Below, in pieces: positions 1 through 64,000 of a DNA stretch of 64,000 nt. The stretch comes from Heliocybe sulcata. Its lineage: Eukaryota > Basidiomycota > Agaricomycetes > Gloeophyllales > Gloeophyllaceae. How positions within the stretch are numbered: position 1 is the first letter of the stretch; each line of letters begins with the position of its first letter. Made by a program: the position numbers and the translations under genes. The stretch is taken from assembly GCA_004369045.1 (NCBI GenBank), contig ML213508.1, positions 199,928-263,927 on the forward strand, in the 5' to 3' direction. The notes beneath the pieces were generated by a model that did no database searches, had not been told where the DNA came from, and saw only the letters and a list, made by a program, of their open reading frames with translations.

Positions 1-414
1 AGGAGAGGGGTTGTAAACATAAAGGAGTGTAACTAGGCTTTCAGCCACAAAGAGCGAATAAGGAAATAAAGAACGAATAAGGAAACCCACGTGCGGTCCT
101 CCGGTCTACGACTCCGAACCGTCACACATCCGCAGCTGGTTGCGTCAGGTTTCGTCTCTACCGTTTATTTAGCCTCTAATGTTGGTCTATGTACAGTGAC
201 AAGCGGCATTTCCAGGTCGATTGTCAAGCGTCTCGCAACGCTGCCTTATATCGATCATGACTACCTTGCGTGCCCCGTATATATGTATCAATAAATCATC
301 CAAAATGCAGCTTATCGCATTTGTAACGTTGTCATGTTTTCTGATACCGACTGTATCTCTGCGGCTCTCTGGGTACAGGCGGTCGACCTTGTCCTAATAG
401 AAAGCGAGGTTTGA
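1..414. other. no gene recognised
   Basis: Only short open frames without family resemblance are seen. No repeat or RNA gene is evident. Confidence 0.4.
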
Positions 415-945
415 ATTGGGCCAACAACCAAGCCCCGCGACTAAGGCGAGGATTTCGTCCTTCCCAAGCGGGGGCGCGCTGAAGTCCTCCTCGCGGCCGA
501 CGAGCCGCTCGCCAAGGGTGAATTGCAGAGATCATGACCTCGTATTTTCTACTGCCTAAATGGGTATTCCTGAACAACTCGAGGCAACTCTGGGTCCCCA
601 GGCGCGACGCGCTGTTGGAGTCGTTAGATATCGTCTCGCAGTGACTATCAAGGTGCTCGCCTGTTCCACGACCAGTTTCAGCTCGTTCGGTAGCAATGCC
701 TTTGTGTCCGGCGAGGCATCCATTTGCATGACCACGGCGGGGCCGTACTTCCACTCCACGCCGTACTCGCGCAAGGACAAATACTCGGCCATGTCTCGGG
801 CTCCTTGGTAGGTAGTTGAGGTCAAGGAGGACTGGGAATCCGAGGGGCTGCTGAGTGGAAACGATGCTAGTTCAGGGGAAGTGGGATTCAGATGCGTGAG
901 CGAGAGATTTGACGGGTTGGCATCGCTCTGGCCAGTCAGATGGCA
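415..945 (-). pseudogene. decayed partial copy of the NT-C2 domain gene
   Basis: On the minus strand this stretch aligns by eye, over most of its length, with about 7105-7730 inside the intact NT-C2 gene. Shared landmarks are the peptide NELKLVV, the following CAG-GCGAG junction, and the block around TEYLxLREYxVxW. Relative to the parent, the copy lacks roughly 110 bases corresponding to about 7250-7360, so the reading frame and the middle exon are lost. It has no N-terminal region and no downstream exon. It therefore looks like a truncated segmental duplicate lying about 6.2 kb from its parent, in the same orientation. Expression cannot be judged from sequence. Confidence 0.8.
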
Positions 946-2469
946 TGGCGTTGAAGAGAGGTGGATCTCCCATTGTTTGAGCTCTACAGATACCGTGGAA
1001 CAACCTCATTGGTCACGTAACAAATATGCGCGCAAAGCACGACACACCAGGCAAGTTGTGCTGTCCCAGTCGTCTCGCACACCTTTCGTGAGCTCTCTGC
1101 GCCACTCTCGCGTGCATTGCCTCTCTATGCCGCTAAACCGACCATCGCCGGCATGACAGCTCTTGTTCCGGCGGCTTCGAGATGCTGGTGCCATACTGCG
1201 CCATCAAAATCAACATAACTCAAGCATATGGGTGCAATGTACACATACCTCATCGACCCGGTGCAGAGAAATTTGTCTCGTCCATCCCGACCCAATCTAT
1301 CTGTCCGGATCTTCTCAAGGACCGGGCCCACCGTTTGGTTATGTCGCTGTGCATGCATCGAGTCGTAGAAATGTCTGTGTCAGTAAGTGGGTGAGTAGAC
1401 GTAGCGGAAATCAGCTCCGCACGACGGGCCTCATTCACTCCCGCACAGACAACGGATGGAATTGATACATACTACGTCGAGCATATACAGCTAGTCTCAA
1501 GCTGTCTCCAAAGAGATAACGCTGAACCACGACAGATGAGTTGAAAATGCAATTTACCTGGATTCGAGTACCCGACGTACCATGTCGTTGGCACCTCTGT
1601 CTCGCAAATCTTCTGTTAGCCTCGAGCAACGCTCAAACAGCACACATTTCCATGCACCAACCAAAGCCTAGAGACATTGTAATTAGTTCGTGCAAGGAAT
1701 AACGCCCTGCGAAAACTAGAGCTCACCTGAACGTCGAGATCACGAAGCGTTACTTGCCTTGAGAGGGAGTATAGCAGCCCAAGCACGTAGTCACCGACTA
1801 ATGTCTTTCAAACGCGTCTAGCATATAAAAGTTTACCTCGACAACTGAGAATCCATGAGGACCTTCGAAGTACTGTAGACGCAGAGGCTTCTTCTGGACA
1901 TACCCCGAGTCAGAAAGCTCCTAGCGGCGACAGACAAGCTGGAAGCAAGTTACGCCGACCGAATGTTGCACTCTGTTGAGGTCATGCGCAATGGATGGGA
2001 GGACCGCCGGGAACGACAAAAGCGCGTCGAAGGTCGGCCCGCTGTCGCAATCGCCACCGCTCTCTCTCATTCCCTCCGATTCTGGCTGACGCTACGCTGG
2101 CTGCCACGGACTCTGGCGACACGAGGAGACTAAGATCTTTAGAGTATGTACAAGCTACGATTTCGCTACTTACTCCATCTGTTTTCCCGCCCGTCTTGCC
2201 TCAGAGATGGCCCGGCAACGGCGTCCTCAGAGATCCCTTATGGTACATTATTCCACGACACGAAGTGGCGACGGCCGAGACATGGCTGCAAGTATTCTAG
2301 CGCGCAGTTCACTCCGCACAGAATAACCGTTGCCAGACCCGATATGTCGTCCGTATTGTTGTCACTGTGCTGCCTCACATTCACGGGTTGCGGGTGGTCA
2401 ATAACACAGCGGGAGTTCCACCATTTCGAACGTTGCAATATGTTGGTCGAAATGGATTACACTCAGTAA
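946..2469. other. about 1.5 kb without recognised genes
   Basis: There are scattered short open frames on both strands, none with a family signature or convincing splice structure. Base composition resembles neighbouring intergenic DNA. Confidence 0.35.
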
Positions 2470-2795
2470 ATATATAGGAGTAGCTTTTGGTGGCAGCCAA
2501 TATAATTAATGAGAAGTGATGCAAATATAAAGCGATCTATTTTATTAAATTCAACATTGTATTGACATTCAATATATGGTATTTTGATGAGATCAATATT
2601 TATTACAAAATATCACATCAAGCTGATGCTGTCGGAAGGTTGTCAAATCTGAGATTAAGGGAACGAGAATATGCGATAAAAAAGATCATATTTTACACCA
2701 TCAGAGAAGGAAGATGAAATCAAAATATGGAAATACATTTGCAACAATCTAAAAATTGATACCAAAAGTAAAGCTATAGCGTCTAAAGGTATTGC

Positions 2796-2850
2796 CCCGG
2801 TTATTGCCCATTGCTGACCCGATCACTGGGCAATAATTAATAACCGGGCA
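2796..2850. repeat. imperfect palindrome
   Basis: The motif CCGGTTATTGCCCA is followed about 15 bases later by its near-complement TGGGCAATA, a short insertion, then ACCGGGC. A stem-loop could form from the two halves. It lies in the GC-rich core of the AT-rich insert. Confidence 0.6.
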
Positions 2851-3040
2851 AAGGCTGCCCGGTACCGGCACAGCCACCACCCGATAAATGCCCCGGTCAT
2901 TGTGGGCTGCACTCCGGCAATATTGTGTGCAGGTTCCTGCCAGATGTGGTGCAGCTACACCACAGGGTAGTGAATAAAACAGTCAGTCTTTACAGTATGA
3001 ACTCTTATGTGCCCTCCCATGTGCATGAACCCTTATCAGG

Positions 3041-3160
3041 TGTCTACTGGTTGTCTACTGGGCTATCGGGCATTTACTGGGTGGCTACTGGGCGGCGTCT
3101 ACTGGGCGGCTATCGGGCATCTACTGGGCGGTTATCGGGCATCTACTGGGCGGCTACTGG
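3041..3160. repeat. 22-bp minisatellite, about five units
   Basis: Units of the type TCTACTGGGCGGCTATCGGGCA follow one another head to tail, with variants ending in CTACTGGGCGG. Units are contiguous without unique spacers, so this is a tandem repeat and not a CRISPR array. Confidence 0.8.
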
Positions 3161-3485
3161 ACCAATACCTTTTGCAAGATTGCAGAATATATCATTTTCA
3201 TAACCATTTCGGACAATGTCGGCAGCTGATATTATGTATCTTTTAATATTTATTTAATCATAATCAATTTAAAAATATCTATTGAGCAACATTTAGGGAA
3301 CCCCCAAAATCCCAAATTTTGTCACATTCTAAATTGATTGCAAAGGAAGATATATTACCACCATTATGCATAGCATTTTTATCTCTGCTATACAGTCTTG
3401 CAAAAGGAATCACAATAGATGATATATACAGGGAGCCATGAAGGGTTTCAAGAATAATAACTTTTGCAACTTAGGGAATCAATTA

Positions 3486-5051
3486 TTAAATTAATGGATT
3501 TGATTTCCATTTTGACCAACATATTGTAATGTCCGAAATGGTGCAACTCCCGCTGTGTAAGATAGATTGCAAGATTAGATGCATACTGTAATAGTATTTG
3601 CAATATACACGTGAGATGGAGTATGGGCAGAAAGCCTGTCTAAGCACTGAATCGGCGATGATTTCTGTTTGGCATTCGCTCGCTGCTTCATTGGAGTCTT
3701 TGAAACTTGAAGCGGCTATTTGAAGAGTCATGGGGCTATTAGACGAGACCTGGGATATGACGCACTCGTCGGCTGTTTGGCTTTGCTCTGGCAGAGCTAG
3801 GTTGGAACCAGGTGTTTCAGGGCTACTTTCAGGCAATTTCGAACGCTTGGATACTTCGAGTTGTTGCTCGGAGCTTGCCTTAGTGCGATCAATCGACGAC
3901 CGACGCGCGAATTGTGTCGCCATTGGGGTGGCTGATGATTTCCGATCTTGGTAGGGCTTCGCAGCGATTGGCCGGACCTCAGTGCGCTTGCCAGGAGGTA
4001 AGCCTCGTCCCTTCCTTGGCTGGACGAACATGTCACATCAGAATGGATATCTCCACAATCGAAGGAACCTTACGTTCTTGGCATCCGGTCTAGGTTCCGG
4101 TGCTAGTGTAGCCCACCGCTTTTCAAGAACATGCGTTCGTGCCGTGATGAACAGGAGGGCTTCCCGTAGCATAGGAATGAGTATCTTGTAAGGCATCCTA
4201 TAGACCTCCAAAGCAGGGACGAACACATACGTCCAGTCTATTACCTCATCAGCAAAAGCTTTACGCGTTCATTGTGTTGCGTACCCTGTCTGATGAGGTC
4301 CCTGCTTGGCTCTCCTTCTACCAGAACTTCCCGTTCCTCACCCTCCGCGCTCCTAACTTTCTCGACATCCGCTCCCCTGGTCACAATCAGGCCTAACGCA
4401 AACTTGACTCTTCGAACAATTTTGCGCCTGACCACCGCATCCTTCGAGACTAGCTTCTTGGCGACGATCATAGGTGCTGACATCGTAACTATGCGTGACC
4501 ATTCTGGCGCAGGGACGGAAGGAGGGTTGAGTGGCGGTGGTCGAGATCGCGTGCGTTCCTGGCTGTCGACGCATGCAAGCAGGGCTTTTGGTACCGCCTG
4601 GACCTGCAAGGAAGGGCGTTTGTAACGCGGTAACGACTTGGAAAGGATGCGACGTGGTACGTTGGTCGCTGGATGGTATGGGTTACAGAACGCGTCCTTT
4701 CGAATATCGCGGCCGATGAGAACTGGGTAGTGGTCACCGGGTGTATTCCGCCTGAACTGCCAAACACTGCATCAATATGTTATGTCGTGAGGATTGAGTG
4801 AGGAGTCGTGTTGCTGCATTCGCTAAATATTCTCAGGGCGTTATTCTTGCTCTATGTCCACAGGATATCGTTATATGCTCTGTGCGACACATAACACCAG
4901 GGTATTGGGACATAGAACTAAGCTCTTCTCCGCCTCGTGCATCATCCTGCACTTGGTTCCAGATTAACATGACTGCAGCACTCACCCGAATGGATTTAAG
5001 CTTCCCGGCTTTCGGTAGTCGCGACAGTTCAAGTATTCTGTGTTGTGGCAT
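3486..5051 (-). CDS. RnpA-like basic protein, probably mitochondrial
   Basis: Four exons join in frame: 4986-5051, 4285-4756, 4074-4237, 3486-4019 (411 residues). The central part resembles the bacterial RNase P protein fold. A basic segment (IVAKKLVSKDAVVRRKIVRR) sits where RnpA has its valine-strand plus RNR helix. It is followed by a strand-like stretch (WTYVFVPALEVYRMPY) and the helix LIPMLREALL, comparable to the RnpA C-terminus. The N-terminal part is basic and the C-terminal 170 residues are low complexity, rich in Ser, Glu and Gln. No function is proven. A mitochondrial RNA-binding or ribosome-associated role is inference. The last exon runs into the AT-rich insert and takes its stop there, so the true C-terminus may have been altered. 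Confidence 0.45.
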
Positions 5052-5246
5052 TGTGGCATAGGTTGCAAAGAAGGCAACGGACCAAGCTTCAAATTACCTA
5101 TATTAATTTAAAGTTGAAGCCGGAGTTATTACCATAAAACGTAATTCTAATCTGGACATACAATACAGTGCCTCTTAAATTATACTGTTAAATCTCACCT
5201 TGTAATCTGCTTATAATCCCGTCTTCGTTCTGAGTCGTCGCCCGCG

Positions 5247-5728
5247 ATGCTGCCCTCGCTACTTGTCCTCTCCTCTTTTCCAACTCAGGCCTTCAAACGC
5301 TCCCAGGAAGGTCTATTTCACGGAAAAACGAAACTGACCGGGTACAGCATCCCTTTTTCCAAGCACAAAACCAAACGGACATGGCTGCCGAACATACAAT
5401 CGAAGCGAATCTTCTCAGATGCGCTGGGAAAAACGCTTAAGCTCAAGGTCACGACAAAGGCGATGAAAACGATGAAGAAGGTGCGTCGTGCGTGGGCCTT
5501 GACGCTCGGAATTTCCTGACGTCCGTGAACGTCAAGTATGGCACGGACGGCAAGATGGATCTGGACAGGTACTTGCTTCGTACAAAGTCGGATAAGCTGG
5601 GTCAACAGGGCATGCGACTGCGGCTACGCGTAGAGGAGGCACTGGAGAAGAAGAGGCAGAAGACGCTGGCGGGCGCGGCTGCTGCTCCTGTACCGGCACC
5701 TAGAGTAGCTGCGCGGCCTGCGTTATGA
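5247..5728 (+). CDS. MRPL24: mitochondrial large-subunit ribosomal protein bL28m
   Basis: Two exons, 5247-5480 and 5537-5728, give 141 residues with one 56-nt intron. The stretch GLFHGKTKLTGYSIPFSKHK followed by KTKRTWLPNIQSKRI and LKLKVTTKAMKTMKK is the bL28 core. In bacteria it reads roughly as GK-G-N-SH-N-KTKRR-PNLQ. After the intron comes a fungal-type extension (DLDRYLLRTKSDKLG, MRLRLRVEEA) ending in an Ala/Pro-rich tail. The product should sit in the mitochondrial large ribosomal subunit. The start gives a short hydrophobic and basic leader suited to import. It lies head to head with the RnpA-like gene at 195 bp, so the two may share a promoter. Confidence 0.8.
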
Positions 5729-6575
5729 CCTCTTACCCAGCCGCGAGGTATGTTCGTTGCGTCTTTGAATGGATGCTTTTCTCAGAGGTTATCAGGATGA
5801 GTCCACGAATCACTGGGCGCTCCTGGTCAGTTCCCTCGTGCATTCGTCCCTTCGATGTTCTCACCTTTACTTCAGTACAATCCTACGTGATTTCAGACCC
5901 GTAACATATGCGGACCCGTGCAGACTTAATCGTACAATCCCAGGAATATTCGCGTATATGTCCACCTGGACATCGGACAAGAAGCAGAACATCAAGGCCG
6001 ACATGTGCAGCAGAGGGTGCGACGTAAGTAGGGATACGCTAAGGGGCCTTTGATTTCCTGTCGAGGCAATCTTGCCGTATCAGAATAGCGAGAAAGTGCT
6101 AGCATCATCCTGTATTTTCATGCCGGCGAATCAGAAATCCTTCGATCCGAGGTGTCGTCTCAAGGTCCACATAAAGCAGCGAGCGTGCCGATGGCATTGG
6201 GACCGTGCTGCGCTCCATACTTCGTTGTTGCGGATGAGGATTTACCGTTGCCAAGAAATACACCTCTAGCGCGCGTTTTTTCCAACTCACGACAGTGCCA
6301 CTGGAGATCTCAACCTCCTACCAGTCGAGGAAGACAACCTTCTCAGCAGGAGCCAGAATAACAAGGGGGCACAAGTAATCATATTGCGACGTGAATCTAC
6401 GAGGGCCATAGTCTACTGAAATCACTATCCACCAGAAAGACGAAGATCATAAAGTTAGCGCAAAGGGAGGGAGCGAGATGAAGAAACAATCAAATACAGA
6501 AGCAATACAAGCGAATACCCAACATTATAGAGCATCTACCATAACCAGGGTCATAGCGGCACGTCCATGGCGCAC
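5729..6575. other. intergenic, nothing recognised
   Basis: This lies between the convergent 3' ends of bL28m and the NT-C2 gene. Open frames are short and without resemblance to known families. Confidence 0.4.
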
Positions 6576-8108
6576 CTAAGTCTCCGCTCTCACCGCCTGT
6601 CTCTTCAACAAATTGGGTGTCTCCGGGCGACTCCCATGGCCACCAACAATCCTATGCCGCGACCACCATCCCTTCTGCCTTCCACTCCTGCTTCCAGTCC
6701 CGCTCGCGGGCTCGGAATTCGAGTCGCTCGTAGCCAGCGACGGCGACCCGTCCAGCGCGCTCGCACTGTCCGTCCCGCTCATCGTACTCTGCTTCTCCGA
6801 CTCGATCGAAACACTCCCACTGCTGCTGTCCTCCAACGCCTTCGCCTCCTTCGACCCTGGAGGAACGTGGTACGTGAACGGCGAGGGCGTCGTCGACGTC
6901 GTCGGGACAGGGTTGAATATCGCCTCGATGAGCGTCTCTGTCGTGCGCGGTCCGTACGCGGACGGCAGCTGGTCGAGCTCGAAGGGGACGTCTTTGTCGC
7001 GGGTCACCGTGGCGTCCGGGTCCGAGGAGCGCACGCCCTCGCCGTGCTCGCCGTAGAGATCGAGCGTGCGGTTGAGCCACGCGGGCGAGCGGTAGACTTC
7101 GTTGTTCAGCAGCCCCGCGACCCCGGCGAGGATCTCGCCCTTGCGAAGCGGGGGCGCGTTGAAGTCCTTCTCGCCGCCGACGTGCTGCACGTCAAGGGTG
7201 AGCTGCAGAGATCATGAGTTCGTATATGGCTCTGCCTAAATGGGAGGCATACCTTGAGAACAGCGTTGGTTTTGCTTTGTCGGAGGAGATAGTTGCGTGT
7301 CACAGGACCTGCACCCGCGTACTCGGCCAGGTTCAAGATGACATGGCCCAGACGGGGATTCTCGGGCGAGTCGGGGTCCCCGGGCGTGACGCGCTGTTTG
7401 GGTACTTAGATAGTTTCTCGGATTGACTATCGAGATACTCGCCTGTTTCACGACCAGTTTCAGTTCGTTCGGTAGTAGAGCCTTTGTGTCTCTTGAGACA
7501 TCCATTTGGACGACTACGGTGAGAGCATGTTCCCACTTGACGCTGTGCTCGCGCAAGGGCAGATATTCGGTCATGCCTCGGGCGCCCGAGTAAGCGGTAG
7601 AGGTCAGGGAGGACTGAGAATCGGAGGGGCTGCTGAGAGGAAACGACGATAGTTTAGGGGAAGTGGGACTCAGATGGGTGAGGGAGAGATTGGACAGGTT
7701 GGCGTTGCTCCGTGCCCAGTCCTTGAGAGAATTCCGGTCCTGCTCCTCGTCGCCCTCCTCTTCATCGTGGTCGTTGACAACGATCTCAGGGCCCTCCGCC
7801 GCCTTCTCCTTCCCCTTCACACTCGAGTTCCCGGAGGTCGACCTGTGGGCGCGAATCTTGTTGAACAAGCCGGAGTTGGGTGCGGCCGAGACGACGTGGT
7901 TGAAGCGCCACTTGACACCAAACTCGCCGTGGACGTACGGCACGCTCGAAATCTGGTGGATAGCGAGTTTCACCTGGAATAGCGCGTGTTTCGGGCGCAA
8001 ATGAGCGAGTTGGGACCGCAAGCCACCATGATGAGAGGACGACGCGGATGCACTGGGATCCTGACCAGAGGAACTGGAGACTTGAGTGGCAGACCCTGAC
8101 GTGGACAT
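6576..8108 (-). CDS. NT-C2 (EEIG1/EHBP1 N-terminal C2) domain protein
   Basis: Three exons: 7443-8108, 7253-7393, 6576-7202 (477 residues). The N-terminal half contains a split NT-C2 domain. Strands HALFQVKLAIHQISSVPYV and EFGVKWRFNHVV come first, then a Ser/Glu-rich insertion, then TEYLPLREHSVKWEHALTV and PNELKLVVKQ. The domain closes with NPRLGHVILNLAEYAG and the Y-L-L-R-Q-S-K-N-A-V-L-K strand. NT-C2 proteins bind membranes and link them to cytoskeletal or trafficking machinery. The C-terminal 200 residues are Ser/Thr/Pro-rich and end in basic residues. The first intron fits frame only as a GC-AG intron (CAG|GCGAGT). A TATAAAG lies at about 8399, roughly 290 bp upstream. A broken partial copy lies at 415-945. 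Confidence 0.85.
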
Positions 8109-8893
8109 TTCGAGGAGGCCTCGGACGAGTGGCTAGTGGTCCAGATCTGTCAGGGCAGTTGTGGTTGCTTTTCGGGGCATGAACAAGGTATCAGAGTAAG
8201 AGCGAACGAGCATGCCGGAGAGATATGAGCGAGCCCAAAGCAACCCGAGCGCTGGTCTCTCGCAAGCTTTGATGTCAGTGTTCTGTCAGCGGCCAGAGTC
8301 CGGAGCTAGTCCCGTCGCCACGTGGGTTGCCGATGACGATGCCAGGGGCTGGATCACCGACCGCTGCGGCCAGCATGTGCGGTCGCTATTGGCTCCTTTA
8401 TAAAGCACGGGCGTAACGCCCAGAGAAGAAGCAGGATATGAAGGCGGGGCGATGCTATCAGCGTTGAGTATGAATGTAGGAAGTCGGCGAATTAATGAGA
8501 AGGATCAGTAGGAAGGGGTCCCCGTACCCTCGTCACCACGTCGAAGTATCGCTGGCATACGACCCTCGGGTTATCTGCGGCACAGGGTTGGCACCAGAGC
8601 GCTCGCTCAGCTATCATTCATCTGAATCAGGGCAGGGGCCATCAGCTTTGTTTGCCCAGTTGCAGCTAGCAGATTTGATGGGCGCATCTACCCCTGTCGA
8701 TATCGCCGGCTAGGGGTCATCGATCAGGCCTAAGGATGAAGACAAACCTCCGAGGCCGATAGCGTCGCAATCTTGCCCGGCCAATGGAAGCATGAAGCCG
8801 ACGGGTGCGATTTCTTGCCTGCTCTGAATTTTCTGCGGCTCGAGGGACCGTTACAAACGAAGTCTCGCATCAGCCAAGATTTCTACCCCGGAT
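8109..8893. other. upstream region of the NT-C2 gene
   Basis: No supported gene. A TATA-like TTTATAAAG occurs at about 8398. The remainder has only short open frames. Confidence 0.4.
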
Positions 8894-9205
8894 TTGGTGG
8901 AAAAGGAATGGATCGTACCTGCCATAACGAAGGGTAAGCTGGAGTACGCGACTTCAGGTAGTGTCAAGGGCATACCAATCAATTACACGTCGCTGATGGG
9001 CCATTCAGTGCACGCAACAAGTGCAGAGTTTCACGTCCGAGTAAAGGCGGCCTTGGACGCGCATTGGCCAACATACGAGGACCTTACTTCCTCTCTACGA
9101 CCTGCGGTACTGGTGAGGAGCAAGCCATTCTGCATCTCCCACTGGCTTGCAAATTTGGGTAGTCGCAGGAATCCTCGCATCGTAAATAACTATTGGCGGG
9201 TTTGA
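8894..9205 (+). CDS. unrecognised open frame, possible gene remnant
   Basis: About 100 codons without a stop, and open for some 25 codons further upstream in the same frame without an ATG. The composition looks protein-like (KEWIVPAITKGKLEY, SGSVKGIPINYTSL, ALDAHWPTYEDL) and differs from the short noise frames around it. I do not recognise a family. It may be one exon of a decayed gene or chance. No splice partners were found in the flanking kilobase. Confidence 0.2.
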   Translation: MVEKEWIVPAITKGKLEYATSGSVKGIPINYTSLMGHSVHATSAEFHVRVKAALDAHWPTYEDLTSSLRPAVLVRSKPFCISHWLANLGSRRNPRIVNNYWRV

Positions 9206-10657
9206 CTGCCCTTGGAGATGCGAGTGAAGACGCAATATAGCGACTATGCACGATGTCTCTGTATGCGCAAACAGGTTGTGCGCGAGCACATCAGCACTCG
9301 AGTTCGACTAGTGCCCGAAGAGTAATGAGGGAGGAAATGTATCGACTAACCTTAAGCCAGTCATTCTTATCACTGAACGACAAGTCGTGGTGAAGACTGT
9401 AATGATGACACGGTCGTTTTGGAACGGCGCACGAGGGGTAGCAGAGCGTGCCGGTTCTATCGTGCTGGTCCGCTAGGCTCCAAATGCGGGAAGGCCGTCA
9501 AATACACTTAACGGTGAGAGTTGCCAATCCCTCCGTGCTTAGACTATTCAGGGGCCCGCGCGAAAGAGTCATAGAATGCACGCACTAGTTCTGAAATACT
9601 AGTGTCCTGCCGACAAGGCGCATATAGTCAGCGTCGGGCTTCCTGTCACAGGAGGGACATAGTTGAAACTTTCTTGAACACGCGTAAGACAACCATCACG
9701 TCAGTACTTCGAAATACAATACGAGAGAGCAGTGCTGACCGTTGATAATGGTCATGTATCTCGTTCGCGGCTGATCATTCGGGCGACTTCAGGGATCGCC
9801 GGGTCTAGAGTTTGAGAAAGTGTTATACTCTAGATCCATGGTGGTGCCCACAAAGGAAAAACACCACTCAATTTACAGGATGGCATGCATGTAGCCATCC
9901 TACTTACGAGAGAGAGCTTCAAGTGCACCTGTATGCGCGGCCATTCCGAAGGAACGGCTCTAAATGCATGCGCATCGGCGTCTGAAATCCCACTCGGCAG
10001 GAATAATACATAAGTGATACTTAGCGCAATTAACAGGTGAGAACTGACCGAAGCCGAGCTTTTGCGATTGCAGTCATACGCACTAAGTTATAAACGCCTC
10101 TTTTGCTTGCGTCTGTTCCGTGTGCCAGTGTATTAAGAGAGACATATGCAAATAAGCCGACTATACTGTAAAGTTGTAGACCGGTCATGGGAGTATGTCA
10201 GAGCGGCGTAGAGAGGAAAGACCGACTAGGTGCGCGACGGTGGCGCGAGTAATTGGCAGACGCGTCGCGCTCACGTGACCGCTACGTCTGCGGGGCGCGT
10301 CTGTTTTATGCCCAGCATTGCGATACAGCTGCTGATCCTTCCATCTATTGACCACCATTCGCCGTTGTGCAAGATTCCTGGATATGGAGGAGATATATGC
10401 AGACAACTGGCTGACCATACTCTCTGAGATGGTGGTCGTCATTGGATAACAAGTTAGCCTACAACATTGGGAGTGCACTGCCAGGCATCTTTCCATTTGG
10501 CTCTCAAAGTGCTGCTTCTACTGGTACGAACAACTCTTTCTGATAATGCGCGTAAGATTTTCCATTAATGGCATCTGCAGGCATAACGAGGATCCAGTAA
10601 ATCGTTCGTGAAACCCGATATGAGCGCTATCCTCCCAGTCGATGCCGCTCTGGTACT
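9206..10657. other. about 1.4 kb without recognised genes
   Basis: Only short frames without resemblance are present, and no clear repeats. Confidence 0.35.
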
Positions 10658-11638
10658 TCAGTCCTCTTCAACCTCTTCAGTGGCTTCCATTCCCTTTTTC
10701 TCTGCGCTGTTGTGTTCGATATGGCCTTCATCGTCTTCCGAATGAGGTTCTTCTTCCTCTGATTGAACTTCGTCTCCATCCGAATCAGCTTCGGAGTTCT
10801 CCTGGAGAACATACGCGTCCTCATCGTGGTTTCCTTCCATCTCTGGAGCACCCGCAGGCCAGTCCTGACCATATTCGGCACGCCAGATGGCGAGGACCTC
10901 TTTCATGACTCTGTCTGAGACGTCCGTCCATTTCACCTTGCTGTCTTCGCGTTCGAAGTCTTCGATAGCCTTGATAGAAAAGCGATCTCCAGCCCAAGCG
11001 CCACGATGAATGTCCCCTTCGTAGCACACTGATATTGATCGCTCGGTGGACCAGCAGATCTGGGAGAACAGGACGTCGCCCAGATGAATGGCATCACCTA
11101 CGGCGCTTAGCACTGCAGACGAGCGAACGTATTCCTTCTTCGATAGATTCAAAAGAATCCACCGTCGGTCGTGGATGTAGGAATGAGGGGGTGTATGCTG
11201 CCGGAATCCTAGCACACCTGGATATGCCAATAGATCGAACGCTTTGTTTTGTTCCCAATGCCGAAAGATGCTCCATGCCCTTCTCTTGGAGGACCGTTCC
11301 CGCTCGGTGTAGTGTGCGCACATAAACGTGTAAAAGTTCGGATCCATAAGACGGTCACCCATTGCTGGAAGTGCCCGGAAACCTTCAAATGCCTTCATCT
11401 CTTCCGGTTCGAGTAGACCCCGTGGCAAATCCCTGGTATCATCTCCTATACAAGCCATGCGCTGACCCTCCCAACGAGCCGGATGCTGCGTCACTAGCTC
11501 CCTAGCTCGGTCCCAGCCCGTGACCCATAGCATGCTGTTAGCGAGGCACAGGCTGGCCGCATCCTCGAGACAGTCAATTTCACAGAATATCATCTGCAGT
11601 ATTTCGATTGGCAGCTTGAGGCGGCCCAATTCATTCAT
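10658..11638 (-). CDS. F-box-like protein
   Basis: Single-exon frame of 326 residues. It opens MNELGRLKLPIEILQMIFCE, a short F-box (L-P-x-E-I-L-x-x-I-F) at residues 5-20, followed by ASLCLANSMLWVTGWDR, the usual second half. The middle carries motifs seen in a large basidiomycete F-box family, such as WEGQRMACIGDDTRDLP and AWAGDRFSIKAIED. The C-terminus is a long acidic tail of Glu/Asp/Ser. Such proteins recruit unknown targets to SCF ubiquitin ligases. The assigned role rests on the F-box alone. The frame can be extended upstream through two plausible introns (see 11639-12109), so the true start may be earlier. Confidence 0.75.
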   Translation of the reverse strand: MNELGRLKLPIEILQMIFCEIDCLEDAASLCLANSMLWVTGWDRARELVTQHPARWEGQRMACIGDDTRDLPRGLLEPEEMKAFEGFRALPAMGDRLMDPNFYTFMCAHYTERERSSKRRAWSIFRHWEQNKAFDLLAYPGVLGFRQHTPPHSYIHDRRWILLNLSKKEYVRSSAVLSAVGDAIHLGDVLFSQICWSTERSISVCYEGDIHRGAWAGDRFSIKAIEDFEREDSKVKWTDVSDRVMKEVLAIWRAEYGQDWPAGAPEMEGNHDEDAYVLQENSEADSDGDEVQSEEEEPHSEDDEGHIEHNSAEKKGMEATEEVEED

Positions 11639-12109
11639 GTGAGTCCTGCCAGTGTGGCACGACAGTCAATATTAGCTACCAATGGCAATGATATATGGCC
11701 ATCATACCTGCTAGCTCGTCGTAGCATGTTTGCGTGGATTCGAAACAGGTCTGGATCGATATCTGGAGGTAGTATGAGCGTGATGATTGCATCACCCATT
11801 CCACCACAGGGAATCATCTCTCCAAGTTTGCATCCTCCCCAGTATTCCTTTTGATCAATATTGACGCTAGAATGCACCTGTAAGTCCTAGGCGGTGCGAT
11901 GTGTGGATGTTCGAACTTACAAGGTCCAGTATTGACCCATATCGGATATGCTCAAGACCAGGAAAATAGAGTGTGTAAGAGTTTGGGCAAGTGGCAAGTG
12001 TGGCCGCGGCGAAGATTATATAGGTAACGGGATGCCCACGCCACTGATGTGCCACAGCAACGGTAGGCGGCACGTGTCTAGCAAAAATCCACATCGTGAT
12101 CCGTCGCAA
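11639..12109 (-). other. possible 5' exons of the F-box gene
   Basis: Two minus-strand stretches join in frame to the F-box gene through good splice sites: LDL|GTAAGT to TTACAG|GTGCATTC, and GCTAGCAG|GTATGA to TGGCAG|G. They read NSYTLYFPGLEHIRYGSIL and DPDLFRIHANMLRRAS. They could be coding or a spliced 5' leader. No family was recognised. Confidence 0.3.
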
Positions 12110-12934
12110 TCAACGTGGTGGAGGTTTTCAACGTGCTGGCGTATACGAATCCTCATTCAGGTTGTATAGTCTGTCATCCTTCCTTGTTCTATTGTTTTGT
12201 CTCGGAAGCAATGGAAATACGGGGTGTCCTAGTGTCGTCTTCCATGTGCCGTAGTTAAGAAGTCGTGTTATCTTTGTCTGGCATGACACAAGAATATCGG
12301 TTATTTGATTCCTCGGGAGGATGCGGATGCACAATGGCAGTTGCACGAGTGCATAGGTACGGACGTCCAATGTGTCCACATCTCTTGTATCTCTTGTAAT
12401 GCGTATGTGCGCTGGCGTAATATTATTGCACACTGTATCAGGGGGAAGAGAGCCTCATGCGTATCAGACTATTTCCCTGCAAATGTCTGATGGATGTCTT
12501 ATAATAACCCATATGTCACTTCTGTATGAGATCTGGAGCGAGCAGTAATGTTCCAGCAGTACGGTTGTATCCGCGCCTCACAGCGGTTGCGGAAGTCTAC
12601 TAATATAACCACACTCATAGATAACTTGTGCATTCCACCATATATTGACAATATTTAGTAGAGAGCGCTTAGGCTGCCTGCCAGGCTGGCTGCGATGTGC
12701 CACACGCGTAATCACCTGATGCCAGTCACAAAGTAACGTTGGTCACAGTTCCGCTTACTCTCTCTACCTCTACGCCGAAGTCAAAACAACTCGGATTCCA
12801 CATAAGAATTTACGGATCTTGGCACACTCTTTCGTTGTAACCTGGCTACTGGTGGCTGTGCGCAGCCATTGGAGTATCAAGGCATATTCGACCATTGCGC
12901 GGAGAAGTGGAGGGCTTGGAGGTCGGGTTAGAAC
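12110..12934. other. divergent intergenic region
   Basis: This separates the F-box gene (minus) from GWT1 (plus). Nothing coding was found. Promoters of both genes should lie here. Confidence 0.4.
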
Positions 12935-14902
12935 ATGACTGACTATAAAGCGTCAAAGGAAGCATTTGTCTCTGGCATGACTGGGTCTAGCGTGGGGCAT
13001 ATCAACCTAGTTTCAAGCGCAGCTTTGGTCCGTGAATCCTTTGTCTTCTGTAGTCCTGATCTAAGCGCGATCAGGCCTCAATAGCTCTTCATTCTGCTCT
13101 CAGAACGCGCCTTTCCTCGAGCAATCCCACGTCCTTCGCAGTCGAATGGCTTACTCTTGTCGCTCCTTTGCTCCTCTCCGTAACCCTCTTTGCTGATACC
13201 CCGGGAGTGCTCATCTTTTCGCTGCTCTTCCCAAGTGGCCTACTGCTCCTTATACCCAGAAGGGAGTCCGGAACGCCACTTCCTTCCCCTCTAGATACAT
13301 CCCCGAAGCTGGAATTCCCAACAGCGTCGAGCACTGCACCAGTCATTATCGGACAACTGCCAGCAGTCTCGATATACCGATCACATATGATGCTCATGAC
13401 AATATTGTCAATACTAGCCGTGGATTTTCCAATATTTCCGCGATCGTTAGCGAAGTGCGAGACTTATGGAGTATCTTTGGTCCGTCTTGACCGTCTGTGG
13501 AAGACAATGCAGAACTGACACGCCTTAGATGGATTTGGGGGTCGGCTCGTTCGTATTCGCACAAGGTCTCGTGTCAGCCATACCAATTCTCAAGGATCCT
13601 TCCTACCTATCTCAGCCTATGCTTGATAAGATATCAGGAGTTGTCCAAAAGGTTTGGCCCATACTTGCCCTGGGTCTAATACGAGTCCTCCTCGTAAAAG
13701 GCACGGACTATCCTGTAACGAATCATTCATCCAGTTCATGTAGCTGGCGTAGTACTAACATGTCAGAATGTAGGAACATGTAACAGAATATGGCGTCCAC
13801 TGGAACTTCTTCATCACTCTCGCGTTGCTTCCCATTTTCCAGGTCTTGCTCCATCCTCTGATTGCGGTTATGCCTATCTCGCTCCTAGCCGTCCTGTATG
13901 GGCTGGGTAAGCTTTGCAGATACGACTTCTTACAGAACGCCTACTCATGCCTGTCACCTACGTAGCACATCAACTAACCCTCTCCTGGATGGGCCTACAG
14001 GACTGGGCGCTCTTCGCACCTCGGACAAATGTAATATCCGCCAACAAAGAGGGCATAGTATCTCTTTTCGGTGAGCAATTTTTGCTCTCCCGTCTCTGTC
14101 CTCATTTGTGACGTGGTCTTCGTTATTCAGGCTACCTCGCAATTCATCTCCTAGGCCTCTCAGCTGGCACAATCATTCTGCCGCCCTCGCCCAACTACTT
14201 TCGCCGCCAACAGCAAGCGCAAGCCAAGCGTAAGAGAAAATACAGCAACGCGGAGGCTGTCCAAACTGGCAGAACGCTCAGACCGATCGTACATCGGGAA
14301 GATGATCGTACGGCGACCGAGTTGATCTCGTATGCTGTAGTCTGGTGGTTTTTGATGTTCATCAGTACATGGGCGAATATCGGTGGGGGCGTTTCACGTC
14401 GACTGGTACGAGTGCTTGGTATAAAGCATAGAGCAGTGTTGTACTGATCAGGCCTATTCTAGGTTAATCTGACCTATATCCTCTGGGTCGCGGCGTACAA
14501 CACGACGTTCCTCCTCGGGTACTTGCTTCTAGAACTGTTCTTCTTTCCCTCGCCCTTCTCCAAATCTGTCTACTCGCCTACATCAAAGCTGAAAGTGCAG
14601 GCCGACACAGTGATGGCGAATACGCAAGCACAGTTGGTGCCGCGCCAAGGCCCAGCGCTACTCGAAGCTATTAACCGCAACTCTTTGGTGCTCTTCCTCT
14701 TGGCAAGTCTCGTTGCACGATTCTGGGAGGTCTTCGATTGACGATCTTGTGCTAGGCGAATGTGTTGACGGGCCTGATCAACTTGACCTTGCCGACGATG
14801 TACACATCTGATGCTGTGGCGATGATCATCCTATCCGCGTATGCGCTGGCTATATCCGCCGTTGCATGGGCGACAAGAGGGCGCAGGATATGGCGGATCT
14901 AA
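12935..14902 (+). CDS. GWT1: GPI inositol acyltransferase GWT1 (PIG-W)
   Basis: Eight exons: 12935-13031, 13085-13479, 13529-13714, 13774-13906, 13966-14070, 14131-14405, 14463-14702, 14756-14902 (525 residues, normal for the family). The protein acylates the inositol ring of glucosaminyl-phosphatidylinositol in the ER, an early step of GPI-anchor synthesis. Recognisable blocks are the N-terminal [17 protein letters not shown] and the hallmark [36 protein letters not shown]. Further on come [39 protein letters not shown], and multiple membrane helices to the C-terminus. The seventh intron uses a GC donor (TTG|GCAAGT at 14703). No lesions were seen. GWT1 is the target of the manogepix class of antifungals. 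Confidence 0.95.
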
Positions 14903-14964
14903 CAAGTAATGGATTGCACCATTGGCGTGGCTAGTAGCTTTTGCAATTTGCGCCAGCGTGTTCA

Positions 14965-15482
14965 TCAGTTGTAATGTTTCACGACGATCCCGTTGATCAG
15001 CTCCGTCTCAACATTGCCGTCCTTCTTTAGATTCACAAAACCGTACGACGCGATGCGCGCCTTGCGCCACATCTCTGCCGTCGGCGCCGTATTCGCACCC
15101 TCATTGTCTTCGTGACTCGGGATCTTCTCCTTCCTCATTTTCTCCAGCACTGGACTCCCCTGCACTGGCCTCAGTACGACCGTGTCGTCGGGCATCGAGA
15201 AGAAGAACAACCCGAGACGGGCGAGCCCTCGCTGCGATGGCGGAGGCTGGACGACGCGATGGATCGTCGCTTTGTAGAACCCGTCTGATAGGAATTGGAG
15301 CATGTCGCCAATGTTGATAACCTGCGCAGCGGATCTGATGTGAGGGTTTTCTTCCTGCGGTTTACGAGAATGGACGTACGAGCCCGTTTGGGACGTAGCG
15401 CGCCCATTGCCAGTGTCCCTCGGCGAGAGGATCTGGAGGCCTGTGATGGACTGGCTGAAGAGGACAGGGTTCAGCAGCGGAT
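14965..15482 (-). pseudogene. 3' relic of a 2OG-Fe(II) oxygenase
   Basis: The last two exons of a 2OG-Fe(II) dioxygenase are readable: about 15380-15482 (SQSITGLQILSP then HWQWARYVPNGL) and 14965-15321 (FYKATIHRVVQPPPS to GIVVKHYN). They match the tails of the two intact genes at 31.9-36.2 kb, including the terminal NGIVVKH peptide. The upstream exons, including the H-x-D iron ligands, are missing. One base is missing near 15420 relative to the intact paralogs (which read LSPEGKWQW), shifting the frame. It is therefore a truncated, frameshifted duplicate some 17 kb from its relatives, on the same strand. Confidence 0.85.
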
Positions 15483-15757
15483 TCCTCGTTGACGCCAGTC
15501 CTATGGGATGGGAAAGGCGAACACAATATCAATATAAGAATGCGCTCCTAGTACTGCGTCTCTAGTAGTAGTCATATGCCACATGCCACATTTTGGCCGC
15601 GCATTGGGCAGTGATGAGTCTGATGACGTCACATGCGCATACCCTCGAAAATGTCCATCACAGTGGAGGCGTTGACGGCTATGGCGTTCTCTACTGGCTG
15701 CGACACTGCTCCGCATAACGACCTCAAGCACAAGTCTTGTAGCGTAACCGGGCGCTA

Positions 15758-17101
15758 ATGAACCTATTTAACCCCCTCCGCCCGGCATTTCGCACAAGAC
15801 CACGCTTATGGCCTGCGCTCGCTCTCAAAGGACAGCGATTCACAGTCAGAAATTACCCTACGACACCTACATCGCAGGAAGTGGAGAATACGAATGTCAG
15901 CCATGCGAAGTTTATAGCGGAGGCGTCGCCATCGTCGAAATGGTCGCCCAAGGATGAGATCGGGAAGGGCGGCGGGACGCAGGCTACGGGAGAGGACTTT
16001 GATACCCTGGCCGAGGGCAAAGGTACGTCGCGCGATATGTACCCGGTGCGGAGGTCATGAGCGAGCAATGGTTGACATCAGGCAAACTTTCTCCAACGTC
16101 GTCGCATTTGTTCAAGCTTATCCTGCCTTTGGGGCAACTTGCATCGAAGTCGAATACAAAAACCCCACCACCACCAACCGTATTCCTTCTGCACCCCTCT
16201 CAGCCGCTCTCACACGCCGGCCGTCTGATAACTGCGTCTCTCGCACCTGCTACGACCGATGTTTCCTTCCGTAGCAAGTCGAACCAGGGGCAGATGTTTC
16301 AGTGGTCGGACGCAACGGACGTGAGCGACTTCATCCGAGACGCAGCGCGGGAGGCAGAGTTTGAGATTTGTATCAGCAAGAACCCTGGAGCATCGCCGTC
16401 CGAGGAGAGAGCAGGAGAAGAGACTGCGATTCGTGTGGAAGTGCCGACGTTTGCGGACCGGACGCGCTTCCTGAGGAGGCGGCTGGATGCAATCACGGCC
16501 GAGCTGGCGCGGATGGAGGGGCTCAAGAACGAGTGTGACCGGGAGGCGCATCGCGGCGCGAGGAGGGTGGCTGTCGGGGGATTTGCGATGCTGGTTGTGT
16601 ACTGGGGTGCGGTTGCGCGCCTTACGTTCTGGGACTACGGCTGGGATATTATGGAACCCATCACATATCTCTCCGGTTTGTCAACTGTTATCCTCGGTTA
16701 CCTCTGGTGCGCCTCCCCTCCCTTTGTCTGCTGACCCATCTCAACAGCCTCGTAGGTTCCTCTTCCAAGGCCGTGAAGTCTCCTACTCTTCCGTCCTCCA
16801 TCAGTCCATTTCCACACGGCGAGACGCCTTATACAAATCGAAAGGCTTCGACATCGACCGGTGGGTGGACCTGACGAATGAGGCGCGAGAGTTGAGGCGG
16901 GAGATTGGACGGATTGCGGAGGATTATGAGGACCGCAGGACTGCTAACTCGGAGGAGAAGAATGACGAGGAGGATGACGAGGATAAGGGGGAGAGGAGGA
17001 AAGCGCAGACGGAAGAAGAGGAGAGGACTAGCGAGCCGGTTGTGAGGATGACTGAGGAGGACGAGGGAGTGAGGGAGACTGACAAGAATAAAAAGGTGTA
17101 G
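15758..17101 (+). CDS. MCU: mitochondrial calcium uniporter, pore-forming subunit
   Basis: Three exons: 15758-16022, 16082-16706, 16756-17101 (411 residues). MCU forms the inner-membrane Ca2+ channel of mitochondria. The signature is clear: helix GGFAMLVVYWGAVARLTFW (about residues 254-272), the selectivity loop W-D-I-M-E-P (276-281, the DIME motif), then a second helix TYLSGLSTVILGYLWFLFQG. The N-terminus is basic and Ser-rich, as expected for an import sequence. A coiled coil precedes the first helix (RTRFLRRRLDAITAELARME). The C-terminus ends in a long Glu/Asp/Lys tail. Key pore residues are intact. No gene for EMRE or MICU is visible in the window. Confidence 0.92.
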
Positions 17102-17984
17102 TGCCTCATGATTGTATACTGTAGCGCAACGAGCTTGGTTGCACTGTGTGACGCCTTGTATCATATACGATACATTTAGAATTGTAGCGTATTCCTAGAA
17201 TAGACTTGAAATCTGTCACGTTGTAAAGGTTGATTGAAAAACTATGTATGTGCTTAAAGGTACGAAAGGACTGTGGAGTGAATGTTACAAGTCTGCCTGG
17301 TAGCCAGTCACTGTGGCAAACGGGTGACACCACGCTGCTTGTGACGGCACGTGATGTTCATCAGATGATTGGCTGTCACACTGCGATGGACGAGACAGCT
17401 TCGTGCCTTCTGCGAAGAACTTCACGCTATACCGTCACCTTTCCTCCGCATATTTCAGACTCATATCAGAAACAGAGAACTCTCCTAGATAAGCACAATG
17501 CTTGTCGCTATTCCAGGACAGCTCTGAGTTTCTTGACAACCAGTCTCTTGAGTCTCAAGCGTACCCTAGGATTGCATCTCTCAAGCGCCAGCGCCGCCTT
17601 GGGCGTGCGTGCATCCCAGAGTTTGCGGTTGTCCTCTATTTTTAGAACTACTTAAGGAGACGGTATGGTCTATCGCATATGGCCTCTCGGACGTCCGCTC
17701 AAGCCAAAAATAGAGGAAAGAAGTGATATGGCAATGATGCAACCAGGCTCCAACGCCTGCTGACATCGAACATGACCTGCATGTCCTGGCTTCCTATTCC
17801 TGTCTCATGAATCGGTCTTGCGAGGACAGCAGATCCGGGATGGACTCAGGTTCCGCAAACCTAACGAGCGTCCGTGGTAGGATGGTCCCTTAAGGCGTCA
17901 AGAATCGCCATACATCAGGTCCTTCGGAGTCCCGTCTTCTTGAGTCTGACTTGCAGTTGCTCACCTCATCTTGATACCTTTACC
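17102..17984. other. intergenic, promoter region of the first MFS gene
   Basis: No gene recognised. A pair TCTATTTTTAG (about 17635) and AAAAATAGAG (about 17705) forms a weak inverted repeat. Confidence 0.35.
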
Positions 17985-20715
17985 ATGGCCCACCGGGATA
18001 TACCGCCTTTCAGAGTCGAGCACGCCAAGAACGAGGAGAAGCTGACGACCGATGTTATCGATGTCACCTGCAGCCCTACTACCAGTGGTGCTGATTCTCC
18101 GACTTTGCGTCAGTTGACTGCGGAGGAGGAGAAGATCCTGTGGAGGAAGGTAGACTTACGATTGATGCCTATCTTGACGATAATGTACCTGTTCTGTTTT
18201 CTGGATCGAGGTAGGCTGTTCTTGTTGCCCGTCATGGCTAATTCGCATAATATCTCCTTGTCGCAGGAAACATCGGTGCGTCTCAGGATATGGCATTTTA
18301 TGAAGTATAAACTAACTGTACGATTATGCAGGTAATGCGAAGCTACAAGGCCTGACCTCGCAATTGCATTTAGTCGGAGACGAATATAATATTGCTTTGG
18401 TGCGTTCTTGTGTTCACCACTCTCTGAGTCGCCTGCCGCTGATTGCCAGTGCAGATGATGTACTTCATTGTAAGATCAATGTTCCCGCTATGGGGAGACG
18501 AGTGTCTAAAGCACCTGCCAGCCATATTGCTTATTTGAACTCCCTGCAAAGTGGGTGAGACGTCCACGAAGTCTCTGTTCTGTTGTTCATAATATGTCAT
18601 ACAGCTTGCTTCTCAAACGACTGCGGCCTTCGAGGTTTGTCTCTCCGTGGATGTTATAGTTGCGCCTTACCATTATCATACAGGTGGCTACCGGGCATTA
18701 CTGTAGGCTTTCAGCTATCGTCATGATGAGAAGAAGATCTAATACGCCATCCCCACGTCATAGATTGCATGGGGAGTGGTCATGTATGTCTCCGTTCTGT
18801 AGTATACAAGCAAGACGGCCTACTGACAACGGTACGTACGAAATAGGACTATGATGGGCATAGTGAAGTCGTACGTAACTGCCTTCCTTTCCTCACCTAC
18901 ATAGTCATGATGCAAGAGTGTATTACATCTCAGATACCAGCAACTCGTAGGAGTCCGTATCTGCCTGGGTATAGCAGAGGCTGGACTTTTTCCGGGTATT
19001 GTCTACTAGTAAGTCATCGACTGCAGTATCCCGCTCTAACTCACGAGTCTGTCGTGTTATCAGCCTCACCCTCTGGTATCCCCGGCATATGCTGCAATAC
19101 CGCACAGGTCTATTTATTGGATCTGCTAGTGTTGCAGGTCAGTGTCCAACAACTGACAGTGCGGGAGATATGACTTCTAATACAGGACTAGGTGCTTTCT
19201 CCGGCCTGTTGGCTTTTGGTATCAGCTTCATGAGCGGCGCTGAGGGTCTGGAGGGTTGGTCCTGGATTTTTGTGAGCCCTGCACTCCACTCCCGGGACGT
19301 AATCGTCAGATGACTCTTATATCTTCCAGATTATCGAAGGCATGGCGACCGTTGTAGTCGGAATCATTGCGTTATTCGGTAAAGTAGCTTGATATCACAT
19401 TATCTAGGGACGTCCCTGACTTGTCGACAGTCCTTGTCGACTTCCCCGACACAGCGAAGTTCCTGACCGAGAAAGAGAGGCTGTTTATCATTCACAAGAA
19501 AAGTGAGAGACAGGCTCTTATGTATCCGTGAACCACATCAATGTTGACTAGAGTATGACCTTTCATCCGTCGGTGAAGAAGAGCGCTTTGCTCTCCGACA
19601 TATCTGGGATGCTGTCACTGATTGGCAGGTACGTGCGGTATTGCTTCTGCACGGTCACGATCCATACTGCTTCACGATTAACCGCGTCACAGGTGTGGAT
19701 GCTCAGCCTGGTAAATATGTCTATCATTGGCCCATGTGAGTCGTCTGTCGTTGCACATAGTGACACGACCCAATTAATCTGGCGTAGTATGGGGAATTTC
19801 ATTATTTCTGCCGTGAGTGGCAGCTAGCTTCCAGTCGCAAACATCAAATCACCCTTCATTCATTAGATCAATCATACAAGGGTGGGCGCAGGCATCCTGC
19901 GTACTAGGGGAATTTGTCATTAATTATACCCTCTGCGGGGCACCTTCGGGTACACGACTGCTGTCTCTCAGTTACTGACTGTCCCGCCCTACGTCTTAGC
20001 AAGTATGCGCCCTTCATGCTAAATCCCTTGCGACGCGCTGACCGATATTTCTTCTAGCAATAGTCCTCCTTTTGATGGCGATATGGTCGGACCGTATCAA
20101 AATGCGCTCCCCTTTCATTGTAGCCTGCCTTCTAATGTCCCTGATCGGCTTCGCAATCAACATCACCGATGCGCCCACGGGTGCCAAATACTTCGGTACA
20201 TTCTTCTGCGTAGTGGGCCACTACGCAGCCTTCCCTGGAGGCATTACCTGGTGCGTCGTCTCCTTCATTCTCGAAATACCAGCACTGACTGTGTCTATCT
20301 GTGCAAGGTTAAGTAATAATATGGCTGGACAGTACAAGCGAGCCGTCGGGATTGGATTGCAAGGTGGGATGGGCATGTTGGCTGGGGCGATCTCGTCCAA
20401 CGTATACAGGACGCAGGACGCCCCACGCTACATCCTGGGACGTAAGTGGTGATCTTTGTTATGGACCCATCAGACAACTGACTATGTGATGCATCCGATA
20501 TCTCACCTGCAGACGGTATTGAGCTCATGTTTGTCGGGCTTGGCCTGGTATCCGTACCGCTGACTGTCCTCATTTATATGGGGATCAACACACGTCGAGA
20601 CAGACTGCGACAGGAGCTGGAAGGCGAAGAAGGCGGACGGAAACGCGTTCAGTACTCCGTCGAGGAGCTGAGGACCATGGGAGACAGAGCGCCGGATTTT
20701 CGGTATACGCTGTAA
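17985..20715 (+). CDS. MFS permease, ACS family (Dal5/Tna1-like), copy 1
   Basis: About 22 short exons reconstruct a 12-helix anion:cation symporter of the allantoate/nicotinate permease type. Landmarks are EEEKILWRKVDLRLMPIL before helix 1, LDRGNIGNAKLQGL, LLLKRLRPSRWLPGIT, QQLVGVRICLGIAEAGLFPG, SEGW-type loop SGAEGLEGWSWIF, SVGEEERFALRHIW, QYKRAVGIGLQGGMG, YRTQDAPRYILG, and a cytoplasmic tail ending PDFRYTL. Exon 2 is only 9 nt (18267-18275). One expected intron (19882-19943) ends in AC instead of AG, although the flanking exons (SIIQG and FGYTTAVSQLLTVPP) fit perfectly. The copy may therefore be mis-spliced. It lies tail to tail with copy 2, 117 bp away. The substrate is unknown. Confidence 0.85.
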
Positions 20716-20832
20716 ACGGGCTGGTATATGAGCATAGTATCGTGGCAGTAAGCATGCCGACAGCAGACGTCACTTGCATTATCATGACTAGGTGAGCTCA
20801 AGGCAGACGATTTACATTGAAGAACACAAGTC

Positions 20833-23542
20833 TCAGATCGTGTAACGAAAGTCTGGAGATTTATCTCCCATCTCCTTCAGCTCCTCAGCTGAGTACTTTA
20901 CTCGTCCGCCTTCCATCATCTCTTTTTGAGCTGTGTCTCTTTGCGCATTAATCCGGATATAATTGAGTACCGTCAGAGGTACACAGATTAGTCCTAGACC
21001 AACGAGCATGAGCTCGAGACCGTCTGGAAGCAGACGCATGGAATTAACGTGTTAGAGCATCATGGATAGCAGTATAGAGTTACTACTCACGTCCAAGGAC
21101 GTATCTCGGGGCATCCTGTGTTCTATACATATTTGATGCAATCGCTCCCGCAAATCCGCCCATCCCAATCTGAAGCGCAACACCCACAGCTCTCTTGTAT
21201 TGTCCCGCCAGATTGTTGCTTAGCCTGAAACAAAAAGATCCTCTCGACATGCGAATCAAGTATAGCACCCCCAGACGCACCATGAAACAACGCCGGTAAA
21301 TGCTGAGTAACACCCGCCAACGCAGAAGAATGTCCCGAGATATTTGACTCCAACTGGGGCGTCGGTGATGTTGATCAGGAAGCCGATGAAGGACATTATG
21401 AGCCCGACGAAGATGAAGGGAGAGCGTTTCTTGATGCGGTCGGACCACACAGCCATGATAAGCAGAACGATCGCTGTATGGGACGTCTATCAGCTTGGCG
21501 TAACAGGAGGATGTCCGATAACCCGCACTTGCGAAGACGTAAGGAGGGACGGTCAAAAGCTGCGAGACCGCAGTGCTGTATCCGAACCTTAGACCCCAGC
21601 AAGTGTGAGCTGATACACCGTCATACTCAAAGGATACATTTTGCCTACCCTTGGACGATCGACCTGATGACGGACGGTTATCCAAATTCATCGGTTGAAT
21701 GAGGACTACACTCACGGCAGAAACAGGGAAATCCCATACACTGCGAAGAAGTGAACTTTGAGTCTCCTACACTTGAACACGATGCTTACAAGGACCAATG
21801 ACCGATAGGTTGATCAAACAAAGCATCAATACCTGACGGACGAGTAGTGGCATTAGAAAAGTGGGATGCGAACGGTCCGCTTCACCTACCTGCCAATCCT
21901 TGAACGCGGCCCATATGTATCGGAAAGCGAACCGTTCTTCCTCACCGACAGACGAGATGTCATACTCTTTGGTTCCGCATAGTGTCAGAACATCCCTTCC
22001 GCCGTACCAACGAATGAACTCACTCTGTTTGTCGACAATAAAGGCTCTCTCCCGAGGTGTTAGAAACTTTGCGGTAGCAGGGAAGTCCACGAGGACTTTC
22101 ACGTATTTTGAGCGTAACCAAGTGCACCAGATCGAAACCGCTCACCGAATGCTGCGACTACACCAACCAGAACGGTCCCGATGCCCTCGAGAATCTGAGA
22201 GAAGACGAATTTCAGAACCTATTTCCCGTTGTCCGCACGGGAAACTTACGAAGATCCAGGACCAACCTAACATACCCTCTGTTCCACTCATGAAGCTGAT
22301 TCCAAATGCCAGCAAACCCGAGAAAGCGCCTACCCAACCATAGTCAGCGTCAATATCGAGCCATGTCGTGCATCTCCGAGACGGGAGACCGACCAGAAAC
22401 GGTGGCAGCGCCCCAAAACAAGCCGACACGGTATTGTAGCATGTGACGTGGATACCAGAAAGTGAGGCTAGACAGAATGGTTCAATGAGCTTCTCCTGTA
22501 GAGGAAGACTTCGCAAAGGGACTTACTAGTAGATGACGCCCGGAAACAAGCCCGCTTCTGCAATACCAAGACATATCCGGATGCCTACCAGCTGTTGATA
22601 GCTGCGGAATGTTCTATGTGGTGAGCGAGAATGCGGTATTAATCAAAGACGCACGATTTTATTAGGCCCATTAGAGTCCTTCGACCGACAAGTTTTAGAT
22701 CGTCTCCACGGCGTCGAAAGACGGAAACGGAGACATACATGATTATTCCCCACGTAATCTGCATGCAGCGCAAAGAATTGAGCTTTCCTTACGTACGGCA
22801 CAGTGAAATAGAATCATACTGTTATGCCCGGCAACCATCTGCGTTTGTCACCTTGGTCAAAGGCGCCGGTAACAGCACATGCTATTTGAATGGACGAACC
22901 TGGAAGGTCTGAGTTTCTTCAGGACCAAACTACAGCAGAAATCGATTAATGAAGATTTGGTCACCTGAACAGTCAATACAGAGCTCACTTTGCCGGACAT
23001 TCGAACAAGGCGTAGGGCTAGTGCCACACTCAGGAGACTATGCAGATTGTTTGTCCTTCACTCACAATAAAATACATTGTCTGGGTGGAGAAAATGAGCA
23101 ACCGTTTCGCAGACCTCCAGTAGGCAGTGCTAGGACTTACTAAGGCAATATTATATTCATTCCCGACCAAATGCAGCTGGGACACCAAGCCTTGCAGCTT
23201 CGCATTACCTGTTCGTGCGGCGTTAGATATACGCGATCATTTATATTCATTCCGAATTGTTGTCACAGACCGATGTTGCCTATATAGATTGCAGTTGATA
23301 TCGTCGAATCCACTCGAACTCTAGCAGGACACACCTCGATCCAGGAAGGAACAGAGCTGCATCAGACTCAAGATAGGCATCAGTCTCAAGTCTACCTTCC
23401 TCCAAAGTTTACGTTCCTCCTCCTCGGTTAAATCAGGAGGTGGCTCCAGAGTTGACTCGTCCGCATAGTGGCATTCCTGTGGGACCGAGGACAAGGTTTC
23501 TATCGTCACGGCAGCTGACTTCTCACCCTCGATGGTCGCCAT
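20833..23542 (-). CDS. MFS permease, ACS family (Dal5/Tna1-like), copy 2
   Basis: Paralog of the plus-strand permease with the same exon-intron plan, including a 9-nt second exon (23271-23279). The start was taken at the ATG beginning MATIEGEKSAAV. Landmarks are EEERKLWRKVDLRLMPIL, QQLVGIRICLGIAEAGLFPG, FGISFMSGTEGMLGWSWIF, SVGEEERFAFRYIW, FGYSTAVSQLLTVPPYVFA, AGQYKRAVGVALQIGMGG, YRTQDAPRYVLG, and the tail PDFRYTI. All splice junctions examined have normal GT-AG ends, including the one that is abnormal in copy 1. Family knowledge points to uptake of small organic anions such as allantoate, nicotinate or similar. The precise substrate cannot be read. Confidence 0.88.
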
Positions 23543-24439
23543 TGAGGATAAGGTCCCAGCCTCAAGGATAATCAAGAGCAGCGTAGACGGCCGACTACAA
23601 GGATCGGAACGCCGAGACGTCCTTCATATAGCACCCCATGACCCTCCACGGCGCCATTAGCCTGCAGGTAAACTGTCATCATGAGGCAAGCTGAAGGCTA
23701 AATACATCCACTCAGAGGAACGTTCATACACTACAAGAATAGCCAAGACATGAAAGGCGATAAGACGGGCGCGCAACAGCCAGGGGCAGGTGTGCCTCCA
23801 TCGTACCGCTGCATCACTTCTTTCCGGTACTTTTGGCACTGTATCTCCTCGCGCATAGAAGTCAGCATGAAGTGTTGCAGAATACACAGAACACTGTGTT
23901 AAACCATACCTCTGAAGCGGCTAGTTCTAAAGGAGACGGCAGCACTTGTGGCAGCTGGATAGGTGGTGTACAACGGTGAAGACTAACGGTGAAGACTTGC
24001 TGGGGTTATGTGACAGTCACACAGGTGACTCAAACCTCACGTGCTCCCAGCAGAAACTTCACGCGACGCGCCTGTAAATGTCTTTCACCACTATCCTCTT
24101 CCTGCCATAATCTGCGCTCTGATACTTCACATGGAAATTTGTGCTCTTATACTTATACTGATGGGCCACTTTGCGGAGTTTTTTTTATTTCAGAATCAAC
24201 CCAGAGTTTCGGCCCTTCGAGGACGCAGTGCTCGACTACCAGGAGAGACTTCTCATATCGTTAGAGTCGATGCACGGGCACTCCTTCCAGCACGCAAACG
24301 TCTCAATGAACAATAAATTACACACTCTGCAAGAACACAGTTACAAGATAAACAGACCAACTATACATAATGATACAGAGCGCATATATTCACTCGCTCT
24401 CCTGTCCATTCCAAGCTTCCAAGCGATCCGTCGGCTGCT
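23543..24439. other. intergenic, nothing recognised
   Basis: Lies between the start of MFS copy 2 and the stop of the Tag1-like gene. Only short open frames are present. Confidence 0.4.
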
Positions 24440-26371
24440 TCACAGCCCCTTCTTCCCAATCCTGACTGTGCCTCGGAACGGCAAGTCAGTCAGCTCCATC
24501 TCATTGTCCCTTCCGGTCCCATTGGAAAAGGGCAGCCCATGTACTTTGACGGCTACAGCTGCGACGCCCTTCACACCCGCCAACGCTCCTGATGGCCCCC
24601 ATATCACCTAAAACACGTATTGCGATGTCAACAAGCAATAAAGGGACCAGCGAGAGGTCTGCACACCTTCGACACGAAATGGCTGAACTCCTTCTCCCTT
24701 CCGGGCAGCACCTCCAACGGCACATCGTCAATTTTAGCCGTAACGGCAAACACTGCACCCTCCTCCCCAGGCGCCTCCTCATGGCTCTCCGACAGCAACC
24801 ACTCCTCGGGCTTGATATGCGCAAACGCACCCTCCGGCAACGGCGGCGTCTCCGTGCATCCATCCACGCATGTACCCAGGTCCGGCACCACACCATCATA
24901 CACCAGCACATCTGGCCAGACGCGATTCACACTAAGACTGACATCCATCCCCTTGGGCAATACGGCACGTGCAAAAACGGTCCCGCTCGCCGCGATAGTG
25001 TCCCCCTTCGGGCCGGTGGGCTTGATCTTCATGTCCCGGATGGTGACATCGCGCAGAATCTGCGGCTTCGGGTTCGGCGCCGGGAAGAAGGTGTCGAAGC
25101 TCATTCCCTGGAGAAGGTTGGAAGAGATCTGAATAGGGTTCCTCTTGCCGGAGAGGTAACGAGAAAGGAAAGACGAGAGGACTGAAGAGACAGTTGAGGG
25201 CAGCGGGAGGACGCTCCCCGAGACGGACAGAGTGATGTTTGGATGCGTAAGGTGGAAGGGGTCGGTGTGGATGAAGGCGACAGGGACGGGAACTGAGGCG
25301 GAGTTGTTAAGAAGGGAGATTGTGAACGGCAGCTCAGGAGCAACAAAATGGACGTTGTGTGGCACGGGATTGATCATGGTTGCCAATGCGCCTAGGTGAA
25401 GGCTCTCTTTACCAGATGACACACTGAACGTCTTTAGGGTCACTAGGTCTTCGGCAGGTGGGAAGTCCTGGCCTGGAGAAGGCAAGCCCGGCAGCTCAGG
25501 TACTGCTAACGTTAGATAACCAACCACAAGGGATATTCTGGCACGACTCACTTTTCTTGCGCACATCAACATGGACGTTCGGACGGTCTAGTCTGAGGCG
25601 ATTCCGCCAACCGTTGTCTGCGGGGCCTCCTCCATGGATTTGGACGCGATTGACAGAAGCTCGAATATCCGCAAAGCCGTTGCGCCAGCTATGCCGTGCG
25701 AAATCCAGCAGCGCAGACCCATTTGCCGTAGGTCGGATGAGGATTGGTATGGATAGGTTGGTGAGCCAGGACAAGTCAGAGGGCCGTTCGATGGTAAGCG
25801 GTACCTCCACTGGCACCGTAGACACTGTCGCCAAAACCACAGGCTGTTTGTGATGGAACACGAGGTCCGCTGTCATAGATTCAACGGTAACCGTCCGCAA
25901 CCTGCGCATTCCCCACCGGCCGATACCCTTCCTCACGTCGTCAAAGAACCCATCCTCCTCTTCGTCCCTTCGCACGTCCATCAGCGTACCCGCGTCCAAG
26001 CCTATCCGCCCGTCTACTCTCACCCATATCCCATCTTCCGCTGTGATATTCAGCACGTCCACCCGATCCGGCCCATAGATATGGAGCCCATGGTTGATCA
26101 CATCGTCCGGAGTCAAGTGCTCCGCTCTTGCGCGATACGAGTACGCTATCACAAGCAAGAACAGCACGATGCATAGCAAGAAGGAAATAGCGAAGACTGC
26201 GCATAATTTCGACCACAGTTGTTGGCGGCTACGTTGCGACCGAGTCTGCTGTTCGTCGTCCAGTCCCCGGGATGAAGGCCCACCGAGCAAAGGCGCTCTT
26301 TCGTCAGGCTCGGGGGCTGTTGCCCGCTGCTTGCCCTTGTCAGGTCGACCTAGGTGCTCCTCTGCCGACAT
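24440..26371 (-). CDS. Tag1-like vacuolar membrane protein
   Basis: Three exons: 25552-26371, 24667-25502, 24440-24607 (607 residues, close to yeast Tag1). The start is the ATG of MSAEEHLGRPDKGKQRA. A cytosolic head holds the acidic di-leucine ERAPLL, a vacuole-sorting signal type. One membrane helix follows (LCAVFAISFLLCIVLFLLVI, about residues 57-76). The rest is a large lumenal part of beta-sandwich character with repeated strands (VDVLNITAEDGIWVRVDGRI, DVTIRDMKIKPTG, LPLEV-type ends) and N-glycosylation sites. Yeast Tag1 is a vacuolar type II protein needed to end autophagy in long starvation. Assignment here rests on architecture, length and Ig-like strand pattern, so it is probable rather than certain. 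Confidence 0.65.
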
Positions 26372-27217
26372 TGCGATAGTCGATGTAGCATCCAGATAGG
26401 CGGACGCGGAATTGTGGGTGTAAGTCAACCTGCGCGGCGATGTTATTTACAGGCACGTCTCGATCGTTTCTCTGGACATCGCCTGGAGAATGACGTACTC
26501 GGCTATCTTTCGACCATAAAGGGAAGGTGCTTCCGGCTCCGGCGGGACTTGTCAGACTTTCATTTCTTTTCTAACCTTTACTAATAGGGTGCCGTAAGGC
26601 TGCTACTACCGCCATTCTGCAAGCATGGCACCTGACAAAAAATAAGGATTATTACGGCGTTCGCCCTGGATATCGAATTCATAGCTATCTTTCTACCCTC
26701 CGATACCCCAGGAATTGTGCAATCCGACGTTATCCAGGCGGCACATGGCTCCAGAAATTCAAGCACTTTATCGTATTTACGGGGCGTTACTCACTCCCAG
26801 GCATGATATTGATAATGATATTGAGCGGAGTTTCAATCCAGAATAGGGAAGTTCACGTGGCTAGTGGCGACGCGGAAAGCATCTTGCACCGAGCTTCCAG
26901 AACGTGGAAACTGTCAAAAAAACCTAAAAGACCTATAAGCTGAAATATAGCGAGGGCTATAATACATTCCATGACCTTTAGCTGGTCAGCGTGTGCATAC
27001 CGTGGCTGCTGCAAGAGCGACAACGTTGCTGAAGCACAGCGGATTTTGCCGGACTGACTTGGTAAGTTCGTACTCCGCTCAATATCATAGGTGATCCATA
27101 GGACGAGTTACAACTCGTAATAAAACGAGAAAAAAATTGATATAGTGTTTAGAGCACCTTATGTATCTAATGGATGAAGTTTTTGCGGATAAACTGTGCA
27201 ACAGAGCTTCATAGAAG
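26372..27217. other. intergenic, AT-richer, nothing recognised
   Basis: Promoter side of the Tag1-like gene, followed by AT-richer DNA towards the hAT relic. No gene seen. Confidence 0.4.
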
Positions 27218-27475
27218 GCATTGCATCTTCAGCCACCGCTGATATCGAGCGGGGGTTTAACCGTGGGAAGCATCGTGTCCGCTCTCTCGCCTTCCCGCTC
27301 AGAGCACCTTGAGGAGAGTTATGGAGCGCATTCTAGTGATATTGAGCGCCAGAAACACACTGTTATATTTAACCAGTTTATTTCTCCCCTTGCTTTCCAG
27401 CCTCCGGCTTCTGTGAAGCTTGGGCACTGGTCTGTTGCCCGGTCGAAGACCGGGAGAAAAAAAAGTGAAAATTAG
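27218..27475 (+). mobile_element. hAT-type DNA transposon remnant (dimerisation domain)
   Basis: A short stretch resembles the C-terminal dimerisation domain of hAT transposases. ATADIERGFNRG matches the A-T-S-x-D-x-E-R-x-F-S-x-G core. One frame over, GGLTVGSIVSALS matches the following GGLTVSxxRHxLS. A frameshift therefore separates the two parts. No terminal inverted repeats or other transposase domains were found nearby, so this is an old fragment. Confidence 0.45.
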
Positions 27476-27781
27476 GGCCCAGAAGCAAGAATTATGGAAT
27501 GCGTTGAACATGTAGATTTTGAGTTCCTTAAAATACCATGGTATTGCGAGCTCGAAGGCGAGGTACTGAACACTACCAGCCACAGTGGACTACATCCGGT
27601 CCGGATATGCCACATGGCTCTTTGAGCCAATCCTCTTTTTTCTTTTTTCTTTTTCTTTTTATTTTAATTTTAGTGCAGTGGTATCATTATCGTGCCGTAT
27701 TTACGGCCGGTTCACGCGATTTCTCAAGGGCGACACATTACTATTCCACCTCTGGTTTTACCCGCCCCATACATCTGGACT

Positions 27782-29360
27782 TTACTCGTCCTTCTCAGAC
27801 TTGCCATCGTGTCTCCAACCATGCAGGTCTTTGATGTCGACTCTCTTCTCGGGAAGCGCATCCGCGACCTTGTCAGGACGCCATCTCCACAACTCACGCA
27901 GGTCTTCTGGAAGCGTTCCTTCAAGGCAATCGCAGACATATTTGCCGAGGACTAGGTCGAATACATCAGCTCAGTGTCGTCTAGAAGATCCACGGGCCAC
28001 CTACCTGGAAGATTCTTGAAAGCGTGGCCGGAACCTGCCGTCGCGATGTAAAGGGTAGATGGTGAGGAAGGACTGTTATCTACTCATTAGTACTCTGATC
28101 TGTTGACAACCAAGGCTGGACGTCCTGCGGCGATATTATGAACTGCATGTCTATCGACTCGGTGTCCCAGCACATGGCCGAATACACCACAGGGCGCTCT
28201 GCAAGTTCAGGCAGGCAAGCCCGGGCTATTCTTCTCACCAGATCTACACATTCTTCAGGTAGGGTATCGGTAGGATTCAGTGCTTTATCCCGAGGCACAG
28301 ATACGCGGCGACCGTCAACCGACGTGTAGTTCGTCAGTGTATAGGGGAGACCTGCGATCTTGTAGATCCCATCGGCAGTAGGAGGGAAGCAGAATCCGCT
28401 GCCTAAAGCATGCAACTATACAGCTACGTGAGAACTGGGAAGATGAATTCAGAGATGAGGCGAGCGTTACCACGGGTAACCTGGCGTATTTCTGGGTCTC
28501 CTCCTTGGTGAGCTGAATATGCGCGTATCCGTAGGACACGGTCACAAGCTGCCCTTCGAAGTCGAGCAGGCTTTCGCTCCACCCACCGGTGGCCAGAATA
28601 ATGCGGTCGGCGAGATGCTTAGTCCCATCCTCGGCTAGCACGCCAATCACGTTATTCGTCTGCCCGTCATGGATGAGCTCTTTCATAACTCCTGATGGTC
28701 CCGATACGAATTTGACGCCGCGTTTCGCGCAGTATTCGCCCAGGACTTGCATGGAGCGCATAGCCTCGACCCATCCTGCGTTACCTAAGGTTCCATAAGT
28801 CTCGGGCTGGACTGACTCCGTAAACGCGGAATGATTTACCATTGAATATCCCGCTCCATCCCTGCAGGTCGCCGGTCAGAAGGTCGCACTTCGCTTTGAT
28901 AGCATCCTCGTCTGGCAAATCCTCGATCTGGCTAACATCACCATAACGCCTCGTATTTTCGACGCTGCGCATAAACCATTCTCGTGAAGCCTCACCCAAG
29001 TGCGGAGGGTTCATATGGATCCATCCTGTCTGATGGAAGAGCTTTTCTGAAGCGAAGGGTTCCAGCTCGCGCCAGGCGTCCAGGGACTCGTGCGCGAGAC
29101 GCGTAAGGACTGGGCTGCCGTATTCCGTACGTGCGACCTGCAACGCGTAATGTGGTCAGATGACATGATAGTCGGACGCTGACGCAGAGCACCTTTGAAA
29201 GATCCCATCCCGCTGAGGACTTACTCGGAACCTCCCATCGGTCCATGCAGGTCGCATTGGTGTATCCTCGTTCGACCAGGTGAAAGGCTGTGGAGAGGCC
29301 AAAAGTACCAGCCCCGACAATCAGGATGCGAGCGTCCTTGTCAAGTGACGATGAAGCCAT
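27782..29360 (-). CDS. FAD-dependent amino-acid/amine oxidase (DAO family), copy 1, probably defective
   Basis: Six expected exons: 29193-29360, 28840-29137, 28471-28784, 28126-28415, 28005-28072, 27782-27951 (435 residues if spliced as in copy 2). The N-terminus has the FAD dinucleotide fold ILIVGAGTFGLSTAFHLVERG, then SSAGWDLSKVARTEYGSP. The middle has NAGWVEAMRSMQVLGEYCAK and ATGGWSESLLDFEGQ. The C-terminus has ATAGSGHAFKNLP, the last FAD contact. This layout is that of fructosyl-amino-acid, sarcosine and pipecolate oxidases. The donor of intron 4 reads CA|GGACGT where copy 2 has CA|GTACGT. Without that intron the frame meets a stop at 28080 and loses the C-terminal FAD contacts. It may be a decaying paralog. 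Confidence 0.8.
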
Positions 29361-29960
29361 GAAGCTGTAAGGAATTCCGCTGGACACTGGAGACTAGTGT
29401 CAGGACGGAGACAGTTTTCTACTACCTTTGGCTCAAATGTCTGTCATCTTATATATTGTCTAGCTACCCGTACTGATGGGCGGCTAGATGGATGAAATGA
29501 TGACGGGCCACGTGTGGTGCGGCGCAGCAGCAGAGAGATGGCGCGTAAGGTCGAACTTGAGGCAAACTGTGCCGCAGTCCCGTGGTATTCCTCGCAGCAT
29601 CTCACATGCTACATGCAGGGCTCCACACCAGACCTGAGGCTTACACTGGTCCCATCGATGCTCAGCGCTCAGCGCATATATGTCGCGCTTCCGGCTAGCC
29701 CGGACGCTACCTCAACTCCAGAGAGACTTTCCGTGGCTGCGGGCTTCCAATTCGAAAGAATTGAGGCCAGAGGCCTGCGCTCTGTAGATCTGAATCATGA
29801 GTACTTGAGTCTCGCCTTGATCTTGGACGGCCTCGTCAGCTTCCTACAGTCGGACCAAACTTCGGCTTTCAGCTCGTATTTTGGTCTGGCATAAGGAACA
29901 TGATAAGATCCGACTCAACTTGGTCACGGAGATGCATCGATGAGCGTTTGGGAAGGATCT
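29361..29960. other. intergenic between FAD oxidase copies
   Basis: Contains a 126-codon plus-strand frame (29514-29894) with no family resemblance. Promoter of copy 1 is expected at the left edge. Confidence 0.4.
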
Positions 29961-31567
29961 TCATACCGCCTCCTTCTCCGATCTACCGTCATGCCTCCAA
30001 CCGTGCTGATCCTTGATGTCGACTCTGCTCAGCTGCGGTGCTCCCTCAACCTTGTCCGGACGCCATCTCCACGTCTTGCGCAAGTCTTCCGGCAGCCTTC
30101 CTTCGAGGCAATCGCACACGTATTTTCCAATCACTACACGAGGAGTTGTAAATATGCAGTCAATGCTTGTAACAATTCGACGTATACCTGGCAGATTCTT
30201 GAAAGAGTGACCGGAGCCTGCTGTTGCTATATACAGACTCGATGGCGAAGAAGGGCTGAATCCAAAGCTGAGTGTTAAGCTATCACAGGATTCGAACGAG
30301 ACGTACTGAGGAGACACTATCCAGTTGAAATCAATTGACTCGGTGTCCCAGCACATGGTCGAGTGGATGATGGGACGGTCGCCTAGCTCAGGCAGACACG
30401 CCTGTGCAATCTGCCTGCATTCTGCTATACCTTCTTCTGACAGAGTGTCCGTGGGATGCAGGGAGCGGTCTCTAGGAAAAGACACAAGCCGTCCGTTGAC
30501 GGACGTGTAGTTCGTCCGGGTATAAGTAAGGTTTGCAATCTTGAAAATTCCATCCGGGGTGGGAGGGAAGCAGTACCCTATATTCGGAGCGTGGAGCTTT
30601 GCGAAGCGACAATAAGGAGGGTTATGTATTGGAAAACACCAGTACACAGCAGACTTACGACCGGCATGGAAGAATACTTCTCAGTCTCCTCCTTGGTGAG
30701 TTGGATATGCGCGAATCCGTACGCTCCGCTGAACAGCTGTCCCTCGAAGTCTAGCAGGCTCTCGCTCCACGCACCAGTCGCGACGACTATGCACTTTGCG
30801 AGATGTTGGCTGCCGTCTTCTGCTTGAACGCCAAGAACAGCATTCGTCTGGGGGTCACGTATCAATTCCTTCATTACTCCGGATGGTCCGGATATGAATT
30901 TGACACCGTGCTCCGAGCAGTATGCGCCCAGGACTTCCATGGAGCGCTTAGCCTCGACCCATCCAGCATTGCCTATACACAGAATCACATACTTATCCAA
31001 GCAACTCAAGAAGCGCATGCCACAATACCGTTGAATACGCCTGTCCATCCTTTCAGGTCGCCCGTGATAAGGCCACATTTCGCCTTGATTGCCGTATCAT
31101 CTGCTAAATATTCGATCTGTGTACCATCACCGTATCGCCTGGTGTTCTCGAGACCAACTTCAAATCGATCCGCCGCAGTAGCGTCCAAATCGGGAGGTCG
31201 CATATGGAGCCATCCCGTCTGATGGAACAGATTGGCAGAGGCAAAGGGCTCTACGTCTCGCCATGCGTCGAGGGATTCGTGAGCGATACGGGTATAAAGG
31301 GGGTTGGCGTACTCGGTGCGAGCGATCTACAATTTGCGATTCGGTCAGATCGCTTAGTACTATAAGCAGGATACCACGCTTGAACCCTCGAAGAGTCACC
31401 TTAGAGATGTCCCAACCCGCGGATGACTTGCTGGGTACTGCCCATCGGTCCATACAAGTCACATCCTTGTATCCACGCTCGACCAGGTGGAAGGCTGTGG
31501 ACAGGCCAAAGGTACCGGCACCGACTATTAAGATCGACGCGTCTTTGTCGGCTGAGGTTGAAGTCAT
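29961..31567 (-). CDS. FAD-dependent amino-acid/amine oxidase (DAO family), copy 2
   Basis: Six exons: 31400-31567, 31029-31326, 30659-30972, 30307-30596, 30188-30267, 29961-30133 (440 residues). Domain order is as in copy 1: FAD fold ILIVGAGTFGLSTAFHLVERG at residues 11-31, DRWAVPSKSSAGWDISK, NAGWVEAKRSMEVLG, ATGAWSESLLDFEGQ, SMCWDT-like block, SPHFGF and ATAGSGHSFKNLP, ending HGWRHDGRSEKEAV. All junctions are canonical. Fructosyl-amino-acid oxidases carry a Cys that binds FAD covalently in a K-x-C context. Here the matching segment reads GIFKIANL with no Cys, so flavin may be non-covalent or the substrate may differ. No peroxisomal PTS1 is seen. It lies 361 bp downstream of 2OG oxygenase A, on the same strand. 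Confidence 0.87.
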
Positions 31568-31928
31568 CGAGTGCACGAACGTCCTCTGCGAGAAAGGCTG
31601 CGGGAGTGGTAGATAAGCACGTATCTATCGGACAAATCTCGAATGATTAGATATGGTGCTCACGTGGTAGCCTTCGGGTCTTCTTATGCGGAGGATTGCC
31701 CACAGTGCATGAATATCTGTGAGAAACTATAGGCTCTGAGTCGCGAACTCCGTGCGTGAGCAATTGCTGGAACGGACGCATCCACACTCCAAGGGTTGGC
31801 ATGGATAGGGATACGCCCTGTTCCACGACCTCAAGAACGGCAAATCACGAGGAATATATATGAGCCAAGTTTTATACTTGTAACCGACCTGTCTCATAGA
31901 TGGATTCTTTGTTCACGGCCAACTGATA
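31568..31928. other. promoter region of FAD oxidase copy 2
   Basis: 361 bp between co-oriented genes; nothing coding. Confidence 0.4.
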
Positions 31929-33524
31929 CTAGTTATAATGCTTCACGACTATCCCGTTCAGAGTTTGAACCTCTACGGCACTGGATGCACCTTCAGGCTT
32001 TAACTCGCTCTTGCCGTAAGCACTGGTCCTCGTCTTCCTCCACGCCTCCATAGTCGTGGTCTGCTGGTCATCAGACCGCTTCCGTACGCCGACTCTCTGC
32101 AACACAGGACTCTCATCCACGAGAGGCTTCAGTAGGACATCGTCATCTGGCAAGCCGAAGAAGAACAAGCTGAGCCGCGGGTAGCCCTGCTGGGATGGCG
32201 GAGGTTGAACCACGCGGTGAATGGTGGCCTTATAGAAGCCTCCTGTAAGAAACTCGAGAGCATCACCGATATTGACGACCTGTGAAACATCAATATAATT
32301 GTACCTCCTGAGGAAATTACCGAGCACGTACTATAGCGTTATTGACGTGCTTCACCCATTGCCACTTGCCTTCCGGCGAGAGGATCTGGAGTGCCGCCAC
32401 TGGTTGGCTCCATAATACCGTGACGCTACCGATATCTGGGTTGGGTGATGCGTACATACGTGACGTCTACTATAGATAAGGCGGCTGCGTACCAGTATGG
32501 CCCTTCATCCACACATTCTTGGTCTTGATCTCGTCTTCCTCCGGTCGCGGATAGCTGTCGACGTTGTGGTTAGCGGTCAAAGTCGAAGTCCGTGCCCTCC
32601 ATTCCTCACTCACTATTTCATGAATCGAACTGCGCCATTCGTCAGGGGAAAGCGTCAAGAGCATGGTCATCGGGACGCACCGTAACTCTCCCCTTGAGCG
32701 TCCCAGTTGTGCAGCTCTACGAGCCTCTCTTCAGGCAAGTCAAGGCCACGGGCGAGCAGCCTAAACGTACATGAACAGAGTTCGAAGTACTGGGACGGAC
32801 ATACAGAGATGCTTACCTCAGGATGGGATGGACTACGTTGAAGTAGCAGTGCCTCGCGAAAGCATCGATCTCAGGCAGGAACGGCTGTATGGCATTTGGG
32901 TGCTGGCGCTTAGTAATGTCGTGATTTACTATGGCCGGTGTTAGCGGTAAAGAACACCATACTCACGGATCTGAAGCAACGTACGATTGTAGTGTTCGAC
33001 CCGGTCGTGAACACCAGCGTCGATGTGCTAAGCCATTAATCCGTCAAATTTTGCAAACAGCACCATGCCCTGCAGCGCTCACCCAGTACTGAGGCAGTTT
33101 ATAACCTTGGTAGGAGCCGGTCGCTTTGATATCACTAACAAGCTCTTTCTTCTCTTCGAGACTGACTTGCGTAAATGGAATGTGGGCAATATCAAACATG
33201 CGTTTTGTCTGCAAGTATAGAGTTTACCATGATTCAGACAATCATTCATCGTTACGCACCTGAGCTGACGTGTATCCATGGTTGATGACATAGAGGAATC
33301 CTTGATGTGCCATGGCGTCCGTAGCTAGTTTTGTTAGCTGAGCCCGTCCTTCCGGAGTACCGGCTTGGGCTAAATCTATGACTGGAAGGACAGCATAGTC
33401 CACTTCCGGCGAAAAGTCCCAGTATGAGCATAAGCAATATCACGAAACTGGAACACGTACAGTCCTCCGTCGCCTCAGGGGCGGGAGTATATGGCTCGAC
33501 GTAGGGCAAAACCCTGCTTGGCAT
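31929..33524 (-). CDS. 2OG-Fe(II) dioxygenase (isopenicillin-N-synthase-like), copy A
   Basis: Ten exons: 33461-33524, 33260-33402, 33083-33208, 32985-33027, 32817-32928, 32681-32760, 32614-32629, 32493-32554, 32332-32435, 31929-32279 (366 residues). The N-terminal DIOX_N part reads LPVIDLAQAGTPEGRAQL and GFLYVINHGYT. The catalytic double-stranded helix has iron ligands H-T-D (KGHTDIGSVT, about 213-216) and distal His (KATIHRVV, about 271), with R-x-S for 2-oxoglutarate (YPRLSLFFF). It should oxidise a small molecule; the substrate is unknown. Exon 7 is 16 nt and is conserved in copy B. No break was seen. Confidence 0.9.
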
Positions 33525-34604
33525 GGCGGTGTACGAACGGGTGGGACTGAACACAGGCTTGAAGAGCTCTTTATCAGATAGCAGGAGCACTGAGACTGTA
33601 TCGTGGTCCACAGTCTGCCATAACCAATGATGCTCGTGGGTGCCCAGGCATCGAGCCGGAATGTATACTCCCAAGCCGTGGGGTCAGCAGGGCCACGGAT
33701 GTCTAGAAGCTACAGAGACTTCCGGCCGAACTTCGCAACACCAGTTCTTAAAGCTAATTAAGGCTCTGGCATTTCGGAGCACTGCCGGGAGCTTGTGCCA
33801 AGCAGAGTATAAGAAAACCTGCTTCTGCTGTTATATGGACACATCAGATGTACAGATCCTTATTGAAACACGTACCGCGTGTTCACCGCTCAGAGTCTAA
33901 GAGTTTGGTGGGCATGTATTAGTGCATCTTGCGTAACAGACCACTTATTGATGGTGATAGACTCATCCAATCTCAAGACGGTAGTGTGAGAGACGCATAG
34001 CCGGAGTATTGTTATTATTGTTAGTACGTCGGCACGATAACAGGGCCTTCAACAAGTAAGGATCAGATCGCATGATAGCTAGATAAAGCTTGTGGTCTAA
34101 ATTACGTACCTGCAGGACCTTCCAGTTCAAGCGAGTGATGTTTGACGCCAGTCCAGTCGATACTTTACCGCTGAGTTCATACAGCACAAGGGTAATCACA
34201 GTAGCCAGCGCATGAGCATGGAAAGAATTGGTTGCAAATGGGAATACTATGAGGTGAAGGAACAGCATCTCGAAGCAGACATGAACACTGAGAGGCTTGA
34301 TAAGATGCCCTGCATCCCCCCAAAACTTTGTCGCATAACCGGTTGTAGAAGGATTCAATCTACGTCGGCGAGTGGTACAAAAGAGAAAGAAAAGGTCGTG
34401 AGCGGGATGCGGGGCGAGAAGCGGAGTCCGAATCATTGCATTTATTTGCGTATATTTACTCGTCTTCAAAGCCACACTGAGCAGTCAGCGCTCAGCGCTC
34501 AGCACCCCGAAGTCGAGGCATCGGGCAAAGGACATGGTGCACAAAGTACGAAGTCTATTCTCACCAAAGCCGTGTACGTTGCTACCAGCCACAGAAGATA
34601 CCAC
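33525..34604. other. about 1.1 kb between 2OG oxygenase copies
   Basis: Holds a 170-codon minus-strand frame (33963-34475) with a hydrophobic stretch but no recognisable family, and a small CAGCGCT direct repeat near 34490. No supported gene. Confidence 0.35.
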
Positions 34605-36193
34605 TCAATTCCAATGCTTGACAACGATCCCGTTGACGACCTCCTCCTCAGTCCCCTTCTCCTTGCCAGGTTTTAATTCTACCCTTCCATAGGAACGCGT
34701 CCGCCCCTTCCTCCAGGCCTCCATAGTAGGCGCCTCAGCGTCCTCGAAGCGAGGCTTGACCCCAGCTTCGTCGAGGATAGAACGATTGGACACCAAAGAC
34801 GCTAGGCTAACATTGCTGTCGGTTTGGCAGAAGTAGTACGCCCCAAGGCGAGCATAGCCACGCTGATCAGCAGGCGGTTGGACAACTCTATGAATGGTCG
34901 CCCGGTAGTAGCCTCCAGACAGGAATTCAAGCGCATCGCCAGCATTAACAACCTAAGAGAATTTATTCGTTACGTTGATTGCAGAACCATAAGAGTGCAA
35001 TACGCCCTCACCAATCCATTAGGAATATGCTTGATCCATTGCCATTTGCCCTCAGGCGAGAGTATCTGAAGTGCGGCCACAGGTTGGCTCCAGAGTAGAG
35101 TCAGAGTTCCAAAATCTAGTTTGGTATGAGTTCGCAGCTCCACCTGCGACTGTCATAATCGTACCTGTGTGACCCTTCAACCAGACATTTTCGGTCTTGG
35201 ATTCTTCATCGTCGGTACGAGGATAACTTAGGACAATCTTCAATCAACTCTTCCACGATCCGAGCAATGTTTGACTGACTATTTCATGAAGCGAGCTACA
35301 CGGTGCAGGCGGTTATATCAATGTCTATCCTTAAATATGAGACATGATGGGCTAACCTGATGTCTCTGCGGGGCCCTGGAAACTATGCTTCTCAACGAAA
35401 GTTTCTTCGGGAAGATCGACTCCCAGCGCCAATATCCTAAAAGCGGTTTTCATCTATTGCCCTAACAAGTGTATTGCGCTAACTCACCTTAGAATAGGAT
35501 AGAGAATGTTGAAGTGATTGTGTTTAGCGAAAGCCTCAATCTCAGGAAGGAAAGGTTTGAGCGGCTCCGGATGCTCTCGGCCAAATACGTCGCAATTTGC
35601 TAGTGTGAAGAATTGACTATGCGCGCTTTGTGCCAAGCCGTGCGTAAACACATACTTGCATAGTGCTCCACTTGATCGTGGACACCACCATTTAAATGCT
35701 GCGAGATGGCGACGATAAATACCGCATCCGGACAGACATATACCAAGCAACCCACCCAATATTGGCGAAGCTTGTATCCTTGGTAGACACCGGCATCACC
35801 GTTCCCCAGGAAACGTATCTTCTCTTCATGACTTACTTGAGCGAAAGGAACGTCAGCAATGTCGAATACGCGATCCGTCTCGATGCTCCTTCAGTGGCCG
35901 AATCATAGACAACAGACACGCATGAGCATCCATACCTGGGCCTGGGTCCACCCATGGTTTATTACGTAGAAGAAACCTTGCTTGCTGATTGCATCCCGGG
36001 CGCGGGCGGCTAGCTCCCTGCGACCTTCCAGAGTGTCTGCCTTGGCAAGGTCGATCACTGCCAGATCAGCATATTCCACTGAGTGAAAACATCAGCACCT
36101 GCTGTCCGTACATAAGGAGCAGGACATACATTCTTCCTTTGTTGGGGGTGCAGGAACCCAGTGAGGTGTGGGCGGTAAAGTGAGACCTGGCAT
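34605..36193 (-). CDS. 2OG-Fe(II) dioxygenase (isopenicillin-N-synthase-like), copy B
   Basis: Ten exons with the same phases as copy A: 36130-36193, 35936-36078, 35756-35878, 35656-35698, 35488-35599, 35357-35436, 35280-35295, 35165-35226, 35012-35115, 34605-34952 (364 residues). Landmarks are AVIDLAKADTLEGRREL, GFFYVINHGWTQAQ, PFLPEIEAFAKH, LALGVDLPEETF, iron ligands in KGHTDFGTLT, and distal His in YYRATIHRVVQPP. The 2OG-binding R-x-S position reads R-L-G (YARLGAYYF), unlike copy A, so cosubstrate binding may differ. The 16-nt exon 7 (RFMK plus split codons) is retained. All splice ends are canonical. Confidence 0.88.
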
Positions 36194-36637
36194 ATCAGAA
36201 GCAGGAGATGGGGACAAGAGTCAGGAAGAGGAACAGAAAATTACCCTGCAATACGTGCCCTCGTCCTTCGCCTCCTTAAAAGCAACATCATTGCTTCTCG
36301 CCGGACCGAGGCGTACTGGCGATGTCCGCCATACCTTCCAAGTCGCATCACTTACGTGCAACGATCTCCCCTAATGACTCCAAAGGATCCGAAGTTTATC
36401 TGAAATATGGACGCAGTTGATAGGGGAGTGTATACTTAGCACACGCGATCCATATTGAGATGCCATTATCTCGAGGACATGGCCAGAATACCTTTATCTC
36501 GGTAGCGTTCTCCGTGGGACGTCACTTCCTCAAGATAGAAGGCAAGGCTTCGCGGCGTGGTAGCTTAACACCAGAGTGTATTATAGCATAGGGAAGCAAT
36601 GGCCTACTTCTATATCGCATCGAGCCGAGGCCCGCTT
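36194..36637. other. intergenic, promoter region of 2OG copy B
   Basis: 444 bp between 2OG copy B and the carboxypeptidase stop; nothing coding recognised. Confidence 0.4.
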
Positions 36638-38802
36638 TCATACCGAGTGAAGCTGCTGTTTGTTGATAACCTGCGTGAAGATCTCTAGTGCTGCTGCTGG
36701 TTGGAACGCCGGCTAGGGAGAAGCGACCAATTAGCTATAGGTATCGGGCAGAAGACATGACTTACGACTTCATGACCCGAGCCATACACCCTCCTATCAG
36801 GAACAAGGTGGAGTTCTGTCAGAAATGCACCTTGGCAGAGAGACTGGTACGTACGCAAAAGTGAAGTTATCCACGTTCTGGACTGCGGCTACCGGCGCTC
36901 CATCGATGGTCATATTCGTGAAGGGAGTGGCGTGTAGCCTCGCACCACCATACCAATTCATGGCCAGAACAGAGGCATGACCTCCCAGCCAATTACAACT
37001 ATACGATCCGAAGATTAGCATGAATCGATGGGTGCGATGGACTCTGCGTACTTGATATCTGCATCCCCGGCCTGGACACAGCATCCACGTGAGTGCACCA
37101 CCAGACAAGTATCGCTTCAAATGCCGTACCCATATAAGCATCTTTAATCCCGAATTTGCCAAGGCTCCAAGTTGTGGCAAAAGCGTCCGAGCATCCTGAC
37201 CAGCGGAAATGAGCTTCGAATAGCCCGAGTGTCAGATGGAACTTACATCTCCTGTACGTGTGAACAGCTCGTATGGTGCGTCAGGACATTCGGAGTAGTT
37301 CGCTTCAGCTCCAATAGCAGCCATGACCGAGGGTAAGCTCAGATAGTTCACATAGTATTCTGGTGGGAACAAGGCTGATGCATTTTGCCGAAGATCGTCG
37401 GAATCTCTGTCCCCTACCGCCGGCACGAATACATTCTCAATCTGAGTTATGTCCCCAAGTAAACGAAGGGCAATATTGAAAGTTAATGAGCGACTCACGC
37501 AGTAGTCATCTGCTCTCCCACATATTTCATTCGACGCAGTTGAATTACCTGCAGCATAACACGCTGCCTCTTGGACCAAGCAGCCATCAGGGCCATAGAA
37601 CGCTGCGTTGATCTGAGCCAGAACTGTATCGTTCTGGAGCTGACCATAGCCTGGGGCGTAAGTTGCAAAGTCTACGTATGCCTTGTTCTGCAAGAGCGGG
37701 TCGTACCACCCGCTGATCATGATATCAGCAATGCGACAATGCGACAAAGTTATTCCAGGTATGAACTGCCTTACTTGTTGATCATCAACGCGCTTACGGT
37801 AATCTTCTCGCCTTGAATCGCACCAGAGTCAATCAGCGCGTTCTGCTGATCGAAGTATGTCACCATGGCGGGACCGTAGTGTCCACCGTAGCTTTCAGTA
37901 GCGAAAATGAATCTGCGGGGCGAAGTTGAGCGAAATATCTATGGGAGTCGAATTAACATACTCTCTGCTTTGGTACTGAGCGAATTCACCACTCTCGAAA
38001 AGGACTTGGAATGCGTTCCAGACGTATGGCGAGGAGGTAAAGGTACTATTGACAGTATCGGTCCCGTACGAGAAGCCGGTCCCAATCGGTTGGTCGATGT
38101 AGATCACTGGGTAGCTGGCAATCATATCGGACCGTTTGCAGGAGATAGACCGATACATACTATTACTAACGTTGTTCCAGCTAACCAACATGACGGCTGC
38201 GTTTGCATGATAGTCACAAAAGTCGAGACAACACAAGCACTGACCTGTACGGGTTGATGTACGTCGACTCGCCATCGGGATTAACCGAGCACGGTCCATT
38301 CTCTAAGAAGCGTAGACATGAAGTGAGGTCGCCAGATGCACCGCCCATCGAGCGTACCTTGGAAAAGACCAATCATGGAAGAGCATCCAGGACCTCCATT
38401 GAGCCTAGCGGCCTAATCAAGACGAGAGGTCGAAGCGGGAATGGGAGAAAGCCTTACCAAAGCGTGAACGGTGCGGTTTCCGGACTCTCGCGAGCCTCAA
38501 AGAACCAGAACCACTGAAGAGCAGCTCAAATAGCACCCGACGAGTCCTGGGTTATGAGGCAGACTACCCACCATTGACATATTCGTCCCAACTTCGATAT
38601 ACCCAGACATCTGGTGCACACCCGGCGTCGTCTCGCAGATGCCTGAATCGTTAACATACCGCAGCTTCACATCAGGATTAGCTATCGATCTGAACTCGAG
38701 CTTGCTGTTCCCTGTCAAGAGCGTTGCCTGAGTGAGCAGGGCATGGGTCCCCAAGGTAAAGACCGCGAAGGCCAGGACAGACAGATAGGATACGACGCGC
38801 AT
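36638..38802 (-). CDS. secreted serine carboxypeptidase (peptidase S10)
   Basis: Fourteen exons: 38572-38802, 38458-38513, 38358-38404, 38245-38302, 38161-38180, 37962-38106, 37775-37912, 37499-37712, 37247-37441, 37130-37195, 37052-37071, 36855-36998, 36766-36793, 36638-36712 (478 residues). It removes C-terminal amino acids from peptides, outside the cell or in the vacuole. S10 landmarks are [20 protein letters not shown] and the catalytic Ser in ATESYGGHYGP (about 192). The catalytic Asp lies in IWAGDADI (about 393) and the catalytic His in VYGSGHEVP (about 452). The chosen ATG gives the signal peptide MRVVSYLSVLAFAVFTLG. An upstream in-frame ATG at 38856 lies too close to the TATA box. 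Several N-x-S/T glycosylation sites are present. Two exons are 20 nt long. Confidence 0.92.
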
Positions 38803-38863
38803 GAGGGGTAGATCCAGGAGCGGGGTGCCGTCCAGCCAGTCCCTCCAGTGCGACATCGCCCTT

Positions 38864-38871
38864 CTTTATAT
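38864..38871 (-). promoter_or_regulatory. TATA box of the carboxypeptidase gene
   Basis: Minus-strand ATATAAAG lies about 62 bp upstream of the ATG at 38802. It is only 8 bp from the alternative ATG at 38856, which favours the downstream start. Confidence 0.55.
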
Positions 38872-39465
38872 TTCTAGGTTGCGCGGTCCATATGCAAGGG
38901 GATATCTGAAGCGCCTTCTTTCCCGTTGCCCCGAGTGCGCATGCGGGAGCAATCTCATGGTATTTTTAGGTGGGCGACTGCGGGAGATCCCAAATGCGTC
39001 GCATTGCTCCCATTCCAGTAGAGCAGTCATGCAAGCTCAAGATGCAAGCTCAAGAAAGTGAGATCTGAGCAGGGATTTTCTGGTTTTTGCATTGTAGTAC
39101 GTGGTAGTAGTTGAGATGCAGGGCGAAGCTCGAGTCCAAGCGAGAAACAAAGTCAACCGGCAACGGCCCGGCTGATATCGGCAAGTGCACTCATCGAATC
39201 CGTTTCAGCGCGATTGGGCCTGAGATTATACATTTCGTACACTGGTCAGCCAGCCCGTGCAATGTCACGAACTTCAAAAGAAACGGTGCTACGCAAACGT
39301 GATCCAGTCCGAATCATCTGTAAATCTCCAATCGATATTATACGGAGCTACACTTCAACTTGGTCCATTTGGATCGTGCTGCGTTCATTTCGCCACGAGA
39401 GAATTTCAGCAGGTATAACATCTAGGCGCAAGATACGAGTCGCTGAGGAGTGTCGTTTGATAATG
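38872..39465. other. intergenic, nothing recognised
   Basis: Between the carboxypeptidase promoter and the 7TM gene stop. Short frames only. Confidence 0.4.
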
Positions 39466-41199
39466 TCAGGCCGGGGAACGCTGGTCAGACCACAGAGTAG
39501 CAGAAGATGCAGCCGATGGCGAAGGGAGAACGGGGGGAGGCATGTCGAAAGCCGTATACCTTGTCGTAATGGCAAGAGGAACTTTGGATACCGCAGGATC
39601 AGCAGAACGTAAGTGATACGGGTACGGAGTGAGAGTCGCAAAAGATCCCCGGCTGGTCTGAGTGGCAGTCTCGACGTCGACTATAATGTCGATCTGCAGC
39701 GTCGAAGGAGGCTGCCGATGGAAGGCGCCAAGCTTCCGGGCGATATACAGACAGAAGGTGGAGCCGGAGGATATACAGTGAGTCAGCGCGCTTCTCCATG
39801 TGACAAGGATGTCCTATATTGAGCGGCGTACGGCAATAGATGACGATGAGAATGGAAGAGAAGGTGCAAGTGGTGTGATGGGCGGTACTCACTCGCTGGC
39901 TGCCGAATACGAGGAAGACGACAATGCCAACTATGAATAGCGTGATAGGCGTGAATGGCTCAATACGTCGTAACGGAGCACTTACATGTGGATAAACAAA
40001 GGTCCGGTACCGGCTGTGACGAGCAGCGTGAAAGACAGCAAACGACGGAAACGATGATTATGTGTACATACGTTTGTCCAGTTCTTGATGGCCGAGCCAT
40101 TGAGAGCTAGCCCAAGCAAGACGTAGGCTGCGAAGACAACCACCCGAATTGTGAAGGACTGATCCAGATCTTGCTCAACAATACTCGAGCAATTCCTGAC
40201 AAGCAGGACACCAGTCCAAACTGGAAATCAGATAGTTAGTAGTAAATTGTCAACAAACCCGCCACACTCACAACCAAATAATCCAGCAAGGACGAGGGTA
40301 GCCAAGCAAATGGCGCTGACCGTCACTTCCCTAGATCAATCGTCAGGACGTGCATGAATGACCTGCGAAGTAAGCCTGACAAAGCTCGGATATCTACAAC
40401 GCAGTAGAACAATGCTCGATATACGCTGGAAGGGTGAGCGAAGCCAAGCTAAGATGGACCTCAGACACCAACCACCCAACATCAAGACAATAGACTCACT
40501 ACTAAAGTCGTCAAACCGGTGATGACGAAAGCAAGGTAAGGCATAAGAACTAGCTATACAGCGCGCCATTACCGTATAGCTATGGACCGGATAGCCTTTG
40601 ACTCACGAGAATCGTTTCAAGCGAGTCACGGTACCATAACGGTGGTACTGGTTTCGGGCCCACGGCATCTCTCATTGTGAGCCATATCTGAAGGATGAAG
40701 GTAAACTGACGGAGACGGGCGAGCAGTAACATAGGCATACATGGAAGACAAGGGATGTCGCGGAGGTTGCTACCCTATCAAGGTTGTTAGCTGTATGCTA
40801 TTGGCTGTCTGTGGAATGTATACGTACAAAGCAGACTGTGCTATCGTTAGCGAGGCGCTTGCGAGACAGGTCGAGTACCGCGGGGGTGGGCCAACCACTT
40901 CACCGGAGAAATATCTACCTCATGATCAGCCCAAGATGGCAATACCCAAGGAGCAGATATACGCACAGCAGGAGAAGGCATGGAAACGTGGACAACCACC
41001 ATGAAGAACACAATGATATCAAGACTGGGTTCCTACAAGGAGTAGCCATAAGTTACTGAACCTGCGTATACGAACGAAAATAGACGCACCGCTTGGTTGT
41101 TGTCGGCCAGAGCATGGTAAGTAGAAGAATAGTAAGTCCGAATCCTCCCAACACCTGCATCCAGAAGTAAAACTGGACCCTCCAGTCGCCGTCAAACAT
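39466..41199 (-). CDS. orphan seven-transmembrane (GPCR-like) protein
   Basis: Twelve exons: 41090-41199, 40919-41032, 40828-40857, 40741-40774, 40607-40687, 40500-40553, 40398-40459, 40272-40330, 40072-40220, 39986-40013, 39893-39930, 39466-39813 (368 residues). Seven hydrophobic segments are visible: FWMQVLGGFGLTILLLTML, PVLISLCSSWWLSTF with its long continuation, SLTIAQSALVATSATSLVF, LVLMPYLAFVITGLTTLV, VTVSAICLATLVLAGLF, TIRVVVFAAYVLLGLAL and LCLSTFGIVVFLVFGSQ. A cytosolic tail of about 110 residues rich in Ser, Pro and Thr follows. It resembles a large basidiomycete family of uncharacterised 7TM proteins and not the Ste3 or cAMP-receptor types. Ligand and coupling are unknown. A receptor role is inference from topology. 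Confidence 0.7.
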
Positions 41200-41712
41200 A
41201 ATATTCGCAAGTCTGGCTCAAACTGTTGCTTGTTGCTGCAAGGGTGACGCTGCGGTAATTCGACGGAGGGGGGCGACGGAGGTGGTCCACGTACGTCTTG
41301 AGGGTGTCCGAAAGAGTCGTATGTGAGCAAGTCAGAGGAGGAAGGAACAGCCGCAAACCTCTCCGAATCCGTCAACTCATGCATCATAGGCCTTTCACCT
41401 CTTCACGTCTCGATACATTACGCAACGTGGTCAGTGGCGCATCGTTGCATATCCTGTCAAGGTTGGCAGCCTTGGAAAAAGGTATTGCTTGTCGATATAG
41501 CACATATATGGGCCTGCCACGGATCTGCCACCGAGGTCGGAGAATAGAATCTATCCGGAGAGGAGATTCAGAGGATGGAGCGATGGACTCGCAGTGTATC
41601 AGGGGAGATACGTGGAGACTAGTCACTGTGGCCCAAGACGTGCCGAAGAAGACAATCAGTATCATTACCAAGTTGAATACGATATAAGCAACGTCCAGAT
41701 ATCGGAAAAGTT
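41200..41712 (-). other. coding-like segment of unknown identity
   Basis: On the minus strand there is one clear membrane-helix-like run (AYIVFNLVMILIVFFGTSW, about 41630-41690). Nearer the 7TM gene is a hydrophilic, Pro/Ser-rich run (SSDLLTYDSFGHPQDVRG, PPPSPPSVELPQRHP). They could be extra 5' exons of the 7TM gene, remains of another membrane-protein gene, or chance. The 7TM gene already has seven helices without them. Confidence 0.25.
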
Positions 41713-44700
41713 CTACTGCAAGAAAGCCACGAAAAGATAAGCAAAGAAAGCGAAGAAGACCATGCCGACCGCAATCACTTGGGCACCAAAGTCAGTCATG
41801 AAGTCGTTGACTTCGAAGAGTGGATTCATCGGAGGCCTAAGGGAAACCGAGATGCGATGCTTAGCCCCAGGGTCGGTGTTGTCGGTAACGATGAACAGGG
41901 TCTGTCGGGACTCGTCGTAGACATATCTATCCTTGGAGTCCAAATCCTCCACGACGAGGTCTCTTCCCTGTACCAAGGAGGAGGGAACGTAAATCTCGGT
42001 TTCCCGCGCAGCGAGAATCGGATGGCCTCCGAGGGGCGGGGATGAAATAGATGGCTTCCCTGTGGCAGGGGCGGACGGATTGGGGTTGGCCCATTCGAAC
42101 GTGAAAGCGCCGGTGTTGATCTCGTACTCGAACTTCAGAGGGATTCCAGCTGTCTTTGCAGGGTAGGGCCGTACAATGGACTGAAGGATCCTACCGCCGT
42201 TGTCAAGAGTCGGCGATGTCTGCTCATAGTCGAGCAAAGAGGCCGGAAGAGCTCTGCTTCGGCTAAACCAGGAGAAATTTTCGCCGTTCCAGTCGTCGCC
42301 GAGTTGATCTGTGTTCGAAGGATTATAGTTCCAGAGGCTATGAAGGACGCTTCGGAAAAAGCGGAGAACATGACTCGATAGTGGACTTACGTGAATCCAA
42401 TCATACACCGCTCAAGGGCGGTCATCATCGCGTCCATCATCTTGAGCTGCCAGGACCAATTCTCGGTCTCGAAAGCCTCTCCTTTGCTGTTTCACAGCAT
42501 AGATTCAGTAATCTGATACCCTGATCGCCTTATCCTGGAGTATAATGACTCACTCCAAATCCATAGGAATGCCACATTCCCCGATCAGAACCGGCTTCTC
42601 GCCCAGAGATTTATACCCAGCTTCAATTATATTCTTGATTTGTACGAAGAAATTATCGCAGGCGCCCTTCTGCCCCCAGTAGAATGCCTTCAAGGGAAAC
42701 ATGCCCTAGAATAAGCAAGATCGTGAAATTGAGAAGGCGAAGGTGCTAGTACTGATGCTCGACCATACCCTTGACAACCCTTGCACGTTAACTGTGAAAT
42801 TGCCGAACGATTTGGTGAACAAGGCATTCAGATCATACCTAGGAAGTGTTCAGGTTCATCCTTACGAAGAAAATGAGAACGTCCCACCAATGCGGCGCAT
42901 ATACCATGTTGTCAGGTTGACATCCTGCAGTCCAGTTCGAGGGACAGAACTTCATGAAAGGAGTCAGACACCAGTACAGAAATAACATCCAAAATACCAT
43001 ACCTCGTTCGGAATAGGCTCGACAAACACGAGCTTGTCATTCCCCGTAAATCTCCGCACCCGCTCAGCCCACCTTTGAATAAACGGATAATAGAAATCCT
43101 GATACCAGTCAATCTATCAGCCCGTATTAGCAAGCCGTCATCACATTTGAGGAGATGCAAAAGTTGCCTTCTCGTTGGTCATCGGATGCTTCACGAAATA
43201 ATTCTCTCTCAAGACCACTCCTTCGTTCTTGTTTCTATCCCAGCCCCACACGCCATGCATTTCCCAAAGACACTTGCCTTCGGTGGGACCGTCCTCGCGC
43301 CATGCTTTCTTACCGTCTGGATTGAGCACGCCCTGACCTGTGAGGCGAGTGGGTATAGGCCATGAGCGCGTCCAGTGACCCACCGAGGTTGGGTGGCCGG
43401 CACCGAGCATGAAGGACTGGAAAGCAGTAGCTGCCCAACAGTTGGTAACTGACTGACGAAAAAAGCGAGGCAGACATACGGACGTAGGACAAATGAAGAT
43501 CGGTGTTGTAATCGAATTGATGCAGAGATGGAAGCTGCACATATCCTCTATGTGGTTCGTTCATTATCTACATAGAATGCATTAGAACAGATCGGCATAT
43601 TCAAGGTGCGAATTAGGACCTCGAAGCCCAGTACGCCTGGTAGGTCACCAACTGTCCTGGCCACGACTTCCCACATATTCAGGAATGCATTCTGTAGAAA
43701 CTGCTGGACCGAGGCTTCAGACCCGTCGCCACATTTGATCTTGGCCTTCGGCGCAAATGTATCGCCCGCCCAGAAGCAAGTACTGTTCCTTGTCAGTCGA
43801 CTCCTGGCTGCATGAGCAAGACCCACTTACGCCATGGTGGACGCGGCCAGTTTCTGATACCCACAGGGCCATATACCCCGCTCTACCTCGACGTGGCCGC
43901 CTCCCTTTACTCCAACCAGCCATGCCGCTCCAGTTTCCTCCAAGGACATCAAGTCAAATCCTACCACTTCGAGAGTCCATCCGGGAGCGCCGGAACCGCC
44001 GGAGTAACGCGACCATACGTCCTGGTGCATGGCAACGAATGCAGTCATGCCATAATTAGGTAGCAAGGATAAGACTTTGCGTATATATTCTAGATAGTCC
44101 GTGTCATAGATTCCGCTGTGGCGCGTCAGAGCGGACAATGACTACTGGTTCGGCGAACTCACGGTCCGGCATGTTCAACAGCCTCCCACGTCACAAGGAA
44201 ACGAACTAAGCGGAAGGCTTAGCACTGCAGCAGCGATGGCTACATTTCACGTACTAAATGTAAGGCCCCATCTACGGAGTCTAGACAGGTGTTCGTGCGC
44301 TTCTTCTAGAGGAAACGGCCGACCGACAAAAGTTACTGATGAAGTGTGTGCTGGAAAGAGGTCATGATCATCATTGACTGGGCTTCAACCAAGTCAGAAT
44401 CGCAGGGCAGTAAGACCGGTTTTGTCACGCACGTTTTGCTACTTCCCGACAAGTTGACGCCCCTCAGATTACAGACTCTTCCGTACGCGTCTATGAAATG
44501 ACGGCCATGAGGGTTTAAGACGCCGCCTGTTCCTTCTGCAGACCAATCGTGTGCATAACTCGAGGATGATCCAGGGCGGTAAGTTGCTTCTGCGGACGGA
44601 TGCACTTGGGGCTGGACATACTGTTCTCAACAATGGAAAGGCCACGTAGACGACGCAAGTACCTTGTGTTCCCCTGCTTTTGCTGCTGACTTAGTTAAAG

Positions 44701-44761
44701 TCTCTGCTGCGTCGGGACCGATCAGAATGAACGACGCTTCGGAGGCAGTACGAGACAGCAT
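41713..44761 (-). CDS. GH5 glucosidase (steryl-glucosidase/EGCrP-like)
   Basis: Fourteen exons: 44663-44761, 44433-44620, 44255-44382, 44163-44205, 43831-44115, 43620-43788, 43480-43567, 43168-43430, 43003-43098, 42888-42949, 42769-42838, 42554-42705, 42391-42486, 41713-42337 (787 residues). Landmarks are GRVCNLRGVNLSGSSKTPVN, FVGRPFPLEEAHEHL, RFLVTWEAVEHAGPGIYDTD, AMHQDVWSRYSGGSGAPGWT, NSTCFWAGDTFAP, acid/base Glu in GFEIMNEPHRGY (about 308), and nucleophile Glu in LIGECGIP (about 540). Fungal homologues (EGCrP2/Sgl1, Egh1) hydrolyse ergosteryl-glucoside or glucosylceramide. A C-terminal beta domain follows. The end is strongly hydrophobic (VIAVGMVFFAFFAYLFVAFL), suggesting a membrane anchor. 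The intron at 43099-43167 fits frame only as GC-AG. Confidence 0.88.
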
Positions 44762-45299
44762 GGAGAGCTGCTGACAACAGAGAACTCAAGGACTAGCGAT
44801 ATTACAGCCGCAGCGCAGGAGGTTGTGCGCTGTTCAGATACAATTTCCAGTATGCGGAACAAGTTTTGATAATGAGGGGGAATAGTCCGCCAGATTCACG
44901 TTCGACTTGAGCGCGAGTGAAGTCAAGTTGAAGTCATGAAGTTGAACTGTGGCAAGGCAATTACCCAATTATTTATCATATGTTAGTACATCAGAAAAAT
45001 GTTAGCACAAAATGACTTGGCTTATTTTATCTTATTGTCTTAGCCGGTCTTAAATCTGTCTTAGAGACGTTTTAAGGCCTATTTTAAGCGTTTAAGCGCT
45101 CGACTTGCCTTATTTTTTCTGGGAAAATCGGAGTTAAAACCGAAAAAGACGTCGTTAAGGAGAAAAGTCGATTTAGCATTTTCCTGATGTACCGGGCAGT
45201 TAAGTGCGCTATCAATAATTATCGCGACTAATTTCCTAGTCTCCTGCTCTCGTGAACGGATGCATGGTCTTGACTTGTCGCATCGACACAGGGTCCTCG
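44762..45299. other. intergenic, AT-rich in part
   Basis: From about 44940 to 45200 the DNA is AT-rich with several GTCTTA/TTTTAAG repeats of unclear origin. No gene recognised. Confidence 0.4.
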
Positions 45300-45440
45300 C
45301 GGTGCACTGCAGTCTTTCATTTGTCTACGCAGTACTTCGGCAACCTTTTGGCGGGACTTTGGTTACGTCTTCCAAACCCGTTTCGTTCTCTTGTGTTCGA
45401 ATGCGAGACCAAAGTCACCGAACTCTTGACACCCAAGCTG

Positions 45441-45605
45441 GCCTGAATCGTAGGGATGACTGGCCTCCCAAGTAATCTTATGTATGCTAGCTGCTGCGGA
45501 CACCTCCTGAAGTCAGGGCGCTCTGGGGCGAATGCGACCCTGCGACCATATCTCCTACTGGGACCAGCAAGTCGTGTCGCACGGACTCTCTCGACCGCTG
45601 CGTTT
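45441..45605 (+). repeat. block with flipped orientation between the arms
   Basis: The block (GGATGACTGGC near 45456, GTATGCTAGCTGCTGC near 45482, GACCAGCAAGTCGTGT near 45562) recurs at 54985-55140 in the same chromosomal orientation. The sequences on both of its sides recur inverted. It is therefore reversed relative to its surroundings in one arm. Confidence 0.6.
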
Positions 45606-46349
45606 ACTGCATCCTGGGATAGACAAGTGAGCTGCGGGAGCCATGCTCAAGAGATTCTGTGCCTACATGTGCTCGTTTGGATCCCTTCATACCTATGTTA
45701 TTCTCGTTGACTGTCACCTGGCGTACGAAGCTTCATGATCAAACTGAACCTCGCCGCATTCTTGAGTCACTTCACGCTGTTGAGTTCCGGCGTCGAATGT
45801 AACTGATATATGCAGGCGCAACACTGGCGCGCATCTCATATCTACGAGCATGGTGGGAGTTAATTACGCTCCTGGTCCCTATATATTGATCTGATTTAGC
45901 CTGTCCATGGCAAGTTAGGGAAGGGCCTCGTTTATTAGCCTGTATTCTGGTGCTGCAATGTATGCCTGCAAGCGCAGTACTTCATAAGAACATTTACCTA
46001 TTTGCGCGCTACGGTCTGCTGCCACATTAACGCCGCATAGGCCCCATGTTTCTATATGCTCTTGAACATTTTCCGATTTGCTCGCCCTGGGTATGACCGC
46101 AATAAGTGCGCTTCCTTGCCTCTCGGGGTCAGACCTACCTGGTGTTCGTGAAGACTACGCTGCTGAGGGTTGAGGGTCGAGGTGCGTTTCATTGATCATT
46201 CATGCTTCCAAATATTCGCTCTTGAACGTTTGAACTACAGTTTCGAATTTATCTGCAATGCTTTAACGGAGCATGCTTAGCGGAACCTAAGGAAACATTG
46301 AGAACCGATACGCCGACGATGGACGGCGGGCCGGGCCGGCAAGCCGGTT

Positions 46350-46390
46350 CTATTCCGATATATTGATAGCTACTTTCTTTATATATGGCT
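46350..46390 (+). promoter_or_regulatory. conserved proximal promoter with TATA box (AEC copy 1)
   Basis: A block running from CTATTCCGATATA to CTTTATATATGG, about 75-110 bp before the ATG, is kept almost unchanged at 54371-54412 before copy 2. TTTATATATGG is the likely TATA element. Confidence 0.6.
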
Positions 46391-46462
46391 CACGCAGAAG
46401 CTCTTTCGCCCCGCCCACGACAATCCAACCCGTAGGTCAAGCGCCCGCTACGTGCATTCGCC

Positions 46463-48526
46463 ATGGCGTCAGCTGCGTTCTTGATTTACAGCGGGTGCAT
46501 GCCGCTCATCAAAATGTGCGACGTGGTCGTGTCTCATTGCGATAGCCTAACTAACCGTGTCGAATTTAGGTTCTTGACTATCTTCTTTGGTTACATTCTT
46601 GCTCGCAAGGACCTATTCCCACCCGCAGCTTCAAGAGGAGCTTCGCAGGTAACCATGAACATCTCCCTGCCAGCATTGATATTCGCCAACATTGTCCCTG
46701 CCTTTACTCCGGCCAACGCAGCAGCTATTGGACCGCTTCTGCTGCTCGCTTACACGTACCAGATAATTGGTTTCATATTTGGTTACATCATACGTGAATT
46801 CTTCTATGTGCCCCGCAATTTCTGGCAAGGGATTGTGATCATGTGCGGCATGAGTAACTGGGGGAATCTCCGTCAGTGCCTTTCAAAAGTACATTCGAAG
46901 CGTCAGATGTTGACCTTAGACTCTGACAGCTAACTCCATCGTAACTAGTGTCACGACTCAAGCGCCCTTCGACCCGGATACAGACCCTCAGTGTACGTAC
47001 CCGCCTGACCTGGCTTACCTAGCCTGAACTAACCAAAGTCCCCACGACAGTAGGAGTATCCTTCGTATCTATATTCATCGTCTCGTATCACATCACTTTT
47101 TGGGTATTCGGGTGAGCGTAACCCTACAACCCCTTCGGTTTTTGGCTGAAGACGGACTCTCCGACATAGTGGTGCTCGATCTCTTAGCTGGGACTACCTG
47201 CCTGGTGTTCCTCAGAAAGAAGAAGCTGAGCGTCGCGTCTCTTGGAAAGAGAAACCTATCGGCGGCTGGATAGCCCGCACTTTCCTCGGCTACAAGCCAC
47301 CATCCCCAGCCTCGAGTCCGGAAAAGGCCAGGGAGAAAGACTCCACTCCCCCACCGGACGCAGCCGCACTTGAGAACGAAATAGCAGTAGAGGCGCGAGA
47401 GGCACCTGTATTCGAAAAGCACCCCAACGCGGACCCCGATATCCAGCTCGTCAGGCAGACTTCTCGTCTGTCAGCCACTTCCTTCCGCTCTAGACGGCCC
47501 TCAACCGGACAACCCCAACTCCCGTACTTCCGCGCTCAACCACAACCCTCCTACGCCCCCTCCCTCCCACCACCCGCCCCAGCCCCATCAATAGCATCTT
47601 CTCATACCGCCGCACCTGCAACTACCCCCAACTCCCGTTCCGTCTTCCCACCGCTGCTCGTCAAGATCTTCAAACCCGTATCCGCCATTATCACACCCGT
47701 CACTGCAACACTCGCAGTCTCCTTACCCATCGCACTCATCAACCCGCTGAAAGCCCTCTTCGTGCCCGTCTCGGGCGGTCCGTCCTGGACAGGCCCCGAC
47801 GGACGCCCGCCCCTCGCCTTCGTCATCGACACAGGTACGTTCTTCACTCTTCCCAACCCCATCCAAAGCTCTTAGTCGCATCCCTGGCGCCCCTGCCTCT
47901 CCCTCCCCAGCAACATTCCTCGGTTCCATAGCCATCCCCCTCGCCCTCATCCTCCTCGGCGCCTCCTTCGCCCGTCTCCGCATCCCCCGCCCCCTCTCCC
48001 GCCTCCCCATCATGGCCATGCTCGCCGTCTCCCTCGCCAAACTCTTCATCCTCCCCGTCCTCGGCGTCCTCATCGTCCAAGCCATGGTCCACGGCGGCCT
48101 CATCCCTCAAACCGCGCGCGCAGAGAAGTTCGTCGCGATGCTGCTCAGCGGGACGCCGGCAGCGGTGAAGTGCGTATCTCTCCCTTTCCGATATTGATGT
48201 CTGGTATGAAGGCGTATGTTGAAATGTGTATAGTCAGCTCATTGTTGCCTCCCTGTACGCGCCGGACGGTGACGTTGACACACTTTCGGTACGCCTTCCA
48301 GTCCGTCTTTCCCCGTGTGGTCTAACTCTATTGTACAGGCGTTCCTGCTAGTGCAATGTACGTTGCGGTATCTCACGGTGGACTATCCTATCTAATCGAC
48401 ATTTCTATTGTAGATGTCCTGATGTTCATATCCTCCGCGTAAGTCATCCTATCCAGCACAGGAAGGACTCCAAATATTCACGGCCCTCCCAGGGCCTTAA
48501 CTGCCGTTGCGTTACTCCTTTCTTGA
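46463..48526 (+). CDS. auxin efflux carrier (AEC/PIN-like) transporter, copy 1
   Basis: Ten exons: 46463-46515, 46570-46871, 46930-46992, 47051-47111, 47170-47834, 47911-48169, 48234-48288, 48339-48357, 48414-48438, 48493-48526 (511 residues). The N-terminal membrane half includes FFGYILARKDLFPPAASRGA, VTMNISLPALIFANIVPAF, IIREFFYVPRNFWQG and IVIMCGMSNWGNLP. A long hydrophilic loop of about 220 residues rich in Pro, Ser and Glu follows. The C-terminal half includes GSIAIPLALILLGASFARL, LAVSLAKLFILPVLGVLI and FVAMLLSGTPAAVNQLIVAS, ending in a short hydrophobic helix. The family exports weak organic acids; in fungi the substrate and membrane are mostly unknown. Exon 8 has 19 nt. Copy 2 lies convergently at 52269-54316. 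Confidence 0.9.
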
Positions 48527-48791
48527 ATCCTCTCTGTTTCCATCTAGAGACGTATACGCATGCATCGCCAAACTACCCCGGCGGTAGGTAAAGTTCCAGA
48601 AGCCACGCGCGTCAGACTTCATTGTCGCATCTAGACAAGACCTTCCAGCAAGCATGCTAAGGGGTGTGGTACGTATCATAAAAGTAACTTATTGTATCAC
48701 TATCGAACGCGTAATCATGAGAGGTCGTTACGTATCATCACATACAATATAGACACCAGTCGACTGCGCCACACTCCTACTCTACCCGGAA

Positions 48792-50931
48792 TTACTTGCC
48801 CAAGCTCAACCGAATCACATTCTGCAAAGTATAGCCATCGTCCTAGGCGATTGCCACGTTTATCAGCCACCTTCAGCATGGAGACAGACGATGCCTACCT
48901 GGTCAAGCGACCACGTGAAACACCCAGCCATACCCTGCTGATTCGCATACGTCGCCTTATCCGCGATAGAGTACGTATCATCGTATGTGATGACAGTCTG
49001 CCGCGACACATCGAAGAGGAACTACACCAAGATACTCTCAGTCGCCTTACATTCCAGGAAAAGAAAGTCGTACTTACCGGCGTATCACTGCAATTATCCC
49101 ACCCTACGCACCAAACAAGCCTGAATCAGCCAAGCCAAGTCCCCGTACCAGCAGAGCCACTCACCCTCAGTATATCCATTGGCGCCCACATACGTCCCGT
49201 TACTCTGCTTCTGCAAAGCGCCCAGCGCCACAATCTGGTTAAACGCCACCTGTTGCCCATAATACGCACTCAAATCCCCCGACGCTTTCGCCATGACATC
49301 CCCCGTCCTCTTCCCCTTATACCTCGCATGCTCCCCGCCCATATAATTCACAACCTCTGGAGTCGCATCCTTCCCGTCGTCGCCCACGTCCTTACCAACT
49401 ACCTCATTGATATCAGGTAGCCTGCACGCCATGGCCCTCTGCACCTCAATGCTGGGGGCCATCACGGCCTTTCCGGGACGCTTGTACGAGCCCGTCAGAT
49501 AGGTGGCCGTGCTCTTGGAGACATACCCGTAGAGCGGCAGGCCGAGCATGAGCTTGCTCGCAGGGAAGCCGGCGTTGGTCCAAGCAGAGAAGGCAGCCTC
49601 GGCAGAGGCCTGGGGCTGCGACGAGGTCCCGCAGAGGTTGCCCAGGGGAGCGTTAGGACCTGGCGTCGAAGAGGCTCCATTGACGTCATAGTTCCTGAAG
49701 CCTATAAACCCAAAATGCCAACGGCGAGTTGCGAGCAGGAAACTCACATGATGTTCGCATAGGTCATGACCGAGGCGTAGGCGCTGACGTTCGTCAAAGG
49801 GCTTCCGTTCGACCCCAGCCAAGGCTGTTGAGTCACGGCGGCCGAAATGATCTTGGACGATCCCAGGGCCGAACGGAGCTGCTGGAAGAAACTCAGCAGG
49901 TGTGCCGCGTCCGAGGACGAATACGGGTTGCCAGCGCCGGATTCGTTGGGATATTCCTGTCCTCCGCAATTTAGCATGGACCACAAGAATCGCTATAGTA
50001 TCCTTACCCAATCAATATCAATTCCTATAGATGAGGTATATAAGAGCCATCTGGCACAGTGGAAGTCGTAACATACCAGCCAACCCGTAGGTATTCACGG
50101 CGCTCACAGCAGCATTGACAAACGTGGTTCTGTTCGAAGACGAACTCATCGCGTTATGGAACCAGTAGCTCCCGCCCCAGCCTCCAATAGACAAGACCAC
50201 TTGGGTACCATGGCCACTGTTGTTGGCTGCGGTGACCAGACGCTGTAGGAGGGACGTCGCGCCACTGTCCCAAGAGATAGTCGACGAGGAGTTGGGAGTC
50301 GCAAAAGCTACCAGAGCGCCATCAGACGGCGTCTATAAGAGCAGAAAGATCCTACCGAACAACAGTATGTCGAACTTGGAGAAATCCAAGTTCTCCGGTG
50401 GATTACTGTCTCCCACCCAGTCGGGGTAGTAAGCAGCAGCCACCTTGGTCGCCTTGGCATCAATCTCTCCCAGCATCGTCAACGCAGCTTTCCTGGACAA
50501 AGTCGATGGGAGCGCGTCTTCGAGGTCGAAGGCTCTTATAGTCCCAGCGCCCGCGGCTGACAGGAAGTGCAGCAACGCCGGTTCAGATCGGAAGGCGTCG
50601 TCCGCCAGCAGACTTCTTAGGTAGCTTGACAGGCCCGATTTGCGCTCGGCAATGAGGTCATCGTCGACCCAGGCAGACGGGATAAATGTCGTGACGAGCA
50701 GACGCTTCGGTGGCAGGCCGTACGAGTCGCCCAGTTGGCTCTGTAAAGCTGCGAACTGTCGCGATCTTTCAATCCAGGCCGATGCTCGTGTGCGTTTCTA
50801 CATACCTCTGAAAACCTTTTGGCAACCTGGTAACTGCGTTGACCGTCATTTACGTCGACGATATAAAGGACATGAGGGCGAGGCGCGGAAGCGGTGGTGT
50901 GGCGGGTGATATTCACAGTGAGGGGAGCCAT
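48792..50931 (-). CDS. PX domain fused to a GH18 chitinase
   Basis: Nine exons: 50806-50931, 50356-50755, 50077-50307, 50008-50024, 49748-49956, 49149-49694, 49078-49087, 48899-49021, 48792-48821 (563 residues). Residues 18-108 are a PX (phosphoinositide-binding) domain: HVLYIVDVNDGQRSYQVAKR, then FSEFAALQSQLG, LPPKRLL, and DDLIAERKSGLSSYLRSLL with LLHFLS. After a linker of about 35 residues the GH18 barrel begins at about 146 (VAAAYYPDWVGD, DFSKFDILLFAFAT). It continues with VVLSIGGWGGSYWF and the catalytic D-x-D-x-E in GIDIDWEYPNE (about 253-261). Then come YANIMNYDVNGA, LMLGLPLYGY, CCDTPFLFD and MAGCFTWSLDQ. One uninterrupted exon (50356-50755) spans the PX end and the chitinase start. There is no signal peptide. 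An intracellular, membrane-targeted chitin- or glycan-acting enzyme is inference. Confidence 0.88.
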
Positions 50932-52139
50932 GTGAAGGAGAGCAAGCTAATTGCCCTTTTATTGATCATAGAGCAGATACGAGGTTGCTCAGGCCTGCCG
51001 AGACGTCATCGCGGTAGCTATCACCTTGTTCTGCTGGATGTCCATGGAAACCCGCAAATAGCTTGCGCACAAAGTCAGCCGGTTGAACGCTGTGTGAGCA
51101 TTTGAGAGATATGATCATAAGGAAGTTTCCTAAGAACGAAACGCGGCTTCTTTCGCGTTGCGGAGCATCTTGAGATACGACACGTGGGAGCAGAGTCTGA
51201 TGGCGCGTCTGGAGGAGAACAATCATCGATGGAATGCCACAGCTCCTGCGGCGAACCGAAAGGCTGGTCTCAAGGTATCGATAGAATCTAAAAGCGAGCA
51301 CGAGCGATATGCCGCCGGCATCACGTTCAGTGATGAACAGGAGGTGTTCGCCATCTTCGCAGAGCGCTTCTGAAGAAAGGAGCTTGACAGAACACTGAGT
51401 AGAAAGTGCTCAATGTGGTTTGGTGCTCCCTGCAATATGGGCCTACCATCGGCTCGAACAACTGTGGTCAGCTATGGAGGACATTCTAAGGCAGGGGAGA
51501 CGGTCGTGGCTGCCGGGCAGACTGGCTCCGTGACTTGCCTCGTATGATCTCGGCCTCATTCTGGACGAGAATGCCTCTTACGGAACATGCAGACAACGTA
51601 GTTGGAGCGTCTGTAGCTGGACGTAGCGTCGAGGCGACAGTAGTAACTGAGAACGCTTGGACGAAAGAGATACCCAGGAAATTTATGCAATTCCCTTGCT
51701 TGGAAGTAGCCATGAGACCCCGGACTCTGCAGCTTACAGTCGAGGGTGTTCTCTGAATGAGTTTTAAAAAAAGGTACTCAAAACATATAACTCACCAAAT
51801 TAGATGACATATTTATCTTGTAGCAGAGTTGTTGCCAGGCCCAAGCGTACGAGAGGCTAGCAGGAGAAATTGGGAGCAGTTGCAGAGGCAACAATCAGAG
51901 GACGCTTGCGACCGAGGAAAAGGAACTCAGGCCTCAAGACCTCATGGCCAGCTGTGCAGCTATTCAAAATCCGTCTTCGGGATCGACTCCCTTTCCCCAA
52001 AGGAGAATTCTCCCAGCAGTGATTTTCTTTCCTGAATTTTCCCTCACTTTCGCAGGATGCTGCTCACCGGAAGCGACACCTATATGGCTCACACCACAGA
52101 TGTTCGATAGTAGAGCAATCACTTGCTTTTATGACACAT
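50932..52139. other. about 1.2 kb spacer without recognised genes
   Basis: Right part of the spacer of the inverted duplication, upstream of the PX-GH18 gene. Short frames only; an A-rich run near 51765. Confidence 0.4.
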
Positions 52140-52268
52140 AGTATGACCCTTAGCATGCTTGCTGGAAGGCCGTATTATGGTGCAGTCACGGCATCTGACG
52201 CGCCTGGCTTCTGGCATTTTATCTGCCGAGACCGGGGTCGTTAGGTGACGCATAGAACAGGAGAGGAT

Positions 52269-54316
52269 TCAAGAGAGGAGTAGTGCGACGGCCGTCAGAG
52301 CGCTGGAAGAACAGTAAACGATTATAGAATTCATTGTAGTGGATGGGATGACTTACGAGGAGGAGAGGAACATTAAGACATCTGCGATTATAAATATCAA
52401 TTAGTTACGATGGACAGCTGTGAGAGACAGAGATGTACATTGCACTAGCAGGAATGCCTAAACAGCCGAGTTAGACCGGGAGAGGAAAGCAGATAAAAGG
52501 CATACCGAAAGTGTGTCAACGTCACCGTCCGTTGCGTACAGGGAGGCAGCGATGAGCTGGCTGTATAACGTTCAGCAAACGCCTTCATAACACATAGCAT
52601 CATCGGTAGGAAAAAGAGACGCACTTCACCGCGGCTGGCGTCCCGCTGAGCAGCATCGCGACGAACTTCTCTGCCCGTGCGGTTTGGGGGATGAGGCCGC
52701 CGTGGATCATGGCTTGGACAATGAGGACGCCCAAGACCGGGAGGATGAAGAGTTTGAAGAGCGAGACGGCAAGCATCGCGCGGAGGGGGAGGCGAGAGAG
52801 CGGCCTGAGAATGTGGAGGCGGGCAAAGGAGGCACCGAGGAGGATGAGGGCCAGGGGGATGATTATGGAGCCAAGGAAGGTGGCTAGAGTGAGGTGGAGG
52901 GGGACAGGGGATGTTATGGCAGAACTCAAGATACTTGCTATTGGTTCACGTACCTGTGTCAATGACGAAAGCGAGGGGCGGTCGTCCATCGGGCCCTGCC
53001 CAGGATGGACCGCCCATAACGGGCACGAAGAGGGCTTTCAGCGGGTTGATAAGCGCGATGGGTAGGGAGACCGCGAGTATCGCTGTGACGGGCGTCATGA
53101 TGACGGAGATGGCGTTGAAGATCTTGACGAGAAGCGGCAGGGACAGAGAGCGGATAACGGAGGTCGTCTCAGGCGCAGCAGTGTGAGAAGAGGCTATTAT
53201 TGATGGTGCTGGGACGGGTGCTGGGAGGGACGGCGAGTAAGAAGGTTGTGGTTGAGTGTGGAAGGAAGGGAGTTCGGGTTGTCTGGCTGAGCGCTGTGGC
53301 AAAGTTGAGAAAAGGGCAGTCTGTCTGGCGAGCTGGATATCAGGATCGGCGTTGGCGTGCTTTTCAAATACATGCGCTTCTCGTGCCTCAACTTCTATAC
53401 CATTCTCAAGTGCCGCTGCGTCAAATGGAAGGCTCGAGTCTTTCTCCTCGTTGGGCTTTTCTGGGGTGGAGGCCGGGGATGATGGCTCATAGCCGAGGTA
53501 GGCGCGGGCTATCCAACCGCCGATAGGTTTCTCTTTCCAGGAGACGCGACGCTCGGCTTCTTCTTTCTGAGGAACGCCAGGTAAATAGTCCCAGCTCAAA
53601 GATCGAGCACCGCTACAACAGGGAATTGCTCTCAATCAGAGACCGCATGCAGCGTAGGATCAAGCTCACCCGAATACCCAGAAAGTAAGGTGATATGAGA
53701 GAATGAATATGGACACAAAGGACACTCCTACTGTGATCGCGAGTTTCGTTAGTCTAGGCCAGGTAAGCAGGTCGCTCGAGTACTAACACTCTGGGTCAGT
53801 ATCTGGGTCGAAGGGCGCCTGAGTCGTGATACTGGTCACGATTGAGTTCGCTGTCGGGTCTAATATCAGCAGCTGACGCTTTGAATGTACGATACAAAGC
53901 GACTGACGGAGACTTCCCCAGTTGCTCATGCCGCACATGATCACGATCCCTTGCCAAAAATTGCGCGGCACATAGAACAACTCGCGTACGATGTAGCCAA
54001 ATATGAAACCAATTATTTGGTACGTGTAGGCGAGCAGGAAAAGGGGTCCAATAGCTGCTGCGTTGGCCGGGGTGAAGGCAGGAACAATGTTGGCGAATAT
54101 CAGCGCTGGCAGGGAGACATTCATGGCTACCTGCGATGCTCCTCTTGAAGCTGCGGGAGGGAATAAGCCCTTGCGAGCAAGGAGGTAGCCGAAGAAGATG
54201 GTGAAGAGCCTAAAGTCGACAGGTTTAGTTAGACTATCGCAATAAGACACGATCACGTCCCACATTTTGACGAGCGGCATACACCCGCTGTAAATCAAGA
54301 ACGCGGCTGATGCCAT
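52269..54316 (-). CDS. auxin efflux carrier (AEC/PIN-like) transporter, copy 2
   Basis: Ten exons matching copy 1 one for one: 54264-54316, 53908-54209, 53788-53850, 53670-53730, 52954-53612, 52625-52883, 52506-52560, 52439-52457, 52357-52381, 52269-52302 (509 residues). Start MASAAFLIYSGCMPLVKM; membrane blocks FFGYLLARKGLFPPAASRGA, VAMNVSLPALIFANIVPAF, VRELFYVPRNFWQG, GSIIIPLALILLGASFARL and LAVSLFKLFILPVLGVLI, then FVAMLLSGTPAAVNQLIAAS. The central loop differs most from copy 1 and is two residues shorter. All splice ends are canonical and no stop interrupts the frame, so both copies appear functional. The retained TATA-containing promoter block suggests shared regulation. Confidence 0.9.
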
Positions 54317-54370
54317 AGCGAGTTGCACGGAGTGGCTGGACCTGTCGTGGATCTAAGGGGCTTCTGGGCA

Positions 54371-54412
54371 AGCCATATATAAAGAAACTAGCTTTCAGTA
54401 TATCGGAATAGC
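54371..54412 (-). promoter_or_regulatory. conserved proximal promoter with TATA box (AEC copy 2)
   Basis: Inverted counterpart of 46350-46390; minus strand reads CTATTCCGATATA through CTTTATATATGG about 55-95 bp before the ATG. Confidence 0.6.
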
Positions 54413-55255
54413 GCTGGCTTCTGCTTGCACACGTGGATCCAGACGTCGTCAGCTGCATCTATCCTCAAGATGTGATACTTTATGAGAGACGTCATAGGTG
54501 TTTCAATAGCTACCTTGCAATCCATTAAACTACTGCGGAGCCATCCGAGAGCTGCGCTGTACGGAAAGAGTGAACATTCAGAGAGACAAATAATCAATGG
54601 AACGTACCTCAGCAGCGTGGTCTTTACGAACAGTAGTCAGGTCTGACCCTGAGACACGGAGAAGCACGCTCATTACGACCATCCAGTGCGAGCTTATCAG
54701 AGTGTCAAACAGTGAACAGGAACTTGGGGTTGATGCGGCGTTAATCAGGGCATAGGACGTAAATCGGCCAGTGTTCTTATGAAGTACTGCGCGTGCATAT
54801 ACCAGCGACATTAATATCGAAGTTTGTAATAATCCAAGAGCGTAGCGTGGCGAATTTCATCATTCGAGTCGCTGAGGGTGATATGGGTATAAACGATTCC
54901 CCGTGAGCAGATGTATGCGCATAATCTCCTAGAAATGGCTCTCACATTCACTCTTCTATCCGAGGATGCAGTAAAGCCGACCGGTTGAACCGTATGGATG
55001 ACTGGCTTCTCGAGTGATCTGGTGTAATGCTAGTTGCAGGCGGCCCCCGGAATATAATCCTCTGGCGCGAATATGCACCGACGTTTCTCGTTAGTCCCAG
55101 CAAGTCATGTTGCACCGACAGACTCTGTCGATGGCTGCCTTGGCTCTCGAGCGCGAGTTTGGTCTTGCATTTGGACAGAGGAGCACAACGAGGTTTTGGA
55201 AGCGGCGCCGAAACCCTGCCAGAATACTGCGCGGACATATGAGAGCTTAAACATT

Positions 55256-55563
55256 GAACGCGTCTGCTGCAAAAGACCTATGAGAGCAAGGATTATTAAT
55301 TATTACAAAATCCTAGTAGTTAACATGTAAAGCGGGATAAATATTCAAGTAATTGTCTCGCCGGAGTCAAAACTTGATAGCTGGGAGCCCGATCTTGTCA
55401 TCATATATATTAATCGGACCTGAGGCCTGAGAGATCAGGGGATGCAAGAAGGCGTGAAGTCGAGCGTATTCTGAGCATAGGAGACCCGACTGATCCCAGA
55501 ACCAATAATGTTACAACTGAGGGTAGCACAGGAGAAAGGAAACAACGTATATGATGTCGTACA
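55256..55563. other. intergenic, nothing recognised
   Basis: Between the end of the right arm and the MaoC gene stop. Confidence 0.4.
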
Positions 55564-57009
55564 TTACAGCTTGCTCTTCTCCACCTTCTTGATATACGCA
55601 ATGCCACCGCCAAGCGCAGCCTACACAGCCAATTTCTCAGCTCATCGCCCAACTCCTAGAACCGCAAATCACTTGCCTTCCCCGATGTGAGATTCTTCGT
55701 CACGAAAGCAACCTCAATAGTCCCATCCGGGCCAGGCCCCACCTCCCATGCACTGGTCTCCAGCACATCCCCAGGCTTTACAGGGGACGTGAACCTGCAC
55801 CCGAAGAATTTCAGTGCATGGGGGTCATTGCCGCCAATAGCGGAGAGGAGTGCGCGCGCCGCGAACCCGTAGGTTGAGAGACCGTGTAGGATAATGCCGC
55901 CGAAGCCTGCCGCTTGGCCGATGCGCGGGTCTACATTGCAATTCAGATAATCAAGTTTACGCGTGATCCCGTCCGCTTACCGATGTGCAAGGGGTTGTAG
56001 TCTCCGCTCAGCCTGTAGACGATGGCCTGATCGGGGGAGGTCTGATCCTTGACGACCCAGTCGGGCTTTCTATCCTTCGGGATGGGTTTGCCTTGCGGAG
56101 GACCTGCGATGACTTTGTCGAACTTGGTACCCGTGACTTTCGAGCCGATGTGGAACGCGGAGCTCTGGTATTGCGATGATTTTCAATGTTAGAGGTCACT
56201 CGGGACGGATGAGCTTACATAGAGCCTGGCATAGGCCGTTCCGTTCCCGTCCGCGAGGGTGGTCTCGGCGTCGACGATGATTCCAGATTCTACCAGTACA
56301 GTCGCATACCAAAGTTCTTACTGATTTAGTTAATCACTCACTGTTCTCGTGCACTCCGCATATCTTCTCTTTCAACTTCCACCCATGACCGCTCACAGCC
56401 GGCAGTGGCTTCAAGATCTCAATGGTCTGGCTTCCATGTACCTTCACACGGCACGCCCACTTTCCATACACACTGTTCGAAAGATAGACGCACGACTTAC
56501 CACGCGATTCAGATCGAAGTTGGGCAAGCCCGGGGCGCCTTCAATCTTCCCTTTCTCCGCGAAGGAGTTGACATCCTGATCCTCGCCTGCGGTGCGCGAG
56601 AAACGTTAACATTTGGTAGAGTTGTCGGAGCCTTAGTGAGACTAGGACGCACCCTTCAGACCGAGGGCAACGGGGTATGTTGGGAACGGCGCGAACTTCT
56701 TGTCTAATCGTGGGAGTGAGTACGCTTAGTCTGGAGTTTCCATGATGGGGAGGGATCTGACCGAGCTCTACGAAACGCAGATTAGAATCCAAAGGATAGT
56801 CCAACAAGAAAGATGTCTACCAACCGTAAACGAATGGAAAGTCCTCTTTCTTAGCACCAATCCCGACAGCGTAAAGCAACAAATCCCGTTTGTTCCAGGC
56901 CACCTTTTGCAATGTCTTCAATATCGATACGCAAGCTAACTCATGTCAAAGAACACACCGGCTTGTCCGGAGACTGGTGTCCAACAACTTTAGCTAGGTC
57001 GACAGACAT
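55564..57009 (-). CDS. peroxisomal MaoC-like (R)-enoyl-CoA hydratase
   Basis: Ten exons: 56959-57009, 56825-56903, 56762-56767, 56653-56703, 56501-56586, 56342-56441, 56219-56289, 55981-56164, 55677-55930, 55564-55620 (312 residues). It is a double hot-dog hydratase of the hydratase-2 type that hydrates trans-2-enoyl-CoA in peroxisomal beta-oxidation. Landmarks are [33 protein letters not shown] and [18 protein letters not shown]. The catalytic block is [14 protein letters not shown] then [15 protein letters not shown] (Asp and His present). The C-terminus is the peroxisomal signal SKL. Exon 3 is only 6 nt and supplies the codons between FVY and DKKF. The last intron (55621-55676) has a GC donor (AAG|GCAAGT). 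Confidence 0.9.
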
Positions 57010-57309
57010 CTTTTGCCAACAGTTACGAGACGTAGAGGAACAAGAATGCGGGGTAAGGGATGCGGCCGGGTAAACAGGGTGCGTTCAGCCGGTGCTCATG
57101 ATCGTTGAATCGGAGGAACAGATCCCCCGCGGGTAATTTATAGTAGCTGTGGCTGTGGACTCATTCATATACGATCACTCATATGTAGTAATGGCCCCTC
57201 CCTCGAGCTCGAGGGCTATCGTGCCCAGACTTGTTGAATCACTGGGCTCAATGTTCCATTCCAAGTATGCCACCGGTGTGGGTCATGCCATGCCTCATCA
57301 CTTCTTTTA
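57010..57309. other. promoter region of the MaoC gene
   Basis: 300 bp upstream of the hydratase; nothing coding. Confidence 0.4.
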
Positions 57310-58036
57310 AAACTCAAAACGTTCGTGCGGCCAGTATGAATGACCAGGTCCTGCGCAACGCGACGCCGCCAAAATCAGGAAGAACGGCTGACATATCCCG
57401 GCGCGAAACATACCTGATGTCTGCTTGAACGACGCCATGCTTCCGAGCAGCCCGAAGTACTGCCGAGACAGACTGCGCCATTTCTTTGCATTTCGCTTCG
57501 GATACCTAATTGTGCCGCTAGACACCTTTCAAGATAGGCCCTCCGATGTATTTCGAGCTGAGGCGGAAAACGTTGTAAGGGTAGTTCCTACTTTGTAAAC
57601 GAATCAAGGGGTAAAATGCGGGATGGAAGTACCTTGCAGTCAGCCACCGGCGATAGGCATCGCACTCATAGTCCTGACGCTCTGTGAGAAATGAGAAGCC
57701 GTATTTGCCCCTTTGCTACAGGTCCGACTCCGATAAACCAGTGCCACAAATGTCGTCGTCCGAACCCAGACGTTTGCCAGGCAGCCACTCTTCAACAGCA
57801 CTTCGAGCCGACGGCCACCAGTCGGATTCCATAGGTCGCTTGAAGGAACGGCGGTCAGAGAGTTTCACACTGAACAGTGCGGGAAGATGCTCCAAAGCCG
57901 GCCAGGACAATGGTTCCGAACCATAGATATAAGATGGGAAATTCTTCAGGTTGTCCAAGGGTACTGGTGGAACGACGTTTATAAACAGGGAGGAAGGCCC
58001 AAGCAAGCAGAAGAGAACAGTGTGGAGTCCTTCCAC
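57310..58036 (-). pseudogene. protein-kinase-like pseudogene
   Basis: Minus-strand pieces match the kinase-like gene at 63356-64000. VKLSDRRSFKRPMESDWW corresponds to LKLFDRRFIERPIDCDW. ERQDYECDAYRR corresponds to ERxQNEQGAYRR. MAQSVSAVLRAARKHGV corresponds to MAQSVLTVVRAARKLGV and is followed by QADI and DFGGVALR, kinase-type catalytic-loop and DFG-like positions. The pieces are separated by at least one stop (after GLSESDL, about 57716) and frame changes, so no intact product is possible. Confidence 0.65.
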
Positions 58037-58220
58037 AATGAGACAGAATCAGTCCATAGTACCATCCCGACCCTCACTTACCTGGAGATCCGACTCAGTC
58101 TTCCATGGACAATAACTCATGGATAGAATTCGGACCGAAAGCATACATTCACGGCAGGACAGAGAACGTACGTGCAGAGAAATATATTAAAACACTACAC
58201 GGCCTATGATGTGTCTAGGA

Positions 58221-58704
58221 TCAGTAGGGACATCGAGCAGGCGAAATGTGGGACATGACCTTAGGTGCCAGACTGGCGATCTTAGCCCATCCCTTCATCC
58301 GCAGGTCAGCACTGACAACACCACCTATCCGCGTCCCTAGCATCTCCCTCTTATTATTCAGAAGCACAACAGCGTTGTCATCGAACTTGACCAGCCGGCC
58401 ATCTGGTCTTCGGACTGCTTTCGCAGTGCGAACAACCACTGCTCGACGAACGTCTCCTCTCCGCACTTTGACCGCACTAGCCGAAGCTTGTTGCGCAGCA
58501 GATACAGCGCGCGCACGCTTCACAACGCAGACAATTTCGTCGCCTACGGAGCCCCAGCCATTGGTGACCTTGTTCTTCAGGACGTTTACGCACTCGACCA
58601 GGAGAGCACCTGAGTTGTCTATGACCTGCCAAAGATGCTGTATGAATTTGGGGCCTTTCCAGCAGGGAAATCCATACATTGAGGGTACTTTTGAGTCCTA
58701 TCAT
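58221..58704 (-). CDS. MRPL38: mitochondrial ribosomal protein uL14m
   Basis: Two exons, 58678-58704 and 58221-58625 (143 residues). Start MIGLKSTLN, then the uL14 core [69 protein letters not shown] and [19 protein letters not shown]. It binds 23S-type rRNA in the large subunit of the mitochondrial ribosome. A 52-nt intron follows codon 9, a common place in fungal uL14m genes. An alternative unspliced start reading through the intron would replace the normal N-terminus and was not used. The gene is divergent from hexokinase. Confidence 0.93.
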
Positions 58705-59074
58705 TAGAAGCGTATGGGCAGGAGGGCTAGGTGGCGCGGACTGAATTACTACGAGGCGGTCCACGGCAAAGAACTCAAGGTCCATCGCGTGGTTCGGCGC
58801 CGTACCAGGGTTTCCCATGCCTGCTTAACCGGGGGGTCACGACGCATTTGGCGAAGTCGCATTGGGAGGTATCGTTCTCTCAATCACCATCGTCGCCCAG
58901 CATGCCCGCGTCTCGTCGAGGAAGTGGTGCTGTCACCCTGCCCACTGGGCAGACGCTGGCATTTCACACCAGGACGCAGGATGAGGAGGATCTGCCGCAT
59001 GCGACCAAAAAGTGAGGCATCAGATCCTACTTGGCTGATCGTGCACTGAGTGAAATGCATTGCGACGCAGAACC
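58705..59074. promoter_or_regulatory. shared divergent promoter region of uL14m and hexokinase
   Basis: 370 bp between the two start codons. Overlapping plus-strand frames here look like noise. No TATA element stands out. Confidence 0.4.
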
Positions 59075-61129
59075 ATGGCAGATCATCTGCGGAAATATGA
59101 GAGTCTGTAAGTGTCGTCGCTCTGGTATAGCGATGTATGCATTGAAGAGACTAGGTTCACTTTAACGCCGCAGCGGATGCGAATGATTGTGGACGCGTTC
59201 AAGGACACCCTTGAGGCAGGCTTGGAAAAGCATGGGAATACTGTGGTACGTGTCAATTTAAATGCGACTGTATAAACTCTCAGATGCCTGTAGCCGATGA
59301 TCCCGACGTATGTATTTGGCTGGCCAACAGGCAACGAGACGGGCGAATATCTCGCGGTGGACCTGGGTGCGTGGATCGTGCTTCGATGAATTTAAAGCTT
59401 GAATCTAACAATATGCCTCTCAGGTGGTACCAACCTCCGTGTCTGTCTCGTCACCCTTCAGGGAGCCGGAAAGTTCGAGATTACACAGTCCAAGTACCGT
59501 TTAACAGAGGAGCAAAAGCAGGAGGATGGCCAGAAACTGTTCGACTTCTGCGCCGAGTGCTTGAAGACCTTCATCGACCAGCACGTCGGCGAGGAGCCTG
59601 GCATGATCAACCTCAAGCCTGGCGCCAAGCTCCCTCTCGGATTCACGGTACGTTTCGTCGCGTGCGAGCAGATCAACATGATCAATTGACTCGCCTGATC
59701 GGCCCAGTTCTCGTACCCTTGCTCGTTAGTGACTCTCACTTGAAAGGGTCATTTAATTGCTGAGTATAACGCTTATGACTTCACAGACAGGACAGAATCG
59801 ATCACGGCGAACTGATCCGATGGACCAAAGGCTTTGGGAATCCTAATACGGAAGGTCACGATGTGGCAGAGATGTTCCGCAAATCTCTCCAAAAATATGT
59901 GCGTGCACTCCACCACCTGTTGACGCACGATGCTCAGTGCAGTGTACAGGACGTCCCGGCCGACTTTATCTCGCTGACGTGCGACACGACCGGTACGCTA
60001 ATAGCATCGCACTACGTGAACCCGAAGACGAAGATAGGCTGTATCTTCGGTACTGGGTGTAATGCTGCGTACATGGAGAAGGTGGTTGATATCCCCAAGA
60101 TCAAGCACTTGGGAATCGCACAGGACGCCGAGGTTGCGATTAACTGTGAATACGTCAGACTTTTCTTGTCTCCTCGAAGGAACGCGGCATTCATCGTGTT
60201 TCGGATATAGGGTGCATTCGACTCTTTCGAGCACGAGCATCTGCCTCGGACGAAGTATGATCAAGTCGTGGATGAAACTTCGAACAAGCCCGGAGAGCAG
60301 GCTTACGAGGTGCGTTACCGGACGGTGATTCATGTCATTCCCACTACTGAACCTTCTCGATTCGTAGAAACTTATCTCCGGCCGTTACCTCGGCGAGATC
60401 ATGCGTCTCGTCATCTGCGAGCTCATCGACGAGGGTGTCCTCTTCTTGGGTCAGGAGACATACAAGCTCGAGAAGGCCTATGCCTTCGACACGGCTTTCC
60501 TGTCTCTCATGGAGAGGTAATCGACTGCTCTACGGTTGCGTCGGCGATGTATTGATGTCCTAATCCCAGTGACCCTACTGACGAGCTATTGATGATCATC
60601 GGCATCTTTACTCACTTCTTCGCGGTTGAGACGACGCTCGCGGAGCGCCAATTCTTCCGTGCTCTTGCGAAGCTCATTGGTCGCAGGGCCGCACGCCTGA
60701 GTGCCTGTGGCATCGCCGCGATTGTGAGCAAGATGGGTTACCTGGAGGAGGGGTGCTCGGTGGGCGCGGATGGCTCGCTGTACAACGTACGTCTTTGCAA
60801 ACCTCGTGTGGTCATCTAGAATGAAGCTGAGTGACTCTCGCTCAGAAATACCCCGGTTTTGCGGATCGAATTCATGAGGGTCTGGTCGATGTCTTCGGAG
60901 ATAAGGGCCGGTAAGTCGGGTGTGTGACTCTCACTTGTGTCATTTCGCTGAGGAAGGTACTCTCAGGAACATCGTTACATACCACGCAGAGGACGGAAGC
61001 GGTGTCGGTAGCGCCGTCATCGCAGGTACGTTGCAGTAGAACTGATTCGTCTCCTTCTTCGCTGACTCCCAATACTTCGCAGCTATGACCAAGGACAGGA
61101 AGGAGAAGGGGCTATATGTGAACGTGTAA
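59075..61129 (+). CDS. hexokinase
   Basis: Thirteen exons: 59075-59106, 59155-59245, 59294-59366, 59424-59647, 59708-59724, 59787-59898, 59950-60153, 60211-60309, 60368-60516, 60570-60786, 60846-60910, 60967-61025, 61083-61129 (462 residues). It phosphorylates glucose and other hexoses with ATP. Landmarks are PMIPTYVFGWPTGNETGEYL and the phosphate loop LAVDLGGTNLRVCLVTL. The sugar-binding signature LPLGFTFSYPCSQ then ELIRWTKGF is present, as is catalytic Asp in CDTTGTLIASHYVNPKTKIG, where most relatives have NDTTGT. Then come IFGTGCNAAYME, EDGSGVGSAVIAAM and a short C-terminus. It is slightly shorter than the usual 480-500 residues, mainly at the N-terminus. Exon 5 has 17 nt. Confidence 0.93.
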
Positions 61130-61312
61130 GCCTCGCAGGCGGACTGTCTTGTGTAAGTTCTTGAAAAGAAGAAATAATGCATGTATACCTATAAGTAGCT
61201 AGAGTTGGTTGTATGCCCCGCACACCCGAAGGATATCATGTTATACCTCGAGTCCTTACTATAGACGAGCGCGAGCTTCCCTGAACTTCTTGTCTTGTTC
61301 GTGCGTACGACT

Positions 61313-62961
61313 TCACTTGCTTTGATGATTATTTTTAAGGAATTCATCGTAGCGTAGTACGGCGCCCAGCAACACGTTCGCTCCGGCTTGGCTACACGTA
61401 AGATATGAAGGTGTTCGTAAGATCGCGGACGGATCATTGTGGCATGACACTCACATATCTTCCTGGGAGGAGTACTCTACCGGGTTGTGGGAGATACCGT
61501 CCTTGCACCGAATAAAGATCATGGCCGTAGGCACTTTCCTTGCTGTGTATACTCTAGCGAGCAGCATCATCAGCTCACATTTATCCCGGCAAGTGGTCTG
61601 GGAAGACGCACGAGTCGTGCCCAGCTCCACTAATCATCTCCTTAAACTTCCCGCTCTCCACCTCTCGGGCACTTCTCCGCACCATCTCTACCGCGGTCTC
61701 GTCGAAGGCCGTCTTCGGGCAGCGCCATATGCGGTCCCAAACCTCGATCTTCACCCCGTCGTTCCCCGCTATCTCCCTGCATGCCGCTTCCAGGCGCTCT
61801 TCCAGCTGCGCAAGGAGCTCATTGGACGACGCGCGCGCGTCGATGTTGAACTGTACCCGGCCGGCGAGGGTGTTGATCGATTGCGGGGTGGAGTTGATAA
61901 CGGCCACGGAGGCGAGGGAGCCGGGCAGGGAGAGAGCTTGGGCGTTGATGGACTGGATCATTTTTGCAGCGCAGAGAAGGCTGGGTGATATGCCGTCTGC
62001 AGTGAAGTTATGACAGGCAGTCGAAGGGTACTTACGTGTCTGCACGCATATTCATTGGCGTGGTGCCGCAGTGCTGCTCGCGCCCGCGGAGAACGACGTT
62101 GTACCAGTTCATGGATTGGACTCCCTATAAAGACTATGAATATTCGGTGCTATTTGGACAGTCAGGTGTGGACCTTACGGTGACTACGCCGACACGCAAA
62201 TCCTCCGCTTCCAGCGCAGGTCCTTGTTCGATATGGACCTCGAAGTGGGCAGATAATGGGTCGGCCTCGTAGGAACACTCAGTGTCTCCGAGGAACCCGA
62301 TGCGCTCGAGCTCGGATTTCACGGTCTTTCCGGAAGCGTCTGAGCGCGAGTGTCTGCTCTTATGAGTAGGGCTAGACGAAGGTACATTAGGGCGATGCCT
62401 ACCCATGCTCTAGCGAAAAAGCCCCGCCCCAGACTCCGCTGGCCAGCATGGCAGGTGGGAACCTTGCGCCCTGGAACCACTGATAAATGCAAGGTGTGAC
62501 ATCCGAATTGAACACAAGCATACCTCTTCGTTTGTCCAGTTCACGACAGCAATAGGAGCGTATGTCTCCAGTTGATTGTCGTGTATAGTCCGAAGAGCTT
62601 CCAGAGCTGACAGCACGCCGACTATACCATCGTATTTTCCTCCAGCTGGCTGAGTATCAAGGTGTGAGCCCATTCCAATGGGTGGTAAAGAGTTGTTCTT
62701 CCCCGGTCTGGTGGCGAAGATATTACCTATACACGGTATCAATAAGATCCACAATAGCGAGTAGTACCTCTACCTACCCATCTGGTCCACTTTCACGGTG
62801 CACCCGCAGGCATTGACTTGTTCGACAAACCATTCTCTCACCCGCCTGTCATCATCATTCAATGACAATCGATTCATTCCGCCATCTGGCGTGGCTCCCC
62901 ACTGGCATGATTCGGAAAACGACGAGGCGAGGCGAGCTGCTGCGACACGGAGCGAAGTCAT
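61313..62961 (-). CDS. M20-family N-carbamoyl-amino-acid hydrolase / beta-ureidopropionase-like
   Basis: Eight exons: 62778-62961, 62524-62726, 62403-62470, 62179-62353, 62036-62124, 61612-61980, 61455-61553, 61313-61391 (421 residues). Metal-ligand motifs of the hydantoinase/carbamoylase branch are intact: GMGSHLDTQPAGGKYDG, VVNWTNEEGARFPPAM, HFEVHIEQGPALEAE, HCGTTPMNMRAD and SGAGHDSVYTA, with CKDGISHNPVEY near the end. Enzymes of this type cleave N-carbamoyl-beta-alanine or N-carbamoyl-L-amino acids in pyrimidine or hydantoin breakdown using two metal ions. Which substrate applies cannot be told. No targeting signal is evident. It is head to head with the kinase-like gene at 394 bp. Confidence 0.88.
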
Positions 62962-63355
62962 TGATTTCTAGAGGATGCAAGATGACTTGGAAACGTACCT
63001 TTTATCTAGGAATCCCGTCAAAATCCCGTAGGAAGCTTGTAATTATAGCCCGGAGAAGTCAATGGCAAGATAATGGACCAGTCCACAGCCACAGCATGCG
63101 TGACCATTATCGGAAGTTTGTGTCGTGAGAAGTTTAGGTCGCTCTTGCGCCACTTCGCCTGCCAGTGCCGCTTTCGTCCACTTATGATGTCCAGAAGTCC
63201 AAAAGAGCGTTTGCCTTTCTCTTCAGCCGCAGTTCGACCTCTGGAGTTTCCAAGCGGTTATTACGGTCGATGTCCTCTCAGGCGTGCGTTAAACCGCATT
63301 CATCTTTCCGTGCTGCAGTCAGTAGGTTCTGACCCCATGTAGGCACCCTTACCAG
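62962..63355. other. divergent intergenic region
   Basis: 394 bp between the M20 and kinase-like starts; short frames only. Confidence 0.4.
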
Positions 63356-64000
63356 ATGGAGACGACGCTGCAAGTGCAGTATTACCCAGATTACCAGACT
63401 TCGGCTCGACCACGAACCATACGTATGGCCATCGAAAAGCCTTACACCCCGTTCACAATGAGCCAAGTACTGCTCGTCAAGAATCTGGATATGTCCTTGG
63501 AGGATCTTCCTGCCCAGTTCATTCTGAAGCTCTTTGACCGTCGTTTTATTGAGCGTCCCATCGATTGTGATTGGGTGCCATTGATTGAGAGTACTCTTCA
63601 GGTGATTGGAGCCAAAATCAATGCCGGAAAACGTCCGGATACGGCTGACGACTTTGAGAGCGGTTATATCTCTGATTGGGAGCCGTGGAAGAAGGAGAAA
63701 TACGTGGTCTCGCTTCTGAAGGAACGTTAGCAAAATGAACAAGGGGCCTATCGCCGGTTGCGGATTTTGCAGGGCACCAGCATCCCACGCTTCTACGGGA
63801 CCATCCATCTGGAAAGTCCAAGCCAGACATACGACATTGTTCATCCCGTCTTGAGCAGCGTTTTCGGGATCGCCATGGAGTACATAGACGGGCATACCTT
63901 GGAAGATGTCCAGCAAGATAGCGAGCTATCTCAGGCCAGACGCGAGGAAATGGCGCAGTCTGTCTTGACGGTAGTTCGGGCTGCTCGGAAACTCGGTGTC
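63356..64000 (+). CDS. protein-kinase-like gene, partial at window end, with internal stop
   Basis: An ATG frame of 124 codons (LLVKNLDMSLEDLPAQFIL, LKLFDRRFIERPIDCDWVP, EPWKKEKYVVSLLKER) ends at a TAG (63728-63730). The same frame continues with QNEQGAYRRLRILQGTSIP, RFYGTIHLESPSQTYDIVH, FGIAMEYIDGHTLEDVQ and MAQSVLTVVRAARKLGV up to the window edge. In this basidiomycete kinase-like family the stop position is normally a residue between ER and QNE. No intron of workable length removes it. Either the gene is a pseudogene or there is a base error. The N-lobe lacks an obvious glycine loop. A broken relative lies at 57310-58036. Confidence 0.6.

Follow-up and report, generated by a model that had tools for sequence, protein, structure and literature searches.

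PX-domain chitinases have been reported from the white-rot fungus Ganoderma boninense, and a PX-chitinase of another white-rot fungus, Phanerochaete chrysosporium (Karlsson et al. 2016), was expressed and found to be chitinolytically inactive, as cited in the available text of PMC8097845. Glyco_hydro_18 also appears among the PX-associated domains in an excerpted list of 2010, which does not name the species (PMC2837644, section 8). In the portions accessible, a paper covering 373 fungal genomes describes multi-GH18, LysM and chitin-binding architectures and no others (PMC8042737), PMC2614207 contains nothing about PX, and PX is likewise not mentioned in three further papers citing Karlsson et al. 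2016. A gene of Heliocybe sulcata that joins a PX domain to a GH18 barrel had been put forward, in the original prediction, as an architecture for which no enzyme was described. The reports above contradict this: since the architecture is already known (PMC8097845, PMC2837644), the H. sulcata gene is, by architecture, a further member. PX-chitinases of this kind are reported from more than one genus, and a cytosolic-side role of such a lipid-targeted chitinase-like protein is unstated in the available parts of the literature consulted.

In Ustilago maydis, the PX-SNARE Yup1 is termed Vam7-like (PMC8689521, in part) and its PX domain a PI3P binder (PMC12167484, in part). According to the available sections of PMC5415202, the isolated Yup1 PX domain marks endosomes and vacuoles. 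Endosomal and phosphoinositide factors also matter for export of the chitinase Cts1 from the same fungus, as far as the accessible text of three papers goes (PMC12167484, PMC5415202, PMC6386918).

The window analysed here is a stretch of 64,000 nucleotides (C6:199928-263927) of a 31.6 Mb H. sulcata assembly in 51 contigs (G000), and was identical, base for base, to assembly stretch L045 across 9,901 bases. The PX-GH18 gene was rebuilt as a spliced model (Table 1). Its introns are all GT-AG and 48-61 nt in length, and the nine exons read through without a stop, giving a coding length of 1,713 nt including the stop codon. The coordinates, strand and exon 2 span given originally agree with this model, although the length of 563 residues does not, as the rebuilt protein has 570. 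The two Pfam families expected in the protein were both found: PX (PF00787) at residues 30-108 (E 3.9e-10; 40.6 bits versus a curated cut-off of 21.6; profile positions 5-82 of 84) and GH18 (PF00704) at residues 149-555 (E 1.5e-53; 182.9 bits versus a cut-off of 29.6; profile positions 3-317 of 317). An unspliced search of the assembly returned PX at the same place (E 2.1e-5) and pieces of GH18 at the same locus.

Table 1. The PX-GH18 gene and its parts, in window coordinates. Junction coordinates were counted from the start of exon 2, taken as residue 43.
Feature	Position	Strand	Basis
PX-GH18 gene, whole, 570 aa, nine exons	48792..50931	-	spliced model; Pfam PX and GH18
Exon 1: start codon and initial PX strands up to ...KRFSE	50806..50931	-	spliced model
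Exon 2: remaining PX, linker, GH18 strand 1	50356..50755	-	spliced model, Pfam, per-frame codon score
Exon 2 junction: codons 109-148, gap between PX and GH18 in Pfam	50438..50557	-	Pfam ends 108/149
Exon 3: GH18, SxGG, Ala252	50077..50307	-	spliced model, motif alignment
Exon 4 (17 nt): active-site D-I-D-W	50008..50024	-	spliced model, motif alignment
Exon 5: from catalytic Glu259 on	49748..49956	-	spliced model, motif check
Exon 6: MxYD (Met codon split by intron) and mid-barrel	49165..49694	-	spliced model, motif check
Exon 7 (26 nt)	49078..49103	-	spliced model
Exon 8: carries Trp550	48899..49021	-	spliced model, motif check
Exon 9 and stop codon	48792..48842	-	spliced model

That PX and GH18 are encoded by one spliced gene, as predicted from the DNA, is confirmed: both domains score above their curated cut-offs within a spliced open frame, and the fusion proposed for this locus is real. 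Exon 2 is a single open frame that holds the end of PX, a linker of 40 residues and the start of the barrel. Codon log-odds, for which the training set comprised 744 codons only, reached +12.2 in the coding frame of exon 2, compared with -80.3 and -59.3 in the other sense frames; the antisense frames scored -53.0, -33.0 and +1.6, the last of which carries 3 stops. Across the junction itself (codons 109-145, 37 codons) the coding frame scored +1.5 versus -18.6 and -16.5 for the other sense frames, in keeping with the uninterrupted run from PX into the barrel that had been described. Two ordinary genes would be a poor fit, because 40 codons seem too short a stretch to accommodate the stop and terminator of one gene along with the promoter and signal peptide of the next. 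When the exon 2 product was compared with bacterial and archaeal contigs (97 pattern stretches) and viral contigs (15), none was confirmed as a relative, which says little given that the collections are bacterial, archaeal and viral.

The nearest PX domain in the same genome lies at C1:2206237 (33% identity, E 9.9e-10 in the genome search; 36 of 110 columns identical, E 1e-14, in a one-sequence comparison). It belongs to an open frame of 371 aa, in which PX is combined with a match to the SNARE chain of syntaxin 8 at the C-terminus (E 9.3e-8); this end also matches the SNARE chain of SNAP29. No SNARE family is among the Pfam matches of the protein. Judging from these matches, we call it Vam7/Yup1-like. 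A recent copy of this gene as the source of the PX part is ruled out by the 33% identity and also by exon layout, since exon 1 of the fusion ends inside PX and the PX of the VAM7-like gene is one open frame. Among solved structures, PX matches were weak (E 0.0017 and above), apart from a designed CISK-PX.

Four pocket positions, R39, F40, K59 and R80, are present in the fusion and align with those of the VAM7-like PX. By numbering, we take these to correspond to the residues that contact PI3P in p40phox and SNX3. Eight of the 11 other PX places in the genome were included in the pocket alignment, and R-[YF], K and R were each found in 7 of these 8, with L006 devoid of all three. As the pocket positions are kept, and as the PX of Yup1 marks endosomes and vacuoles by itself, binding of PI3P by the PX-GH18 protein is likely. 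The cytosolic site on endomembranes that had been suggested for the protein is plausible on the same pocket evidence.

The best sequence match to the barrel among solved structures is 5xwf, a chitinase of Rhizomucor miehei. The D-x-D-x-E motif (residues 255-259) is complete, and the presence of D255, D257 and E259 implies that the enzyme may work; SxGG at 215, MxYD at 328 and Trp550 are also in place. The full D-x-x-D-x-D-x-E is broken, as its initial Asp is replaced by Ala252. This position is Asp in all five readable paralogues from the same genome (L039-L043, the motif of L043 being read as intron-split; a sixth, L044, has lost the stretch). An intact catalytic motif, as originally noted, thus holds for the triad and fails for the longer motif, and it is weakened further by the inactivity cited for the Phanerochaete relative. 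Given the conservation of the Asp and this inactive relative, our guess is that hydrolase activity may be reduced. The active-site mutants in the available text of PMC7334433 affect positions of D-x-D-x-E, and the accessible parts of the literature consulted on GH18 mutants contained no measured effect of the exact Asp-to-Ala252 change. Ala252 provides a simple handle on whether PX-chitinases are enzymes or sugar-binding proteins.

The protein had also been described as having no signal peptide, and none is visible, as assessed solely by peak ten-residue hydropathy: neither the N-terminus (0.87) nor Met134 (0.52) is signal-like. The starts of the paralogues L040 and L041 are signal-like (peaks of 2.89 and 2.38), the comparison being confined to these two, with the starts of L039, L042 and L043 left unread. 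By eye, L044 (G000:C5:614200-618500) closely resembles a truncated L040 gene: it retains the signal-like exon 1 and the C-terminal end, the middle being absent. The GH18 part of the fusion contains 8 N-glycosylation sequons where shuffled sequences average 4.6 (a count of 8 is reached in 126 of 2000 shuffles), which hints weakly at a secreted ancestor or at continued secretion.

We suggest, with a probability of about 0.6, that the gene encodes a cytosolic PX-chitinase-like protein, which would be docked on PI3P by its Vam7/Yup1-like PX and whose barrel would bind chitin-type sugars with weak cleavage or none. With no visible signal peptide, it is expected to be cytosolic, and PX would dock it through PI3P onto the cytosolic side of early endosomes and vacuoles. 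Here, the barrel might bind chitin-type oligosaccharides and have weak hydrolase activity or none, or might act after uptake into the vacuole; alternatively, the docked protein might leave the cell by an unconventional route, as is the case for Cts1. Ala252 and the inactive relative favour a docked protein with a weak or inactive barrel, and a barrel of this kind, or one acting in the vacuole, appears more likely than a strong wall chitinase.

Export deserves separate consideration, although we regard it as unlikely. In this case the protein would be an active chitinase that is exported without a signal peptide, PI3P endosomes, to which PX attaches it, would bring it to septa or the tip, and one chain would do the job of the separate anchor proteins that serve the signal peptide-less Cts1. 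The fusion has its D-x-D-x-E and no visible signal peptide, and the U. maydis literature, as far as its text was available, offers several parallels. Cts1 is a chitinase that is exported unconventionally (PMC6386918, PMC7358432); Jps1, which binds PI(4,5)P2 (PMC12167484), is essential for this export; the secondary septum cannot be made without Don1, which is endosomal via a FYVE domain (PMC6386918); and less Cts1 is exported when Did2, which regulates ESCRT on endosomes, is lost (PMC5415202). However, endosomal shuttling of Cts1 itself was not observed, which the accessible part of PMC6386918 states as unpublished, and both Ala252 and the inactivity cited for the Phanerochaete protein argue against a working chitinase. 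If PX does deliver the protein by endosomes, phosphoinositide trafficking would be linked to wall or chitin turnover.

It is less probable still that the gene also yields a second, secreted form of GH18, through splicing of an alternative, signal peptide-encoding first exon into exon 2 downstream of PX. Exon 2 does contain a YAG acceptor with first base 50492, and three upstream ORFs reach peaks of 2.33, 2.09 and 2.04, near the 2.38 of the L041 start. The ORF from 52156 has phase-matching donors, but would require an intron of ~1.6 kb, compared with 48-61 nt elsewhere in the gene. No donor of the pattern searched for occurs in the ORF at 52334, and that at 51713 has only a donor phased to acceptors inside PX. 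This check, run on five ORFs with donors taken as GTRNG and acceptors as YAG, found only an unlikely candidate for such an exon.

Similarly improbable is a cytosolic glycan hydrolase beside endosomes or vacuoles, acting on free chito-oligosaccharides or, in the manner of an ENGase, on misfolded glycoproteins. The barrel motifs and the want of a visible signal peptide would suit such an enzyme, whereas the best solved-structure match is to a fungal chitinase (5xwf).

Elsewhere in the window, Pfam indicates a piece of a mitochondrial calcium uniporter (MCU) gene at 16003-16734, two adjoining and similar-looking pieces of FAD-dependent oxidoreductase (DAO) at 28315-28875 and 30578-31096, the first at the Pfam cut-off and the second just below it, and, on the minus strand at 41713-42411, Glyco_hydro_5_C, the C-terminal domain of a GH5 enzyme. 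Closer to the PX-GH18 gene, a repeat search found flanking inverted arms at 45967-48708 and 52102-54797, which are two copies of a membrane transport gene. With 75.9% identity across 2,791 aligned columns, the arms form an imperfect inverted duplication. Mem_trans is matched by the right copy (E 2.2e-12) and by one piece of the left (E 0.013, below the Pfam cut-off). Three ORFs chosen between the PX-GH18 gene and the right arm had no Pfam match even with E allowed up to 1. On the evidence of one genome, the rearrangement is no more than a possible origin of the fusion. A functionless fusion, arisen by chance or in decay, which the single source assembly, the lost Asp and the inverted transporter copies might suggest, is very improbable in view of the 1,713 nt that remain open through nine exons, the near-complete PX and GH18 domains in Pfam, the strong divergence from relatives in the same genome (PX 33%; GH18 pieces at most 60%) and the same architecture in other genera, as reported in the text available.

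In its combination of PX and chitinase in one fungal protein, the fusion resembles the PX-chitinases of G. boninense and P. chrysosporium, as far as their description goes. With the H. sulcata paralogues L039, L040 and L041 it shares a GH18 barrel with D-x-D-x-E, but these three keep the first Asp of D-x-x-D-x-D-x-E in place of Ala252, and L040 and L041 have a signal-like start and no PX, the reverse of the fusion. The barrel of 5xwf from R. miehei has N-x-D-x-E where the fusion has D-x-D-x-E. The Vam7/Yup1 PX-SNAREs have, like the fusion, an N-terminal PX with the same pocket positions (33% identity for the one in the same genome), and differ in ending in a SNARE motif rather than a GH18 barrel. 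Cts1 of U. maydis is, like the fusion, a chitinase without a predicted signal peptide. Extracellular activity is reported for Cts1 in the text available; the same sources mention no PX on Cts1, for which another protein, Jps1, provides the phosphoinositide-binding anchor. By analogy, and with considerable doubt, one chain in H. sulcata may join the anchor and chitinase that are kept apart in U. maydis as Jps1 and Cts1, and PX-chitinases may represent endosome-borne, unconventional delivery of a chitinase or chitin lectin in other basidiomycetes.
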